The notes under the pieces are model-generated. The model was not told the DNA's origin. It was given only the letters and a program-made list of their open reading frames with translations, and searched no databases. Of a DNA stretch of 64,000 nt, positions 1 through 64,000 are shown one piece after another; the first letter of the stretch is position 1, and each line of letters begins with the position of its first letter. Source of the DNA: Candidatus Poribacteria bacterium (GTDB taxonomy: Bacteria; Poribacteria; WGA-4E; PCPOR2b). A program made the translations under genes and the position numbers. Location: contig JAJECO010000097.1 in assembly GCA_022822005.1 (NCBI GenBank), forward strand, positions 62,001 to 126,000, read 5' to 3'.

Positions 1-938
1 GGATATACATCTACGTCAGATTCATCCATGGGAACGACCTGCCCACTCATTGTCTGCTTCCCTGCGATTGTGATATTGAGATTCGATGTGAATTGATTGG
101 GGCTGACCAATACAGGTTGTGGAAATGCTTGGGATTCACGCAAATCGGTAACGCCGTGGATGCCAATCGCATCTCCTAAATCAAAAATGTCGGTGTTATT
201 TCTATCGATGATCGCCATCAAGTAATACTTTCCGGGCGGTAGATTGAGTGTGAAACTGCCATCTGCAGCAACCTGTGCCTCTCCGGCGCGGTATTTCCAT
301 GACAGATCAGTATAAGCGAAGACAAGCGCATTCTTGAACGACGCCTGCCCTTCATAGGTCACGTGTCCCTTAATGCCAGATGCAATCATCTCCAATTCGG
401 ACTTAAATTGTTCGAATGGGTCTACTTGATAGTCAGATAGCGACACAATTTTCCCTTGTCCGCCAACGCTCTGCATTCTTGCTGTGATAACAATATCGAG
501 ACCTCTAATTATTTGTCTATCTTCAACCCTGACGATCTGTTTCTGTTGATTTGTGTCATCCCAATTTGTGATGCCGAAAATTCCCATGCCGTCGCCGATA
601 TCAAATTTGCCAGAGCGATTCAGGTCCACAAAAGCAACGAGGTAGTAGCGTCCCGGCTCAACGCGGACTTCAAATTCACCACTTTTTAACTGTGTTACGC
701 CGGTGTAAAGATCCTGTAAGCCTTCATCTTTATAAACTTGTACGGTTGTCTGCGATAGATCTTGCCTGTCCCAAATAACCTTTCCCTTCAGCCCACTCGT
801 CGCCCGTTCGGCAAAGTCCTCTATCATTTCTTGATCGGTTTCGGTTGGGATAGATTGTTGCGCCCAGATCTGGTTGTTAAGAAGCGCAATGGATATGATG
901 GCGATCAAAAATATGAGCCAGCTTCGACGCGGTTGCAT
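1..938 (-). CDS. Secreted protein with two calcium-loop-like repeat modules (3' end cut by window edge)
   Basis: An open frame runs from ATG at 938 off the left edge, giving about 312 residues with no stop. A GGAGG box lies just upstream of the ATG. Residues 1-27 form a signal peptide (basic start, hydrophobic run, then IWAQ). Two copies of a module of about 90 residues follow, each opening with a G(L/I)KG strand, continuing with a PG(R/K)YYL strand, and ending in an acidic loop: DLNRSGKFDIGDGMGIFG in copy 1 and DRNNTDIFDLGDAIGIHG in copy 2. The fold looks like a carboxypeptidase-regulatory-type beta sandwich, and the D-x-N/D-x-x-x-F-D loop resembles a calcium-binding loop. I do not recognise a named family. 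It is last in a minus-strand run, 73 bp after the epimerase gene. Function unknown; an exported surface or adhesive protein is inferred. Confidence 0.8.
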   Translation of the reverse strand, partial: MQPRRSWLIFLIAIISIALLNNQIWAQQSIPTETDQEMIEDFAERATSGLKGKVIWDRQDLSQTTVQVYKDEGLQDLYTGVTQLKSGEFEVRVEPGRYYLVAFVDLNRSGKFDIGDGMGIFGITNWDDTNQQKQIVRVEDRQIIRGLDIVITARMQSVGGQGKIVSLSDYQVDPFEQFKSELEMIASGIKGHVTYEGQASFKNALVFAYTDLSWKYRAGEAQVAADGSFTLNLPPGKYYLMAIIDRNNTDIFDLGDAIGIHGVTDLRESQAFPQPVLVSPNQFTSNLNITIAGKQTMSGQVVPMDESDVDVY

Positions 939-1011
939 GTTTTCCTCCGGCTACAGCGATTTTGGAAAGGATGTATAACGTATTTTCATAAAATATGTTA
1001 GTTATCGTGTG

Positions 1012-1953
1012 TTAGGCATCAGAACGTTGGAGAAACCAATCAATGGTTCGCCGCAAACCTGCTTTAAGCTCAACTTTGGGTTCATAGCCAAGCAACTGCT
1101 GCGCTTTGCCGATATCAGCACAAGAATGGCGAACATCACCGGGGCGCGAGGCGGTGTAGACAGGTTTGGCATCGGTTTCCATCATTTCCCCGATAAGGCC
1201 CGCAAGCGTGTTGATTGATGTCTGTTGACCGCAGCCGATGTTAAACATTTCACCTGCAATGCCTTCTGCATGACAGGCAAGAAGGTTGGCGTGGACAGCG
1301 TTTGCAATGTAGGTGAAATCTCTCGACTGTTCGCCATCCCCCTCGATTGTTGGGGAGTTACCGTGTAGGTAAGTGTGAATGAACTTGGGAATAACCGCCG
1401 AGTATTGTGAGGTTGGATTCTGACGGGGACCGAAGATGTTGAAATATCGCAGCGCAACCGTTTCTAATCCGAACACTTGTGTGAAAACTCGACAGTAGCA
1501 TTCGCCGACATATTTGGTGATGGCATAGGGGGATGCGGGTTGTGGAGAGAGTGTTTCGGATCTGGGAAGTGTTGGTGTATTTCCATAAGCTGATGAGGAG
1601 GCTGCATAAACAACGCGCTTTACTCCTGCGTCTCGTGCTGCGACAAGGAGATTTAAGGTCCCATTGATATTCACATTGTTGCTCAAGATGGGATCGGCAA
1701 CCGATCTGGCGACCGAGGGACGTGCGCCTTGGTGGAAAACATAGTCGACGTTTGCAACTGCTTGTTGTACAGCATCGAGTTCCCGCAGGTCCCCATCTAT
1801 AAGTTCAATTTGATTTTTGAGATGTGCGACGTTCTCAGTCTTACCAGTGGAACAATTATCGAACACGCGCACACGGTCTCCTTTTTCTACAAGGGCTTCA
1901 ACAAGATGAGATCCGACGAACCCGCATCCACCTGTAACCAAATAATGCGCCAT
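1012..1953 (-). CDS. NAD-dependent sugar-nucleotide epimerase/dehydratase (extended SDR)
   Basis: A 313-residue extended short-chain dehydrogenase. The Rossmann motif TGGCGFVG lies at residues 7-14, the serine region SSSAYG at 119-124, and the catalytic pair is Y143/K147 in YAITK. The C-terminal half holds the substrate motifs usual in UDP-glucose/UDP-glucuronate 4-epimerases (RYFNIFGPRQNP). These enzymes invert or oxidise C4 of a UDP-sugar for glycan synthesis in the cytosol. The length fits the family. It starts with ATG and lies between scpB and a secreted protein, so context does not give the substrate. I would not choose between GalE-, WbpP- or Gla-type epimerases from sequence alone. 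Confidence 0.85.
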   Translation of the reverse strand: MAHYLVTGGCGFVGSHLVEALVEKGDRVRVFDNCSTGKTENVAHLKNQIELIDGDLRELDAVQQAVANVDYVFHQGARPSVARSVADPILSNNVNINGTLNLLVAARDAGVKRVVYAASSSAYGNTPTLPRSETLSPQPASPYAITKYVGECYCRVFTQVFGLETVALRYFNIFGPRQNPTSQYSAVIPKFIHTYLHGNSPTIEGDGEQSRDFTYIANAVHANLLACHAEGIAGEMFNIGCGQQTSINTLAGLIGEMMETDAKPVYTASRPGDVRHSCADIGKAQQLLGYEPKVELKAGLRRTIDWFLQRSDA

Positions 1954-2072
1954 TACAATTCTCCGGACTTAACGTTTTCTGCTTTCTTGTTCCACCTTGG
2001 GGTCAGAATGGAGCGGTGTTGTCAATTGAGCGCAGCGCAATTCGAGTCCATCGGGGTTCTGCGTTCTGGGGA

Positions 2073-2669
2073 CTACTCGGGATCTTCCCTATTCAGGATC
2101 TCTTCGATCTCCTCCAGCGAGGGGAGTGCCGACAAATCCTTCAATCCGAACTGTTCCAGAAATTCGTCGGTGGTCGCAAGCAGGAGGGAGCGTCCTGGGC
2201 CAGGCTTCCGTCCGGCGATGCGGACCATCCGTTTTTCGATTAACGAATTCAGGACGCTATCGCTATTGACGCCACGAATCTCCTCGACTTCGGATCGGGT
2301 TACGGGCTGCTTATAAGCGACAATGGCGAGGGCTTCTAGGGCGGAGGCTGAGAGCTTGACACGGATCTGGCGCGTGTGGAACTTTTGAATCCACGGGTGA
2401 TACTCAGCGTATGTACAGATCTGAAATCCGTTGGCAATCTCAATGAGTTGAAAACTGCGATTCGTTTCCTGATACTCGTCCCGCAACTGCATGAGTTGCT
2501 GACGGATTTGCCAAGTAGATGCGTCATCGAACAGTTGTTGGAACTGCTCCAACGAGATTGGTTCACTCGCAGCGAACAACACAGCTTCGAGGACTGATCG
2601 CATTTCGTCCGGATTATGCACTGGCGGACTGGCTACGTCCATAGCGAGTTGATATTGAGAGTCAGACAT
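2073..2669 (-). CDS. scpB: Segregation and condensation protein B
   Basis: A 198-residue ScpB, a winged-helix kleisin-associated subunit that works with ScpA and SMC in chromosome condensation and segregation. The family opening is clear (SVLEAVLFAASEPISLEQF, residues 25-43), and the second winged helix reads LEALAIVAYKQPVTRSEVEE, then IRGVNSDSVLNSLIEK. The start is ATG with a GAGGGA box upstream. Its usual partner scpA lies 1.6 kb upstream on the same strand, separated by a methyltransferase and a restriction-enzyme gene. The pair is normally adjacent, so the R-M genes look like an insertion. Confidence 0.93.
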   Translation of the reverse strand: MSDSQYQLAMDVASPPVHNPDEMRSVLEAVLFAASEPISLEQFQQLFDDASTWQIRQQLMQLRDEYQETNRSFQLIEIANGFQICTYAEYHPWIQKFHTRQIRVKLSASALEALAIVAYKQPVTRSEVEEIRGVNSDSVLNSLIEKRMVRIAGRKPGPGRSLLLATTDEFLEQFGLKDLSALPSLEEIEEILNREDPE

Positions 2670-2702
2670 GGGCGAAGTTCCCTCGGACTTAAGGTTGTTT
2701 TT

Positions 2703-3443
2703 TTAAGATGCGGTTCCTGCTGAATTAAATTTGACGATTTCTTCCCAAAGTATGTTGCCGTCAGCATGGCAGAACGTTCCGATGAATTCAGAGGTAAACT
2801 TGTTAATGACTTTAGCATACTCTTGCATAAACTGCTCATTTCTTTGTTTTGCCTGATGCCCTAGCGGTTCGATTATATCAGTATAGAGATCTTCGTCACC
2901 TGAAATAAATTCCCAAAATTCTTGACCGCAGTACTTCCAGTACTCACCCTTATTCGGTTTTCGGTCTCTGCCATAGCAGCAACCATTGACGGCGACAACA
3001 TTCATTGATGATCTATTTGTGCTGAGGATTCGCTTAGCCTTCCCGAAATTATCCCGCAGTTTTGCGATTTGGCTGCTGTTTCCCCAATTTGGACCAGATT
3101 TGATTGATACAATATATCTTATACCATCTGTTTCAAACTCTAAATCAATTCCCTCTGCTGAAGATTTTTGACCACCATATACCTCTGCACAGATAAAGAT
3201 CGCAAGTTCCTCCAGAAATCCACCAAAAATCCCTTCCTCTTGCGAGGACAGAAAAGCGTCTAGGATGGTCTTTACGAAATCTTGTGCTGTGTTAATATTT
3301 TTTGCCTTAAATAGATAGGGATTTTTCCGCTTGATGACATCCATCAGTGTCAATTTTTGGAGTTTCTCTAACCTTCTTTGGTGAAAGTTTTGAATGTTTG
3401 CTTCAACGTAATCGGTGATCTCCTGTTGTGTAATGGGTTTCAT
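2703..3443 (-). CDS. Type II restriction endonuclease, PmeII-like
   Basis: A 246-residue protein when started at ATG 3443, which has GAGGAGG 7 bp upstream; an in-frame start at 3524 would add 27 unlikely residues inside the methyltransferase gene. I recognise the PmeII-like type II restriction-enzyme family from the stretches KNPYLFKAKNI, GIDLEF, SIKSGPNWGNSSQI, VNGCCYGR and KYCGQEFWEFISG. The likely PD-(D/E)XK core is D100 in GIDLEF with S-I-K115. It cuts DNA lacking methylation by its partner; the recognition site cannot be read from sequence. Its start overlaps the 3' end of the methyltransferase gene by 41 bp, so the two are co-translated. The region is more AT-rich than its neighbours, which suggests horizontal gain. 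Confidence 0.85.
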   Translation of the reverse strand: MKPITQQEITDYVEANIQNFHQRRLEKLQKLTLMDVIKRKNPYLFKAKNINTAQDFVKTILDAFLSSQEEGIFGGFLEELAIFICAEVYGGQKSSAEGIDLEFETDGIRYIVSIKSGPNWGNSSQIAKLRDNFGKAKRILSTNRSSMNVVAVNGCCYGRDRKPNKGEYWKYCGQEFWEFISGDEDLYTDIIEPLGHQAKQRNEQFMQEYAKVINKFTSEFIGTFCHADGNILWEEIVKFNSAGTAS

Positions 3444-4281
3444 ATTGAGCCTCCTCAAATAGCATATATTGTTTCGGCTTGATATTCTCCTTTGCCACTT
3501 GATAGTATTGAGGCAAAATTTCAATACCGGCGGAATTTCTTAACAGCCCTTGAGCAACCTGACAGGTTGTGCCGGCACCCGCAAACGGATCGAGCACCCA
3601 ATCCTCTTCTTTTGTAAAGAGTTTGATAAACCATTCGGGCAATGTTTTGGGAAAAACAGCACTGTGTTTTCGATTTCCCGTTTCAGTTGCTAAATGCAAA
3701 ACATTCGTCGGATACGCCATTTTTCGATCTAACCAATTTGAAACATTCTTACCAAATCCGCTTCCCACTTTTGACGTATCTCGGCTCTGATCTGTTTTGC
3801 TAAGATGCTTGAGCCTTTTCTGCGCCCAATCTCCCATCGGTACCATAACGGTTTCTTGATACATATTAAACTTTTTGGTTTTATTAAACTGCAAACATCT
3901 TTCCCACGCATCTCTAAATCGATTTGGCCATTTGCCCGGATAGGAGTTTTTCTTATGCCAGATAAACTCTTCTGTCCACAACCACCCCTGTTGCCTCATC
4001 GCAAGTACCAGCTCGATAACATAGGTATGCCGCTCTCCATCAACAGCTTTCTCTTTAATGTTCAGTATGAAGGTGCCGGAGGGCTTGAGGATCCTTAAAA
4101 ATTCTTCAGCACGAGGCATGAACCAATCTACATATTCATCGGGGTTGACTCCGCCATACGTTTTGGTTCGACGGTCCGCATACGGGGGAGAGGTCATAAT
4201 TAGGTCGAATGAGTCTGATTCAAAATTGGCGAGTATCTCTAAACAATCGCCAAGATAGAGGTCTGTTTTTATTTCTGTCAT
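3403..4281 (-). CDS. Site-specific DNA methyltransferase, N4/N6 class (beta order)
   Basis: A 292-residue SAM-dependent DNA methyltransferase. Catalytic motif IV is TSPPY (residues 30-34) and motif I is DPFAGAGTT (231-239). Motif IV before motif I is the beta arrangement, and SPPY rather than DPPY favours N4-methylcytosine over N6-methyladenine, although this rule has exceptions. It is the modification half of a type II system and protects the host from the endonuclease whose start overlaps its 3' end. Both genes lie between scpA and scpB. The sequence is more AT-rich than the flanking genes. Confidence 0.88.
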   Translation of the reverse strand: MTEIKTDLYLGDCLEILANFESDSFDLIMTSPPYADRRTKTYGGVNPDEYVDWFMPRAEEFLRILKPSGTFILNIKEKAVDGERHTYVIELVLAMRQQGWLWTEEFIWHKKNSYPGKWPNRFRDAWERCLQFNKTKKFNMYQETVMVPMGDWAQKRLKHLSKTDQSRDTSKVGSGFGKNVSNWLDRKMAYPTNVLHLATETGNRKHSAVFPKTLPEWFIKLFTKEEDWVLDPFAGAGTTCQVAQGLLRNSAGIEILPQYYQVAKENIKPKQYMLFEEAQYETHYTTGDHRLR

Positions 4282-4316
4282 CGAACAATCTGCCTCTGCA
4301 CGATAAATATCGCTTC

Positions 4317-5075
4317 TTACTTATCACGTTTCATAAGATAGATGCTATCGAAGTGGCCTGATTGGACAGCGACAACTCGCTCGAGGCGTATCAGTTCTAA
4401 AGTTGCTAAAAATGTAACGATACGGTCAAGCTTGCTGGCAAACTCTGGAAACAGTTCATCGAACCGGATCTGCTCGCCGGACTCAAGCCTTTGCTCTAAG
4501 AACTCCATCTTTTCTTCAACGGTGACTGGTTCTTCTTGAATTTCCTCATAATAATCATCAACCAGAAATTCTCGCTCGGTTATATACTTGAACGCCGAAA
4601 GGAGGTCAAATAGTGTTGCTTTAATCTGTATCTCTCGTGTATCTTCTACGTCTGCGGTTGGATCTATGCTGCGGCCATAGACTTTCTCATGGTCCGTTGC
4701 GTAGTACTCCAGTGTTGTGGCGGCGTCCTTAAATTGCTTGTACTCCAGAAGCTGCTGTACCAGTTCTTCTCGGTCCCTGAAAGTATAAGAGTCATCCGCA
4801 TCCTTTGTGGGCAGGATGATTTGGGACTTGAGGTGAAGCAGCGTCGCTGCCATAACGAGGAATTCCGATGCAACGTCGAGATCTAACAGCTCCATTAAGT
4901 TGAGATATTCTAAATACTGCTCGGTAACTTCTGCGATTGAGATGTCTGTAATGGCCATCTCATTTTGCTGGATTAGATGGAGTAGTAGATCTAGAGGACC
5001 TTCAAAGACATCTAGTTTAATTGCATAAATAGGTTTTGGCGGTTGAGAAGTATCAGTTAAGGGTGTGGGCCCCAT
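4317..5075 (-). CDS. scpA: Segregation and condensation protein A
   Basis: A 252-residue ScpA, the kleisin that bridges the two SMC heads in the bacterial condensin. The N-terminal signature is plain (FEGPLDLLLHLIQQNEMAI, residues 24-42), followed by ITDISIAEVTEQYLEYL and AATLLHLKSQIILP. The C-terminal winged helix ends LELIRLERVVAVQ. The start is ATG at 5075 with a weak AAGG upstream, and the next in-frame Met is far inside the domain. It lies just after a MazEF-type pair and before the R-M genes. Confidence 0.93.
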   Translation of the reverse strand: MGPTPLTDTSQPPKPIYAIKLDVFEGPLDLLLHLIQQNEMAITDISIAEVTEQYLEYLNLMELLDLDVASEFLVMAATLLHLKSQIILPTKDADDSYTFRDREELVQQLLEYKQFKDAATTLEYYATDHEKVYGRSIDPTADVEDTREIQIKATLFDLLSAFKYITEREFLVDDYYEEIQEEPVTVEEKMEFLEQRLESGEQIRFDELFPEFASKLDRIVTFLATLELIRLERVVAVQSGHFDSIYLMKRDK

Positions 5076-5096
5076 ACGGACTACCTTATTCCCTTT

Positions 5097-5420
5097 CTAT
5101 GGCGCGAATATTTCAGCTAATACGTCAAGTACCTTTTGCGCCGTATTTTCATTAATCTGTCCTAGTCGTCTAAACAGCCGGGTCTTATCGACAGTACGAA
5201 TCTGGTCGAGAACGATTTGCCCGTTTTTGCCTTGGAATGTGACAGGTATACGAGTGGGATAATCTCTACCTTTCGTTGTCATAGGGGCAATGATGATGGT
5301 TCCAATATGTCGATTTATTTCATTGGGAGAAATAACGAGACAGGGTCGCGTTTTTTGGATTTCTCGACCTTGCGTCGGATCAAGATTGACCAAATAAACC
5401 TCAAAGCGTTCAATCACCAT
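5097..5420 (-). CDS. MazF/PemK-family mRNA interferase toxin
   Basis: About 107 residues. The family core is VYLVNLDPTQGREIQKTRP, then CLVISPNEIN, IIIAPMTT and a late DQIRTVDKTRL. MazF toxins cut single-stranded mRNA at short sequences when free of antitoxin. Two in-frame ATGs lie close together (5426 and 5420). I chose 5420 because it gives better spacing to the AGGAAG box and overlaps the antitoxin stop, as in coupled toxin-antitoxin pairs. It directly follows the AbrB/MazE-type gene and precedes scpA. Confidence 0.88.
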   Translation of the reverse strand: MVIERFEVYLVNLDPTQGREIQKTRPCLVISPNEINRHIGTIIIAPMTTKGRDYPTRIPVTFQGKNGQIVLDQIRTVDKTRLFRRLGQINENTAQKVLDVLAEIFAP

Positions 5421-5677
5421 TGCCATTCTTCCTGATCCCACGTTGTTTCCAAGGGTATATCTTCATCCAGCATTGCATCATCGCCTTGCTCTGCCATCTT
5501 ACGAAACATCTCATCCCAGCCGACTCTTGGCGTCGTTAGTGCCTTAATGATGAGATAATTTCCTCTCGGTTCTAATTCTACTTCTGCCTGTAGATGGCAT
5601 TGTTCTAGTAGGTACTTTGGTATAAGAACGCCTTGAGAGTCTCCAATCTGGACAATAGTAGTTTTTACAGATGCCAT
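5414..5677 (-). CDS. AbrB/MazE-type antitoxin
   Basis: An 87-residue protein with an N-terminal swapped-hairpin DNA-binding domain (VQIGDSQGVLIPKYLLEQC, residues 10-28) and an acidic C-terminal tail rich in Glu/Asp/Trp that would occupy the toxin groove. ATG 5677 has GGGAGG about 8 bp upstream; a start five codons earlier lacks one. It is expected to bind its own promoter and neutralise the MazF-type toxin whose start overlaps its stop. Antitoxin-before-toxin order with overlap is typical. Confidence 0.85.
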   Translation of the reverse strand: MASVKTTIVQIGDSQGVLIPKYLLEQCHLQAEVELEPRGNYLIIKALTTPRVGWDEMFRKMAEQGDDAMLDEDIPLETTWDQEEWQW

Positions 5678-5716
5678 CTGTTTTCCTCCCAAACTCGTTT
5701 ACTTCAGCGTCTAATT

Positions 5717-6721
5717 TTACGCCAAATTCATTGCGGATCGAACTTCTGCCATCGTTTCCTGAGCGACGTTTTTTGCTCGTCTTGCTCCATCAGCGAGGAC
5801 ATCGCGAACAGTCTTCGGCTTGGATGCCCACTCTGCACGTTTTTCGTAGAACGGCGTCAATTTAGTGATCAGCTTTTCGCTGAGATTCCGCTTGCAGTCA
5901 ACGCAGCCGATTGCGGCGGAACGGCAATCCTTATCAATTTGTGGCACTTCATCGGGGTTGTAGATCTGATGATATGCGAAAACTGGACAGACATCGGGAT
6001 TCCCGGGGTCATTACGTCGTACTCTTCCCGGGTCCGTTACCATCTTCATCAGGTTTTGCTGTGTCGCCTCCGGTGGATCTGATAACTGAATGGCGTTACC
6101 GTAGCTTTTACTCATCTTGCGACCATCAAGGCCTGGTAACCCCGAGGCTTCCGTCAGCATCGGCTGCGGCTCTGGGAAAACCTCACCGTAGATGTGGTTG
6201 AATCGGCGAACGATTTCCCTCGAAATTTCCAAGTGGGCAATCTGATCCGCTCCCACCGGTACCATCTCTGCTTTGTAAACAATGATATCCGCGGTCATCA
6301 GTACCGGATATTCTAATAAACCGGTAGAAGGTCCCTCCCGCAGCGTGATGTCTTGGACTTTGTCTTTATATGTTGGGCACCGCTCCAGCCAAGCTACCGG
6401 CGTAACCATCGTGAGTAAGGTAGAGAGTTCTGCATGTTCGGGAACGTGCGATTGAACGAATAGGGTGCTCTTTTCTGGATCGATTCCCGCACTCAACCAA
6501 TCGATCGCTGCTTGCAATGTATATTCGGGAAGGTTTGAGGTGTCAGCTACATCGGTGAGCGAGTGCCAGTCCGCGATAAACGGATAGCACTCGTATTTGT
6601 CTTGCAGACTTGCTGTGTTCTTCAGCATCCCTTCAAGATGCCCAATATGTAACAGTCCCGTTGGGCGAATTCCAGTCACTAACCGCGTTTTTTGCATTTC
6701 TGTTGTTGCCTCCAAATTCAT
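5717..6721 (-). CDS. trpS: Tryptophanyl-tRNA synthetase
   Basis: A 334-residue class I aminoacyl-tRNA synthetase that charges tRNA-Trp. The ATP-binding HIGH motif is present (TGLLHIGH, residues 21-28), as is the KMSKS loop (202-206), followed by SYGNAIQLSD. Length fits bacterial TrpS. A second in-frame ATG at 6697 has a GGAGG 11 bp upstream and would remove eight residues not needed by the fold, so the true start may be there. It lies 13 bp after a site-2 protease gene and before the toxin-antitoxin pair. Confidence 0.96.
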   Translation of the reverse strand: MNLEATTEMQKTRLVTGIRPTGLLHIGHLEGMLKNTASLQDKYECYPFIADWHSLTDVADTSNLPEYTLQAAIDWLSAGIDPEKSTLFVQSHVPEHAELSTLLTMVTPVAWLERCPTYKDKVQDITLREGPSTGLLEYPVLMTADIIVYKAEMVPVGADQIAHLEISREIVRRFNHIYGEVFPEPQPMLTEASGLPGLDGRKMSKSYGNAIQLSDPPEATQQNLMKMVTDPGRVRRNDPGNPDVCPVFAYHQIYNPDEVPQIDKDCRSAAIGCVDCKRNLSEKLITKLTPFYEKRAEWASKPKTVRDVLADGARRAKNVAQETMAEVRSAMNLA

Positions 6722-6734
6722 TTTTCTCTCATAC

Positions 6735-7415
6735 TCATCTCAAACCCACAAGGATTGCGACCATGTCAAATATACCGTAGGAAACTGTTACGATAAACCA
6801 GAAGACAGGGTTCGGGATGTTTAGCAGGCTGGGCAGAAAAATAATGCACATTAGAATGATCATCCCGTAGGGGCGCAACCTCGCAAACGCTTGTGCCTGC
6901 CGCCACGGCAGCAACCCGTATACGACACTAAATCCATCGAGAGGGAACAGCGGAAGCATGTTGAATACTGCCAGAAAGATACTGATAATCGCACTCTGGC
7001 GTAGGAGGATTATGTCGATTTGCAATTGTGTGGCTGAATCAGGAAATCCGATTGTCACCCTTAGCAACTTAGCGATCCCCAAGAGGATGATGGTACATAC
7101 AATATTCATGATCGGTCCCGCTGCGGCAATAATCATGAGATCGCGTTTGGGGTTTCTCAAGTTGCGCGGGTTGACGGGCACCGGTTTCGCCCAGCCAAAA
7201 AAGGCGCCGCCAAATAAGGTGCCGAGCAGTGGCAAAATGATTGTGCCAATTAGATCGATATGTACCGCGGGGTTGAATGACATCCTACCTTCATCTTCGG
7301 CTGTTGGATCTCCGAGCATGTTGGCTGATTTCGCATGTCCCCATTCATGAAAAGTGAGCAAGACGATAAACTGGCAGACGCGAAGGATGGCTTGATAAGG
7401 ATCAATGTTAAACAT
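6735..7415 (-). CDS. Site-2 protease family (M50) membrane metalloprotease
   Basis: A 226-residue polytopic membrane protein. The zinc-binding HEWGH lies at residues 23-27 inside the first membrane segment, and the third metal ligand is the Asp of FPLDGF in a later segment. No PDZ domain is present, so this is the short S2P form found beside trpS and scpA/scpB in many bacteria, not the RseP form. It would cleave transmembrane segments of unknown substrates. Its start overlaps the stop of the upstream nucleotidyltransferase gene, so the two are coupled. Confidence 0.9.
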   Translation of the reverse strand: MFNIDPYQAILRVCQFIVLLTFHEWGHAKSANMLGDPTAEDEGRMSFNPAVHIDLIGTIILPLLGTLFGGAFFGWAKPVPVNPRNLRNPKRDLMIIAAAGPIMNIVCTIILLGIAKLLRVTIGFPDSATQLQIDIILLRQSAIISIFLAVFNMLPLFPLDGFSVVYGLLPWRQAQAFARLRPYGMIILMCIIFLPSLLNIPNPVFWFIVTVSYGIFDMVAILVGLR

Positions 7416-8674
7416 TATTTTTCAATATCCAGAAGTTGGTAGATCTCCTGTGCGGTTGATACTTGTCCATTTAGCTGCGCGGCGAATGCTTTCCACAGCA
7501 AGTCTGAGAATGCTCGGCTCGGTTTTAAGCCGCGTTGAATGAGATCCTCACCGGTAACTAAGGGCTGAACACGCATCAGGTGTGTCAGATAATCTCCTAT
7601 CTTTTCCACGCGCCAATCCGGTTGGTTCGATTGCATCATCCCAAAAGCGAGCGGTTCTGGGGGATATGGGTTTAATAGGTGATAAACCTCACTCGGTTTG
7701 GAAAGTGCCGAGAGCGCATTCAAATCGTGTTCCAGCTGCGTTTGAGCGTTAAGTTTGGCGTACAACTGGTTTTCCAGTGCCAATCGACTGCTAACAGCTT
7801 CAATTGCATCCGGGGCAGTCAGCAGCGTCATCCAAAGTATTGCCCCTGTGTTAATTGGCTCATTTGGAAGGGATGTTGATGCCCATTCGATCGCTTGACC
7901 GGCGGCGGTCCAGAGTATATCAAAGTCTGGTGGGGCTTTCCAAGTTGGGTGGATGGCTCCCAAGAGGTCAAATTCGCGCAGCCGATTAATCATTTGTGGC
8001 ACGGCTTCTTCCGACAATATATGGTCAATTTCGTTTCGGATGCGTTGCCCACTGATGAGGTCCAGTACTCCCTGCTCGATTGTATCAAGTATCCGCTTCT
8101 GATCGCCTGCGGTGATCTGAAAATTATAACGTCCTTCATACCGTATCGCCCGGAAAATTCGGGTCGGGTCATCAACAAAACTCTGTTCGTGTAGGGTGCG
8201 AATGTGCCCAGCGCGTAAATCCCGCAGTCCATCCGTACAATCAACAAGCTCGCCAAAGGTGTCGGGTCGAAGTTGAATAGCGAGGGCATTGATTGAGAAA
8301 TCGCGCCGAAGAAGGTCCTCTACAATTGTACCATACTCAACCGATGGTAACGCACCGGGGCTCGAATAAGTTTCGCTGCGTGCGCTGACGAAATCGAGTT
8401 TCAACCCGTCGAGTCGCGTGATTGCTGCGGTTTTGAACTGATGATGTGCATGTACTTGTCCCTCCCACGCTTTGGCAAGTTGACCTGCAAAATCGACCGC
8501 ATCGCCCTCCACAACAATATCGATATCCAAATTCTCGCGCCCGGTGAGGAGGTCTCGGACAAAACCTCCAACGACATAAACAGATCGGGAGGTCTCCTCC
8601 CCAAACATCCCAATCTCTTGCAATAGGCGGCGAATATGAGGTGATATATTGGAAAAATCTAAAACCTCGCCCAT
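7415..8674 (-). CDS. tRNA nucleotidyltransferase / poly(A) polymerase family protein
   Basis: A 419-residue class II nucleotidyltransferase. The signature GGFVRD is at residues 36-41, and the metal-binding pair D50/D52 lies in NLDIDIV. RRDFSINALAI follows, then RIFRAIRYEGRYNF. Family members add CCA (or only C or A) to tRNA 3' ends or polyadenylate RNA. Sequence alone does not separate a full CCA-adding enzyme from a partial one. An in-frame TTG at 8683 is possible, but ATG 8674 is the simpler start. It is followed with overlap by the M50 protease gene. Confidence 0.88.
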   Translation of the reverse strand: MGEVLDFSNISPHIRRLLQEIGMFGEETSRSVYVVGGFVRDLLTGRENLDIDIVVEGDAVDFAGQLAKAWEGQVHAHHQFKTAAITRLDGLKLDFVSARSETYSSPGALPSVEYGTIVEDLLRRDFSINALAIQLRPDTFGELVDCTDGLRDLRAGHIRTLHEQSFVDDPTRIFRAIRYEGRYNFQITAGDQKRILDTIEQGVLDLISGQRIRNEIDHILSEEAVPQMINRLREFDLLGAIHPTWKAPPDFDILWTAAGQAIEWASTSLPNEPINTGAILWMTLLTAPDAIEAVSSRLALENQLYAKLNAQTQLEHDLNALSALSKPSEVYHLLNPYPPEPLAFGMMQSNQPDWRVEKIGDYLTHLMRVQPLVTGEDLIQRGLKPSRAFSDLLWKAFAAQLNGQVSTAQEIYQLLDIEK

Positions 8675-8727
8675 TTTTAGCAATCTCTTATCTCAAAAGT
8701 TCAGGGTGTCCGAAAGGCTTCGATCAA

Positions 8728-9525
8728 TTATCTCATTTTTTCGGTGAAGCCCACAACGACATAGGTGCCGCTACGCTGATTCTTCTCGAGCGTGATAAAT
8801 CCCCGACGTTCTGCATCTTCTAACAGTTCACTAAAGGATTTAAATCCATAAGAAGATTCGCTAAAGGAAGGACGCTTCCGCTTTATTGTATCTTTAATCA
8901 TTGAAGACCATAGAACCTCATGGTTTTCACGGATAAGTCCCCGTATGGTGCTGAACAGCAGATCGAAGACCTCCCGCAGCTCTCTTGGGATATTTTGTTC
9001 AGCTCGATGATCTGTGGTGTCATCTTGCTCAAGCTCCTCATAATAGATGAACTCATCACAATTTTCGCTCAAGAGACTTGATGTGGATTCTTTCAACCCC
9101 ATTCCGATGACATACTTGCCGTTTTCCTTGAGTTTAGAAACAAGCGGTGCAAAGTCGCTGTCTCCCGAAATAACGACAAAGGTGTCGATATGTTCCTTTG
9201 AGTAACACAAATCAATGGCATCAACGCAGAGGCGAATATCCGCTGAATTCTTACCGCTCCGTGAACGCCTTGGGATTTCAATTAACTCGATGCCAGCTTC
9301 GTGAAGTGATTGTCGGTGCTTAAAAAAGCGGTGCCAGTCGGCGTAGGCGGTTTTTACAACAACGTTTCCTTTTTCGACCAAGCGTCCCAAAACTTTTTGA
9401 ACATCAAAAGCAGCCTGATCTTCGCGCCTTTTTTTTCCCTTCTGTTTCTCCTCGAATCCGATAGCGAGATTTTCAAAGTCAACAAACATCGCTAGGATTC
9501 GTTGTTCTTGTTGTCCTTCAGGCAT
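8728..9525 (-). CDS. NYN-domain (LabA/DUF88-like) nuclease with C-terminal OST-HTH/LOTUS-type domain
   Basis: A 265-residue protein. The N-terminal PIN-like NYN domain keeps the acidic metal ligands: D16 in FVDFEN, D96 in KNSADIRLCVDA, and D122/D124 in ISGDSDFAPLV. A polar linker follows, and residues about 170-262 read as a winged-helix OST-HTH/LOTUS domain (SYGFKSFSELLEDAERRGF). NYN proteins are predicted RNases and LOTUS domains bind RNA or helicases, so an RNA-processing role is inferred; placement upstream of the tRNA nucleotidyltransferase fits. It is the first gene of the minus-strand run and faces a 519 bp intergenic region. Confidence 0.85.
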   Translation of the reverse strand: MPEGQQEQRILAMFVDFENLAIGFEEKQKGKKRREDQAAFDVQKVLGRLVEKGNVVVKTAYADWHRFFKHRQSLHEAGIELIEIPRRSRSGKNSADIRLCVDAIDLCYSKEHIDTFVVISGDSDFAPLVSKLKENGKYVIGMGLKESTSSLLSENCDEFIYYEELEQDDTTDHRAEQNIPRELREVFDLLFSTIRGLIRENHEVLWSSMIKDTIKRKRPSFSESSYGFKSFSELLEDAERRGFITLEKNQRSGTYVVVGFTEKMR

Positions 9526-10044
9526 TTCGTCTCAGTTCCTTTCATGAAACGGGACGTAAAACGTATTTTGTGGGGAATTCGCCGAACTAACCTGAAAAGG
9601 TCAAATCACTGGTTCAACCGTTAAAGGCTTGGGAAGCATAGTCTATCGGAGTGGAAATCGGCAGGTGAGCATGATATGGGTGTACTTCCTTCAGCGTCAT
9701 ACGCATTTTTGTCGCAATTGTGAAATTTAATTAAACCTGTAACAGAACGGGTCTGTCTAATTTCGCACCCCGCAAGTACTTAATCGTACGTTAATACTAT
9801 CAAGTGTATCAGAAAGTTTGGTCAGAGGCAAGCCATTTTTCGTAATGATTCTGGGAATAGGAGTGGCGTCGTTCCGCAGTAAGATTATGGTGAATTCTAT
9901 AATTACTTATACACTTTCGATACACAACCAACCCCCTAAATCCCGCTTGTCAGGGGGACTTGATGAGGTTTCGATAAGTGGCACTATTGATGAACGTCTA
10001 CATATTTATATCGTTCACCATAAAAGAAAAAGGTACATACAACA
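9526..10044. other. 519 bp divergent intergenic region
   Basis: It lies between the NYN gene (minus) and the histidine kinase gene (plus), so it should hold both promoters. A TATAAT at 9898-9903 could serve the kinase gene, but no good -35 lies 16-18 bp upstream. A TGAAACG heptamer is at 9545-9551 and a C-rich/G-rich repeat at 9932-9957. A short open frame across 9818-10063 overlaps this repeat and the kinase start and does not look coding. No RNA gene seen. Confidence 0.6.
9932..9957. repeat. CCCCCT...AGGGGG palindromic intergenic repeat
   Basis: CCCCCT (9932-9937) pairs with AGGGGG (9952-9957) around a 14 nt loop. It resembles in style the longer C/G-rich core of the inverted-repeat element at 46435-46570, where runs of five to six C and G also alternate. 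Probably a dispersed intergenic palindrome. Confidence 0.5.
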
Positions 10045-12084
10045 ATGGCAAAACAGATACTGATTGTTGAAGATGATAGCGATGTCGTTGGCTACATTGA
10101 ACATCTGTTGAAAAGTTTGGGATATGGCGTCTGTGCTGTCGTTTCGTCCGGAGAAGCAGCAATGCAGAAGGCAGCAGAGGCGCCCCCAGATTTGGCGTTG
10201 GTAGATATGATGTTAGCGGGGGATATGGACGGGATCGCTGTCGCTGACCAGATGCGTACCCGTTTCAATATTCCTGTGGTATACCTGACAGCTTATGTAG
10301 ATCAGCGTTTGCTGCAGCGAGCAAAGATAGCCGAACCTTTTGGCTATGTTCTCAAACCGTTCGCTGAAAGGAGACTGCACCTTAACATCGAGATTGCGCT
10401 TTATAGGCATGAGATGGAGCGGAAATTTAAGGAGAGCGAACAGTGGCTTTCGACGATTCTGAGAAGTATCGGTGAAGGCGTCATCGCTACCGATGAAAAT
10501 GGGCGTGTCCAATTCATCAATTCTGTTGCGGAAGATTTGACGGGTTGGCAGCAGGAGGCTGCCTTTGGCAAGGATTTGGAGGAGGTCTTTAACGTTATTA
10601 GTGAGGGGACAGAGACTCCTATCAAGACACATATCATGGAAGCGCTCCAGGGTGGGATCATTGTCGGTCTAACGGAACCAAACCTCCTCGCCGCCCGTGA
10701 TGGCAAAGAAACTCCTATTGATTACAGTGCTGCTCCCATCAGAAATGACCAGGAGAGCACAACCGGCGTTGTGCTGGTCTTCCGTGATATCACGAGACGT
10801 AAGGAGGCGGAGGAAGCACTAAGATTAACGGCGGATGCATTGCAGAGTCAAACGCGAATCTTGCAATCTATTCTGGATAGTATGGGTGATGGCGTGATTG
10901 TTGCCGATGAAACGGGAAGAATCCTGTTTTTCAACCCTGAGGCTGAAGGGCTTATTGATATTGCAATGAATACACCGCTTGATGATTCACCTGAAACATA
11001 CGGCCTATTTCTTCCCGATACTATCACTCCATTCCCATCGGCAGACCTGCCACTGACACGCGCGATCCACGGGGAGTTTTCAGACAACGTTGAGATGTTT
11101 ATTCGGAATGAGAAGGTGCCACAGGGTGTCTACATTGAAGTTGCTGGCAGTCCATTACAGGATGAATCAGGCAAACGAAGAGGCGGTGTTATCGTTTTTC
11201 GCGATGTTACCGAGCGCAGGCGAACGGACGAAGCACTCGCCCGCGCTTACACGCAGGGCAGATTGGAGATTGTCGATACATTACTCCACAATATTGGGAA
11301 TGCTATCAATAGTGTGACGATAGGGATTGGGACCGTTTACGAAAATTTAGTGAAGAATCGATTGACAAGTCGGCTTAGGGCGTTGGCAGATGCAATCGAA
11401 GGGCATCAGGATGATTTTGGCGATTATGTGACACATCATCCACAAGGGCAGAAGGTTGCTCCTTTTATTATGGGGCTCGCAGATGATTTCGCGATCCAAG
11501 AGAAAAAATTGACAGAGATAGTCGGTCGGGTGCAAGATAGAGCCGAACATATCGCTGATATTGTCAGAATGCAGCGGTCACTTGGCAAGAGCAGTATGTA
11601 TCGTAAGGATATCAATCTTCGCCAGGCAATAGACGATGCGATCACGGTGTTATCGGAGTCTATCAGGAAAAGAGATATTGAGGTGCATGTTGAGTGCAAT
11701 AATACACCGGAAGAGATTCGGACGCAAGAGAGTCAATTTCATCAAATGTTGGTTAATCTTATCAAAAATTCGGTTGAAGCTATAGACGAACTTGCGGCAT
11801 CAATAGGGCTCAGCGAGCCGCCCTCCATCAAAATCCGATGCAATGTTAAATTGACTTCTTTTATTCTTGAGGTAATGGATAACGGCATCGGGATTGAGAA
11901 AGATAAATTCGCGGTCATTTTTGAGGGAGATTATACAACCAAGGAGTCGGGCAGTGGACTTGGTCTCCATTCGATAGCGAACTTCGTTGATGGATGGAAT
12001 GGGAAGATTTACCCGTTAAGCGATGGTCTCGGCAAGGGCGCGACGATACGGGTCATCCTACCGCTTTCTTCTGTCACTCCGTAA
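10045..12084 (+). CDS. Hybrid sensor histidine kinase: REC-PAS-PAS-HisKA-HATPase
   Basis: A 679-residue soluble kinase with no membrane segment. Residues 1-122 are a receiver domain with phospho-acceptor D54 (ALVDMM) and the K of VLKPF. PAS domains lie at about 130-255 and 275-395, each ending VFRD(I/V)T. The phosphorylation helix has H415 in TLLHNIGNAINSV, an unusual box in place of the common HELRTP. The ATP-binding part has an N box at about 570-578 (NLIKNSVEA), DNGIGI, and GSGLGLHS. A receiver at the N-terminus means it can be driven by an upstream kinase. It lies 88 bp before a sigma-54 activator gene on the same strand and probably phosphorylates it. The PAS ligand is unknown. Confidence 0.92.
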   Translation: MAKQILIVEDDSDVVGYIEHLLKSLGYGVCAVVSSGEAAMQKAAEAPPDLALVDMMLAGDMDGIAVADQMRTRFNIPVVYLTAYVDQRLLQRAKIAEPFGYVLKPFAERRLHLNIEIALYRHEMERKFKESEQWLSTILRSIGEGVIATDENGRVQFINSVAEDLTGWQQEAAFGKDLEEVFNVISEGTETPIKTHIMEALQGGIIVGLTEPNLLAARDGKETPIDYSAAPIRNDQESTTGVVLVFRDITRRKEAEEALRLTADALQSQTRILQSILDSMGDGVIVADETGRILFFNPEAEGLIDIAMNTPLDDSPETYGLFLPDTITPFPSADLPLTRAIHGEFSDNVEMFIRNEKVPQGVYIEVAGSPLQDESGKRRGGVIVFRDVTERRRTDEALARAYTQGRLEIVDTLLHNIGNAINSVTIGIGTVYENLVKNRLTSRLRALADAIEGHQDDFGDYVTHHPQGQKVAPFIMGLADDFAIQEKKLTEIVGRVQDRAEHIADIVRMQRSLGKSSMYRKDINLRQAIDDAITVLSESIRKRDIEVHVECNNTPEEIRTQESQFHQMLVNLIKNSVEAIDELAASIGLSEPPSIKIRCNVKLTSFILEVMDNGIGIEKDKFAVIFEGDYTTKESGSGLGLHSIANFVDGWNGKIYPLSDGLGKGATIRVILPLSSVTP

Positions 12085-12172
12085 TGAAACGTGATACAAG
12101 AAAATTAAAGTCTGAAAGTAAATAAAGGCACCTACCGTACAAACGAGCATCGGTAGTTAATAGGTACGTATT

Positions 12173-14104
12173 ATGGAATTCAAACAGGACTGGAACTATC
12201 GTGTTTTGGTCGTCGATGATCAGCGGGAGATACATCAGGATTTTGAGGAGATGCTCACGCCCAGCTTGACGGGTTCGTCAACAGATGATTTGGCAGAGGC
12301 ATTTGCTCCAGAAGTCGATGAGAGTTTTCTCCCAAAATTCCAACTCCTCCATGCGAGAGGCGGTTCAGAGGCTTATGACATTGTAAAGGCGGCAATCGAA
12401 ATGGATGATCCAATTGCTGTTGCATACATAGATATAAGAATGCCGCCGGGCATGGATGGGATTGAGACGACGCGACGGATTCGAACCGTTGACCCAAATA
12501 TTGAGATTGTTCTCATGTCTGCGTATACCGACAAATCACTTGGTGATATTGTCCGCGAGATGGAACTGCTGCACAAGCTGCTCTATATCAGAAAGCCGTT
12601 TGCTCGGGAGGAGATTCAGCAGATAACACTTTCGCTTGCGGAGAAATGGAATGTTGAAAGCGAGTTGGGGGACAAGCACCGACAACTCGGAGTGAGCAAT
12701 CAAAGGCTTGAATCCGTTCTCGATTCTACTGGAGATGCGATTGCGATGTTTGATATCACGGGATGTCTACAGTTCGCTAATCGGGGATATGAAGATATGT
12801 TTGAACTGACAACGGATGCGCTAAAGCAGATGTCTCCTGAAGAGCTCGGTGAGCATACCAAGCAGTACTTCCAAGAACCTGGGCGCTTTGAAGAGACGGA
12901 AACTCTACTTCTCGCAGACCCTGAGAAGATGTTTGAAGAGGTTGCAGAGGTTCGGCGTCCGGAACGCAAAATGCTCTATCGATTTACAGCGCCGGTACAC
13001 GATATTCAACAAAATGTTATCGGCCGTATTATGGTTTTTCGGGACATCTCCAAAGAGATTGAGATTAACCAGATGAAAGTCGAAGTCTCCCGTTTGCGCA
13101 CTGAACTCGAAATGAAATATGCGTTTGATAAGATCGTTGGCAAAAGCAAGGAAATTCGGGCGGTTTACGCGCTGATGCAACAGGCGATTGAAAGCAATAT
13201 TACCGTCTTGATTCAGGGAGAAAGCGGCACGGGTAAGGAACTGGTCGCAAGAGCCATCCATTTTAATAGCCCGCGAAAGGCAGGACCATTTATCGATGTC
13301 AACTGTGCTGCCATCCCTGAACCCCTTATTGAAAGTGAACTTTTTGGGCATGAGCGTGGTGCCTTCACGGGTGCGACGGGGCAAAGGATTGGAAAATTCG
13401 AGAGCGCGGATGGGGGAACTATCTTTCTTGATGAGATTGCTGACATGCAGCCACTGGTGCAAGCCAAATTACTGCGTGTGCTGCAAGAACGGGAAATTCA
13501 GCGTGTCGGTGGCACGGGCAACATACCCATCGACGTGCGGGTGATTGCAGCGACAAATAAAGATCTTGAAGCTGCGGTGAAAACCGGTGAGTTTCGCGAA
13601 GACCTATTTTATCGAATTGCCGGTTTTCCGATACCGATACCCGCCCTCAAAAAACGGCGTGAGGATATCCCCCTGTTAGGACACCACTTTTTGCAAGAGT
13701 ATACCAAGGCTGCCGATAAATCTATTTCAGGATTTTCCACGGGTGCGTTACAGTTATTGATGAGCCATGATTGGCCCGGCAATGTCCGAGAATTGGAGAA
13801 CACGATTGAACGCGCTGTGCTTTTGGAGACATCAGATGTGTTGCAGGTGGACAATCCCGCTTTGAGCGGTTTGTATTCGACGAGCAAGGGGGATACCCCT
13901 GATGGCGGTAGCGAGAGTATGCGATCCTACCTTGCAACCTCAACCGAGATTCTCTCCCTTGAAGAGATTGAGAAACAAGCGCTGGTTCATGCCCTTGAAG
14001 TGACCGACAATAACATTACGAAAGCTGCGGAGGCTTTGGGTGTCAATCGGGTTACTATTCATCGGAAATTGAAGAAATATAAGCTGCTTGAAAAAAATAG
14101 TTAA
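12173..14104 (+). CDS. Sigma-54-dependent response regulator: REC-PAS-AAA+-Fis
   Basis: A 643-residue NtrC-type activator. The receiver (residues 10-150) has acceptor D87 in [11 protein letters not shown] and K141 in RKPF, but carries about 25 extra residues after the first acidic pair (about 29-53). A PAS domain (about 180-295) and a coiled linker precede the AAA+ domain: Walker A GESGTGKE 349-356, sigma-54 loop GAFTGA 396-401, Walker B TIFLDEI 416-422. A Fis-type HTH ends the protein ([20 protein letters not shown]). It remodels sigma-54 RNA polymerase at -24/-12 promoters. It follows the hybrid kinase gene, its likely partner. Targets are not evident; no GG-N10-GC promoter was found by eye. 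Confidence 0.94.
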
Positions 14105-14167
14105 TATCCGGCTGGAAACGGGATAACACGTAAAGTGACACAGTCTTATTTTCTAATGCTGATTGCG

Positions 14168-14198
14168 TTTGATAGATCTCTCAGGTTTAGTATATAAT
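14168..14198 (+). promoter_or_regulatory. Possible sigma-70 promoter upstream of the SDR gene
   Basis: TTTGAT (14168-14173), a 19 bp spacer, then TATAAT (14193-14198), 99 bp before the ATG at 14297. The -10 is perfect but the spacer is long, so this is only a candidate. If real, the SDR gene is transcribed apart from the two-component pair. Confidence 0.35.
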
Positions 14199-14296
14199 TG
14201 TTAAAATAGGATATCAGGTTAGTAGATGGTTGTTGGTTAGATGGTCGATTGTACTTTTAAATCCATAGTGAGTGAAGATAGCTTAGGGAGATTTCG

Positions 14297-15358
14297 ATGA
14301 AAATTTTAGTCACAGGAGGCACAGGCAGAATCGGGGCAAATCTTGTGAGTCGTCTGCTTGACAGAGGACACGACATCCGTAGTTTTGTTTATCCCGGTGA
14401 CTCAAGCCGTGCGGACAAGCTCGACGGTTATGATCGCGTTGAGACGGTTGTTGGGGATCTGCGAAACTTTGACGATGTGAAGCAGGCGGTTGACGGTATG
14501 GATGCAATCTATCACTTGGCAGCTGCGTTTGGCGGTCCATTTGATAATCTGCAATATCTGAATATTAATGGGATGGGAACGCTCAATATCTTGGAGTGCA
14601 TCCGGGAAGGGTTGCCGAATCTTCACCGCTTTGTTTATGCTTGTACAGAGGCGATTTATTGGAGGCTGGGCGAAAAGGGACGTTTTTTTGATGAGCCGAT
14701 TACTGAAGAGATGGTGAGCCGTTACAAGCACATGCCGTACTTTCTGACCAAGTGGATCGGTGAAGAGTTGTCGATGACCTATCACTATCAGTACGGTGTG
14801 CCGACGACGGTTTTCCGATTTGCTACAGTTATCGAGCCCGGCGAATTTCTCAATGCAGATGGATTGCCTCGGCTGTTTCTCTTTAACCCTGTGTACGAAC
14901 AGTATAAGGATCAAACGGGCGATGATGCGGATGAGCAGGAGATAATTGACACCATAAAATCGCTCTGGACCGGCGAGGAGAAGTTCCTCATCAGCCTTAA
15001 TCCGAATGGGCGTCCTTACAAGCAAGAATTTACGGATGTCCGAGATATTGCCCAAGGACTGGTTTTGGGAATTGAAAAGGAAGAGGCGGTTGGAGAGGAA
15101 TTCACGCTTGGCGGCGCGGCGTTGTTCCGATGGGAAGAGGATGTGCCTTATCTCGCCGAACGGTATAATCTGGATTACGTCGAGGCGAGAGTGCTTTCAT
15201 CGAATCATTTCGAGTTCGATCTGCACAAGATCAAAAGTCTGCTGGGGTATGAGCCACAGCATGATCTCCGCAGCGTCCTTGATACCGCGGAAGCGATGCG
15301 GCGTGGCGAGAGCACCGATGTTATTCCAACAGGGATTCGATTTGATGGGAAGGTGTAG
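14297..15358 (+). CDS. NAD(P)-dependent epimerase/dehydratase (extended SDR)
   Basis: A 353-residue SDR. It has the Rossmann motif TGGTGRIG (residues 6-13) and D54 in VVGDLRN. The catalytic pair is Y148/K152 in YFLTK; the usual serine position falls in YACTEAIYW, so T117 may replace Ser. An acidic segment (residues about 210-222) between the nucleotide- and substrate-binding halves is unusual. The substrate is not evident. The start is ATG with AGGGAG upstream. It is convergent with the Eis-like acetyltransferase gene, 55 bp away. Confidence 0.85.
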   Translation: MKILVTGGTGRIGANLVSRLLDRGHDIRSFVYPGDSSRADKLDGYDRVETVVGDLRNFDDVKQAVDGMDAIYHLAAAFGGPFDNLQYLNINGMGTLNILECIREGLPNLHRFVYACTEAIYWRLGEKGRFFDEPITEEMVSRYKHMPYFLTKWIGEELSMTYHYQYGVPTTVFRFATVIEPGEFLNADGLPRLFLFNPVYEQYKDQTGDDADEQEIIDTIKSLWTGEEKFLISLNPNGRPYKQEFTDVRDIAQGLVLGIEKEEAVGEEFTLGGAALFRWEEDVPYLAERYNLDYVEARVLSSNHFEFDLHKIKSLLGYEPQHDLRSVLDTAEAMRRGESTDVIPTGIRFDGKV

Positions 15359-15413
15359 GACGTCAGGGGGTAACTGGCAACGGTTTAATTTGCCGTCGCT
15401 CGCCCCAAAACGC

Positions 15414-16661
15414 CTAAAAATAATCGCAGATCCAGTGTGTGGGTTCGTCTTTTGGGAAAAGTACGGAGAGCAATGCAATTTCATCGGGTTGCAGATTAAC
15501 CCCTTTGATGCGATTAAATTCCTCCAACTGCCCGAATGTCGCGTCCCCGAAAAGTACCTTCAGGAAGTGGTAAGTATCCAGTTTTACCTTTGTGCTTCCG
15601 CTGCCATTTGTAGTGACAGCCACTTTTCCCTGATTCACATTCAGTGTGCAATCTTGGTCGCCAACGGTGAAGTGGAATGAGCCTGACCGATCCGCCATGC
15701 CGCTACTTGCTAATTCCGCCTCAAATTTAGGGATCAGTTTTTGGAAGAGTCTCCCCAGCGAGATAACACGATACATCATCCTTTCGTGGATTGAGAACGA
15801 TAGTGGGCTGCCGCTCTCTTCGCTCAACAGCAAGGTCATTGGGTGATGCCGAGGCAGACGTCCTGAAATGCTCTCAACGTCTCTTTCATAAGCGGCTTCC
15901 AGAATCGCGTGGCAGAGGGCGAGAAGGCTATCAGGGTTTGCGCTCCGGCAGCCGACTTCCCGCAGGTTCGGGTAGTATGTCGCCAAATATGCATCGATTC
16001 CTTGATCATCGTCGGGAAACGCGAGATTGGCGTAAGCGCCGATTTGCCCATCCTTTTCAATGACAAGCGACGGCAGCATACCGACCTGCTGCGAATAACC
16101 ATCCCGCCATAATTCTTCCGAACGCAGAACCGTTCCGGTGCGTCCTCTATTGCTTTCGTCGTAGATTTGGCTGATCTGGATTAGATCGCTTTCGATGTCA
16201 AATTGCCGACTCTTCCACCCCAATGAAGCGAAGGTCTTTTTGTCGTGAAGTTCCAGCTCAAAAGTGGTCTGCGGGAAAGCTGCCCATCCAAGCGGCATAT
16301 AAAACGGTTGGATGGTGGTGAACAGGAGGCTGAGGTCGTAGTTCTGCGCTTCCATGTAGGTAATCGCATCCCGCAGCAGTGCTGACGCATACCCCCGCCC
16401 GCGATACTCTGGTAAAGTGACGACCATACCGATCCCGCCAAGTTTCACGACCACTTCCCCGATATACATCGATCGGTTTGAGACGCGGACATAGCTGACA
16501 ATCTTTCCATCAACAATGCAGACGCGTGACTGATCCAGTTCGTAGGTGGAGTCATGGTAGTGTTGACTGGCGTACCTCGGTCTGCACTTCTCGACGAATA
16601 CTGCGGAGATGAGATCGACAATTTCATCGCGTTCATGCGCTTTTGCTGCGCGGATTTCCAT
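15414..16661 (-). CDS. Eis-like GNAT N-acetyltransferase with C-terminal sterol-carrier-type domain
   Basis: A 415-residue protein built like the Eis family: an N-terminal GNAT domain with the acetyl-CoA loop PEYRGRGYASALL (residues about 89-101), a second GNAT-like domain, and a C-terminal SCP2-like domain (about 310-415, with FHFTVGDQDCTLNV and FLKVLFGDATFGQLEEF). Eis enzymes transfer acetyl groups to amines, including aminoglycosides and peptides; the natural substrate here is unknown. The start is ATG with GAGGAGAA upstream. It is the last gene of the heme/cytochrome run, 27 bp after ccmD, but its role there is not obvious. Confidence 0.85.
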   Translation of the reverse strand: MEIRAAKAHERDEIVDLISAVFVEKCRPRYASQHYHDSTYELDQSRVCIVDGKIVSYVRVSNRSMYIGEVVVKLGGIGMVVTLPEYRGRGYASALLRDAITYMEAQNYDLSLLFTTIQPFYMPLGWAAFPQTTFELELHDKKTFASLGWKSRQFDIESDLIQISQIYDESNRGRTGTVLRSEELWRDGYSQQVGMLPSLVIEKDGQIGAYANLAFPDDDQGIDAYLATYYPNLREVGCRSANPDSLLALCHAILEAAYERDVESISGRLPRHHPMTLLLSEESGSPLSFSIHERMMYRVISLGRLFQKLIPKFEAELASSGMADRSGSFHFTVGDQDCTLNVNQGKVAVTTNGSGSTKVKLDTYHFLKVLFGDATFGQLEEFNRIKGVNLQPDEIALLSVLFPKDEPTHWICDYF

Positions 16662-16688
16662 ATCTTCTCCTCTTAGGCAAAATAACGC

Positions 16689-17042
16689 CTATTCCTTCCC
16701 CTGTAAACCGTCGTGCAGTTGCTCAATCCGCTTTCGCAATTGGTTTTGCATTTTTGCGAGGTGTAAGGCGTAAAGGCTGAAGATTAGCCAGATGATAAAA
16801 TAGGCAGAAACGAGGAATTTCAACCGCTTTTTCTGCCGGGCTTCCAATTTCCCTACTGCTTTTTGGGTTACAAGTTGTTCAACCTCCATCTCGTCTACTT
16901 GTGCGTTCGTTTCGGCGATGGCGTCGCTGACGGCGATGGAGACCTCGTCTTGTGTGATAGCGACCGGAATTTGACTAAATAGAAATAACCCGAAAACGAG
17001 CCCAAAAACGATAAGGACAGTTATCCATAAACCTTTGTGCAT
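16689..17042 (-). CDS. ccmD: CcmD-family heme exporter subunit with N-terminal extension
   Basis: A 117-residue protein with two membrane segments, one at residues 4-22 and one at about 78-96. The second, with its tail (SAYFIIWLIFSLYALHL, then a basic helix), matches CcmD, the small partner that links CcmC, heme and CcmE. Usual CcmD proteins have 45-70 residues; here an extra helix and a periplasmic acidic segment precede it. ATG 17042 has TGGAGA upstream; an in-frame start 14 codons earlier overlaps ccmC. It follows ccmC, as expected. Confidence 0.7.
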   Translation of the reverse strand: MHKGLWITVLIVFGLVFGLFLFSQIPVAITQDEVSIAVSDAIAETNAQVDEMEVEQLVTQKAVGKLEARQKKRLKFLVSAYFIIWLIFSLYALHLAKMQNQLRKRIEQLHDGLQGKE

Positions 17043-17073
17043 TGAATTTCTCCAGAGATGGGACGTTTGTATT

Positions 17074-17742
17074 TTACAATTCACCCATCTGTTGATGTTG
17101 AATCGTTTCTAATTCTAACTTCATCTGTTCAACGCGATATCGAAACATCAGAAGGAATAGATAGAGGAGGGTCAGTGCGAGCCATGAAATCAACCACGCA
17201 ATCTGCATGGTCGGGGGCAGGTTCATCTTGGTGCTGGTGTCCGGATGTAAACCACCCTTCCAGAGTTCAACCGAAAAATAGACGATGGGCACATTCAGGA
17301 AGCCGATGATTCCCAGGACCGCGGAGTACCCCCGTTTTTTTTCTTCTGCTAAGGCGGACCTCAAAATAAGGTAACCGATGTATGTTAGCCAAAGGATCAG
17401 CGCACTTGTCAGTCTCGGTTCCCAATTCCACCAAGTATTCCAAGCAAATCTCGCCCAAATGGGACCTGTGGTGAACACGACCACCCCAAAAACGATTCCG
17501 ATTTCCGTTGAAACGAGCGCGATCGTATCATACTTGTCCCGTCGCTTGATCAGGTAGAGAATGCTGGAGATGAAGGTCACGCCGAAGGCGAGGAATAAGG
17601 TGAATGCCGAAGATATATGGAAGTAAAAAATCTTCTGTACTTCCAACATCGTCATCTCAATTTCAGCGAAACTGAAAACGCAATAAATGGCAACAAATAG
17701 CAAAATTGCTGAGAGCAGGCCAATGAGTTGAGTGCGTGTCAC
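17074..17742 (-). CDS. ccmC: Heme exporter subunit CcmC
   Basis: A 222-residue polytopic membrane protein that loads heme onto CcmE in the periplasm. The tryptophan-rich heme loop reads WNTWWNWEPRLTS, where most CcmC proteins have D in place of the E. A histidine lies before it (FYFHISSAF) and another conserved region after it (FLNVPIVYFSVELWKGG). The start is GTG with GGAG close upstream. Order ccmA-ccmB-ccmC-ccmD is standard. Confidence 0.93.
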   Translation of the reverse strand: MTRTQLIGLLSAILLFVAIYCVFSFAEIEMTMLEVQKIFYFHISSAFTLFLAFGVTFISSILYLIKRRDKYDTIALVSTEIGIVFGVVVFTTGPIWARFAWNTWWNWEPRLTSALILWLTYIGYLILRSALAEEKKRGYSAVLGIIGFLNVPIVYFSVELWKGGLHPDTSTKMNLPPTMQIAWLISWLALTLLYLFLLMFRYRVEQMKLELETIQHQQMGEL

Positions 17743-17754
17743 TTTTCTCCTTTC

Positions 17755-17772
17755 TCCCGGATAAAATCGGGA
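17755..17772. repeat. Short palindrome TCCCGGAT-N3-ATCGGGA in the ccmB-ccmC gap
   Basis: Nearly perfect stem with one unpaired G; same pattern as the palindromes inside hemC (25652-25667) and in the lipoprotein gene (29351-29366). See findings. Confidence 0.65.
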
Positions 17773-17786
17773 TTCTGTTGGGGAGT

Positions 17787-18503
17787 TTATCCCTCAACAA
17801 CAAACTCGAAGAGGAGATATGAGCTTGCTAAGAATACAAGGCTGTAGACAATCAAAACTGAAATCCAAAAGTTTCCCCCAAGCCCACCGGTTGTTAGCAG
17901 AGAAACGGTGCATTTCGCTCCCGCCATGACCACTGGAAAGGTCAACGGCAGTAGGACGACGGAAAGCAGGCTCTCCTTCCCGTCCGTATTGGTGGAGATA
18001 CCCGATACGACGACGCCTACCGCACAGAAACCGAGCGTTCCAATCGCAATCACGCCGATAAGTTTAAGCAAGAGCCAAGGGAGTTGTTCTTGTAACGCGA
18101 CAGGTAAAACAGTGAGTATATCGAGGAATTGAAGGGCGATCGGTGTGACGACAACCTCCAGCAGTATTAGGAAAAGGAAGATGCTGACAACCTTTGAGAG
18201 GTAAAGGTAACTCGCATCTACGCCTGTCAACCTGAGTCCGTGTAGTGCGCCGTTCATGCGTTCAATATCGAAAGACCTGTTCAGTGTGATGATTCCCGCA
18301 AAAAGAAATGTCCCCCACAGCACGCTCGCAGCCAACTTGCCCCGTTCCTCCAATTTTTCCGGGAAAATCGGTCCGAACGCGAAGCAGAAAATCAGCACGA
18401 CTAACACGCTGAACACGATGATTAAAGCCAACATGTCCTTTGTACGAAATTGGAGTGCGAGATCCTTATGAATCAACCAACCGATTTGGCGGAATGCTTC
18501 CAT
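17787..18503 (-). CDS. ccmB: Heme exporter ABC permease CcmB
   Basis: A 238-residue membrane protein with six hydrophobic segments. The opening (IGWLIHKDLALQFRTKDML) and the middle (VLWGTFLFAGIITLNRSFD) are typical of CcmB. It pairs with the CcmA ATPase and with CcmC/D to release heme-loaded CcmE. It lies 23 bp after ccmA and before ccmC. Confidence 0.93.
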   Translation of the reverse strand: MEAFRQIGWLIHKDLALQFRTKDMLALIIVFSVLVVLIFCFAFGPIFPEKLEERGKLAASVLWGTFLFAGIITLNRSFDIERMNGALHGLRLTGVDASYLYLSKVVSIFLFLILLEVVVTPIALQFLDILTVLPVALQEQLPWLLLKLIGVIAIGTLGFCAVGVVVSGISTNTDGKESLLSVVLLPLTFPVVMAGAKCTVSLLTTGGLGGNFWISVLIVYSLVFLASSYLLFEFVVEG

Positions 18504-18526
18504 TGACTAAATTATACCCTACCTGT

Positions 18527-19231
18527 CTATCCTTTCAATCTCTCTTCATACTTACGGGACAACATTTCCAATCCGATATCTTCCTTTGCAGCCACTGTCT
18601 CAATCTGACTGTTCAATAGAAAGTGGAAGTGGGAACCGACATGGTAGCCCAATTCCGTATTGTGTGTCGTGAGGATAATCCCTTTGCCGCGAGCGCGTTC
18701 CTGATCAATCCGATTCAGCACAAGTCGCGTGGCAGCGAGGTCGAGTCCTGAAAACGGTTCGTCGAAGAGTAACAGCGCCGGATCGTGAATCAGTGCCTTG
18801 GCAATCATAAATCGCTGGATCATACCGCGTGAGAAGATCCTGACAGGTTCGTGTGCGTAAGGGGTCAGTTGGACCTCGTCGAGAAGAGCTGCGATGCGTT
18901 GCTCTAACCCATTAAGTCTGTAAAGTCGTCCGAAAAGTTTCAGGTTCTCGTAAGGGCTCAACTCGAGATAAGCGAACGGTTCGTGAACGACCAATCCCAG
19001 CGTTGGACGGACGCGTAACGTTTCCTCAAGGGCGTTGATCCCTCCAATTTGAAGCGTACCGGAGGTTGGCTTAATCAGTGTTGAAAGAATCTGAATTAGA
19101 GTTGTTTTGCCGGCTCCGTTTGGTCCGAAAATGGTAACAACTTCACCGGGCTGGACGTTGAGGTCGAGTCCATTCAGTACCGTTCGATGACCGAAGCGTT
19201 TCGTGATCTGGGAGGCTTGGAGAAGCATCAT
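18527..19231 (-). CDS. ccmA: Heme exporter ABC ATPase CcmA
   Basis: A 234-residue ABC ATPase: Walker A GPNGAGKTT (residues 35-43), a signature region reading FSRGMIQRFMIAKAL, and Walker B LLLFDEPFSGLD. CcmA hydrolyses ATP to free holo-CcmE from CcmC/D. Two ATGs open the frame; the first is used. Directly upstream of ccmB. Confidence 0.93.
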   Translation of the reverse strand: MMLLQASQITKRFGHRTVLNGLDLNVQPGEVVTIFGPNGAGKTTLIQILSTLIKPTSGTLQIGGINALEETLRVRPTLGLVVHEPFAYLELSPYENLKLFGRLYRLNGLEQRIAALLDEVQLTPYAHEPVRIFSRGMIQRFMIAKALIHDPALLLFDEPFSGLDLAATRLVLNRIDQERARGKGIILTTHNTELGYHVGSHFHFLLNSQIETVAAKEDIGLEMLSRKYEERLKG

Positions 19232-19308
19232 TAGTGGAAAACTGCGGTAAGGAGACTTGAAATTCGGTGTAATGTGGAGCCATCATCGCTATCTATGAGG
19301 TTCACGGC

Positions 19309-20622
19309 TCATGCTCCGCCTATGTTGAGGCGCGCCAAGACAGCGGCAAGCCGATCCGCTTGTTCTTTCCGTAATCGTTCATAAACTCGATCTGAGATTT
19401 CGCGCTTTTCATGCAGCTCTTCCAGACGAGTGATCATCTCAAGTCGTGCAATCCGTGTCCGTTCAAGGTCGGCGGCATCTAACTTACCGAGCCAACTTGC
19501 ATCAGGTACAACTTGAGATTTCTGGGAGTCGTCGGACGGTTTCGATGTTGGGGGTCGGATCTTGAAAATTGCTGCAACCAAAAAACCGCCTGCAAGCGCT
19601 GCGGCGATTGCTATCAGCGCAATCATTTTTGGGTCTGATGGTTTTCTGGCTGTTTCGCCCGAACTGCGTTGAGGTGACGGTGCGTCGGTTGTAACTCTGA
19701 AGCGTAGATCTACGGTTTGGTTCGTTGATAGTGGCTGCGCTGGATCGGTTGCATAAATGGTGTACACTCGTCCGTGGATCTGCTCCTGACGACCCGCTCC
19801 CAGCATTCTCGATTGTGGCACCAAGGGCATTCCGTCTGAGATGAATACATAGAATTGAGCGGTGTCAAATGTCAGTTTTCGGGAGAGAACTAGATCCGAG
19901 TCAACAACGTGCATCAGGTAGAAAAATCCGAGTTGATGTGTACCCGGGGCTAACGGTTGGCTGGCAACTAACCGGTTTGCAGTTACGTCGAGTTCTTGTT
20001 TGAAGGTCTGGTCTATTTGAAGGTTTTCATGACCATTTGGTAGATTAAGATGCACACCTGCGGATTGATTATCTATTGATGTTTGAAAAGCCAGTTCACT
20101 GGTATTTTCGACTTGGATGAGTTCCAGCACGGAAACCGCGCCATCTGGAGCGTGGTCTTCCGGCGGGGGACTAATGATAAGTGTATGCTGTCGAATTTTT
20201 ATCTGTGCGGGGTCCTCCGTGAACGCTCCAATCTCAATATTGACTTTGATGTGAGGCAGCCACTCCGACAGAACGATATCCTGTTCGATATATTCTTCGC
20301 CTTCATAATTGGCTGAGACAGCGTAATGGACATCGAAGGCTGTCGAGAGATTGTCGAAGACATAAGTCCCGTTATTGTCTGTCACCGTCTCCTGTTGCTG
20401 GACGTCTTCGCCTTCCCGGCGGATCTGTAAAACCACTTGCTGTTGAGAGAGTAGTAGGTTCTCCCCCTTATTTATGACTTGACCTTCGATTTTGCCGATG
20501 TCCCTTTGTCCAATGGCGGAGGGAAGACAAATTAAAGCCGTGAATATGAGGAATGAAACGTGAAACGTGAAACGTGAAAAGCATTTGTTATCTGGCTGTT
20601 CGGCGTTACAGTTATCGCGCAT
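19309..20622 (-). CDS. Exported membrane-anchored protein with carboxypeptidase-regulatory-like domain, in the ccm cluster
   Basis: A 437-residue protein. Residues 1-38 form a signal peptide whose n-region is partly encoded by a heptamer repeat (SRFTFHVS). A carboxypeptidase-regulatory-like beta domain follows (GKIEGQVINKGENL to about residue 140), then a further beta domain. One membrane helix lies near residues 333-355 and ends a periplasmic part. The tail is a charged helix (about 385-437) resembling the helical end of CcmI-like proteins. ATG 20622 has AGGA 8-9 bp upstream. Position between the CcmI-like gene and ccmA suggests a role in cytochrome maturation, but I do not recognise the family. 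Confidence 0.75.
   Translation of the reverse strand: MRDNCNAEQPDNKCFSRFTFHVSFLIFTALICLPSAIGQRDIGKIEGQVINKGENLLLSQQQVVLQIRREGEDVQQQETVTDNNGTYVFDNLSTAFDVHYAVSANYEGEEYIEQDIVLSEWLPHIKVNIEIGAFTEDPAQIKIRQHTLIISPPPEDHAPDGAVSVLELIQVENTSELAFQTSIDNQSAGVHLNLPNGHENLQIDQTFKQELDVTANRLVASQPLAPGTHQLGFFYLMHVVDSDLVLSRKLTFDTAQFYVFISDGMPLVPQSRMLGAGRQEQIHGRVYTIYATDPAQPLSTNQTVDLRFRVTTDAPSPQRSSGETARKPSDPKMIALIAIAAALAGGFLVAAIFKIRPPTSKPSDDSQKSQVVPDASWLGKLDAADLERTRIARLEMITRLEELHEKREISDRVYERLRKEQADRLAAVLARLNIGGA
20554..20581. repeat. Tandem heptamer TGAAACG, about four copies
   Basis: Three exact copies (20554-20574) and a fourth reading TGAAAAG (20575-20581). On the minus strand three heptamers make seven codons, RFTFHVS, within the signal peptide of the gene at 19309-20622. 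Confidence 0.85.
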
Positions 20623-20630
20623 ATTTTATC

Positions 20631-20969
20631 CTAACCTCGTGAACCCTTTTCTTGTTTATATCTTTCGATTTCCTCTTCTACAGATGCCATGCCGGCCGTT
20701 TCGATCTGTGTCAAGACTGCTGCTGTTTCTTGTAACAGTTGTCCTCTTAAGGCTTGATAGTCAGCTTGAGATAGCTTACCTATTTCGTAGTCTTCCTCAA
20801 GGTCCACGAGTGCCGAATAGCTGCGTTCACGTTCCAGATACAACGTCTGCATTCGGGTTTCAACGGCGTCCATTTCTGGGGATGGACGTGGCTTTGACCA
20901 CAGTGGCAAACCCAGATAGACCAGAAGGGGAAGCCCAAGTAGTAGAATCCATAAAAATACAAAAAACAT
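20631..20969 (-). CDS. CcmI-like small membrane protein
   Basis: A 112-residue protein: one N-terminal membrane helix (residues 2-24), a short Pro-rich linker, then a helical domain with YSALVDLEEDYEIGKLSQADY, the pattern of the N-terminal part of CcmI (CycH). CcmI presents apocytochrome c to the CcmF/H lyase. The TPR domain of full CcmI is absent. It lies between ccmH and the ccm-associated exported protein. The call rests on the helix pattern and context. Confidence 0.7.
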   Translation of the reverse strand: MFFVFLWILLLGLPLLVYLGLPLWSKPRPSPEMDAVETRMQTLYLERERSYSALVDLEEDYEIGKLSQADYQALRGQLLQETAAVLTQIETAGMASVEEEIERYKQEKGSRG

Positions 20970-20992
20970 ACACCAAACTCCTTGCCTTGAGG

Positions 20993-21508
20993 TTATCTTT
21001 GTTGTTTGTAACGCTCAAGTTCTTCCTCGATTTGCTCGTATTGATCGGTCGAGGCTGAACGTTCTGGCTCTGTCGAAGCGGACGCCGTTGTCAACGATGC
21101 GCTGCGCTTTGATCTAAGCACAAGAAAGACAATCACGCCGAGCAGCACGATGATGACGGCGGGCATGGCATAAGCGACGATGTTGAACCCTTTAGCGGGC
21201 ATGAGCGCCGAGAATTGCGTACCCCACCTTGCAAGATAGTCGGTCCGAATTTGTTCAACTGTTCCTCCGCCGATGAGGCGATTGCGAAAGTCTGTTTCAA
21301 TCTGTTGAGCAACACCACAGACGCAATGCTTAATTGTCTCTCGTACGCAGCCGCAGTGACAGTATACGCTTGTCATCAGTTGATCCAATTTTGATTCAAG
21401 CGATGGATCGGCTGTGGATGCCTGCTCTTGGGGGTTCGCCGCTGAAATTAAATAGATGAAAGACATTAAGATTAAGAGAATAGTGCGGAAGCTTTGCATT
21501 TTATACAT
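20993..21508 (-). CDS. ccmH: CcmH-family apocytochrome thiol protein, multi-cysteine variant
   Basis: A 171-residue protein with a signal peptide or anchor (residues 4-24), a three-helix CcmH domain and a C-terminal membrane helix. The usual LRCxxC is replaced by VYCHCGCVRETIKHCVCG (C50, C52, C54, C62, C64). The rest keeps the family pattern (AQQIETDFRNRL, then DYLARWGTQF). CcmH reduces the heme-binding cysteines of apocytochrome c. ATG 21508 overlaps the ccmF stop by 8 bp; ATG 21499 is an alternative. Confidence 0.85.
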   Translation of the reverse strand: MYKMQSFRTILLILMSFIYLISAANPQEQASTADPSLESKLDQLMTSVYCHCGCVRETIKHCVCGVAQQIETDFRNRLIGGGTVEQIRTDYLARWGTQFSALMPAKGFNIVAYAMPAVIIVLLGVIVFLVLRSKRSASLTTASASTEPERSASTDQYEQIEEELERYKQQR

Positions 21509-23513
21509 TGCCTTTTGTATGCTTCTCAAGAATTGCGACCAGTCCGCCAATCATCATGATGGCAACGCCAATCCAGACGACATTGACGAGCGGGTTGTGG
21601 TAGACTTGAACAGAGACGATTCCGCCCGAACCCACATGGGCGGGTACGTTTTCGGGCAGGGGACCTAATGCAATATAGAGGTCGTTTAATCCCATATGGC
21701 GTATGGCGGACTCGATGGTATCTTGCTCGCCCTGTCCGGCTTTATGATAAAATCCACGCGCTGGGCGCATTGTCCCCATCGGTTTTCCGTTTTTTTCAAC
21801 TGCGAATATAACGCCACCGAGCGAGAAGTTGGGGTGTTCCTCCTGAAATGCATCCTGCATCGTGAGTTTGTAGTTGCTGACCTCTATCGATTCCCCGCGT
21901 TGTAATCCCTTTGATTCCAGGAGAGAATAACCCTTAGATCCCAGAATCCCGACGTAGACAATTACGATCCCGATATGGACGATGTAGCCGCCGTATCGAC
22001 GTTTATTGCGTTGAATCAGTTGGACGAGTCCATCAAAGAATGAGGTTTCAGCTCGTTTGGCACGTAATTTTGATCCACGATAGAATTCGTCGCAGATGGC
22101 TGCAAGGACAAAAACAGCTGCAAAGACGCAGAGCGCAGAGTAGATTGCTCCAGTATGCCCGTTCAAAGCAAGACATACCCATGTAAGTATCCCGCCAACT
22201 ATTCCCAAAACAATCGGTTTGGCGAACATCCGTTTGAAATTACTCGGTGTCAATTTTTTCCACGAGATGATCGGACCTACACCTGTGAGTAGCAGTAGAA
22301 GCAATCCCGGGATAATAACTACTTGGTTGAAAAATTCTTCTGGGACCGCAGCTTTTTCTCCGGTGACCTTCTCTGTGATAACTGGCCACAAAGTTCCCCA
22401 GAGAATAATCAGGGTTAAACCGACGAGCATCCAATTGTTTAGAAGGAATGAGCTTTCACGGGAAAGGAGAGATTCAAGGCGATTGGGACTTTTCAGATCG
22501 TCCCAACGATACGCCAGAAGCCCAATGACGCCGAGTGTGGAAAGGAAGATGAATCCGAGGAAGTACCCTCCGATGTCGGATTGTGCAAATGCGTGTACGG
22601 AGGTGATTATACCGCTACGGGTGATAAAAGTTCCCAAGAGCGTGAACTCAAACGCAAGGGTAATCAGGACGATGTTCCAGAGCTTGAGCATGTTTCGTTT
22701 CTCTTGGATCATCACCGAATGGAGGTAGGCGGTGCCGAGCAGCCACGGCATGAAGGAGGCATTTTCGACGGGATCCCACGCCCAATATCCGCCCCATCCA
22801 AGTTCACGGTATGCCCAATTGCCGCCGAGCGTGATGCCGACTGTCAGTACCAGCCAAGATGCCATCATCCATCGTCTCGATCTGCTAATCCACTCGCTGC
22901 CTATCTTCCCAGCGGCGAGCGCACCGACAGCAAAAGCAAACGGCACAGTCAGGCTGACGAAGCCGACATAAAGCGAGGGGGGATGAAAAGCCATACTCGG
23001 TGTTTGCAGCAGCGGATTCATTCCGGCACCGTCGCGAGCAATCGCACCGTTCGGCAACCGATCCAGCGGATTGTAGACACCTTCGACCAAACCGGTCACA
23101 ATAATGATAAAGAAGAGTTGGACTATCGAAATCGGGATGAGGGCATAGTCAGCCAGATAATCGGGCGCACGTCGGTTTGTCCATACGACCAATGCACCAA
23201 AAAGTGTGACGAGCCAAAGCCAAAATAGGAGTGAGCCGGACATCCGTCCCCACAACGCAGTGATTTTGTAGAGCAGGGGTTGGTCATAGCTGGAGACTTC
23301 GACGACGTACTTCATAGAGAAGTCGTTTGTCACAAAGCCGTAGATTAATGCGCCGGTTGCAAGAGTTATTAGAGCGAACGTTCCAACGACCCCGTTTCGA
23401 CCACTGATAACTGCGTTGTAATTGTTATGACGCAATCCCATCCAGAGCATCGTCAATGCCCACAGACAGGAAAAAACTGAAAGCCATATTGCTGCCTGTC
23501 CCACTTCTGCCAT
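21501..23513 (-). CDS. ccmF: Cytochrome c heme lyase CcmF
   Basis: A 670-residue polytopic membrane protein. The WWD heme domain is clear (WGGYWAWDPVENASFMPWL), preceded by PPSLYVGF and followed by FTLLGTFITRSGIITSVHAF. A large periplasmic loop precedes the last membrane helix. CcmF takes heme from CcmE and attaches it to apocytochrome c. Its start lies 24 bp after ccmE, and its stop overlaps the ccmH start. Confidence 0.96.
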   Translation of the reverse strand: MAEVGQAAIWLSVFSCLWALTMLWMGLRHNNYNAVISGRNGVVGTFALITLATGALIYGFVTNDFSMKYVVEVSSYDQPLLYKITALWGRMSGSLLFWLWLVTLFGALVVWTNRRAPDYLADYALIPISIVQLFFIIIVTGLVEGVYNPLDRLPNGAIARDGAGMNPLLQTPSMAFHPPSLYVGFVSLTVPFAFAVGALAAGKIGSEWISRSRRWMMASWLVLTVGITLGGNWAYRELGWGGYWAWDPVENASFMPWLLGTAYLHSVMIQEKRNMLKLWNIVLITLAFEFTLLGTFITRSGIITSVHAFAQSDIGGYFLGFIFLSTLGVIGLLAYRWDDLKSPNRLESLLSRESSFLLNNWMLVGLTLIILWGTLWPVITEKVTGEKAAVPEEFFNQVVIIPGLLLLLLTGVGPIISWKKLTPSNFKRMFAKPIVLGIVGGILTWVCLALNGHTGAIYSALCVFAAVFVLAAICDEFYRGSKLRAKRAETSFFDGLVQLIQRNKRRYGGYIVHIGIVIVYVGILGSKGYSLLESKGLQRGESIEVSNYKLTMQDAFQEEHPNFSLGGVIFAVEKNGKPMGTMRPARGFYHKAGQGEQDTIESAIRHMGLNDLYIALGPLPENVPAHVGSGGIVSVQVYHNPLVNVVWIGVAIMMIGGLVAILEKHTKGNV

Positions 23514-23537
23514 AACGTGTATCTTTCCTCATGCGTC

Positions 23538-23984
23538 TCAATAGTCACTTGGATCAGTTTCGCCTGTTTGTGCTGTCATTCCGTCGGCTGCTTCATATTT
23601 CGATGCACACTTCGTTTGGAGTTTAGAAGCAACGATGAGGTTTTCGGCTGCGTTATACTTCCCTTGAACAAAGACATTTCCGCCATCTTTGAAGTTGTCG
23701 GGTCTGAGTCTATTTGCGTAGAGGACGTTAACGGTCGCTTGTCCATCTCGATCTCGTACCGCAAAGGTGAGTTGAAACTTTGTTGGATCCCATTGGGTGG
23801 TCCCCTCCGCGATCAATCCGTCTACTTGGATGGGCTTATTGTCAACCTCCTGCGCGTGTGCAAGGAGTGCATCGGGTGCGAAATGTCTCATACTTGTGTT
23901 CTTTACGCCTGCAACGACGAGGAATGCCATCGCAGCCGCTAAGACAAGACTCGCAACGATGATCTTGATTCTTTTTCGGTTCAT
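23538..23984 (-). CDS. ccmE: Heme chaperone CcmE, CX3Y type
   Basis: A 148-residue protein with one N-terminal membrane anchor (residues 7-25) and a periplasmic OB-fold. In most CcmE proteins heme is bound covalently through His in an HX3Y motif. Here the matching place reads LQTKCASKYEAADG, with C126 and Y130, a CX3Y motif; a cysteine variant of this kind is known from some archaea and sulfate reducers. The start overlaps the end of cobA-hemD by 4 bp (ATGA), so tetrapyrrole synthesis and cytochrome maturation are translationally coupled. Confidence 0.92.
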   Translation of the reverse strand: MNRKRIKIIVASLVLAAAMAFLVVAGVKNTSMRHFAPDALLAHAQEVDNKPIQVDGLIAEGTTQWDPTKFQLTFAVRDRDGQATVNVLYANRLRPDNFKDGGNVFVQGKYNAAENLIVASKLQTKCASKYEAADGMTAQTGETDPSDY

Positions 23985-25525
23985 GGTCGCTTTTCCTTAT
24001 CCTTTCCTGTATAAAACTTAACAATTTCTTCGGCGAGTGTTTCTACAGATGCTTTTTTTGCAACTATGTCTGCCGTCAATCCATACGCTTCCACGGTTGC
24101 GGCGGTTGATGGTCCGATGACCGCAATGTGAGCTTGATCGAGCAGCGCAGCGATCGGGTGTGGATCGAACATCTCAAGGAAGTTGGTGACGGTTGACGAA
24201 CTTGTAAATGTTACCATGTCAATGCGTCCGTTGTGTAGGTCCGCTTTGAGTGCATCACGCCCTTCTGCACCGACTTTAACGGTTTCGTAGACTGGAATGG
24301 CATCGACAATCGCGCCTCTGTCTCGTAAACCGTTGGGTAAATCATCAGCGGCGATTGAAGCGCGTGGCAATAGAATCTTTTGTCCTTCTACACCCTCTAA
24401 TTCTGCGGCAAGGACTGCACCGCGATATTGCGTTGGAACGTAATCAGTGCTAATCCCGATTTTATCTAACGCTGCCACGGTTTTTTGGCCAACCCCACAG
24501 ATACGAGCATTACCGAGGGCTCGGGTGTCTTTACCGTTTGTGCGCAGATGTCGGTAGAAATACTCCACAGCGTTGACGCTGGTAAAAATGATCCAGTTAT
24601 ACGCCGCAAGTTGAGCGATTGCCCTGTTCAGCATAGGGTTGTCGGGAGTTGGCTGGGTTTCAATCGTTGGGAACTGGATGACTTCGGCGCCAGAAGATTC
24701 AAGATGCGCTGCGAAGTCGCTGGCTTGCGCTCTAGCGCGTGTAACGATAATCCGACGACCAAGGAGCGGTTTGCGGTCAAACCAACTCAATTGTTCACGC
24801 AGCGTATTGACGGCACCTACAACGATTGCCGCTGGATTGCGAAAATTAACAGCCTCTGCCTTTTGGGCGATGTTTGCGAGAGTGCCCTCAAGCGTTTTTT
24901 GCTGCGGAGTTGTTCCCCAATGGATGAGGGCAACCGGCGTATCGGGTGAACGTCCATATTGGATCAGACGTCCTGCAATCTCACGCAAATGCCCCACTCC
25001 CATGAGTACAACCAATGTGTCGACACCTTTCGAGAGATGGTCCCAATGGATCGCCGAATCCGCCTTCAACGCCGCCGAATGCCCCGTGACAAAGGCGACG
25101 GACGAGGAGTAACTCCGGTGCGTTAGGGGAATACCTGCGTACGCTGGGGCAGCGATTGCCGAAGTAATCCCGGGCACGATTTCAAAATCAATTCCTGCGT
25201 CCACGAGTGTCAGTGCCTCTTCTCCGCCTCTCCCGAATATAAACGGATCACCGCCTTTGAGCCGGACAACTGTTTTACCTGCCTTCGCATGCCGAATCAT
25301 TAGACCATCGATTTCGGCTTGGCGTTCTTCCTGTTCGCCTATCATTTTTCCGCCATAGATTTTTTCGGTATGTGCAGGACAGTGTTCAAGCAGTTTGACG
25401 TTGATAAGCAGATCATAGATTACTACGTCTGCGTGTTGGAGGCATTCAATTCCTTTGAGCGTAATCAGTTTCGGATCGCCCGGTCCCGCTCCAACAAGGT
25501 AGACTTTTCCGTTTATGGCAGTCAT
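23981..25525 (-). CDS. Fused uroporphyrinogen-III C-methyltransferase / uroporphyrinogen-III synthase
   Basis: A 514-residue fusion. Residues 1-245 are the CobA/SUMT domain: VYLVGAGPGDPKLITLKG, VVIYDLL, VRLKGGDPFIFGRGGEE, PGITSAIAAPAYAGIPLTHR. Residues about 255-510 are the HemD synthase (RRIIVTRARAQASDFAAHLE, then FTSVNAVEYF and FTSSSTVTNFLEMF). HemD closes hydroxymethylbilane to uroporphyrinogen III; SUMT methylates it twice to precorrin-2 for siroheme, heme d1, cobalamin or Ahb-type heme. ATG 25525 follows hemC by 9 bp. Confidence 0.94.
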   Translation of the reverse strand: MTAINGKVYLVGAGPGDPKLITLKGIECLQHADVVIYDLLINVKLLEHCPAHTEKIYGGKMIGEQEERQAEIDGLMIRHAKAGKTVVRLKGGDPFIFGRGGEEALTLVDAGIDFEIVPGITSAIAAPAYAGIPLTHRSYSSSVAFVTGHSAALKADSAIHWDHLSKGVDTLVVLMGVGHLREIAGRLIQYGRSPDTPVALIHWGTTPQQKTLEGTLANIAQKAEAVNFRNPAAIVVGAVNTLREQLSWFDRKPLLGRRIIVTRARAQASDFAAHLESSGAEVIQFPTIETQPTPDNPMLNRAIAQLAAYNWIIFTSVNAVEYFYRHLRTNGKDTRALGNARICGVGQKTVAALDKIGISTDYVPTQYRGAVLAAELEGVEGQKILLPRASIAADDLPNGLRDRGAIVDAIPVYETVKVGAEGRDALKADLHNGRIDMVTFTSSSTVTNFLEMFDPHPIAALLDQAHIAVIGPSTAATVEAYGLTADIVAKKASVETLAEEIVKFYTGKDKEKRP

Positions 25526-25534
25526 GATTTACAC

Positions 25535-26506
25535 TTAGGTTTCACGCTGAAGTTTGTGTGCACCGCTCTGAATCAGCTTCTTTGCAAGGTTAATACCCGA
25601 CTCTTGAGCGGATACCGGACCGCCCCGATCAGATCGGTTCCGTTCCGAGAATCCCGATTTATCGGGAGATTCAAAGCTACTCGATAGCCTCTCAAGGATG
25701 CGATGTTTTCCGTCGGGGCTGCACACCGTAGCAATCAAATGGAGTCTATCATTCTTCAACTGTGCGTTGACACCGATTGGAACTTGACACCCACCGCCCA
25801 ATTCACCCAACACTGCCCTCTCTGCAATCACTTCGGTTTCGCTGTGGACATCGTTAATTGCATCTAATAACGTTTTGATTTCAAGGTCATCTTCCCGTGC
25901 TTCTACCCCCAGAGCGCCTTGTCCGGCAGGGGGAACCATCCGATCTACCTGGAAATACTCTGTGATGATCTCCTCGCCAATTAGTCGTTTAATGCCCGCT
26001 GCCGCAAGGATGATCCCATCAAGATCTGTTTCGTTCAGTTTACGAAGGCGTGTATCGAGATTTCCGCGGACATCCACAACCTGCAAATCGGGGCGTAAAT
26101 ACAGAAGTTGAGATTTTCGGCGTGGACTTGTCGTTCCAATTTTCGCCCCTTTTGGGAGTTGCTCGAGGATCAGTCCAGACCGTGCGACCAGCACATCGCG
26201 GGGGTCTTCACGCACGGGAATAGCGGCAATACGTAGCCCGTCGGGCAGATCTGTCGGCAGGTCTTTCATACTGTGGACGGCGAGATCGATTGTGCCGTCC
26301 AAAAGCGCAATTTCAATCTCCTTCGTAAAGACCCCTTTACCGAGTCCGACAAGCGATCGATTTTGAATTTTGTCCCCCGTCGTCTTGATGATTTTGAGTT
26401 CAATCGAGTGGTCGGGAAAGTGATCATTCAGACGCTTTCTCACATATTCTGCCTGCCAGAGGGCGAGTTGGCTGCCGCGTGTGCCGATGTTGATAATTTG
26501 TTTCAT
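25535..26506 (-). CDS. hemC: Porphobilinogen deaminase
   Basis: A 323-residue hydroxymethylbilane synthase. It opens with IGTRGSQLALWQAEYV and has KDLPTDLPDGL, then GQGALGVEAREDD. The cofactor-carrying Cys lies in LGGGCQVPIGV. It polymerises four porphobilinogens. About 20 residues near the C-terminus (SFESPDKSGFSERNRSDRGG) are absent from typical HemC and are encoded by two adjacent palindromes at 25625-25667; the frame is kept and the final helix follows, so the enzyme is probably active. Confidence 0.95.
   Translation of the reverse strand: MKQIINIGTRGSQLALWQAEYVRKRLNDHFPDHSIELKIIKTTGDKIQNRSLVGLGKGVFTKEIEIALLDGTIDLAVHSMKDLPTDLPDGLRIAAIPVREDPRDVLVARSGLILEQLPKGAKIGTTSPRRKSQLLYLRPDLQVVDVRGNLDTRLRKLNETDLDGIILAAAGIKRLIGEEIITEYFQVDRMVPPAGQGALGVEAREDDLEIKTLLDAINDVHSETEVIAERAVLGELGGGCQVPIGVNAQLKNDRLHLIATVCSPDGKHRILERLSSSFESPDKSGFSERNRSDRGGPVSAQESGINLAKKLIQSGAHKLQRET
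25625..25667. repeat. Two palindromes inserted in frame in hemC
   Basis: CCGATC-A-GATCGG (25625-25637) and TCCCGAT-TT-ATCGGGA (25652-25667). The second belongs to the same family as the palindromes at 17755 and 29351. Confidence 0.75.
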
Positions 26507-26550
26507 ATGGACTCGCTGATCTCAAAATTGATAAAGCGATTCAAGCGATA

Positions 26551-26691
26551 CTATTCATTCTTCAGTTTCTCAAATTCAGATTCCAAGCGTTCGATCCGTC
26601 CCTGGAGGCGAGCAGTTGAAGCAAAAGCTAAGAGGCCAAAGAGAAAGCCGGTTGTTCCAAGTGCCATTCCGATAATTCCAAATGATTCCAT
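26551..26691 (-). CDS. 46-residue single-span membrane protein between hemA and hemC
   Basis: ATG 26691 with AAAGGA about 7 bp upstream; stop TAG at 26551. Residues 5-26 form one membrane helix rich in Gly (GIIGMALGTTGFLFGLLAFA), then a charged amphipathic helix (RIERLESEFEKLKNE). It has a ribosome-binding site and sits tightly in the heme run, 36 bp after hemA and 44 bp before hemC. A helper of heme handling is possible but unproven; I do not recognise a family. Confidence 0.65.
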   Translation of the reverse strand: MESFGIIGMALGTTGFLFGLLAFASTARLQGRIERLESEFEKLKNE

Positions 26692-26727
26692 CGTGGATTC
26701 CTTTATCAGGTTTCTCTAACATCAGTT

Positions 26728-28026
26728 TCAATCTGTATTTTCTGTATCAAGGTCCTTTGCTTGTTCCAAACCGAACATTTCGTACAAAGCATGGACATAC
26801 TGTGCATGATCGTTATTAGCGTCGTTGACAGTTTGACGCAGATGTGCCGTTGGTTGATGCAACAACTTCTTGATAATTGATTGTGTCATGGCTTCAACCA
26901 TCTTCTGTTGTTTAGGGGTTAGCTGCGCTTTGTCAAGACAGGTTCCCAACTCTTTTGAAGCCACCCCCTGAAACTGCTGATGGAGTGCCTTAATTATTGG
27001 ATTAACTTCCAAGATTTGGAGCCGTGAATGGAATTTTGCGACTTCTTCTTTGACAATCTGTGTTGCGATCTCTGCTTCCTGTCCCCGGTCTTTGAGGTTG
27101 GAGGCGACCACCATCTCAAGATCATCAATGTTATACAGGAAAGCATTGTCTACTTTGCTCACTTCAGGGTCAATATCACGTGGTACAGCGATGTCGATCA
27201 GGAACATATAGCGATGCTTCCGCTGTTTCATAATCTCTGCAAGCGAGGGTCGGTCAATTAGGTAATGGGGGGCATCGGTTGAGCTAATCACGATGTCTGC
27301 TTCGACAAGGAAGCTCAGATCGGCGTCGTATGCTAAAGGGGTCCCATTAAATCTTTTGGCGATATCGACTGCACGCTGATAGGTTCGGTTTGCCACGATG
27401 ACCTTAGAAACATTGTTCTTCACAAGGTGTTGCGCCGTTAATTCACTCATTTCGCCGGCACCGACGATAGCAACCGTTTTATCTTCCAGACTTTGAAAAA
27501 TCTTCTTGGCAAGTTCAACGGCTGCATAACTGATAGATACTGCGCCGGCGGCAATATTGGTTTCAGTACGAACTCGCTTTCCAACGCTTAGTGCTTTGGT
27601 AAACAGGCGGTTCAGAATATCACCGGTCGCTCCAGCAGCGAGCGATTGAGCATACGCCTCTTTCACCTGACCGAGAATCTGAGGTTCACCGACAACCATA
27701 GAATCGAGGCTCGCAGTTACATTGAAGAGATGACGAACGGCATCAAGATTTTGATGGCTATATGTAAACTTGTCCAGTTGCTGCGACTCGATTTGATGAT
27801 AGTTCGATAGGAAATTGGACAGGGCAGCACAGCCATCTTTGCTGCGGGTTACGGCATAGATTTCGACGCGATTGCAGGTCGAGAGAATTGCGACTTCTTG
27901 AACGTCGGGATGTTTCCTTAAAAGCTGGAAAGCCTCTATGAGTTGATTTTCAGAGAACGACAACCGTTCCCGAAAATCGAGCGGTGCAATATGATGACTG
28001 GTACCGACAATAACAATTTGGTTCAT
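26728..28026 (-). CDS. hemA: Glutamyl-tRNA reductase
   Basis: A 432-residue enzyme reducing Glu-tRNA to glutamate-1-semialdehyde with NADPH, the first step of C5 heme synthesis. The catalytic C51 lies in LSTCNRVEIYA; VVGEPQILGQVKEAY and the NADPH motif VGAGEMSEL follow. The C-terminal dimerisation helices are complete. It is immediately downstream (3 bp) of the HemX-like gene, a common order, and upstream of hemC. Confidence 0.96.
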   Translation of the reverse strand: MNQIVIVGTSHHIAPLDFRERLSFSENQLIEAFQLLRKHPDVQEVAILSTCNRVEIYAVTRSKDGCAALSNFLSNYHQIESQQLDKFTYSHQNLDAVRHLFNVTASLDSMVVGEPQILGQVKEAYAQSLAAGATGDILNRLFTKALSVGKRVRTETNIAAGAVSISYAAVELAKKIFQSLEDKTVAIVGAGEMSELTAQHLVKNNVSKVIVANRTYQRAVDIAKRFNGTPLAYDADLSFLVEADIVISSTDAPHYLIDRPSLAEIMKQRKHRYMFLIDIAVPRDIDPEVSKVDNAFLYNIDDLEMVVASNLKDRGQEAEIATQIVKEEVAKFHSRLQILEVNPIIKALHQQFQGVASKELGTCLDKAQLTPKQQKMVEAMTQSIIKKLLHQPTAHLRQTVNDANNDHAQYVHALYEMFGLEQAKDLDTENTD

Positions 28027-28029
28027 TTG

Positions 28030-28845
28030 TTAGAATGCGTGTATACTTGGTAAAAAGAGATTAACGCCTACATAGGTGAACAGCACGGCGGCAAAACCGA
28101 TAATTGCAGAATAGGCGGTTTTACGCCCGCGCCAGCCGAGAATTTGGCGGATGCTGAGTTGTAAGACATAGATGAGCCATGTGGCGATTGTGAAGATAAC
28201 CTTTGAATCGACCCATGCCCATTTGATTTCTTTGACATACTGTGTCCAAAGTGCCCCGATAAGAATACCCATCGTCATCAGGATTACGCCGACGAGGATG
28301 CACTTGTGACCCAGTTCGTCGGACCGTCCGAGTGCGGGTAAGAGATTAAAGATAAGCGTATGCTGTTTCTCACGAATTTTCTTTTCTTCGATTAGATACA
28401 TCAGTCCAAACCCAAAGGCAGCGATGAATGCTGCATAAGCCAAAAAAATAGCGGACGAATGGGCAATAAGCCAATAGTTTTGCAGATAAGTGGGAATCGC
28501 AGTATTTTCTTGAGTTTGTAGCGTGTAAGCGACTAACGTGGCTATAAACGCCGCAGGAACAACAAAAACCCCAACCGTGCGGAGGCGGGGTCGGTATGCA
28601 ATGCACAGATAAATCAAGATAATCGCCCACGCGAGGAAGGAAGTTGAGTCATACCAATACGCCATTGGATGTCCCGCATACCGCCAGCGTAGGAGGATAA
28701 AGAACGAGTGCAGCAAGAATCCGCCTACCGTTACCCAATAGCCGTACTTTGCAATCCTCTGATTCCCGGTGCTCAGAAAAAGAATATGAAGTATGCATCC
28801 CGCCAAATAGACCAGCAAAAGCGTATGAAAAAATAGTGAATTCAT
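28030..28845 (-). CDS. HemX-like / CcsA-fold membrane protein
   Basis: A 271-residue protein with eight predicted membrane segments, of the cytochrome c assembly (CcsA/CcmC/HemX) fold. The place of the WWD heme motif reads WTQYVKEIKWAWVDSK, degenerate compared with the CcsA WGxYWxWD, which fits HemX, a regulator or heme-handling protein beside hemA, rather than a working heme lyase. Three bp separate it from hemA. Confidence 0.85.
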   Translation of the reverse strand: MNSLFFHTLLLVYLAGCILHILFLSTGNQRIAKYGYWVTVGGFLLHSFFILLRWRYAGHPMAYWYDSTSFLAWAIILIYLCIAYRPRLRTVGVFVVPAAFIATLVAYTLQTQENTAIPTYLQNYWLIAHSSAIFLAYAAFIAAFGFGLMYLIEEKKIREKQHTLIFNLLPALGRSDELGHKCILVGVILMTMGILIGALWTQYVKEIKWAWVDSKVIFTIATWLIYVLQLSIRQILGWRGRKTAYSAIIGFAAVLFTYVGVNLFLPSIHAF

Positions 28846-28972
28846 CGCAATAGTAGATGTAAACAGCTCATGTGTTCAAAGATTCATTCAATCATACAGT
28901 GATGAAACGCCGCATTGTTGTGTATTAGGTGAACGCCTTAACAGAAACACTTGATGTTAAGATTGCCACCGC

Positions 28973-29383
28973 TTATTTCACCTCTACCTTTTTCGTAATA
29001 ACGGTTCTTTCCCCTGTTGTATCATCTTCTCCAATGACAGTAATGGTATAGTGCCCTCGTTGTAATCCGTCAATCCGAGCTGTTTCTTCAAATGGATCTA
29101 GAGCTGGAGCAGGCCCAGACCGTTGTGCAATCGGAATGAGGATAATCTCACTACCAACCTTTATCACTTCAACATCAGAGATGCTATCTCCAACATTGTT
29201 TACCAACCCCCGAATTGTCACGTCAATATAGTCTTTTCCCACAGATACTTTAAGGCTATGAACATCAGGATAGTAGCCATCATATTCAACATTGCCACAA
29301 CCCGTCAATAGTGGGAGCAGCAAGAAAGATAAAATGCCTAGGTTTCTGAATCCCAACGTGTTGGGAGTTTTGTATCTTCGCAC
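28973..29383 (-). CDS. Small lipoprotein of unknown function
   Basis: A 136-residue protein starting at GTG 29383, which has AGGAGG 3-4 bp upstream; longer starts (29461, 29407) lack a good ribosome-binding site. The signal peptide ends in the lipobox LLTGC, so the mature protein is lipidated at that Cys. The mature part is one beta domain (VSVGKDYIDVTIRGLVNN to the end) like a fibronectin or PKD-type sandwich. Its n-region contains residues encoded by a palindrome (PNTLGF). It lies in the heme run but no link is evident. Confidence 0.7.
   Translation of the reverse strand: MRRYKTPNTLGFRNLGILSFLLLPLLTGCGNVEYDGYYPDVHSLKVSVGKDYIDVTIRGLVNNVGDSISDVEVIKVGSEIILIPIAQRSGPAPALDPFEETARIDGLQRGHYTITVIGEDDTTGERTVITKKVEVK
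29351..29366. repeat. Palindrome TCCCAAC-GT-GTTGGGA within a signal peptide
   Basis: Perfect 7 bp arms with a 2 nt centre, in frame inside the n-region of the lipoprotein signal peptide. Same family as 25652-25667, with paired base changes in both arms. Confidence 0.8.
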
Positions 29384-29588
29384 GGACCTCCTATAGTGGC
29401 GTGTCATGGAATTTAGCGTGAGAAGGAGAGGGGAAGCGACAATTCCTCTCCAGTTTATCATCCGTTCACAGTTATTTCTGCATAACCATTTTGTAAGTGG
29501 CTGTCGTTTTGCTATCAGCTACAAGGGTATATAAATAAACAATACATATCCTGTGTCAGTATTCCGAATGGGAGGCAGTCCTTTCCAA

Positions 29589-30794
29589 TTAAACGGATTC
29601 ACTAATCCATTGAAGGGCGTATTGCCGAGCAGCGTCGGTCTGTCCACTACGAATCATATTGAAAGCGCATTTGAGCGCACAGTTAGAGTTTTCAAAGGCT
29701 AAGCAACATTTTTGCCCTTCATTCTCAGGAACGTGATCGATGAGGTGATCGAAATATCGCTGGCGTCCTTTCTGCGTTGGGATAGATTCCATCACTGTAG
29801 GTCGTAGCAAACCGAGAAAATCAATAAACTCCCCATAACCGTTGTTTTCAAACTGATGGGCGAGCTGGATTTGTACGGATCCGATGCTATATCCTCCGGC
29901 AGTACCTATCCCAATTTCCTCAGTCTGATTGGCAGAAATGCTGATAATCAGGTCGCTGTCGCTTACCAGAATTGGCGTAGTAAATGTTCCCAATTCTGGG
30001 GCATTGATAAATTCGATTAGTTGACATTGATCGAGCGCAGCAAAGGCAGAATCTTCGGAATCGGCATCATCAACTAACACAAAGAATGCATCTGATATAC
30101 GTTCCAGACTATCAGCGGTCGGGGCAATGTGCTCGACAGTCGCGCCACAACGCAGCAATAGATCGAGTCTTTGCGCGAGGGATTCACTCATCTTCTCCGA
30201 ATCGCTGATTGCGATACAATGTCGACTTTCTAACAAAAAATAGACCGGATACGGAAGACTGTGCCCTTGGAGAGACGGGGCGAAATTGGTCTCAGATGGT
30301 TCATCGTAAAGGGATACCGCGCTGAACTTCGTCTCAAGATATTCTCGGATACGTCTAGACAGCGCTGGGCTTTTGCCGCTTGTGGAGATACTGATTGTTA
30401 GGTCTTCATGTGTGATTACAGATGCTGCAGCGAAGGTACATTCAGGAATCACATCGACCACGTTGACCAGATTGATTCCGCCCCCTTTGTGTGCTTCCTT
30501 GAAAACCTGTGTGTTAATCTCCGGCAAATCGGTTGCCGCACAGACGAGAAACATCCCTTCCGTATCGCCAGACTGAAACTGGCGTTTATGCCATGTTATC
30601 TGATTGCTCCGTGCCCAGTTAGTATTGGTTTCCGTCGCTTCAGGACTGATTAACGTTACATCTCCGCCGCTGCGTAGCAGAGAGAGCACCTTTCGTTCGG
30701 CGACAATCCCTGCACCCACAACGAGACATTTACGATTTTGGAGGTTCAGATATGCTGGATAGAACATGATATCAAAGGTAGCACATTGAGGCAT
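29589..30794 (-). CDS. Met8/CysG-N-like precorrin-2 dehydrogenase with degenerate second copy
   Basis: A 401-residue protein. Residues 11-175 match precorrin-2 dehydrogenase / sirohydrochlorin ferrochelatase: FYPAYLNLQNRKCLVVGAG, VVDVIPECTFAAAS, and ISTSGKSPALSRRIREYLE. It oxidises precorrin-2 to sirohydrochlorin with NAD and may insert iron. Residues about 190-400 repeat the layout (LPYPVYFLLESRHCIAISD, then FINAPELGTFTTP and ISISANQ) but lack the GxGxxA nucleotide loop. Usual proteins have 150-220 residues. ATG 30794 has AAAGG upstream. It fits downstream of cobA-hemD in the siroheme branch. Confidence 0.85.
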   Translation of the reverse strand: MPQCATFDIMFYPAYLNLQNRKCLVVGAGIVAERKVLSLLRSGGDVTLISPEATETNTNWARSNQITWHKRQFQSGDTEGMFLVCAATDLPEINTQVFKEAHKGGGINLVNVVDVIPECTFAAASVITHEDLTISISTSGKSPALSRRIREYLETKFSAVSLYDEPSETNFAPSLQGHSLPYPVYFLLESRHCIAISDSEKMSESLAQRLDLLLRCGATVEHIAPTADSLERISDAFFVLVDDADSEDSAFAALDQCQLIEFINAPELGTFTTPILVSDSDLIISISANQTEEIGIGTAGGYSIGSVQIQLAHQFENNGYGEFIDFLGLLRPTVMESIPTQKGRQRYFDHLIDHVPENEGQKCCLAFENSNCALKCAFNMIRSGQTDAARQYALQWISESV

Positions 30795-30834
30795 TATAGC
30801 CTTTTCTTTTCTGTGCGCCCTGTTTCTATGAAGG

Positions 30835-30899
30835 GTAATGCGTAAAAGAACGTGTCTACGAAATGACGGTGGTTCTAAAAATAATCCTTTACGTATTAC
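30835..30899. repeat. 12 bp inverted repeat flanking a 41 nt loop
   Basis: GTAATGCGTAAA (30835-30846) pairs with TTTACGTATTAC (30888-30899) with one G-T pair. It lies between the polyprenyl synthase stop and the Met8-like start. Several NNNNNCG heptamer-like units occur inside and beyond it. Confidence 0.5.
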
Positions 30900-30916
30900 T
30901 CGTTACGCACTGTTTT

Positions 30917-31903
30917 TTACCAATTCCTAGATACACCGTAGTCCGCAAGCTGTGCAAGGGCGTTTCTCGCAGGCGTTTCAGGGAGCACGTTCAAAGCAGA
31001 TTTTGCGTGGTTGGCATACTCTTGAGCGACGCCGCGGCAATGCCCCTGAATCTGATACCGCTCAAGGAGGGATTCGATCCACTCGATTGCCCCAGCGTCA
31101 TCCATTTGTAGACTAAAAAGCCGTTCGAGTTCTGTTCGCTCTTCGGTTGTACAGACTTCGCGTGCATAGATCATCGGAAATGTCAGTTTTCCGTCACGCA
31201 GGTCGTTAAATGGTTCCTTGCCCAGTGTTTCTCCATCTGCCACAAGGTCGAGAAGATCGTCGATGATCTGAAATGCTGCGCCGATAGCCTCGCCATATTC
31301 TGTTAGCGCTTGGAGGTTTTGTGAATTCTGCGTTCCGAGTACCGCTCCCATTGCACACGAAGCGGTGATGAGTTTACCAGTTTTCAGGTCGATGATTTTT
31401 AGGTAGTCGTCCTGCGAAATGCTGAAATCCCCATTTTTGTAGGCGTGGATGACTTCCCCTTCACACATTGAATGTGTCGCATCGGAGAGGAGTGCCATCG
31501 CGAGATCATCAGCACGTCGGTTGACAAGCATCGAAAGCACACGGGCATGGAGATAATCCCCAACAAGCACCGCCACCTTGTTGCCCCATTTAGAGTGCAA
31601 CGTTTCACGTCCCCGCCGGATGGGGGCTTCATCGAGAACATCGTCGTGGACGAGCGATGCGACATGGATGAGCTCGACGGTTGCTGCAAGCGTATGGGCA
31701 TCTTCGCCCTGGTATCCACATGCTTTCGCGGAGAGCAGCAGCAGGATTGGACGTAGCCGCTTCCCACCGCCTTCGACTACATGCTGGACAGCGAGATCGA
31801 CGAAATCGTAATGACTCGTGGTTTTCTCGCTGAGTTTCTTTTCAACAGCTTGCAGATCTTTTGTAATAAAATGGCAAATTTCGCTAAGACTTGGTGTTGA
31901 CAT
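30917..31903 (-). CDS. Trans-polyprenyl diphosphate synthase (IspB/HepT-like)
   Basis: A 328-residue long-chain prenyl synthase. The first Asp-rich motif is DDVLDEAPIRRG (D87, D88, D91) and the second is IIDDLLDLV. GGGKRLRP near residue 46 binds the diphosphate. It lengthens farnesyl diphosphate with isopentenyl units for quinone side chains or heme O/A. The chain length is not given by sequence here. It lies between hemL and the Met8-like gene. Confidence 0.9.
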   Translation of the reverse strand: MSTPSLSEICHFITKDLQAVEKKLSEKTTSHYDFVDLAVQHVVEGGGKRLRPILLLLSAKACGYQGEDAHTLAATVELIHVASLVHDDVLDEAPIRRGRETLHSKWGNKVAVLVGDYLHARVLSMLVNRRADDLAMALLSDATHSMCEGEVIHAYKNGDFSISQDDYLKIIDLKTGKLITASCAMGAVLGTQNSQNLQALTEYGEAIGAAFQIIDDLLDLVADGETLGKEPFNDLRDGKLTFPMIYAREVCTTEERTELERLFSLQMDDAGAIEWIESLLERYQIQGHCRGVAQEYANHAKSALNVLPETPARNALAQLADYGVSRNW

Positions 31904-31909
31904 CGGATG

Positions 31910-31923
31910 TGAAACGTGAAACG
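31910..31923. repeat. Two tandem TGAAACG heptamers
   Basis: Exact copies at 31910-31916 and 31917-31923, in the short gap before the polyprenyl synthase start codon. Confidence 0.75.
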
Positions 31924-31966
31924 TTATCCTCCTATTTGTTTCTCCGTTTATGCTCCCTTCCTTGCG

Positions 31967-33250
31967 TTAAAGTTTTGACAATACTTCATCGGCTGCTCGG
32001 ACTGTCTGGTCTATATCTGCCTCAGAATGTGCCAGTGAAACAAAGCCGGTCTCAAACTGAGATGGGGCAACATAAACCCCTTTCTCAAGCAAGTTCCAGA
32101 AATAGGGCGCATAGCGCTCGGTGTCTGCGGTCTGTACGCCCTCGTAATCGACGACTGTTTCATTCGTGAAATAGAACATCAACATCGAACCGACCCGGCT
32201 GTGCCACGCATCGATTCCGTGGCGTTTGGTCGCTGCTTGAAGTCCCTCTGCAAGGGCAGCGGCGCGCGTCTCAAGCTGATCGTAAACATCGGGCTCGGAC
32301 AGTGCTTTCAGCATTGCGATTCCGGCAGACACCGCAAGTGGATTGCCCGATAGCGTTCCTGCTTGGTAGACACCGCCGAGTGGGGCGACGTTTTCCATAA
32401 TCTCTCTTTTCCCGCCGTAAGCACCGACTGGCATTCCGCCACCGATGATCTTGCCAAGACAGGTCATATCGGGGGTAACTCCGTAGAGGGACTGCGCCCC
32501 GCCGTACGCCACGCGGAATCCGGTGATTACTTCATCGAAAATAAGAAGGATGCCGTGTTCGGCGGTAATCTCGCGCAACTCTTGGAGGTATCCGTCATGC
32601 GGTGGAATAACGCCCATATTGCCCGCGATCGGTTCAAGAATCAGACATGCAATTTGATCGGGGTTCGCTTCAATCGCAGCTCGCACAGCATTGATGTCAT
32701 TGAACGGCACAACGAGGGTGTGTCGTGTGAAATCGTCTGGAATACCCATACATTCAGGAACGCTGAAAGTTGCGACCCCGGACCCCGCCTCGGCGAGAAG
32801 TGAGTCAACATGGCCGTGATAGCAACCTGCCATTTTGATGACTTTATCACGTCCGGTATGCCCACGTGCGACGCGGATTGCGCTCATCGTGGCTTCTGTG
32901 CCGGAGTTGACCAATCGAACAATTTCGATTGATTGGTAGGCGTTGGCAATTAGTTCGGCAAGTTCTATTTCTAACGCTGTTGCTGCCCCGAAGCTGGTGC
33001 CGTTTTCTGCCGCTCCTTGGATTGCTTCAAGGATGGTTGAGTGTGCGTGCCCAAGGATTAGTGGTCCCCACGACGCCAAATAATCGATATATTCGTTACC
33101 GTCGATATCGTAGACCTTTGAGCCTTTGCCACGTTGGATAAAGAGGGGACTGCCACCAACCTTGTTAAAGTTTCTTACCGGGCTATTAACGCCACCGGGA
33201 ATAAATTGTTGTGATTTTTGCCATGCTGCCAAAGATTTGGCGTTATTCAA
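31967..33250 (-). CDS. hemL: Glutamate-1-semialdehyde 2,1-aminomutase
   Basis: A 427-residue PLP enzyme making 5-aminolevulinate, the second C5 step. Family stretches: IPGGVNSPVRNF, NGTSFGAATALEIELAE, and the PLP lysine in CLGKIIGGGMPVGAYGG. The start is TTG 33250 with GGGAG 8 bp upstream. It lies 19 bp after hemB. Confidence 0.96.
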   Translation of the reverse strand: MNNAKSLAAWQKSQQFIPGGVNSPVRNFNKVGGSPLFIQRGKGSKVYDIDGNEYIDYLASWGPLILGHAHSTILEAIQGAAENGTSFGAATALEIELAELIANAYQSIEIVRLVNSGTEATMSAIRVARGHTGRDKVIKMAGCYHGHVDSLLAEAGSGVATFSVPECMGIPDDFTRHTLVVPFNDINAVRAAIEANPDQIACLILEPIAGNMGVIPPHDGYLQELREITAEHGILLIFDEVITGFRVAYGGAQSLYGVTPDMTCLGKIIGGGMPVGAYGGKREIMENVAPLGGVYQAGTLSGNPLAVSAGIAMLKALSEPDVYDQLETRAAALAEGLQAATKRHGIDAWHSRVGSMLMFYFTNETVVDYEGVQTADTERYAPYFWNLLEKGVYVAPSQFETGFVSLAHSEADIDQTVRAADEVLSKL

Positions 33251-33269
33251 TGTGTTTTCTCCCTTTCAT

Positions 33270-34247
33270 CTACTCTGAAAGCCACTCCACAACCGATTTT
33301 GCAAAGTAGGTCAAAATTATATCTGCGCCTGCACGCTTAATACTGGTAAGCACCTCAAGTGCAACCCGTTCTTCGTCGATCCAGCCGTTTTGTCCAGCGG
33401 CCTTGATCATGGAGTATTCGCCACTCACGTTATACGCGGCAACAGGCACCTGAAAATGCGTTTTAACCTGACTGATTACGTCAAGATAGGATAGCGCTGG
33501 CTTAACCATCAGAATATCCGCCCCTTCCTCGATATCCAGTGCAACCTCCCGTAACGCTTCTTCCAGATTCGGAGGATCCATCTGATACGCCCGTCTATCA
33601 CCAAACTGTGGAGCGGATTCTGCTGCCTCCCGGAAGGGACCGTAAAACGCGGACGCATATTTTGCGGAATACGCCATGATAGGGGTTTGATCGTATCCGT
33701 TTTCGTCCAATGCCTCGCGGATGGCGCCGACCCGTCCATCCATCATGTCGGATGGGGCGATGACATCTGCGCCAGCGCGGGCATGAGACAGACTTTCTTT
33801 AATCAGTAGCTCCAACGTCGGATCGTTTAGTACCTCTCCCTCATGAATGACACCGCAGTGTCCATGGTCCGTATATTCGCAGAGGCAGACATCTGTCATT
33901 ACGAGCAGTTCGGGGACTGCATCCTTGATGGCTCGCACGGCACGCTGGATAATACCATCGTCGGCATAGGCTTCGGAACCGACTGGATCTTTGGATTCTG
34001 GGATCCCGAATAAGAGTGTCCCCGGAATACGAAGGGCTGCCAACTCTTTTGCTGCTCTAACGAGCCGATCGACTGAGTATTGGTAGCACCCCGGCATTGA
34101 TGGAATTTCTGAGGCGACATCAACACCGTGGACGACGAACATCGGGTAGATTACGTCATCAACGGAAAGCTGCGTTTCACGAACGAGCCGCCGGAGGTTT
34201 TCATTGGCACGAAGCCGTCTCGGACGGTAAATCGGAAAATGGCTCAT
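33270..34247 (-). CDS. hemB: Delta-aminolevulinic acid dehydratase
   Basis: A 325-residue porphobilinogen synthase. The zinc site reads [13 protein letters not shown] (three Cys), so this is a zinc-dependent form. The Schiff-base lysines lie in [14 protein letters not shown] and [10 protein letters not shown]. It joins two 5-aminolevulinates. It lies 9 bp after rex, so is under rex's promoter. Confidence 0.96.
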
Positions 34248-34256
34248 AGATAGTCC

Positions 34257-34913
34257 TTATGGTACTTGATGCTGTAAAAAGTAGGAAAGTCCTTCAAGTT
34301 CTATAGATAGATCAACGTTCCTCAGTTTAATATGACGCGGAACGGTCAGATGTGCTGGGGCAAAGTTGAGGACTGCTTTGACCCCTGCTGCAACGAGGCA
34401 GTTTAGCGCGTTCTGAGCCGCATGAAGCGGTACGGCGATAATGCCAATTTCGATCTGCTTGGATTGTACGGTTTCGGGAAGTTCCTCAATGTTCTGGATG
34501 ACAACGTTATTAATGGTTCGATCCCATTTATCCGAATCGTTATCGAATGCGGCGACAATTTCAAAATTGTGCTCCCGCAGCACACGATATCCCAATAGCG
34601 CGCTGCCCAAGTTGCCGACACCGATGAGGGCAACTTTTCGAGGGACATGGACACCGAGAATCTTATCAACGGCCCCCTTGAGCGCAGCGACCTCATAACC
34701 GATTCCTCGCTTCCCAAATTGCCCAAAATAGGCTAAGTCCCTTCGGATTTGGGTTGCTGTGAAATCGGTGCGTTCTGATAGCTCCTTTGAAGACACAACC
34801 GTAACCCCTTCGAGTGCAAGTGTCGCTAAAAGCCGAGAGTACAAAGAGAGACGATTAATGGTGGCTTCGGAGATATTTTCGTGGTTCAGAATAGGCGAAG
34901 CATTTGAGGACAT
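34257..34913 (-). CDS. rex: Redox-sensing repressor Rex
   Basis: A 218-residue Rex. It has an N-terminal winged helix (VSSKELSERTDFTATQIRRD), the typical LAYFGQFGKRGIGYEV, and the NAD(H)-binding motif GVGNLGSALLGY. Rex senses the NADH/NAD ratio and releases DNA when NADH is high. It heads the heme/cytochrome run, so autoregulation and redox control of heme synthesis are likely. An in-frame TTG at 34928 is a less likely start. Confidence 0.95.
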   Translation of the reverse strand: MSSNASPILNHENISEATINRLSLYSRLLATLALEGVTVVSSKELSERTDFTATQIRRDLAYFGQFGKRGIGYEVAALKGAVDKILGVHVPRKVALIGVGNLGSALLGYRVLREHNFEIVAAFDNDSDKWDRTINNVVIQNIEELPETVQSKQIEIGIIAVPLHAAQNALNCLVAAGVKAVLNFAPAHLTVPRHIKLRNVDLSIELEGLSYFLQHQVP

Positions 34914-34948
34914 TTGACCCAACCACAAGCTATATAAAAAACCAATAC

Positions 34949-34977
34949 ATTATAACCGATCTCCATATAAATCGCAA
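34949..34977 (-). promoter_or_regulatory. Likely sigma-70 promoter of rex-hemB-hemL
   Basis: On the minus strand, TTGCGA (34977-34972), a 17 bp spacer, then TATAAT (34954-34949), 36 bp before the rex ATG. No clear Rex operator (TTGTGAA-N4-TTCACAA) was seen nearby. Confidence 0.65.
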
Positions 34978-35036
34978 GAAAAAGCAGGAGACTTAGAAAT
35001 GGGGCAGCAGGTTAGAACTGGAAGTCCATTCCGAGG

Positions 35037-38000
35037 TTAACGCAAAATTGCTAACCGACCGATTTCTTTGATCCTGCGTCCATCTGTTTCAACGATTACT
35101 TTGTAGAAGTAGACACCATTTGCCAAGCGCTCGCTATTCTCATCGCGGGCGTCCCAATCGGTCTCGTTGTAGCCCCGTCTCGCTGAGGCATCTTCGATTG
35201 TCCGGATGAGCCGACCGCTCACGGTATAGATTTTGACTGTAACCTGATCTGGTGCTTGTGCGAGGTTGTAGGTAAAAACTGTGTTGGTGCGTATGGGATT
35301 CGGCACGTTCAGCAGGTGGGTGATGGATACGGGTTCCTCAAGATGGAAACGGTATATTTGCGATTTGAGTGTATTTCCACTGGTATCCGTGGCAAGGATT
35401 TGGAGTTGGTATTCGTCATTTGGCAGATTGGGTTCAAAGTCGATCCATGTTTGCGTAGGTTGGGTAACATCGAACTGAAACTCGTAATGATTTTCAGGTA
35501 GTGGAAACAGGGGGTTGCTTGTTGAACCGAAGGCAAATTGAACCGTGGTTGGATTAATTCCACTTTCGTCTGCGATCAGAATCTCAAATTTCGGCTGTTC
35601 GCGTATAACCGTTCCATCCGTCAACATTTCATTGTTGAGAAGGATTTCAACGGTTGGCGGTTCAAGGTCGGGTTGCTCTGCCACAGAGAAGCGAAAATCA
35701 CGGAATCCAGCCTCACCGCCAAACGTATTTCCTGCCAAATCATTTACCCTGATCCTAAAGCGGTAGTGACCGATAAACAGTGTTGGCTTATAGCGGATGG
35801 AGGTTGACGTTACCTGCTTGCCACTAATCTCAAGGTTCTTAATTGTCTCGAATGCTCCTCCGTCCTTACTCATCCCTAAGCTGAAACTGTCCATATCCAC
35901 TCCGTTTTCGTCTGTCAAGAGAAGCGAGATTTGAGGACGGGGCGAGATAGTGCTACCGGGAGTAAGGGCTTCGCCATCTATCCACAGTTGGACTTTGGGT
36001 GGCTCCTGATCTGAACTTCGCATAAGGGCGTAAGTCGAGGGTGCGCTTGTCTTAGTGGTTACGATGCCTACGGTCATCTTGCTGAACTTGAACTTGTCTC
36101 CAAACTCGAAGGGTAAGTTGTCGGTGGCTTTGAAGCCCAAGTCCGTCGAGGACGAGACGCGCACCTCGATTCCGAGGTTGTCAAGGATCAAAGGCTGATT
36201 GACCTGCCCCACAGCAGGATTTCCCGCCGTATCGAGAGCCAGCTCGTTTCGCGCATTGCGTAGCTCGAAATGTTTGCTATCCCGAAAAAAAATCAACCAG
36301 TCACCGAGGTCGGGCTGCCCGTCCTTGCCAGCAATCTGATCTTTCGTTCTGATGTCCACGTGCGCAGAACCTCTGCCACGATTGGTGTTCCACACTCCAG
36401 AAACGCCGGTGCTTCCGTTTGGGCTAACATCGGTTTCAAAGGTCAACACATCACCGAATTCAAAGACCAGATTTCTGTTTAGGGTGTCTGTTTCCCCAAG
36501 GCGGGGAATCTCTAATTCGATCCCCAATTCCCCATCTCTGAGGGTTTGACCGATGTGTCCGGTTTGGTCGAGTTCTTCGATCTCACGGTTGCCTTTTCTT
36601 TGCAGGAGGACGCGATACCGGTCTGGATCAAGGAAAAAGATTGCCCACCTTCCCGACGGCGTGAGGCTTGGATCGGCGCGAATATAAGAGGGCTGCAATT
36701 TTTGGATGCTTGTGTTTTCGGCTTGTGTGGGGGTTACAAAGTTCTCTGAAACTAAGTTCCCGGTATTATCGCGCAATACTTCTGAGGGCAGCCGTTTCCA
36801 AGCGTTGATGCTCGGTTTCCATTGATAGATCGCGAGATCGCTTTGTAAGGCGGGGTTAAATGCCACCGCTCCGGGATTCAGTCCCTGATTTGCCTGTAAA
36901 TGATCTTTCAGAGCCCCCAGATCTAAACGGAACTTGAGTGACGCTGGCTTGACCAACCGCTCGGTATCAGAATATAACTCGATTTGATATGCTCCGATTT
37001 GCGAGACAGGTCGGCGGGGAAGTGGGACAAAACGGAGGTCAGGTTGAGATGAGATGAGCGGTTCGATTGTATTGACGGACAGCGTTGTTTTGGGATTGAG
37101 GACAGTTCCGATTGGGAATACGACCTCAAATATCCGATCCAAACTGAGCGCGGTGAGTTCTTCGTCAGCCTTCAGCGTAAATTCGTTGACTACAAAAGAT
37201 CCGGACCCTTTGTTATCAAGCGAGCGGGGTTCATCCAGCTTACCGATAACTCCATCCTCATGATCGTCGCTGGGCGATTCTGGGTCCGCGAAGACATAGA
37301 TTCGATGAAAGCCGGTGGACAAAGGTTCAGGGAGACTCAATGTCGCTTTCGTTTCTTGAAGGTGTGTCTCTCCCGAATGCCACGCATCGGCTCTGACCGA
37401 GACACGCCCAAGTATATCTGCTTCCGGGTCGATCTGGCCATCCCCATTCCGATCGGGATCCCCCTCTGCGAACCAAACCTCGATCGCGGTATCGATTTTC
37501 TTGCCGCCATCGTTCACCAGTTTGGCGGTCAGTGTATGTGCTTGTTTATCTTTTGAGAATGTGTAGCGGAGGGGAGCGGTCACTGCAGAGGCGATGGCAA
37601 TGTTTGCCCCTTCGGGCACCTTGAGAGATTTTTTCTCGGTTCTGATGGTATGATTGGTGTGGTCGGTCACTACGATTTGATACTGTATAGTTTGCCCACC
37701 TTTCGGCAGGGGGATTGCGGTTTGCAGCTTGTACCACCGACCACCGTTCACCGCAGGAGTTGGTGGTGCCGGGTGGGGTATCATTTCGACCGTATGTTCC
37801 TTGGATTCTCCGCTATCGCTCCAAGCTGCTTTTATCAGCTTCAGTCCTGTGGGTCCTTCGTTGTCCGCTATTAGTGCCGAAAGATTTAGTGTGTTGATAT
37901 CTGGGTCAAGATCTTCACGGATGTCGAGAATAGCTGGCTGATACGTCCAGAATTTTGTCCCGCCCACCGCTGTCCGCTGATCGTCGAGAGCAAGGAGACG

Positions 38001-41000
38001 AACGATACCCTGTCCGGGGGCGACATTCTCTGGAACGGGAATACGGATCGCGCCAAAATCGCCTTGCCACACTTGGATGCTATTCTTTTGCTGCTGCAGA
38101 TCATTAAGTGAATTATCATCCAAATCGTTGGCGAACAGTGCCAGCGCCGACATCGTCCCAGTGCTGAAATCGGTCGCCTTGCGAAACGCTGCCGTTCCCG
38201 TGATCGGTGAAGGTTGGTACTGTCCAACAGTATTATGGCGGATGATCAGTTCTTTGCTCGGATCGACTGCAACGTTCTCCAACTCGACTTGAATTTCCAA
38301 TTCCGGCACGGCGAGACGCGTTGCTGGATCACCGAAGAGGGTGTACTGCGTGGCGGTAGGGATCCACAGTTGAGGGGCAGTCGTCATGAACTGCGTTTTT
38401 GCATCAGTGACAATTGCACCAAGAGTTGAAGGTCTAACGGTGAAGATAGAGGTAAAGAGATTTCTATCGAATGCTGCATTGACCGTTGCAAAGGTCAAAC
38501 GGGTTGCGCTCAAGACACCAATAGCACCGGCGCTGCCCATCAGAAATTGTTCGCTTAAACTGCGTTGCCCGAATTGTAGCGGCTGATCAAACTGCCCGTT
38601 GAGACATGTCGTTGTGATGATGAACGGCGGGTGTGCATTTCGTAGATTCTCTGCGTCTGCAATGCGGAGAATGCCCTCATCTGCCCACGTTTGAGTGCCG
38701 CCGTGCCCCGAATATTCGACGACGAGGACCCCCTCATTAATTGTTGATATGATAGCTTGGTTGGTCCGTTCTGGACTCTCGATCCGCCGCAGATATACCT
38801 TGCGGGTATCGTAGCCGACGGGAATATACTCCTCAATGAGTTGTTCGCTGTTTCGCTCAAAGATTTCGTCCCCGACGTTATTTACCGCGTTATCCGCTAC
38901 CTGCATCAATCTGCCCTGCCATAAACCGGGTTGATGCTTTGCTTCATAATTGATAATCTTTTTCACCATAGCATCCAACTCGTGCGGCGATTGTACTGGG
39001 AGTCGCCCGATAAACATATCTGGCAGTGGATCGTCGCCGCTAACGGTGACAAAATGGTGATCCATAGCGGTTTCCCCACTCGCTGGTGCCCAACCGTGAA
39101 AAGTTGGTACGTAGATAGGGTGGAGATCATAATCTCTGTTCAGTACCTCTCGATATAACTGGACAGTTGCGCTTTTATAGTCGTAGTGGGCGTCGCCGAC
39201 TAACAGGACGTATGTGGGCTTAGGGGTACGCCAATGGATGTAGGCGTGACGTAAAAACTTTTGGATTGCCAGCGGATTAAAAATTCCGTGATTGAACTGA
39301 TCATATACCTCCTCGATGTCAACAACCTTGACGGCTAAGCCTTGTGACCGTCGGAAGGTTGCGAGCGCTTGGATACTATTGATAAAATTGCTGTGGGAGA
39401 TAATGATATAGTCTGCTTGATTGGTGGGGTTGCTGATTACTGATGGCTTGGCGGGGATAATATGATCCACCCGAGCATATCTCTCTCGCTCAACGACAAA
39501 ATAACTGGTCGGCGATGTCAAATTATCCTCAAAGATTAGCTGAAAATTGCCATCCTTATGTTCAACCCGACCGTTAGCGAGTTTTGCAACCATACTTCCA
39601 TCGTGGGTCTGATATACATCAATATTACGGTGATGAAGATTTGTCACACGGTACTGAACCCGTCCGATTCTTCTTGGCTCGGTTTCTGAGTTAAATTCGA
39701 GCACTCCCTCAAACGCTTCAAAGGTGCGCCAATAATCAATTTCAAACCAATCCAGATAAAAGTCAGGCACGCCTGCCGGTGTGTCATTTCGATCTTCGGC
39801 TATGATCTTCAGAACGTTCGTATCCCCCGGCTTACTAAATCGCGACATTTCGATCTTACGCGGAACTAACGGCCCAGCTTGCTGCCGCCACTCGGCGACT
39901 CCCCCAAGCTGCGCGCCGTTAAACAGAATACGCGCCTGATGTCTGGCGTTCCGTTTGCGCGATGCACCTTGGAACTTAATCCGAATTTCAGCATTTCGAT
40001 TCACTTGCCCTCTCGGTGCTATATGAGGCAGTTGAACCGAGAAATCTTTCTGGTTGAACCTATCGTCTGCTCCACCTGTCAAACTTTCCCAGAAATAGTG
40101 GTCTGCCCCTTCAGATTTCACATCAAGCAGCTGATCATATTTGGGGTTTTGTTCGAAGTGCAAGGTTTTCTTGAAAGCGAGTGGAGTGGGCGCATTCAGC
40201 ATTTTTGGGGTCGCGTCTCTAACGGGTACCTGTGAACGACCAACACCACCCCAACTCAGCCAATACACGTTAGTATCGGTGAATCTATCCCCGATTGGTG
40301 CGTCCCCGTAAAACACAACCGAGTCGTCCCGATTGAATCTACTGTCTGTGTTGTCGTCAAAGACATGAAGACCGACCCGGCGTCCACGATTTTCCATCTT
40401 TAGGGTCTTAAGTTCAATATCCTCGGGGGTGGCACCGGCGCGTCTGAGTTCGCTATATGTGATTTGATACAGCCCTGTTCGGCTGATCAGGATTTTATAT
40501 CTCTGGGAAGGGAGGGTAGCCTGCTGTGCCACGGGGGCAGCAGGGGCACTTTGGGGCAAGCGCCTCCATACTTTTGCCTGACTGTAATTCAGTAGTTTTG
40601 CCTGAAAGAGCTGCTCAAAAGCCTGCGACGGTTCTATCACAAAGGAAGGCGCAGCAAATCGGTCTGAATTCCGATGGGATTGGGTGGATGAAGAGGTGGC
40701 ATTGAAGGCGATTCGGATTAACAATTCGTGACAGATTTTGAGCTGCGATTTAGCGGGGTTATACTGAATCGGCTGGATTTGGAGTCGTGCGATCTGTTGT
40801 CCACGGATGAGTCCAATCGGTCTAACTTCGACAAGTTTGGCCGGGTACGGACGATCCCGTCGGTAAAAGTTCGTGTCAATGATGGGTGTTGGTTGGGGAT
40901 TGGTGAGACCCGATGGTTGGGTGGGGATAATGCGCTCGGTTTGGCGGACTTCAAGACGGGAATCAATCACGGTTGCATATGGTGCGGCATCAATGGGAAT

Positions 41001-41321
41001 CCCAATTAGTTGTGAGTAGGCAGGCAAACTGGGGCGTCCCACCTCCGTCATGAAGGTTGCGCCTGCGAAGGAAATCTGAGTGAAGGTGCGTTCATTAATT
41101 TCTTGCGAGTTGAATCGCAGGGTCGGTGCCTCAAATTTGACGAGGAGGCTATCCGTGTCTGCTTGGACAATATGGAGCGGAGATTTGGCGGCGATAGTGG
41201 CGGCGGAGAGCCAGAAGATTAGGAGCGTGTAGAATGTGAAACGGGATACGTAAGCCGTGGTGCGTAAATGAACCGCTGATACCGGATCCGGTTTTTGATT
41301 GCCCATTACTATAGCCGTCAT
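35037..41321 (-). CDS. Giant secreted C25 (gingipain-type) cysteine peptidase with FlgD-like C-terminus
   Basis: About 2,094 residues. A long n-region and hydrophobic segment (SRFTFYTLLIFWLSAATIAA) form the signal peptide. A propeptide-like part is followed by the C25 peptidase: LLVGDAHYDYKS, catalytic His in EYSGHGGTQTW and Cys in TTTCLNGQFDQP (near residues 870 and 905). Then come CARDB-like beta domains, two repeats of about 110 residues (each opening W-IFF-D and ending FEFGD), two Ig-like repeats ending in FEI/ISL plus acidic loops, and a FlgD-like tail (VPNPIRTNTVFTYNL to end), as in type IX-secreted proteins. ATG 41321 was chosen; a TTG at 41375 overlaps the upstream gene. Confidence 0.88.
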   Translation of the reverse strand: MTAIVMGNQKPDPVSAVHLRTTAYVSRFTFYTLLIFWLSAATIAAKSPLHIVQADTDSLLVKFEAPTLRFNSQEINERTFTQISFAGATFMTEVGRPSLPAYSQLIGIPIDAAPYATVIDSRLEVRQTERIIPTQPSGLTNPQPTPIIDTNFYRRDRPYPAKLVEVRPIGLIRGQQIARLQIQPIQYNPAKSQLKICHELLIRIAFNATSSSTQSHRNSDRFAAPSFVIEPSQAFEQLFQAKLLNYSQAKVWRRLPQSAPAAPVAQQATLPSQRYKILISRTGLYQITYSELRRAGATPEDIELKTLKMENRGRRVGLHVFDDNTDSRFNRDDSVVFYGDAPIGDRFTDTNVYWLSWGGVGRSQVPVRDATPKMLNAPTPLAFKKTLHFEQNPKYDQLLDVKSEGADHYFWESLTGGADDRFNQKDFSVQLPHIAPRGQVNRNAEIRIKFQGASRKRNARHQARILFNGAQLGGVAEWRQQAGPLVPRKIEMSRFSKPGDTNVLKIIAEDRNDTPAGVPDFYLDWFEIDYWRTFEAFEGVLEFNSETEPRRIGRVQYRVTNLHHRNIDVYQTHDGSMVAKLANGRVEHKDGNFQLIFEDNLTSPTSYFVVERERYARVDHIIPAKPSVISNPTNQADYIIISHSNFINSIQALATFRRSQGLAVKVVDIEEVYDQFNHGIFNPLAIQKFLRHAYIHWRTPKPTYVLLVGDAHYDYKSATVQLYREVLNRDYDLHPIYVPTFHGWAPASGETAMDHHFVTVSGDDPLPDMFIGRLPVQSPHELDAMVKKIINYEAKHQPGLWQGRLMQVADNAVNNVGDEIFERNSEQLIEEYIPVGYDTRKVYLRRIESPERTNQAIISTINEGVLVVEYSGHGGTQTWADEGILRIADAENLRNAHPPFIITTTCLNGQFDQPLQFGQRSLSEQFLMGSAGAIGVLSATRLTFATVNAAFDRNLFTSIFTVRPSTLGAIVTDAKTQFMTTAPQLWIPTATQYTLFGDPATRLAVPELEIQVELENVAVDPSKELIIRHNTVGQYQPSPITGTAAFRKATDFSTGTMSALALFANDLDDNSLNDLQQQKNSIQVWQGDFGAIRIPVPENVAPGQGIVRLLALDDQRTAVGGTKFWTYQPAILDIREDLDPDINTLNLSALIADNEGPTGLKLIKAAWSDSGESKEHTVEMIPHPAPPTPAVNGGRWYKLQTAIPLPKGGQTIQYQIVVTDHTNHTIRTEKKSLKVPEGANIAIASAVTAPLRYTFSKDKQAHTLTAKLVNDGGKKIDTAIEVWFAEGDPDRNGDGQIDPEADILGRVSVRADAWHSGETHLQETKATLSLPEPLSTGFHRIYVFADPESPSDDHEDGVIGKLDEPRSLDNKGSGSFVVNEFTLKADEELTALSLDRIFEVVFPIGTVLNPKTTLSVNTIEPLISSQPDLRFVPLPRRPVSQIGAYQIELYSDTERLVKPASLKFRLDLGALKDHLQANQGLNPGAVAFNPALQSDLAIYQWKPSINAWKRLPSEVLRDNTGNLVSENFVTPTQAENTSIQKLQPSYIRADPSLTPSGRWAIFFLDPDRYRVLLQRKGNREIEELDQTGHIGQTLRDGELGIELEIPRLGETDTLNRNLVFEFGDVLTFETDVSPNGSTGVSGVWNTNRGRGSAHVDIRTKDQIAGKDGQPDLGDWLIFFRDSKHFELRNARNELALDTAGNPAVGQVNQPLILDNLGIEVRVSSSTDLGFKATDNLPFEFGDKFKFSKMTVGIVTTKTSAPSTYALMRSSDQEPPKVQLWIDGEALTPGSTISPRPQISLLLTDENGVDMDSFSLGMSKDGGAFETIKNLEISGKQVTSTSIRYKPTLFIGHYRFRIRVNDLAGNTFGGEAGFRDFRFSVAEQPDLEPPTVEILLNNEMLTDGTVIREQPKFEILIADESGINPTTVQFAFGSTSNPLFPLPENHYEFQFDVTQPTQTWIDFEPNLPNDEYQLQILATDTSGNTLKSQIYRFHLEEPVSITHLLNVPNPIRTNTVFTYNLAQAPDQVTVKIYTVSGRLIRTIEDASARRGYNETDWDARDENSERLANGVYFYKVIVETDGRRIKEIGRLAILR

Positions 41322-41352
41322 GCTTTTCGGTTGGGAAATATATTCCCACACT

Positions 41353-42870
41353 TCACTCAAAGATCTCAATCTCAAGCTGATTCAGGGTCCGCATCACCCC
41401 TTCGCCGAATTCCAGCATGGAGTTGGACTCAAACTCGCTGCCGGCAAGTTGAATATGATTTGCATCTGCTTGGATTTGACCGAGCGTTGGCTCCATTGCT
41501 ACCCACTCACCTACATATACTTCGGGCCAAAAATGGTAGTAAAAAGCATCACCTTGGAATACAAGTCCCGCACAAACCCGTGCAGGGATACCGACGGAAC
41601 GTGCCATTCCAATCAGTAGGACTGTATGTTCTGTACAATCTCCTTCCAGCGATTCTAATGTTTGTAATGCCGATCCGAATCCAACCTTTAGGTTCTTGTC
41701 ATGGATATTTTCGTACACCCATCTGCACAGCTTCTGTGCGGATTTCCAAGCATTAGTCTCTCCATCAAGTACCTCGACAGCTTTCGCCCGAACCGTTGGG
41801 TGTTCCGCTTGGATGTACACAGTTGATTTCAAGAATTGTGCGAGTTCCTTATCCTCGTGCTGGTCTTGTATGGGCAGATTCAGCGTTTCCGCTCGATCTA
41901 TCATGGGGACATTGACCTCAAGTATTCCGTGGCGTGGGTCGCTATCAATCGTCAGTTTCTGGCGGCTATCTATTATTACTGCCTTTTCCAATTCTCCCCC
42001 AGTCAATCGCAGCCGTGCCTTGAGACGACGCGTACCGGGTGTTGGCCGTTCTCCTTGGGCGAAGATTTTTGTGTTCAGGATAACATCCACCTCTCCTGAT
42101 TCGCCGAGTGCTGTTTTCATATCGGTCTTTGCCAAGACCATCTTGAGTCCCATCAGCCCGACTTCCAGCCGATATATTGTGCCATTGTGTCCCAACCACT
42201 GCTTTGTCGTAAGCCCTCCCATGATGTCCATCGTGTAGTCGATGATGTAGACCGGCTCTATCTTGCCGTCAAATTCGAGTTGATCTTCTTGCAGGACTTT
42301 GATGTCCGTTTTAACGGGTTTCATGAGGTCCAGATTAAATACGCGCAGCGTATACGCATCGCCGACTTTGATGCTGCGTCGCAGCAGAAAATAACCGATC
42401 ATCTGTTCAAAAATTGTGTCGGCTGGAATCGACGTTTCACTCTGAGTTGTTTTTCCTGCGAGGCTCGTTTCAAGGTAAGCAACACCATCTTTGATACGCC
42501 CTTCAACCTGTTTTTCTTGTCTTGTCTCATTGGAGGTAGAAATAAAATAGCGAGGAACGAGATCCATACCGACATACGCGATCCGGGTTGTTGTGAGTCT
42601 TAACCCGGTGCCAGTACGCTTGAGGTCCATCACCATGTCAGCGCGCACTCGGATAGCTTCCTCGTCTTCATATCTTGATTTTTCCGTATAGAGATGGGCA
42701 TACCCGATTTTCGTGCCCATCAGTGTTAAATTTAACCAATCGTCTTGAGGTAGCTGCATCATTTTCTCAATCTCCGCCGGATCGACTTCCACCCATTCCC
42801 CTACAGCATCTCCAATTGAAATAACAAGCAAACAACAGGTGAAAAGTATCTGTTGTTTCATAAAGGACAT
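41353..42870 (-). CDS. Secreted transglutaminase-like (papain-fold) protein
   Basis: A 505-residue protein. ATG 42870 has GGAGAGG upstream; an in-frame start at 43032 would cross the promoter region. Residues 1-23 are a signal peptide. A long beta-rich N-terminal part precedes the transglutaminase core (about 395-490): Cys in LEGDCTEHTVLL, His in YYHFWPEVYVG, and the third site in WVAMEPTLGQ, where Glu stands in place of the usual Asp. The gene ends 31 bp before the C25 peptidase ATG, so both are probably transcribed together and act outside the cell. Confidence 0.88.
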   Translation of the reverse strand: MSFMKQQILFTCCLLVISIGDAVGEWVEVDPAEIEKMMQLPQDDWLNLTLMGTKIGYAHLYTEKSRYEDEEAIRVRADMVMDLKRTGTGLRLTTTRIAYVGMDLVPRYFISTSNETRQEKQVEGRIKDGVAYLETSLAGKTTQSETSIPADTIFEQMIGYFLLRRSIKVGDAYTLRVFNLDLMKPVKTDIKVLQEDQLEFDGKIEPVYIIDYTMDIMGGLTTKQWLGHNGTIYRLEVGLMGLKMVLAKTDMKTALGESGEVDVILNTKIFAQGERPTPGTRRLKARLRLTGGELEKAVIIDSRQKLTIDSDPRHGILEVNVPMIDRAETLNLPIQDQHEDKELAQFLKSTVYIQAEHPTVRAKAVEVLDGETNAWKSAQKLCRWVYENIHDKNLKVGFGSALQTLESLEGDCTEHTVLLIGMARSVGIPARVCAGLVFQGDAFYYHFWPEVYVGEWVAMEPTLGQIQADANHIQLAGSEFESNSMLEFGEGVMRTLNQLEIEIFE

Positions 42871-42916
42871 TTCCTCTCCAATGCATCGTATGTTGTTGTG
42901 TTCTCTCCTTCTTGTT

Positions 42917-42945
42917 ATGATAGCATAGGTTAAGGTAGTGGACAA
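42917..42945 (-). promoter_or_regulatory. Likely promoter of the transglutaminase-C25 pair
   Basis: On the minus strand TTGTCC (42945-42940), a 17 bp spacer, then TATCAT (42922-42917), 46 bp before ATG 42870. Confidence 0.45.
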
Positions 42946-42995
42946 TCGAAAACCGCCTGCCAGCCTGATATTGGGAAGGTTTCTGCCTACGGCTC

Positions 42996-43025
42996 TTGAC
43001 ACCAATAATTCAAAAATGGTATTAT
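42996..43025 (+). promoter_or_regulatory. Strong sigma-70 promoter of the sugar isomerase run
   Basis: TTGACA (42996-43001), an 18 bp spacer, then TATTAT (43020-43025), 61 bp before ATG 43087. Divergent from the promoter at 42917-42945. Confidence 0.7.
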
Positions 43026-43086
43026 ATCGCAACTATTTTAGAGGTAATCCCTTCCGGTTATGAATGAGCCCCTGCAGGAGAGAAAT

Positions 43087-43851
43087 ATGAAAGTTGGCAT
43101 CCGAGACGGTATGTTGAATTTGCCCTTTGAAGAGGTATTCGACAAAGCGAAAGAGATTGGTTTTGACGGCGTGGAAATATGTATCGGTGCCAATTATCGT
43201 GAGCACCCACTTTGGACTGAGTCCGGCGTAGACGACATCAAAGTGTTATCCGAGTCGGCTGGCATTGAAACACCGGCTCTCTCTCCGGGTGGTTTCACTG
43301 CCTATACGTTTGCCCATCCAGACGATGCAACGCGAGCCGAAGGGATCGCAATGTTGGACCATCTCTCGTCGGTCTGTCCAAAACTTGGAGCGAAGGTCAT
43401 CCTTGTGCCGTTTTTCGGCGACGGCAAGATCGAAACGGAACATATCACGTCAGCACGTTTCATTGACGGGGTGAAGGCTGCGGCGGCGACGGCGGAACAA
43501 CATAACGTCTGCCTTGCTTTAGAATCGACGTTAACCGCTGCCGAACATCAACAGATCCTCGATCAGGTTGACTCCCCGGCGGTTGGTGTTTATTACGATA
43601 TGGGCAATGCCACAGGATTCGGATATGACGCTGCCGACGAGATCCGTCAGCTCGGAGGTGCTATCGCGCAGATGCACATCAAAGATACTTCGGGCAGCCA
43701 CGCCGGCGAGGGCGGTGTTGATTTTCCCGCGGTTATCGAAGCCACTCACGCAATCGGCTATGATGGCTGGTATGTCCTCGAAACGCCGGCAGACGATGAT
43801 CCGATAGCCTCAGCGATAAAGAATCTGCACTTCGTCCGAGAGAACTACTAA
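43087..43851 (+). CDS. Sugar phosphate isomerase/epimerase (xylose isomerase-like TIM barrel)
   Basis: A 254-residue AP-endonuclease-2/xylose-isomerase-like TIM barrel. It opens IRDGMLNLPFEEVFDKAKE; metal ligands lie in LALESTL (Glu), YYDMGNATG (Asp), AQMHIKDTSG (His and Asp) and WYVLETP (Glu). Start ATG 43087 has AGGAGAG 6 bp upstream. Members isomerise or epimerise sugars and inositol derivatives; substrate not evident. First gene after the strong promoter at 42996-43025. Confidence 0.88.
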   Translation: MKVGIRDGMLNLPFEEVFDKAKEIGFDGVEICIGANYREHPLWTESGVDDIKVLSESAGIETPALSPGGFTAYTFAHPDDATRAEGIAMLDHLSSVCPKLGAKVILVPFFGDGKIETEHITSARFIDGVKAAAATAEQHNVCLALESTLTAAEHQQILDQVDSPAVGVYYDMGNATGFGYDAADEIRQLGGAIAQMHIKDTSGSHAGEGGVDFPAVIEATHAIGYDGWYVLETPADDDPIASAIKNLHFVRENY

Positions 43852-43874
43852 GATTTCCACCCAATGAGGGAGAT

Positions 43875-44696
43875 ATGAGTGTGAGTAGCACAAGGCTCAT
43901 CGACCTACAGGACCCACAACTGGAAGCCCAGAAACTGCTAAGGCTGCCAACGTCAGCGGCTGAAGCACTGTTTCAGGGATACACAGTAGACCAGCAGCTG
44001 GAAGTTATTTCCTCCACCCGTGACGCGAAGGCGCGTGAGGAACTGTATTATCTCGTCCCGGACTGTACCGAGTTAATCCAGATGAGCGTCATGGAAGATG
44101 TGCTGCAGATCTTGGATGCAAGGCTTGGTACGGGGACCGCGTCTGCTTTGTTGTCGTGCCTGTCGCCTGATCAATTTGAAGAGATGATGGATTTTGTTTT
44201 ATGGCGCAGCGGCAAGCTCGATGAAAAGACGCTCGATTTATGGCTGTTTGAACTGTCGGAGTGTGAGGTGGATGAACTTGGAGATTTGCTCTCCGAGATT
44301 GATGTTGGGATTATCGGCAGTCTATTGAGTGGACGTGTCGAGATGGACGAGGAATTCAAAGCACTGTTTATTGAGGAGGGATTGGTCGATCCGTCAACGC
44401 CGGGTATCGGCTACGCAGATGAGCGGGCGAGGGCAGTTATGGACGCCATTTGGGAAGCGGATGCCGACCTATTCGTTCGTGTGCTGTATGAACTCTTTGG
44501 GCTAGATCGGGAAGATGAGTTAGGTGAGGAACTGTGGGGGTCGCTTGAACGCGTGAAGGAGGAACAGGAAGAACGAGTCAAGAAGCGCGATAAGGCAGCT
44601 GGCATTGACATCACCGAAACAGAGATTCTCGAAAAAGTAGACCTCGATCAACTTAACTTGGAGGATAAGGAGGCGTCTGAAGTTGACGAGGAATGA
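43875..44696 (+). CDS. DUF6178-like protein, first of a pair
   Basis: A 273-residue soluble, very acidic, helical protein. The layout (LARLPT-like opening, LYYLVPDCTELIQMS, LSPDQFEEMMDFVLW, LDLWLFEL) matches what I know of DUF6178, whose function is unknown. The usual members are about twice as long; here a second ORF follows with 14 bp overlap and may be the other half. ATG has GAGGGAG upstream. Confidence 0.65.
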   Translation: MSVSSTRLIDLQDPQLEAQKLLRLPTSAAEALFQGYTVDQQLEVISSTRDAKAREELYYLVPDCTELIQMSVMEDVLQILDARLGTGTASALLSCLSPDQFEEMMDFVLWRSGKLDEKTLDLWLFELSECEVDELGDLLSEIDVGIIGSLLSGRVEMDEEFKALFIEEGLVDPSTPGIGYADERARAVMDAIWEADADLFVRVLYELFGLDREDELGEELWGSLERVKEEQEERVKKRDKAAGIDITETEILEKVDLDQLNLEDKEASEVDEE

Positions 44697-45621
44697 GAAG
44701 ATATTTGATGCTGACGCGCTGACTCATTACGATCGTCGATTGTTTCTCGTCCAAACGCTTGAACATGGACAGAGGACGGGGCAGATTTCACCTGCGCATC
44801 AAGACAAAATTCATCACGATATTGCCTCCCTCGCTCAAAAGTTGATTGAGATCAAAGTAGAAAATCTTTCCTCTCGCGCAGAGATTCGGGGGCAGATTCA
44901 AGAAGCGTTTACCCTGACAAGTTTGGGGTTGGAATATGGTTGCGACGGTGTTCTCGACAAGTCGATTCGCCTACTGAACAGCAACCGGCTGATTAAATTC
45001 TATCAAATCGGCAATACGCTCGTTGATAAGTTGATAGAACGCTCCCAGAATACCCTTGAAAAAGCGGTCCTTACCTCCCCAGCAGTGCACACTCTTGAGC
45101 CAGAAAGGATTCCCGCGTATAATGAGTGGGAACGTGATCTTCTGGAGTTGGTTGTTGAGCGAAAACTGGCAATTGACGCCCCACAGCTTTCACTTTCTCA
45201 ACTATCCGCCAACCCTCGGTCCTTGATGAGTCTTTCTGACATAAACATAGTCAATCAACAGATAGACTATATCGATCACCGATTTAGCTACCTCCAAGCA
45301 TTACCACAGGAGGAAATTTTCTCCGTTGACTATCCGCCGGATACCGATTCCGATACCGCCCGCCAAATTACGACTGCGCTGATGGTGAATTTAGTTCTCT
45401 ATCGCGAGGTCGATTTTCACCTTGATGCAGAAGATCTGGACAATTTTTGCGATATCGCTTATGATATAGAGGCCTGCGTCATCAGAAAGGCATCCGAAGA
45501 CCTGTTGCTGGGTTGGGTTCAACAGTATATGGACTTGGCGAATCAGCCAGGGGAAGTCAAAAAATACGCTGTTGAATACTGGAAATACTGCTTGTCTGTT
45601 TTTGAGGAATTGATCAATTAA
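44683..45621 (+). CDS. Helical partner of the DUF6178-like protein
   Basis: A 312-residue, helix-rich soluble protein of no family I recognise. TTG 44683 has AAGGAGG 9 bp upstream, overlapping the end of the preceding gene, so the two are co-translated. No membrane segment and no catalytic motif seen. It may be the C-terminal half of a split DUF6178-type protein or a separate partner. Confidence 0.7.
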   Translation: MTRNEKIFDADALTHYDRRLFLVQTLEHGQRTGQISPAHQDKIHHDIASLAQKLIEIKVENLSSRAEIRGQIQEAFTLTSLGLEYGCDGVLDKSIRLLNSNRLIKFYQIGNTLVDKLIERSQNTLEKAVLTSPAVHTLEPERIPAYNEWERDLLELVVERKLAIDAPQLSLSQLSANPRSLMSLSDINIVNQQIDYIDHRFSYLQALPQEEIFSVDYPPDTDSDTARQITTALMVNLVLYREVDFHLDAEDLDNFCDIAYDIEACVIRKASEDLLLGWVQQYMDLANQPGEVKKYAVEYWKYCLSVFEELIN

Positions 45622-45663
45622 TGGCTCTGCTCAATTTTAGCGGTTGATGGGAAGCATAAAGGA

Positions 45664-46170
45664 ATGCAAACACCGGAGGCAAGAGAAGAATACATCATAC
45701 AGCTAACTTGGACGGCGATGTTGGACGCGGATTTGAATGTTAGGTACTGGGATCATAAGAGCCGCCGTTACGCTACGTGGGATAAATGGACAAAGATATT
45801 TCTAGCAGTAATGTCCTCGTCTACAGTGGCGAGTTGGGGAATCTGGGCTAATATTGATCTTTTATGGAAATGTCTTTCTGCTGTTTCAGCAGTCACTGCA
45901 ATCGCTCTTCCGATATTGGATTGGCAGAGAAAAATTGGAGAGATGTCCAACTTAAAAGCAAAATGGTCACGAATAAGCAGGGCATATGAGAACTTATGGC
46001 AGGACCTAATGTTAGGCCCAATAAGCACAGAGCTCGTTGAGGAATATCGAAGGATCAGAAATGAAATGGAAGGTGAAGAGGACAATACTGCACCGGACCT
46101 TCCACACGACAAAAAATTGATACAGCGATGCCGCGATGAGGTTTTAGAATCGAGAGGCCTAAAGGATTGA
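45664..46170 (+). CDS. SLATT-like two-helix membrane protein
   Basis: A 168-residue protein. An N-terminal amphipathic helix (residues 1-40) is followed by two membrane helices (about 44-61 and 65-85) and a long C-terminal helical part (ISRAYENLWQDL). This is the plan of SLATT domains, which are 2TM effectors tied to SMODS/SLOG and other nucleotide-sensing defence systems. The match is by architecture, not by a diagnostic motif. The region is AT-rich compared with flanks. A 49-residue gene follows 28 bp later. Confidence 0.6.
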   Translation: MQTPEAREEYIIQLTWTAMLDADLNVRYWDHKSRRYATWDKWTKIFLAVMSSSTVASWGIWANIDLLWKCLSAVSAVTAIALPILDWQRKIGEMSNLKAKWSRISRAYENLWQDLMLGPISTELVEEYRRIRNEMEGEEDNTAPDLPHDKKLIQRCRDEVLESRGLKD

Positions 46171-46198
46171 ATATCGCCAAAAAAGGAGGTGAGTAATC

Positions 46199-46348
46199 AT
46201 GGCTCGTAGTAAGGAAGCCCCCAAAGGTAAACCTCTGAACGAAGATCGGATCGCAAAGGTGAAGCCTCCAAAGCCGTGGCCAGATCCACCGAAATCTAGC
46301 TCAGAATCTAGCGGGAAATCGACCTCAAAATCTGCGAAGAAGAATTGA
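46199..46348 (+). CDS. 49-residue basic Pro/Lys/Ser-rich protein
   Basis: ATG 46199 has a near-perfect AGGAGGTGA 5-6 bp upstream. The product has no hydrophobic part and is rich in Lys, Pro and Ser (KVKPPKPWPDPPK, then a Ser/Lys tail). The strong ribosome-binding site and tight spacing to the SLATT-like gene argue that it is real and works with it. Function unknown; it was too short for usual ORF cut-offs. Confidence 0.65.
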   Translation: MARSKEAPKGKPLNEDRIAKVKPPKPWPDPPKSSSESSGKSTSKSAKKN

Positions 46349-46374
46349 AGGGAATAGCCTCACAAAGTGCTCAA

Positions 46375-46410
46375 GCTACGCCTTTTGTGCTACATAGCAA
46401 ATGGCGTAGC
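46375..46410. terminator. 36 nt hairpin after the small basic protein gene
   Basis: GCTACGCC (46375-46382) pairs with GGCGTAGC (46403-46410), and the inside also pairs imperfectly around GCTA-CA-TAGC. No T-run follows, so it may be an attenuator, RNA-stability element or part of the adjoining repeat rather than a classical terminator. Confidence 0.45.
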
Positions 46411-46434
46411 GTAACTTGGACGATATTAACATAA

Positions 46435-46570
46435 GGTTCATGTCAAAAGAAAGTGCAAAGCGTGCCCCCCTTAGTCCCCCCGCAGGCAGGGGGATAGCGG
46501 AGGGCCCTCCCCTCGCTTGCGGGGGGATAGAAGGGGGTGGTTGCTGTTGCACGCTTTCTTAACATGAGCC
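46435..46570. mobile_element. MITE-like element: terminal inverted repeats around a C/G-rich cruciform
   Basis: The left end (46435-46465) and right end (46549-46570) are imperfect inverted repeats: GGYTCATGTYAA, AGAAAG and a shared GCGTGC. Inside, two long C- and G-runs pair (CCCCCTT with AAGGGGG; TCCCCCCGCA with TGCGGGGGGA) and the centre is GGAGGGCCCTCC. No coding capacity. It separates the small basic protein gene from the DUF4231-like/TIR pair. Confidence 0.7.
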
Positions 46571-46623
46571 AAAATTAAAAGAGCAGGTGTTCCGTACGGT
46601 TCCTGAAGTTAAGCGAGGGCTGG

Positions 46624-47268
46624 ATGTTCACAGATGATAAGTGGGTAATTGCTATAATAGCATTCCTGATTTTAGCAATTCTTTCTGCTGTCTTGATTGC
46701 CATACGAATGCGACCGCGGTTTAAAATTGGGGAAACAGATACTGACCCTGATAACAAAGGTGCGGAGGTCAATTCTACCAAAAAGCAATTTGATGATGCA
46801 CTATTTATTGAGGAGGATCTCAAGTTGTGGTTGGAAGAGCACTATAAACAGATGATCCCGGTTCTTCGTATTTGGCAAAAACGAGCTTGGCATTACGGTT
46901 GGTTCCATTATTATGTTGTGTTTTGGACTACTATCGTAGCTTTATCCATTCCTTATCTGGTGACATATATTGATGGCTCATCTAAGGCAGGTTTGTTGGT
47001 TCAGATCATGGCTGCATTTGCTGCAATTATTTACGGTTTGCATTCTGTACTTAAAGTTCAGACAAATTTTCAGCGTTATAGATTGCACGAGTCTGCTGTC
47101 TATACCACTGTCCGGCGTATGAAGTATGACCCTGATAATTTTGGGAAATCTTCTGAAGAACGCCGAATAACTTATGCCACTGAGATTGAAAACATAAGAA
47201 ATCAAGCAAGAGCAGATGAAATTGATAATACTCCAAGTCCATCGTCACCTCCTTCAAGAGAATCATAG
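46624..47268 (+). CDS. DUF4231/SLATT-like membrane protein paired with a TIR gene
   Basis: A 214-residue protein with an N-terminal membrane helix (residues 8-27), a polar linker, an amphipathic helix, two more membrane helices (about 97-117 and 122-144) and a helical tail (FQRYRLHESAVYTTVRRMK). The last part is the plan of DUF4231/SLATT 2TM domains. ATG 46624 has GAGGG upstream. It ends 2 bp before the TIR gene, so the pair is one transcript. An AT-rich region suggests horizontal gain. Confidence 0.65.
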   Translation: MFTDDKWVIAIIAFLILAILSAVLIAIRMRPRFKIGETDTDPDNKGAEVNSTKKQFDDALFIEEDLKLWLEEHYKQMIPVLRIWQKRAWHYGWFHYYVVFWTTIVALSIPYLVTYIDGSSKAGLLVQIMAAFAAIIYGLHSVLKVQTNFQRYRLHESAVYTTVRRMKYDPDNFGKSSEERRITYATEIENIRNQARADEIDNTPSPSSPPSRES

Positions 47269-47270
47269 AT

Positions 47271-47678
47271 ATGAAAGAGCAAGTGTTTATCAGCTATTCT
47301 TGGATAGATGCGCCGGTCGTAAAAAGTATAGCGGAACAACTGAGATCCAACGGCTATGTTCCATGGGTAGATAGAGAACATCTCGATCTGAATGGCAATC
47401 TCCGTAAACAGATAAAGGAAGGAATTTGCTCATCAGATTATTTTGTTTTAATCTATAGTAGTGAATCTGTTCTTCAAAAATCTACTTGGGTTGAGTTTGA
47501 AATTGAAACGGCAAGAAATTATCTGGCAGAAGAACGAATCTTACAGCTAGATATAGATAAGAAAAAAGTAATCTTTACTGGCGTTGCGAGCAATAAAGCA
47601 TTTGCACATTCTTTGCATAATGCCTTCGCCTTAACCTTTGACAAAACCGGTAGTCAAAAAAATCAAGGTAACTTATAA
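47271..47678 (+). CDS. TIR-domain protein
   Basis: A 135-residue single-domain TIR. It opens QVFISYSWIDAPVVKSIAEQ, has VPWVDREHLDLNGN, and keeps the site S-T-W73-V-E-F-E77 where TIR NADases hold their catalytic Glu. No other domain. TIR proteins in defence systems cut NAD or make cyclic ADP-ribose signals. It is coupled to the 2TM gene just upstream. Whether it is an NADase or an adaptor cannot be told from sequence. Confidence 0.85.
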   Translation: MKEQVFISYSWIDAPVVKSIAEQLRSNGYVPWVDREHLDLNGNLRKQIKEGICSSDYFVLIYSSESVLQKSTWVEFEIETARNYLAEERILQLDIDKKKVIFTGVASNKAFAHSLHNAFALTFDKTGSQKNQGNL

Positions 47679-47710
47679 GTACGAGTTACAAGTCTCATAA
47701 GGAATTTCAA

Positions 47711-48607
47711 ATGTCACAAAACGTTATCACAGAAACGAATCTAACGAATGTTGCGCTTGCCAACAGGGGCAAAGTCCGAGACCTCTATGACCTCGGTGAC
47801 CAATTATTAATTATCTCAACGGATCGGATTTCGGCGTTTGATGTTGTGCTGCCGAATGGAATTCCGTACAAAGGGCAAATCCTGACTGGGCTCTCTGAGT
47901 TCTGGTTCGATTACACGAAATCAATCGTCGATAATCACATTATCAGCACCGATGTTTCACAGTATCCTGATGTGCTGCAAGCCGATGCAGAAGTGCTTGA
48001 AGGGCGGTCTATGTTTGTCCGGAAAGCGAATCGAATCGATATCGAATGTGTCGTGCGCGGCTACATCGCGGGGTCTGCGTGGTCGGAGTATAAAGAGGCT
48101 GGAACAGTATGCGGGGAGAAAATGCCGGCGGGACTTACGGAGTCGGAGCGGTTGCCAGAGCTTATCTTCACCCCTTCCACGAAAGCGGAGCAGGGAGAGC
48201 ATGATGAGAACATCTCAATCGCAGAGATGGTGGAGGTAATTGGACAAGATTTGTCAGATAAAATTATCCAGACCAGTTTTGCGCTGTTTGAGGCTGCAAG
48301 CGAACATGCGGAAAAGTCCGGAATTATCCTCTGTGACACCAAGTTTGAGTTTGGACAGATTGATGGTCAACTGATTCTCATTGATGAGGTGTTCACCCCA
48401 GATTCATCGCGCTTCTGGCCCAAAGACGAATATAAACCTGGCGGCTCTCCACCCAGTTTTGACAAACAGTATGTCCGCGATTATCTAAGTGATGTTGGAT
48501 GGAACAAGGAGCCGCCAGCCCCTGAGTTGCCGGCGGAGGTCGTCAATCAAACCAGCGAAAAATATTTAGATGCTTATCGCCTGATTGTTGGTCGAGAGTT
48601 ATTCTAA
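47711..48607 (+). CDS. purC: Phosphoribosylaminoimidazole-succinocarboxamide synthase
   Basis: A 298-residue SAICAR synthase of the longer, eukaryote-like/Chloroflexi type. Family stretches: GKVRDLYDLGDQLLIISTDRI, SAFDVVLPNGIPYKG, CVVRGYIAGSAWSEY, and DEVFTPDSSRFWP. It joins aspartate to CAIR in purine synthesis. ATG 47711 with AAGGAA upstream. It directly follows the TIR gene but is core metabolism. Confidence 0.96.
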   Translation: MSQNVITETNLTNVALANRGKVRDLYDLGDQLLIISTDRISAFDVVLPNGIPYKGQILTGLSEFWFDYTKSIVDNHIISTDVSQYPDVLQADAEVLEGRSMFVRKANRIDIECVVRGYIAGSAWSEYKEAGTVCGEKMPAGLTESERLPELIFTPSTKAEQGEHDENISIAEMVEVIGQDLSDKIIQTSFALFEAASEHAEKSGIILCDTKFEFGQIDGQLILIDEVFTPDSSRFWPKDEYKPGGSPPSFDKQYVRDYLSDVGWNKEPPAPELPAEVVNQTSEKYLDAYRLIVGRELF

Positions 48608-48692
48608 GGGTTGGGTTTTGGCGCTGTAAATCGAATGAAACCTTTGACAGGTTCATTTGCCAACTCAAACCGCATTATCTTTTCTGTTCTGG

Positions 48693-49160
48693 TCAGCGCC
48701 TGACGTCAAATACATGGCTCCGCTCGAACAATCCGTCCAGAAAGATTTCGACAAACCATTCGCCTTCGGGAAAGCTGCCGGAAGGGGCGTCTATATAGAA
48801 CCAAGTGATCTGATCCCCTGTTGAGGAGGCGAAGGTTTCTTGGTCTTCTCGAAAGGGTGGGTCGTCTATGTCGTCCTGTGGCGAAAACCAGTTGACCTCA
48901 ACGGTATGTCGTCCTTTGACGTTCACCCAGAAGATCCATAAGTAAATCCGATCGCTCGCTTCGAAGAAGGTGTCAGTAATTCCATCCGGACGATCATCGC
49001 TGACGTTGATGGCGAGGGTGGAGTCCAGAATCACAGGCTCATCCCTGAGCAGGCTGACCGATCCACTGCCCCCTGAGCCCGCATCATCACACCCACCAAA
49101 AACGATGCCAAGAAGAAAGAGTGTTATAAAAAGACCGAACCGATGAGATTTATTGTGCAT
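48693..49160 (-). CDS. Small lipoprotein of unknown function
   Basis: A 155-residue protein from ATG 49160, with GGAGGAG about 12 bp upstream. The signal peptide (MHNKSHRFGLFITLFLLGIV, then FGGC) ends in a lipobox. The mature part is a small Ser/Gly-rich stretch then one beta domain (ILDSTLAINVSDDRPD, EGEWFVEIFLDG, HVFDVRR). It looks like a ligand-binding or adhesive lipoprotein. Convergent with purC; no family recognised. Confidence 0.75.
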   Translation of the reverse strand: MHNKSHRFGLFITLFLLGIVFGGCDDAGSGGSGSVSLLRDEPVILDSTLAINVSDDRPDGITDTFFEASDRIYLWIFWVNVKGRHTVEVNWFSPQDDIDDPPFREDQETFASSTGDQITWFYIDAPSGSFPEGEWFVEIFLDGLFERSHVFDVRR

Positions 49161-49342
49161 ACGTACATTTCTCCTCCCCGATGCTCCCCAATAGGTCATC
49201 GGGATTCAAAGTAACCTGTATGTTTAAGCCTGATTTACATCCTACCTGATCCCTTTTCCCCTGTCAACTGAAAATCCAAATTTACAGGAGTTGGGAACGG
49301 CTATCAGGATAATCTCCCCAACATAGTAACGGAGAATACTTG

Positions 49343-50890
49343 ATGCAATTTGACTATATTATTCACGGTGGAAAGATTGCCGATGGCACAGGTGAGCGTG
49401 AGCCTTTCCCCGCCGATGTAGGTGTCGTTGGTGACCAAATCGCTGCCATTGGGAAATTAGATCCCACACAGGCAAACCGGAGTATCAATGCGGCAGGACA
49501 GGTTGTAAGTCCCGGCTTCATTGATGTCCATGTCCATTCGGAGATCTCGTTGGTGGGGGGTCGAGATCAGTTGGGAGCTGTCCGTCAGGGCGTGACCACT
49601 CAGTTGACTGCACCGGACGGGTTTGGCTGGGCGCCGCTTCCACCGGAGCAAGCGCAGGAGATGTGGCGTTATACCCAGTTTGCGATTGGGGATGCGGAAT
49701 TCACTCTCGATTGGTCCACCGCTGAAGATTATCTAAGCATCTTTCCCGGCAATACTCCCGCCAATGTTTATCCACAGGTGCCGCATTGTGCGGTTCGCTT
49801 AGGAGCGATGGGGTGGGATCCCCGACCGGCGACCGACGAAGAGTTGGCTGCCATGGTGGAGACGACCCGTGAGTGGTTGGAAGCGGGGGCTGGTTGCCTG
49901 TGTTTGGGCCTTGACTACCAACCGAGTGCCCATGCGGATCTCCGGGAACTTATCACTTTATGCAAGTTGGCAGATTCATACGGCGCAATCTATGCTGCAC
50001 ATATCCGCTACCGAATCCTCGGACGGAAAAAAGCGTGGGAAGAAACCTTTGAGCTCGCCAAGCAATCGGGTATCCCCGTCCATATCTCTCACGAGCGGGT
50101 AGATGACGAGAGTGCCGCACTGCTTGAGCAGGTAGACCGCGAGGGCATTGATTTGACCTTTGAGTCCTATCTCTATCCCGCGGGGATGACCCATCTCGCA
50201 CTGATGCTGCCGGCGGAGTTCCAGGCGGGAAGCCTCACAGAGGTCTTGGCGAATATGGGGAGGTCGGAGGTGCGGGAAAAGTGCCTGCCCCATATCCGAG
50301 AGCAGTTGGGGCGTGGCGATCAGATTGTCGGTTATACGCAGTCCGGTCGGTTCATCGGGATGACCCTATCGGAAGCCGCCGAAGGTGTGGGTAAGTCCCG
50401 CGAGGACTTCGCTTACGATCTGATGCTTGAGGAGGAAGGGATAGAAACGTTCGTTTTTCCTTGGCAGACACCGCCAGAGGATAACAAAGTAACGATCGAC
50501 CGCACGGCTGTCCATCCACGCATGATGATTGCCAGTGACGGTGTCTATGATATTCCCCATCCGCATCCGCGGGGATACGGCTGCTTTGTGCAGTACCTTG
50601 GACGCTTCGTCAGGGAGCGCCAACTGGTGTCTCTACAGGAAGCGGTCTACAAAATGAGCGGGTTTCCAGCGACGCGTTTTGGGATTAAAGACCGTGGGCG
50701 AATCGCTGAAGGGTTGGCTGCGGACTTGGTTGTCTTTGACCCGGAAACCGTTGCTGACCGTGCGACATGGCAAGATCCGGTACAGCCGGCAGTCGGCGTG
50801 AACTGGGTATTGGTCAACGGTGTTCCCGTGATTGATAGTGGAAACCCCACGGGGGAACTACCGGGACGTGTTGTGCGCCATTCTCCCTAA
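49343..50890 (+). CDS. N-acyl-D-amino-acid deacylase (D-aminoacylase) family amidohydrolase
   Basis: A 515-residue amidohydrolase. Metal-binding His pair in VSPGFIDVHVHSE; AAHIRYR and HISHERV hold later ligands; DLVVFDPETVADRATW is the C-terminal beta-sandwich signature of the D-aminoacylase branch. It removes N-acyl groups from D-amino acids or related dipeptides. ATG 49343 with GGAG upstream; a TTG just before it is also in frame. Substrate not certain. Confidence 0.88.
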   Translation: MQFDYIIHGGKIADGTGEREPFPADVGVVGDQIAAIGKLDPTQANRSINAAGQVVSPGFIDVHVHSEISLVGGRDQLGAVRQGVTTQLTAPDGFGWAPLPPEQAQEMWRYTQFAIGDAEFTLDWSTAEDYLSIFPGNTPANVYPQVPHCAVRLGAMGWDPRPATDEELAAMVETTREWLEAGAGCLCLGLDYQPSAHADLRELITLCKLADSYGAIYAAHIRYRILGRKKAWEETFELAKQSGIPVHISHERVDDESAALLEQVDREGIDLTFESYLYPAGMTHLALMLPAEFQAGSLTEVLANMGRSEVREKCLPHIREQLGRGDQIVGYTQSGRFIGMTLSEAAEGVGKSREDFAYDLMLEEEGIETFVFPWQTPPEDNKVTIDRTAVHPRMMIASDGVYDIPHPHPRGYGCFVQYLGRFVRERQLVSLQEAVYKMSGFPATRFGIKDRGRIAEGLAADLVVFDPETVADRATWQDPVQPAVGVNWVLVNGVPVIDSGNPTGELPGRVVRHSP

Positions 50891-50915
50891 TGTCAGAAGA
50901 TAAAAGTGAGTAAAT

Positions 50916-51011
50916 ATGACAGGTGTAAATTCCTATCAATCCCTTGATGAAATCATTTCTAAACATAATGTTTTAACCTACATAGCTATTCCACGGTTTG
51001 ATCCGAACTGA
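50916..51011 (+). CDS. Possible 31-residue peptide
   Basis: A short open frame from ATG 50916 with only a weak AAGTGAG upstream. It ends 12 bp before the Uma2 gene. No recognisable content. It may be a leader peptide or a chance ORF. Confidence 0.2.
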   Translation: MTGVNSYQSLDEIISKHNVLTYIAIPRFDPN

Positions 51012-51023
51012 AGGTGATTATAT

Positions 51024-51626
51024 ATGACACAAGAACTCTTGACTTATGATGACTACCTCGCGCTGCCAGAAACCATGCAGCGATATGAAGTTATCGACGG
51101 GAAACTGATGATGGAACCCGCACCGCTGTTTGGACACCAATGGCACTCGAGAGAAATCTTTCAACCGATGGCGAATTATGTGGATAAGAACCTATTAGGG
51201 ATTGTCGTGTATGCCCCCGTTGACATCATGATTAGTCGAGCACCGTTGCGGACTCGACAACCAGATGTGCTTTACATCAGCTTTGAACGGATTGCACAGT
51301 TGGGGTTGGATAATATGGAAGAACTCCCTTTCCTTGACATTGCCCCAGATTTGGTTGTCGAAATTGTCTCCCCGAGCGAATCACAACAAAACGTTTTGGA
51401 CAAACTCGCGGACTATCAACGGATGGGTGTCAATGAGTGCTGGCTTGTACGTTCAAGGGAGGGCACAATTGAAGTGGTGCAATTCATCTCTGATTCATCT
51501 AGGACCGTTGAACGATTCAGCAATGACGCGCGGGTCCAATCTCATGTGTTACCCGGGTGGCAGCCTGTCGTTGATGATCTCTTGGTTCCACTTACCTCTC
51601 TTAAAAGTCGATCTGTCGATCAATGA
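51024..51626 (+). CDS. Uma2-family (DUF820) putative endonuclease
   Basis: A 200-residue protein with the restriction-enzyme fold of the Uma2 family: YEVIDGKLMMEPAP, RQPDVLYIS, PDLVVEIVSPSES and YQRMGVNECWLV. The D of QPDV and the E-x-V pair form the expected metal site. Its biological role is not established; it is often amplified in Cyanobacteria and relatives. ATG has AAGGTGA upstream. Its 3' end runs into a moaC-like fragment (51604-51630). Confidence 0.85.
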   Translation: MTQELLTYDDYLALPETMQRYEVIDGKLMMEPAPLFGHQWHSREIFQPMANYVDKNLLGIVVYAPVDIMISRAPLRTRQPDVLYISFERIAQLGLDNMEELPFLDIAPDLVVEIVSPSESQQNVLDKLADYQRMGVNECWLVRSREGTIEVVQFISDSSRTVERFSNDARVQSHVLPGWQPVVDDLLVPLTSLKSRSVDQ

Positions 51627-51630
51627 AGCG
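51604..51630 (+). pseudogene. 27 bp moaC-like fragment (KVDLSINEA) at the Uma2 3' end
   Basis: In the frame +1 to Uma2 these 27 bases encode KVDLSINEA, identical to residues in MoaC at 53486-53512. The nucleotide difference is confined to third positions (GTC/GTT, ATC/ATT, GCG/GCA). Too short for a real gene; probably a relic of recombination or duplication. Confidence 0.45.
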
Positions 51631-51693
51631 AATCTCAAGATAAGATTTTGGCTCACTGACATATTGCGCCTCACAATTAGCGGGAAATGACTC

Positions 51694-53241
51694 ATGGCAT
51701 ATCTCATCGGCATTGACGTTGGAACAACAGGGGCGAAGACGATTCTTGTTGATGAAAGCGGTCAACAACACGCCAGTGCTTTAGAAGAATATCCGCTGCA
51801 CACGCCTCAACCGAAATGGGCGGAGCAGGACCCAGCAGATTGGTGGCTGGCAACGGTAAGATCCATCCAGAGGGTGCTTGCGGAATCGCGGGTTTCGCCT
51901 AAGGAGATCAAGGGGTTAGGACTTTCCGGTCAGATGCACGGTTTGGTGCTGATGGACAAGGGACACCGTGTCTTGCGTCCGGCGATGCTATGGTGTGACG
52001 TGCGGACGACGGAGCAGTGCCACTACATCACAGAGACTGTCGGTGAGGATATGTTAGTGCAGCGCACGTGTAACCCTGCACTTGAGGGATTTACCGCGCC
52101 AAAAGTGATCTGGGTGCGCGACAACGAGGCGCAGATTCTGGAACAGACCGCTACAATGTTGCTCCCCAAAGATTACGTCCGATTCCGGTTGACAGGGGAG
52201 ATTGCTGCGGAGGTGTCCGATGCGGCTGGGACACTCCTGTTCGATGTGCGGCAACGATGCTGGTCTGAGGAAGTATTGCGCAAGCTCGGGATTGACCGAG
52301 CGCTCCTGCCGCCAGTGTGCGAATCGGTTGACGTTTGTGGAAAGATTACCGCTGAGGCTGCCGAATTAACGGGTCTTTCTGTAGGGACTCCGGTTGTCGG
52401 CGGTGGGGCGGACAACGCCTGTAGCGCGGTTGGCAATGGGATTATCAAAGAGGGTCGGGTCTCGGCAAGTATCGGGACGTCGGGCGCCATCGTTGCACAT
52501 ACCGATGAAGCCAAAGTGGACCCGAACCTGCAGGCGCACAGTTTCTGTCATTCTGCACCGCACAAGTGGTATCTGATGGGCGTGGTCCTTTCAGCCGGGG
52601 GGGCGCTCCGTTGGTTTCGTGATAATTTGGGTGATTCAGAGGTCGCGGCTGCTGAAATCGAAGGGGTCGATCCGTATGAAATTTTGACCCAGCGTGCCGC
52701 AGAAGTACCTGTTGGCAGTGAGGGCTTAATTTTTCTGCCCTACCTCACCGGCGAACGGACACCACACGCGGATGCAAACGCAAAGGCGACCTTCTTTGGT
52801 ATAACGTTGCGGCACGGCAAGCCCCATCTGATTCGATCTGTGATGGAAGGCATTGCCTACGCCCTACGTGACTCACTGGAGATTATTCGTGGCTTGGGAA
52901 CGCCCATTGAGCGGATCTACGCCACGGGCGGTGGTGCGCGGAGTTCGCTCTGGCGACAAATCCAAGCCGATGTCTTCAACACTGAATTGGTTACGATTAA
53001 CATCGCTGAAGGACCTGCGTTTGGCGCAGCGATTCTCGCTGGTGTTGGAACGGGGGTTTACGACAGCGTTGAGAGCGCAGCAGATGAAATTGTCAAAGTC
53101 ACGTCATCGACGCAACCGAACGCTGACAATGTGAGAATTTATGAGGAGTACTACCAGGTCTACGGCGCTCTCTATCCCGCACTCAAGCCACAGTTTGATA
53201 GGGTGACGGAAGTGGTTTCAGGTGGAGGATATAATGAATAA
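51694..53241 (+). CDS. xylB: Xylulokinase (FGGY family)
   Basis: A 515-residue FGGY carbohydrate kinase. ATP motif [29 protein letters not shown], the phosphate loop in [14 protein letters not shown], and [11 protein letters not shown]. It phosphorylates D-xylulose at C5 for the pentose phosphate route. ATG 51694. The stop overlaps the moaC start by 8 bp. Confidence 0.92.
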
Positions 53242-53719
53242 ACTCACACATTTTGACGAAAAGGGGCATGCTCGCATGGTGGATGTTACACCGAAGGAGG
53301 AAACCCTGCGCGTTGCGGTGGCACGTGGGCATGTGTTTGCGAAGTTGGAGACGCTCCGATTAATCGCTGAACGTGGTTTCGCAAAAGGGGATGTCCTCGA
53401 AGTGGCTCGCCTCGCCGGTATCATGGCGACCAAGCGTACGGGAGATCTTATTCCCCTATGCCATCCACTTGCTTTGACCTCTGTCAAAGTTGATCTGTCG
53501 ATTAATGAAGCAGAACACCGCGTCGAGATTGAGGCGGAGGTGCAGACCGTTGGGCGAACAGGTGTTGAGATGGAAGCCATGACCGCTGTTTCTGTCGCTG
53601 GTTTGACGGTCTACGATATGTGTAAATCGGTTGACAGGGAGATGGAGATTTCTGATATTCGATTGGTCAAAAAGACTGGCGGGAAAAGTGGTACATTCGT
53701 CCGAGAGGAGTTGTCGTAA
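53234..53719 (+). CDS. moaC: Cyclic pyranopterin monophosphate synthase
   Basis: A 161-residue MoaC. It has [31 protein letters not shown], and [20 protein letters not shown] with CKSVDR. It works with MoaA to make cyclic pyranopterin for molybdenum cofactor. ATG 53234 has GGAGG 5 bp upstream; a GTG four codons earlier is less likely. Its stop overlaps the next ATG (TAATG). Confidence 0.96.
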
Positions 53720-56616
53720 TGAGAGGGACCAAGGGAGAAAAGGCAATTTTCCCACTTTCTGTTTTTAGTGTTTGCCTGATTTTGAGCTGCATTCTGCTTG
53801 TCACACCGGATACTTCTGCCGAAGATTACGCGCTTATCATTGGCGGTGTTGGCGGTGAGAAATCCTTTTACGATGAATTTTGGAATGCGACTTCAGGGAT
53901 GCGTAGCTTGCTGATAAAGGAATACGGGTACGCACCGGAGCATATCACATTTCTGTTTGAAAATGATGGGGAGGCATCAGATTTAGTTGATGGGAAATCG
54001 ACGAAGGCTGGGATCGAGGCTGCTTTTTCTGATTTACAGGCGCGGGTTCAGCCGGGGGACCAATTCCTCCTCTTCATGGTCGGTCATGCAACCAAAACGG
54101 CAGATGGGCTAAAATTCAACTCGCCCGGACGGGATATCAGGGATATAGAATGGGCTGCGCTCATCAATCAGATTCCTGCAGAGCAGATGGTGTTAGTCTT
54201 CGGATTCCCCTATAGCGCGCGTTTCGTGTCTCAAGTGAGTAAGGGGGGGCGGACAATCATCACGGCGTGTTCAGCGCGTGAGGGTTACATGCGGTCGGGA
54301 TTTGGGAATATTTTCGTCAATGCCTTTTCGGATGGGACCGCTGATGGGGATGACAATGGAGCCATTTCGCTGTTGGAGGCGTTTTTGTACACCCAAGAGC
54401 GGGTGAAAGCCTGGTATGAGAGCGATGGTTCTGTTCAGTCGGAGCATCCCCATCTTGATGATAATGGAGATGGAGTTGCGTCACGCAAAGAACTGCCGAA
54501 CGCTTCGGACGGCACGCTTGCGCAAAGGACCTACTTGGGAAAACGTCGTTCGGTGCTGGCTGATTCCGCGTCGCTTGAGCCGGACTTGGATCGGTCCGAC
54601 GATGAATTTGGAGAAACATCTACCGAAGAGGACAGCGGACCGTCCCAGCGCACCTTAATTTCCTATAATTTTGTTTCAGAAGCGGATGAGGCGGAGATCG
54701 AGGCGTTACTCACTGATGCTCCGCGGGCAGATGATTTTCCCGAAAACGGTGCGGTTGTGCTTTGGGAAACAGAGGTGATGAACCTCAACGAAGACAGCAG
54801 CTACGTCTACTCCACACGACGGATTGTGAAAATTTTTAACGATACAGGACATAAGTTTGGTAAAGTTAGCATTCCGTACACACGTGGAAACGATGACATC
54901 ACAATTCATCACGCCCGAACCCTCGCGTCCGACGGTCGTGTAGTTGATCTTGATCAACGAAGCATTGTCAAAAATATTCCACCGCCGAGTGCGGTCGAGG
55001 CGGGGCTGTTTGTAGATGCTCGCCTTATGCACTTTTCAATGCCGGAGATGTCCGACGATTGCATCATCGACTACGCTTATTCATCCAACAATCGGGGGCA
55101 TCTGATGCAGGGGGAATTCTGGCACCAGGTCTACTTCCAAACTTCCGTGCCTGTGCAGCGTTACCGCTTTACGATTCATACACCAAAAAAGAAAGCAATC
55201 TACTACCAGATTACCAGTCCGCAAGCCATTGGGAGCGAACCGATGATCACGGAAACTCGCTATGCGCGTACCCATACATTTGAACTACGCGATGTTCCCC
55301 CGCTCCGTGAAGAGGCATTCATGCCAGCCGTTGAGGACCTCGCTTACAGTATCAATATCACCTCACTTGATTCGTGGGATAAACTTATGAAGTGGTACGG
55401 GACTCTTATCCGCGAGCAGGATTATGTGACGCCGGAAATCGAGCAGAAGACCAAGGCGTTGTTGAGGGGCGCCTGGAGTCGAAAGGAGAAGATTAAACGG
55501 CTCTACGAATATGTTGCGACGAACATCGATTATGTCGGCATTGAGCTCGGAATATGGGCGATAAAGCCACATTCTGCGCCTGAAATTTTTAAGGAGGGGT
55601 ATGGGGACTGCAAGGATAAGACGACGCTGCTCAGTACAATGTTATCAGCGGTCGGTATCCAATCCTATCCGGTGCTAATTTCCGCGGGTGAGTCCAGCAG
55701 GATTGTTCGTGAGATCCCCTCGCTCGCGTACTTTAATCACATGATCCTCGCCGTGGAGGAGAATGGCGATGGCGGACTTATTTGGTTAGATGCGACAGCG
55801 GAAACTTGTGCGTTTGGCGATCTCCCTGCCAGCGATCAGGATCGATGGGCACTCATCGTCAATCCTGATTTTCTTATGAAGGAACCGGAGGAGATGAACC
55901 GAGAGGCTACCTCTCCCGATGAAAATGGCAGGATGCAAGATCAATTATACCGATTTGCAAAAAGCCCAACGATCGAGGCAGCAGCAAACCTCAAGCGTGT
56001 TGAGACACGGATACAGGTGGAAGACGATCTGTCAGTCAAGGTTGCTCAGACACTCACTGTAACGGGCGCATTCAATACGAAGCTGCGAAGTCAATTGAAA
56101 TATATCAATCCTGATGAGCAGTTGAAGTTCCTGCATGAATACATGGAACTTGATGATCGTGCGAAGTTGGAGAAGATTTCGGTTCCAAAACTTGATGCTA
56201 TGGAGGACGAACTGAAGATTGTCCTCAACTGGTGGTGCGAGGATTACCTCTTTGCTATTGGTCAGCAGTATGTCCTTGAGTTGCCACTGGTTAAGCATCC
56301 TTACGCGGCGTTGCTCAGTGAAGAAAACAGAACACACCCGGTCATCATCGGAAAAGCAGTTACTTTTTCGGATGAGGTTGTTGTCAATCTATCGTCTCTA
56401 TTTTCGGTGGATTCTGTGCCTGAGGACCGCGAGATTGACAACCGTGTTGGTTCCATCCAACTCAAATATACAAAATCGAAACGAAAAATGGTGATGAAGC
56501 AGACCCTACGATTCAATCGTCCAGCAGTCCCTGTCGATGGGATCCTTGATCTAAAGGCACTTGTCCGACAGGCTTCAAACAAGGGGACAAAGAGAGTATT
56601 GTTACTCCAAAGGTGA
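53719..56616 (+). CDS. Secreted protein: caspase-like (pseudo)domain, DUF3857, transglutaminase core
   Basis: A 965-residue protein. Residues 1-34 are a signal peptide. A C13/caspase-like domain follows (38-230) with H123 in FMVGHAT, but the place expected for the catalytic Cys reads FGFPYS (P164 for Cys). It has EF-hand-like loops DGDDNGAISLLEA and DDNGDGVASRKEL. DUF3857 (about 325-560) and a transglutaminase core follow, with catalytic Cys in GYGDCKDKTTLL, His in FNHMILAV and Asp in WLDATAET all intact. It starts within the moaC stop. Its partner substrate is unknown. Confidence 0.85.
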   Translation: MRGTKGEKAIFPLSVFSVCLILSCILLVTPDTSAEDYALIIGGVGGEKSFYDEFWNATSGMRSLLIKEYGYAPEHITFLFENDGEASDLVDGKSTKAGIEAAFSDLQARVQPGDQFLLFMVGHATKTADGLKFNSPGRDIRDIEWAALINQIPAEQMVLVFGFPYSARFVSQVSKGGRTIITACSAREGYMRSGFGNIFVNAFSDGTADGDDNGAISLLEAFLYTQERVKAWYESDGSVQSEHPHLDDNGDGVASRKELPNASDGTLAQRTYLGKRRSVLADSASLEPDLDRSDDEFGETSTEEDSGPSQRTLISYNFVSEADEAEIEALLTDAPRADDFPENGAVVLWETEVMNLNEDSSYVYSTRRIVKIFNDTGHKFGKVSIPYTRGNDDITIHHARTLASDGRVVDLDQRSIVKNIPPPSAVEAGLFVDARLMHFSMPEMSDDCIIDYAYSSNNRGHLMQGEFWHQVYFQTSVPVQRYRFTIHTPKKKAIYYQITSPQAIGSEPMITETRYARTHTFELRDVPPLREEAFMPAVEDLAYSINITSLDSWDKLMKWYGTLIREQDYVTPEIEQKTKALLRGAWSRKEKIKRLYEYVATNIDYVGIELGIWAIKPHSAPEIFKEGYGDCKDKTTLLSTMLSAVGIQSYPVLISAGESSRIVREIPSLAYFNHMILAVEENGDGGLIWLDATAETCAFGDLPASDQDRWALIVNPDFLMKEPEEMNREATSPDENGRMQDQLYRFAKSPTIEAAANLKRVETRIQVEDDLSVKVAQTLTVTGAFNTKLRSQLKYINPDEQLKFLHEYMELDDRAKLEKISVPKLDAMEDELKIVLNWWCEDYLFAIGQQYVLELPLVKHPYAALLSEENRTHPVIIGKAVTFSDEVVVNLSSLFSVDSVPEDREIDNRVGSIQLKYTKSKRKMVMKQTLRFNRPAVPVDGILDLKALVRQASNKGTKRVLLLQR

Positions 56617-56686
56617 ACGTAAATTTGCAGTCGGGTCTTAAAAAATTCCGACTGTTTGGATTTGGCGGATGTGAGGAGGGAAATCG

Positions 56687-57787
56687 GTGAGGCAGAAAGA
56701 CTATTATCAGATCCTTGGTGTAAGTCGAAATGCGACCCTCGATGAGATAAAGAGAGCCTATCGTAGAATTGCGATGCAAAGTCATCCCGACAAAAATCGG
56801 GGCGATAAACGGGCGGAGGAGCGGTTCAAAGAGGCCTCGATGGCTTATCAGGCTCTAATTGAACTCAGTCCGCAGCACATCGGCGATGAATCGTCAGAGA
56901 CGGATAGGACAACTTCTGAAAATGGCGGATTTAGACGTTCTGGTGATGGCGACTCTAGAGTTAATGACTTCTTTGATGGTTTGTTTAGGTCGGGACCGCA
57001 GACGAAACGAAAGACAAAAACGAGACGAACGGTTAAAGCAAAGGGAAGACGGGGTTCCAATCTAAGAACTGATCTAACCCTCCCATTCACTGAAGCCATG
57101 TTGGGAACGGAGCGTTCCATCCGTGTTCACCGCAGTGAGGAGTGCGAAAGCTGTGATGGCACGGGAGCGCAAAGGGGGTCACCCGAATCTACTTGTCCCA
57201 GCTGCATGGGCAACGGCGAGCTTCTCGACCAGTTACTGCGGGATAGCACAAAGGAGAATAAACTGTGCGAACGCTGCCGAGGCACAGGTGTCCTAATTCA
57301 CCAACCGTGTCGGGTGTGTCGCGGGACAGGTGCCGTCCGCAAGGAGCGGTCTTTGCTGGCGAAGATGCCGCCGGGGATTGAGACCGGGAAATCGTTGCGC
57401 TTGCCCGGTCAGGGAGAGTGTGGCTCACGCGGGGGACCTTATGGGGACCTGTTTGTAGATGTTGTTGTCAAGTCGCACCCGGTCTTGCAACGTGATGGGT
57501 ATGATTTGCGATGTCAGGTTCCGGTCGGCTTTGCGACAGCGGCTCTCGGTGGAGAAATTCATGTTCCGACGCTTACCGATCCTATTGCGTTGAACCTTCC
57601 ACGAGGAACACAGCCCAATCAAACCTTCCGGCTAACTGGTCAGGGGATTAAGAAATCTGAAAACGAGAGCGGAGATCTTCTTGTTACTGTTGTTATTGAA
57701 ATCCCGACCACTCTAACGAGGCAACAGGAGCAGCTGCTGGAGGCGTATATGGCATTGGAGAATGGAGAGGTTTCAGAGGAATCTTGA
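56687..57787 (+). CDS. dnaJ: Chaperone DnaJ (Hsp40, type I)
   Basis: A 366-residue protein: J domain (1-66) with HPD in SHPDKNRGD, a short Gly/Phe stretch, four CxxCxGxG zinc motifs (about 145-215) and the C-terminal substrate domains (GKSLRLPGQGECGSRGG, then GDLFVDVVV). It delivers clients to DnaK and stimulates its ATPase. The start is GTG 56687 with GGAGGG upstream. No dnaK or grpE nearby. Confidence 0.93.
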   Translation: MRQKDYYQILGVSRNATLDEIKRAYRRIAMQSHPDKNRGDKRAEERFKEASMAYQALIELSPQHIGDESSETDRTTSENGGFRRSGDGDSRVNDFFDGLFRSGPQTKRKTKTRRTVKAKGRRGSNLRTDLTLPFTEAMLGTERSIRVHRSEECESCDGTGAQRGSPESTCPSCMGNGELLDQLLRDSTKENKLCERCRGTGVLIHQPCRVCRGTGAVRKERSLLAKMPPGIETGKSLRLPGQGECGSRGGPYGDLFVDVVVKSHPVLQRDGYDLRCQVPVGFATAALGGEIHVPTLTDPIALNLPRGTQPNQTFRLTGQGIKKSENESGDLLVTVVIEIPTTLTRQQEQLLEAYMALENGEVSEES

Positions 57788-57849
57788 CACACAGCAGCTA
57801 CACCACTGGGGGAGAACCGTTGGCACATGAATCGCAGGAGAGAACGGAG

Positions 57850-58467
57850 ATGAGTTCCCGTGCTCAATCTGTTACTCCACGGGGAGGAACGCAGATCCGG
57901 AATGAATTCATCACTGTAGTGTCCGGTCTCCCGCGGTCTGGCACCTCGATGCTGATGCAGATGTTAACCGCCGCTGATTACCCGTGCTTGACCGATGGTG
58001 TGCGGCAAGCGGACGCTGACAACCCGCATGGCTACTTTGAATGCGAGCAGGTGAAACGGATTCGCCAGGATCGTACCTGGGTGCCCGAAGCGAAGGGCAA
58101 AGCGGTGAAAATCATCGCTCAACTGATTCCGTTTCTCCCTCCCCGATTCAGCTATCGAGTTATCTTTATGGATCGCAACATCAGCGAAGTGCTCGCTTCT
58201 CAGCGGAAGATGCTCCAACGTCAAGGGAAAAGCGGTGGCAATCTATCCGATGTAGAGTTGGGCAAGATCTTTGAGCGGCAGGTCTGTGAGGTGAAGGGGG
58301 TGCTGGCTCAATGCAATATCCCGATGCTTGGTGTTGCGTATTCGGAGGCGCTTCAACGCCCTGTGGAGATTGCGGAGAAGGTTCAAGCGTTCCTCGGTGA
58401 GGATTTGGATGTGTGTGCGATGGCTGCAGCGATTGACCCTAACCTTTATCGTCAGCGGTGCGAGTAA
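57850..58467 (+). CDS. Sulfotransferase-family protein
   Basis: A 205-residue protein with the 5' PAPS-binding P-loop VSGLPRSGTSM (about residues 20-30) and YRVIFMDRNISEVLASQRKM, the pattern of the 3' phosphate site. It would transfer sulfate from PAPS; the substrate is not evident. ATG 57850 with AGGAG upstream; a TTG at 57784 overlaps the dnaJ stop and is possible. Confidence 0.8.
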   Translation: MSSRAQSVTPRGGTQIRNEFITVVSGLPRSGTSMLMQMLTAADYPCLTDGVRQADADNPHGYFECEQVKRIRQDRTWVPEAKGKAVKIIAQLIPFLPPRFSYRVIFMDRNISEVLASQRKMLQRQGKSGGNLSDVELGKIFERQVCEVKGVLAQCNIPMLGVAYSEALQRPVEIAEKVQAFLGEDLDVCAMAAAIDPNLYRQRCE

Positions 58468-58518
58468 TTGATCTCAACACTCTCTGTATCGGCTCAATTC
58501 TCGAAATTAGGAGAAAAA

Positions 58519-59676
58519 ATGGACGCTACTACAACAAAACCACTTGCAGCTGAGGAGGCAAGGGTATGCGTTACCGGTTGGGATTTCAATCGTCCTGCGC
58601 CGTTCCCCGGACTCGGTGATTTTATTGGCTGGGCTGGGGCGCTGGAGCGAATGCCCAACGGCAATCTGCTGCTCGGCCATTCCGCTGGCTACTGGCACGC
58701 TTCGTTTGCGTCGCCGCGACTGTTTGAGGAGGAGACACGAGAACGTTACGCTGCTGACGGTTGGCCCGTAGATTTTATTGCGCCGACAGGTGGACGCTCA
58801 ATGGCAGTCCATTCCACCGATGATGGACGTACTTGGAGCAAACCTCTCGGACTGACAGATATCTCTTTAGACGACGGTCCGGTAACGCTGTTTGTTTGCC
58901 AGGATAACACCGCCCTCTGTTTTCTCAATGTACAGGCATCTTGGTACGGATTCTCGGAAGCACCGCCAGCTTTCCGTAAGGATCTCAATGGATTGAATAC
59001 CCAGCAGTGTGTGATTAGATCGACCGACAGCGGGACAACGTGGAGTGAGCCGATTTGGTTGGATAGTCCGGGTTCGTTTTACGAGCGGAGTCACGGTCAG
59101 GCAATCCAACTGCCCAATGGGGGCATTCTTTGGCCCACCTACTGTTCAAGTCAGGATGAGAATCATCTCTTTGGTGCAATTCGCCGTTCCGACGATTCTG
59201 GGAAGACGTGGTATACCGTCTCTACTATCCGGCGCGAAGGGGTGGATGTGGACGAACCTGCCATCGCTCGTTTTGACGATGGACGTCTCGTTATGGTGTC
59301 GCGCCCCGATGGCGGCATCTTCTTCTCAGACGACGATGGCGTTAGCTGGCGTGAGTCTGGACGAATGGTTCAGAGTGGAACGGTTAAAGCCCCGCGATTG
59401 TTCGTGCTTGCGGATAGCACCCTCGTCTGCGTTACGACCTATCAAGGTGGGTTATATGTCTTCTTGAGTCGGGACGGAGGCGTGGACTGGACGCCGGCCC
59501 TTCCCCTCGATGTGTCTTGCTACGGCTATCCCGGTGGACTCCAAATGGAGGACGGGTCGCTGTTGATTTCGTATTGTGAAAGCGGTATAGCCCCTAACCG
59601 TGTGTATGTGATCCGCTTCCAAGTCAACTCCGCACGTGATGGTATAGAACTCTTAGATATTGGACAATCCTCGTAA
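58519..59676 (+). CDS. Sialidase-like six-bladed propeller protein with Asp-boxes
   Basis: A 385-residue protein with five Asp-box-like motifs (STDDGRTW, STDSGTTW, SDDSGKTW, SDDDGVSW, SRDGGVDW), which mark BNR/sialidase propellers. There is no signal peptide from ATG 58519 (AGGAG 6 bp upstream). Such proteins hydrolyse sialosides or related glycosides; activity is uncertain because the triad residues are not checked. Near a sulfotransferase-like and a sulfatase gene. Confidence 0.8.
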   Translation: MDATTTKPLAAEEARVCVTGWDFNRPAPFPGLGDFIGWAGALERMPNGNLLLGHSAGYWHASFASPRLFEEETRERYAADGWPVDFIAPTGGRSMAVHSTDDGRTWSKPLGLTDISLDDGPVTLFVCQDNTALCFLNVQASWYGFSEAPPAFRKDLNGLNTQQCVIRSTDSGTTWSEPIWLDSPGSFYERSHGQAIQLPNGGILWPTYCSSQDENHLFGAIRRSDDSGKTWYTVSTIRREGVDVDEPAIARFDDGRLVMVSRPDGGIFFSDDDGVSWRESGRMVQSGTVKAPRLFVLADSTLVCVTTYQGGLYVFLSRDGGVDWTPALPLDVSCYGYPGGLQMEDGSLLISYCESGIAPNRVYVIRFQVNSARDGIELLDIGQSS

Positions 59677-59755
59677 CAACTCTTGGTGGGGTTGGTGAGA
59701 TTTATTCATTAATGAACTAATCCACCGATGAACCAGATGGGATTGGAGGTATGAT

Positions 59756-60418
59756 TTGGACCTTGAGCAGAAAACAGAGTTAGTTTCTGACGCCTTAGAA
59801 AAACTTTACGGTGCACCCGAACCGGACATAGAGGAAGATGTGCTTGAGTGTTTGATACTTACAGTTTTGTCCCAGAACACAAACGATGTCAATCGTGATA
59901 AAGGGTTCGCAGTCCTCAAAGAACGCTATCCGACGTGGGAAGAGGTACTAGATGCCGATGTGGAGGACATCGCGGACGCGATCAAGATTGCGGGGTTGAG
60001 CGGCCAGAAGAGCCGCACAATCAAGAATTTCTTGACATGGCTCAAGGCAGAATATGGTGAGTTGGATCTGGAATTCATCCGTGAAATGGAGACCAAAGAC
60101 GCAATACCACTGCTATCTCAGCACAAAGGCATCGGTATCAAGACTGTGTCCGTCACGCTTGCGTTTGCTTGTGGTCGTGATGTGTTCCCTGTGGATACGC
60201 ACGTTTTGCGGATCAGCAAACGGCTTGGGTTCGTGCCATCTAATTGTACTGCGGAGAAAGCACATGAATTGATGCCCCAAATCATTCCCAAAGGCGAAGC
60301 GTATCCGTTCCATATGAACCTTATCGCATTTGGACGCCAGATCTGCGACGCACGTAAGCCGAAATGCGATCAGTGTCCCATCACGACACATTGTCTCTAC
60401 TATCGGGGTGAGTTGTAA
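59756..60418 (+). CDS. Endonuclease III-like DNA glycosylase
   Basis: A 220-residue HhH-GPD glycosylase. The helix-hairpin-helix is HKGIGIKTVSVTLAF, with K in GIGIKT as the catalytic Lys and D in FPVDTHVLRIS as the catalytic Asp. The 4Fe-4S cluster motif C-x6-C-x2-C-x5-C is complete at the C-terminus. It removes oxidised pyrimidines and nicks the abasic site. TTG 59756 has GGAGG 6 bp upstream; an overlapping ATG at 59750 is out of frame. Confidence 0.88.
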   Translation: MDLEQKTELVSDALEKLYGAPEPDIEEDVLECLILTVLSQNTNDVNRDKGFAVLKERYPTWEEVLDADVEDIADAIKIAGLSGQKSRTIKNFLTWLKAEYGELDLEFIREMETKDAIPLLSQHKGIGIKTVSVTLAFACGRDVFPVDTHVLRISKRLGFVPSNCTAEKAHELMPQIIPKGEAYPFHMNLIAFGRQICDARKPKCDQCPITTHCLYYRGEL

Positions 60419-60429
60419 AACGTGAAGCG
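60416..60429. repeat. TAAAACG-TGAAGCG heptamer pair
   Basis: Two degenerate heptamers directly after the stop codon of the glycosylase gene; see findings. Confidence 0.5.
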
Positions 60430-60485
60430 GTGATTTAGATTTTCAAAATGAGTTGTTAGATTTCATTTGGCTCCGAGGTGATTGA

Positions 60486-61793
60486 TTGCCGAATATAGAA
60501 CATCGTACCGTAATTATTGTGGGCGGGGGACCGGCTGGTCTTCCGCTTGCTGTGGTGTTGGGAGGTTGGCACCCTTACTTTCGTGGAAGTCGCATGTTCA
60601 GCCTGCGCTACCCACAGTTGGCTGCGGGCCTTCAGCAGATCCAAGGAACGCTTCTGGGATTAGATTTCAAAGGGATAGCCAGAAACGTCCCACCCGTAGA
60701 TCTCTTCCGACTCCTCCATCACCCCAGACAGCTGTTTGAAGAACTCGCGCAGATCGCGATGGAATTTCGCCAAGAAACGCCGATAGATTACCTACTCATC
60801 ACGCAGGAGAAGGTCGGCGGCTTGTGGAACAATGTGCCCCAAAATCTCCTGACCCTTTCTCCGGGACAGTGGATGGAGTTCCCTTTCTATCCGCTGGCGC
60901 AACATATTGAAGAACAAGGGATTAATTTAAATGTCAACGATCTGATAATCAAGGGGGATTTGCTACACTACTATCACAGTATTCCCACTCGATTTGGACA
61001 GACAGACCGCATCCGTACCGGCGAAAAGGTCGTCCGTATTGAACCGCACGAGCGTGGTTTTCTGGTGACGAGCAGGGATGTGGGGACGGAAACAACCCAT
61101 CAATATACTGCCAAGTATCTCGTTTATGCCGTTGGTCAGCGGTGCATCCTGCGACGACTCGATGTGCCAGGAGAAGATCTCCCGTTTGTGGCGAAAAGTT
61201 ACGATCGGCCGGAGAATTTCCCCGGTGAGCGTGTCATTGTCGTTGGTGGCGGCAGGTCGGCGGATTGGGCGGCGACGGAGCTTTACGATGCGGGCAAGCA
61301 GGTGTATTATGTGATGCGTCAGTCGTTTGAGAATCACTGGCGGTTAGTCAGTGATAGCCGCTACGGGTTGCCGTATTACGCTCGGATTGCCGAAATTATG
61401 GAGAGCCAAGATCCCCGTTTTCAGACATTGTACCAAGCCCACATCCGAGAGATTAAAGAAGGGACCTCCGCCGGTCTGATAACGGTAAATCATCAGGGAG
61501 AGGAACAGGTTATCGAAGCCGAGCATGTTATCTTGGAGATTGGTGGTAGTGCAGACTACTCTCTCTTTGAGGGGTTTGAACCGTTGGAACAGGTCGAAAA
61601 ATATGATAACTACCGTTTCCAGCTGCATCAGGTGATGACACATCCCCATAACTACGAGGCAGTCAATATCCCGAACCTCTATATGGGCGGGTATCTTGCG
61701 TCGGGGATTGGGTTGGTGGTCATCGCCATGCACGGAACAACTTACGCGATTGCTGGGGATGTCCTTCAAAAAGAGGGGCTTATCAATTTTTGA
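60486..61793 (+). CDS. FAD-dependent NAD(P)-binding oxidoreductase
   Basis: A 435-residue flavin oxidoreductase. FAD motif VIIVGGGPAGLPLAV near residue 9; second dinucleotide motif VIVVGGGRSADWAATEL near residue 253; closing LYMGGYLASGIGLVV. It is like flavin-containing monooxygenases or thioredoxin-reductase-type enzymes; substrate not evident. The start is TTG 60486 with GAGGTGA upstream. Confidence 0.85.
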   Translation: MPNIEHRTVIIVGGGPAGLPLAVVLGGWHPYFRGSRMFSLRYPQLAAGLQQIQGTLLGLDFKGIARNVPPVDLFRLLHHPRQLFEELAQIAMEFRQETPIDYLLITQEKVGGLWNNVPQNLLTLSPGQWMEFPFYPLAQHIEEQGINLNVNDLIIKGDLLHYYHSIPTRFGQTDRIRTGEKVVRIEPHERGFLVTSRDVGTETTHQYTAKYLVYAVGQRCILRRLDVPGEDLPFVAKSYDRPENFPGERVIVVGGGRSADWAATELYDAGKQVYYVMRQSFENHWRLVSDSRYGLPYYARIAEIMESQDPRFQTLYQAHIREIKEGTSAGLITVNHQGEEQVIEAEHVILEIGGSADYSLFEGFEPLEQVEKYDNYRFQLHQVMTHPHNYEAVNIPNLYMGGYLASGIGLVVIAMHGTTYAIAGDVLQKEGLINF

Positions 61794-61845
61794 CTGTGGG
61801 TTAGGGTTATGAGCCAACGGTGCTAGTTTGTAACTGTTGATATCG

Positions 61846-61866
61846 TGAAACGTGATGCGTGAAACG
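61846..61866. repeat. TGAAACG-TGATGCG-TGAAACG heptamers
   Basis: Three heptamers, the middle one with two changes, in the intergenic region after the FAD oxidoreductase. Confidence 0.7.
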
Positions 61867-61930
61867 TGAACTCAATATCGTTGATAGCTAGTGTTCTGTC
61901 ATATAAATCATGATAAATCTCTCACGGCTC

Positions 61931-61992
61931 GGCTTGGATAGCCATATCCAAGCCCGATTTGCGGCGGTGTTGTGGATTTGTCAATCCACAAC
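61931..61992. repeat. Two adjacent perfect 10-4-10 hairpins
   Basis: GGCTTGGATA (61931-61940) pairs with TATCCAAGCC (61945-61954) around gcca; GTTGTGGATT (61969-61978) pairs with AATCCACAAC (61983-61992) around tgtc. They are 14 nt apart and unlike in sequence. No T-run follows, and the rest of the 289 bp gap has no gene. Confidence 0.8.
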
Positions 61993-62082
61993 GAGCAGGG
62001 GCATTAACAATTATCTGACAATGTACTAGTATTCGAGGTTATTAATCGAAGTTCTGGAATGAACAAAGACTTGGAGCAAAAC

Positions 62083-63066
62083 ATGACACGTATTGGCGTT
62101 ATCGGTACAGGGGGCATGGGCAGTGCCCATTGCAATTCGCTGCCTCAAGTTGAAAATTGTGAATTTGTCGGCGTTGCAGACCTCCGTTTGGAGGCGGCAC
62201 AGGCTATCGCAGACCAACACCAAATCCGCGCATTTCAAGACTATCGCGAACTGCTGGAGATTGTGGATGGCGTCGTGGTCGCGACGCCGCCGGTAGCACA
62301 TCGGGAGGTTGTCGTTGCAGCAGCGGAGGCAGGGGTTCACGCGTTTTGTGAGAAACCGCTGTCCCTCACCCTCGGCGATGCAGACGCGATGATCGAGGCT
62401 GCGGACAAAGCTGGTACCCACATTATGGCGGGACAGGTTCTCCGTTTCTATCCCGTGCATGTCCTCGGTAAGCAGTTAGTTGATGACGGTGAGATCGGTG
62501 ACGTGACCTATATCGAAACGGATTACAGCGGTCCCTATCGAGGTGCGCGGGAACGTCCATCAACGTGGTATGGGAGTGTTGGTGGGCTTTTAGAAAATGG
62601 CATCCACAAGTCCGATCTCATTAACTGGTTTGGTGGAACCGCCCTGACGGTTGCAGCGGAAGTGGGCAGCTTTTCTGGACACGATGATTGGGAGGATTAT
62701 ACGGTCTCGCTCATTCGGTATGATACGAAGGCAGTAGGGATATTGCGATGGGGTGGGTTCATGGGCGCACGCGGCACAAATGATACCATCATTGACGGAT
62801 CGGAAGGATCGCTACGGCTCGATATGGGAGCGGACATCGCGTATCTGAAGAAGATTGGTGAATCGGAATGGAAGACACTCACTCCCGACCGCACGGCACC
62901 GCACGGCGTCGTCGGTGAACTGACCCACTTTGTCGATTGTATCCGTGAAGATAAGACACCCTTGATTGATGGCAGAGGCGGGCGCCATGCTGTTGAGGTT
63001 GTCTTAGCAACCTACCGTTCCGCGAAGGAAAAGATTAAAGTCATCTTACCGATGCGAGATGCGTAG
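62083..63066 (+). CDS. Gfo/Idh/MocA-family NAD(P)-dependent oxidoreductase
   Basis: A 327-residue protein. Rossmann motif IGVIGTGGMGSAH (residues 4-16); HAFCEKPLSLTLGDAD, with the conserved Lys; GGLLENGIHKSDLINW, with the catalytic His. Members oxidise sugars, inositols or their derivatives. ATG 62083 has TTGGAG 7 bp upstream; an ATG at 62059 is less likely. Confidence 0.9.
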   Translation: MTRIGVIGTGGMGSAHCNSLPQVENCEFVGVADLRLEAAQAIADQHQIRAFQDYRELLEIVDGVVVATPPVAHREVVVAAAEAGVHAFCEKPLSLTLGDADAMIEAADKAGTHIMAGQVLRFYPVHVLGKQLVDDGEIGDVTYIETDYSGPYRGARERPSTWYGSVGGLLENGIHKSDLINWFGGTALTVAAEVGSFSGHDDWEDYTVSLIRYDTKAVGILRWGGFMGARGTNDTIIDGSEGSLRLDMGADIAYLKKIGESEWKTLTPDRTAPHGVVGELTHFVDCIREDKTPLIDGRGGRHAVEVVLATYRSAKEKIKVILPMRDA

Positions 63067-63150
63067 GGGACATCTGGCAACGTCTTTTGAACAGTGCGCC
63101 CACCGGTTCAGCCCAAACGTGATGCAAATTTGAAGAGGACTAACACGCCT

Positions 63151-64000
63151 ATGAACAGCGAACAAAATCCACGTCCGAACATCCTCTGGATCTGTACGGA
63201 CCAACAGCGTTACGATACGATTGGTGCGTTGGGTAATCCTTATGTCTCAACTCCGAACATCGATCGGTTGGTCGAGGAGGGGGTTGCTTTTACCCACGCC
63301 TATTGCCAGAGTCCTATCTGTACGCCCAGTCGGGGCAGTTTTCTCACGGGGATGTATCCGAGTGCGGTGCACGTCAACGGGAACGGCAACGAATACTTCC
63401 CGGATAGTCCACCTCTTGTGACGCGCCTTCTCGCAGACGCTGGTTACGACTGTGGATTGATCGGCAAGCTGCATCTTGCCAGTGCTCACCGCCGTATCGA
63501 ACCCCGCGTAAACGACGGATACCGATATTGGCAGTACAGCCATGCGCCCCGTGATGACTGGGAAACGGGACACGACTACGCGGACTGGGTACGATCCAAA
63601 GGACATATTCTGGGGGAATTGACCAAGAGTATTGACGGTGTGCCTGCCGAACTCCATCAGACCACGTGGTGCGCGGAAAAGACGATTGAATTTATGCGGC
63701 AGGAACGGGAGGGACCGTGGCTGGCGAGTGTGAATATCTACGATCCACACCCACCCTTCAATCCCCCCAAGACTTACAGGGATCTGTTTGATCCAGCGGA
63801 TATGCCGGGACCACTTTTCCGGGAGAGCGATCTGGAACAGCAGAAGAAGTTAGAAGCGGTGGATTTCCAGTCGAAGGGACGCTCGCCAGAGGAGTTGGAT
63901 ATCCGCAGTCCGATCGTACCTCAGTCACCGGGAACGGCTGAAGTGGCTTCATCGGGAGGACGGGATGCCAAAACCCTGCAAGCGGCATATTACGCCATGA
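63151..64000 (+). CDS. Sulfatase (3' end cut by window edge)
   Basis: About 283 residues from ATG 63151 to the window end. NILWICTDQQRYDTIG is the family opening with metal-binding Asp. Active-site C-x-P-S-R is CTPSRGSFLTG, so the Cys is made into formylglycine. VNIYDPHPPF follows. It removes sulfate esters from sulfated glycans or other substrates. No signal peptide is evident, so it is likely cytosolic or the true start lies elsewhere. Confidence 0.9.
   Translation, partial: MNSEQNPRPNILWICTDQQRYDTIGALGNPYVSTPNIDRLVEEGVAFTHAYCQSPICTPSRGSFLTGMYPSAVHVNGNGNEYFPDSPPLVTRLLADAGYDCGLIGKLHLASAHRRIEPRVNDGYRYWQYSHAPRDDWETGHDYADWVRSKGHILGELTKSIDGVPAELHQTTWCAEKTIEFMRQEREGPWLASVNIYDPHPPFNPPKTYRDLFDPADMPGPLFRESDLEQQKKLEAVDFQSKGRSPEELDIRSPIVPQSPGTAEVASSGGRDAKTLQAAYYAM

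Follow-up and report, generated by a model that had tools for sequence, protein, structure and literature searches.

The heptanucleotide TGAAACG forms a real family of short tandem arrays in the genome to which the analysed stretch of DNA belongs (the stretch of 64,000 nucleotides is called the window below; the genome, G000, is a 6.0-Mb draft of 97 contigs). The family is of a known kind, the heptameric dispersed tandem repeat, and is unnamed in the literature searched: a survey for the TGAAACG unit or the peptide RFTFHVS returned no relevant paper and none naming the repeat. The 7-nt word is repeated head to tail in perfect or near-perfect tandem, mostly as 2-4 units, and its many copies are dispersed and mostly intergenic, as in repeats of the STRR type. 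In the 6.0 Mb of the genome, the exact double unit, TGAAACGTGAAACG, was found 33 times and the reversed control not at all; with up to two mismatches allowed, the numbers are 374 and 46. The window holds 24 single TGAAACG heptamers versus 12.75 ± 3.24 expected, and 0 of 100 shuffles gave a count as high; such an excess over shuffled sequence had been named beforehand as the test of the original prediction. The real signal, however, is the tandem form. Among perfect tandem heptamers, TGAAACG ranks first by a wide margin in both sampled genomes of the genus: it accounts for 95 of 204 tandem-heptamer positions in 1.2 Mb of G000, where the next heptamer accounts for 12, and for 41 of 123 in 0.8 Mb of G004, the second genome of the genus used for tandem counts, polarity, and coding arrays. 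The second commonest unit in G000, TGATGCG, is two changes away from TGAAACG.

The following arrays and associated genes were identified in the window:

4320..4333, reverse strand: array TGAAACG TGATAAG at the 3' end of gene 4317-5075, overlooked in the original prediction
9545..9551, forward strand: single, weak TGAAACG, 20 nt upstream of the start of gene 8728-9525 (reverse strand)
12085..12098, forward strand: TGAAACG TGATACA, immediately 3' of the TAA stop of a PAS/histidine kinase gene (10045-12084)
19309..20622, reverse strand: gene for a 437-aa exported protein with a weak CarboxypepD_reg match, below the Pfam cut-off
20554..20581, forward strand: array of three TGAAACG and one TGAAAAG, within the N-terminus of the 437-aa gene; the minus strand reads SRFTFHVS
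30917..31903, reverse strand: polyprenyl synthetase gene (PF00348, E=4.8e-72), downstream of the next array
31910..31923, forward strand: array of two TGAAACG, between the Shine-Dalgarno sequence and the start codon of the polyprenyl synthetase gene
35037..41375, reverse strand: gene for a giant C25 peptidase with propeptide and FlgD_ig domains (PF01364, E=1.9e-89)
41237..41250, forward strand: degenerate array of one exact unit and GGATACG, within the N-terminus of the C25 peptidase gene; the minus strand reads SRFTFY
59756-60418: endonuclease III-like gene, which ends in the next array
60416..60429, forward strand: degenerate array TAAAACG TGAAGCG; the endonuclease III-like gene uses its TAA as stop codon
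61846..61866, forward strand: array TGAAACG TGATGCG TGAAACG, 52 nt past the stop of gene 60486-61793

The TGAAACG sequences that had been reported for the window are present, and the genome-wide count confirms the repeat. Of the units quoted at 41237-41264, one TGAAACG and GGATACG hold, and the further two are too weak to count. The copies at 12085 and 9545 exist, the former as one exact unit plus TGATACA and the latter as a lone unit that by itself is not above chance. The minus strand had been said to read RFTFHVS in any copy set, and all three reverse frames of an array do give this cyclic peptide, with no stop or common start codon; the forward strand has TGA stops in all three frames. In the 437-aa protein, the array supplies the n-region of the predicted signal peptide. 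The 5' flank of the array at 61846..61866 is a dispersed module. The C25 peptidase (2112 aa, with a C-terminal FlgD_ig domain) adjoins a transglutaminase-core protein (41353-42861).

In the phylum of G000, 85 genomes were searched for the 21-mer of the repeat, and it was not found in 77 of them. TGAAACG was carried by all six genomes of the genus and by two sister genera of the same family; the third genus of this family (G006) and 31 genomes from other families of the order lacked the repeat. In contigs of other genomes, the 21-mer occurred in at least 117 stretches, compared with about 0.1 matches expected by simple arithmetic for an exact 21-mer in 257 Gb on both strands. By our own assignment of phylum labels, the matches listed represent more than 10 unrelated phyla, among them Chloroflexota, Desulfobacterota, Verrucomicrobiota, Gemmatimonadota, Nitrospirota, Acidobacteriota, Bacteroidota, Pseudomonadota, Planctomycetota, Omnitrophota, and Patescibacteria. 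Among these matches, TGATGCG again ranked second among the units of Chloroflexaceae Prado088, Desulfococcaceae HSG8, and two Anaerolineae. Since most of the foreign records are metagenome-assembled, single placements could be binning errors, which is unlikely where a genome has many arrays. The presence of the same unit and the same second unit across phyla needs either transfer or convergence, neither of which is demonstrated. A larger module common to these phyla was considered and rejected: the other intergenic repeat words of G000 were essentially absent at the foreign loci, and the heptamer alone was shared. Viral contigs contained 16 stretches in 2.9 million versus 3 for the control and thus gave no sign of a phage-borne TGAAACG element. 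Three Anaerolineae/Chloroflexi loci (L093, L103, and L144) contain inverted TGAAACG pairs with similar loops (TGACCAGAGA..TCA), which suggests a hairpin element in that group.

The arrays are strongly polar with respect to gene borders. With genes in G000 and G004 called by our own hexamer model rather than taken from annotation, 54 of 67 arrays in G000 were intergenic, although intergenic DNA makes up 17.8% of the sequence. The nearest gene border lay on the 5' side of the array in 47 of these 54 (p=2e-8); in 30 of them this border is a sense-gene stop, and in 17 it is an antisense-gene start. Random placement in the same gaps gave 27 of 54, with a maximum of 39 in 2000 runs. Further copies near start or stop codons had been expected, and 16 arrays of G000 began within 10 nt of a sense stop (2.5 expected), while seven overlapped the stop codon themselves. 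In G004, the border was on the 5' side for 17 of 22 arrays. Arrays without stop overlap retained the polarity, 23 to 5 in G000 and 10 to 3 in G004, so that coding filters alone are insufficient to explain it. Other repeat families of G000 mostly displayed weaker polarity or none; the exception is the word GGTTCATT, which is often located 3' of an array and was polar in 33 of 42 cases. Flanks repeated elsewhere in G000 were found on the 5' side of 15 of 51 arrays versus 28 of 51 on the 3' side (p=0.016). At the foreign loci listed, where cruder longest-ORF calls were used, sense stops on the 5' side outnumbered antisense stops on the 3' side by 55 to 7. The end phase of arrays, considered as a mark of a fixed initiation point, was strongly non-uniform; this phase is explained by the variant units, in which CGTGA stays constant and the next two bases differ, and it is no evidence for templated initiation.

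Cyanobacterial STRR are lineage-specific short tandem heptanucleotide repeats dispersed between genes, for which we know of no mobiliser. TGAAACG is of the same kind, with a different unit and different hosts. The closest likeness in polarity is to the GGGAATC and GGGGA(C/T)T heptamers of Xanthomonas and Nostoc, which are polar and lie nearer to the 5'-side ORF whatever its direction (Rehm 2015, PMC4692102). TGAAACG arrays show this same proximity; they are likewise tandem, dispersed, mostly intergenic, and variable in unit number between relatives. In contrast to those G-rich heptamers with quadruplex potential, TGAAACG has no G-run and contains stops in all forward frames. The GGGAATC-type heptamers contain no stop codon, yet the same polarity was reported for them, and the polarity of heptamer repeats may therefore be general (Rehm et al. 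2015, PMC4692102). The TAACTGA direct repeats of Beggiatoaceae, Cyanobacteria, and Bacteroidetes (MacGregor 2015, PMC4679880) resemble TGAAACG, in the part of that account used here, in their short heptamer arrays, forward stops, open reverse frame, coding copies at protein ends, and occurrence in distant phyla without explanation. In the same part, TAACTGA in BOGUAY is mostly forward and directly upstream of starts, and no link to signal peptides is reported; TGAAACG has such a link, its forward arrays follow stops, its reverse arrays precede starts, and a sense start was the nearest border in only 2 of 54 arrays in G000. Similar to the approximately 150-bp Rickettsia palindromic elements (review PMC10969869), TGAAACG is a small intergenic-type repeat found in frame within protein-coding genes; unlike them, its coding copies are short arrays located almost only beside hydrophobic segments.

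Comparison with sister genomes revealed how the arrays come and go, as the original prediction had proposed to examine in orthologues with and without the repeat. The orthologue partners were G003 (about 93% identical) and G001, G002, and G005 (about 80-88%), all syntenic in parts; G004 was left out as too diverged and not syntenic. Arrays arrive within mosaic inserts of about 110-250 bp. One insert of about 190 bp in G000 (G0C51:162564-162809, L196), with the array near one end, is missing in G003 and G005; an array-bearing insert of about 135 bp was found in G003 only, and further inserts are located at 181174, 197749, and 213245. The insert at 162564 has ATACC..GGTAT-like ends, and the sequence flanking its array recurs beside the arrays C93:132084 and C20:112281. 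It is possibly a MITE: empty sites were found and the ends are of the kind described, while most arrays lie outside this insert and target duplication is ambiguous. At G0C1:126611-126701 (L167), just past the window end, G000 has a heptamer array and G003 an unrelated CAGAGACGCAGAG hairpin repeat. Several older arrays are common to all or most species. Unit number varies between relatives at one site, as in STRR-type repeats. In the 437-aa gene, G000 has four units, G003 and G005 have three together with an additional 70 nt, G002 has degenerate ones, and G001 retains no more than a trace; the array of the polyprenyl synthetase gene has one unit in G001, two in G000, and three or more in G002, G003, and G005.

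Intergenic regions on contigs C58, C93, and C51 of G000 (L148-L207) are mosaics of further dispersed words. These include CCCCCTTGTCAGGGGG, with 60 copies in 1.2 Mb of G000 and none in G004, GGGGCGACATGT, with 50 copies, and CCCGATAAATCGGG, GCAAAGGCGCAAAG, and GGTTCATTNGTTCATT palindromes.

In 2.0 Mb of G000 and G004, N-terminal arrays preceded signal-peptide-like hydrophobic cores in six of six genes, against a background of 23% of genes; these calls were made by hydropathy and not by a trained signal-peptide predictor. Since two of the six came from the original prediction and one lipoprotein start is a corrected gene call, the independent evidence amounts to three to four genes. The four genes beyond the window encode two lipoprotein-like and two ordinary signal-peptide-like N-termini, and L027 and a locus of G001 are further N-terminal coding cases. 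The link between arrays and hydrophobic segments is wider than signal peptides. Among the matches listed, eight of eight internal coding arrays in other phyla lay directly before hydrophobic segments of apparent membrane proteins, for which the 17% background at foreign loci is an imperfect control because it measures N-termini, and prepilin-like leaders of a Verrucomicrobium carry the array. One internal coding array of G000 (C93:237060) is not beside a membrane segment. Foreign arrays listed and classed as N-terminal coding were followed by a hydrophobic stretch in just 5 of 17 cases; many of these 17 frames are probably not genes. In apparent membrane proteins at L086, L096, L097, and L126, several intergenic repeats in translated form (TTDDRRRTTDG, GQVAGGRWQVAGG, and IRNTQYAIRNT) lie beside RFTFHV and make up loops.

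The original prediction held that an intergenic repeat spreads and is taken up as signal-peptide sequence. Its first half stands, given the dispersal, the inserts, and the N-terminal copies before hydrophobic cores: the RFTFHVS leaders are an intergenic repeat partly translated in signal-peptide-like N-termini. Active selection of the repeat as a signal sequence is not shown, and passive tolerance explains these copies equally well, since the reverse frame is stop-free and supplies arginine beside the hydrophobic core. The strong polarity and the mechanism of spread are points beyond that prediction.

Dispersal in inserts, change of unit number, polarity, and the restriction of arrays relative to coding sequence lead us to regard TGAAACG as probably a dispersed selfish-type heptameric intergenic repeat, which is tolerated at gene borders and in membrane-adjacent leader sequence. 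New sites would be seeded by the copying of short intergenic modules, as MITE-like inserts and/or by template switching between repeats, and arrays might then grow or shrink by slippage. Coding filters would hold forward arrays at gene ends, since TGA occurs in all their frames and allows them no coding position other than the end of a gene. Reverse arrays, which lack stops and common start codons, would be admitted into leader sequence and can become part of an N-terminus. An array would persist where sequence varies freely and positive charge beside a hydrophobic segment is welcome, such as signal-peptide n-regions and loops before membrane helices. No mobilising enzyme was identified among Ku, RVT_1, and Y1_Tnp, which counts against the selfish-repeat reading, as do the polarity beyond what coding filters explain, its occurrence in the stop-free GGGAATC-type heptamers, and the sharing of units across phyla. 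Y1_Tnp, the transposase paired with hairpin repeats in REP/RAYT systems, counted overall and including any RAYT subgroup, was present in 38 of 40 genomes irrespective of arrays and thus shows no correlation with them.

A broader proposal, which we put forward only tentatively, is that heptamer arrays at gene borders, anchored on their 5' side and facing inward, are made in many bacterial phyla by one general, hitherto undescribed process, for example template switching of free 3' ends into arrays already present. TGAAACG would be one case, with GGGAATC of Xanthomonas and GGGGAYT of Nostoc as others, and such arrays would repeatedly come to flank signal peptides and membrane helices on the cytosolic side.

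It is rather unlikely that the polarity results from array making at breaks, where free 3' ends would anneal by microhomology (e.g., CG-TGA) and copy an array with its 3' neighbours or, in a variant, would be extended by a dedicated templated process. Either way, both break ends would carry inward-facing arrays. This agrees with the 5' anchoring whatever the gene direction, the repeats on the 3' side, inverted pairs that face inward only, the other heptamer families of the same polarity (Rehm 2015, PMC4692102), and the filling of site G0C1:126611 by different repeat families in G000 and G003. Against it, the array is internal and not at a junction in some inserts (162564 and 213245), Ku was found in 0 of 40 genomes, and the RVT_1 reverse transcriptase is absent from G001, a single-contig genome that carries arrays. 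A version based on reverse transcriptase or Ku fails in G001, and telomerase-like or Ku-based end healing is unsupported.

Similarly improbable is a functional RNA or DNA hairpin between gene ends (TGAAACGn-loop-CGTTTCAn), whose arms the arrays would form and which would act as a terminator-like or mRNA 3'-end element. Among the matches listed from other phyla, inverted array pairs faced inward in 26 cases and outward in none, and an inverted copy lay within 150 nt on the 3' side of 88 of 226 arrays compared with 6 on the 5' side; arrays also sit directly after stops. However, only 1 of 66 arrays in G000 has such a partner, the T content of 0.31 in the 8 nt past the hairpins gives no clear U-tract, and the whole element is missing at orthologous sites.

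Phase variation, in which 7-nt units in signal peptides would switch the frame of exported proteins, is very improbable: unit number at the 437-aa gene does differ between species and 7 is not a multiple of 3, but the array-bearing orthologues of G000, G003, and G005 are all in frame, arrays are short and mostly outside coding sequence, and the associated genes include housekeeping ones, such as those for polyprenyl synthetase and the endonuclease III-like protein. Chance or low-complexity background has a negligible probability as the source of the copies, some of which (9545 and 12085) are single units, in view of the 33 versus 0 placements, the dominance of TGAAACG among tandem heptamers, and its clade specificity.

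The dispersal of heptamer repeats in bacteria, and the recurrence of their words in unrelated phyla, have no accepted answer. The TGAAACG family offers presence/absence sites between close sisters and a strict polarity in common with other heptamer families. For annotation, N-termini of the RFTFHVS type should be taken as translated repeats and not as a protein motif. The family is a natural record of non-coding DNA becoming leader peptides.
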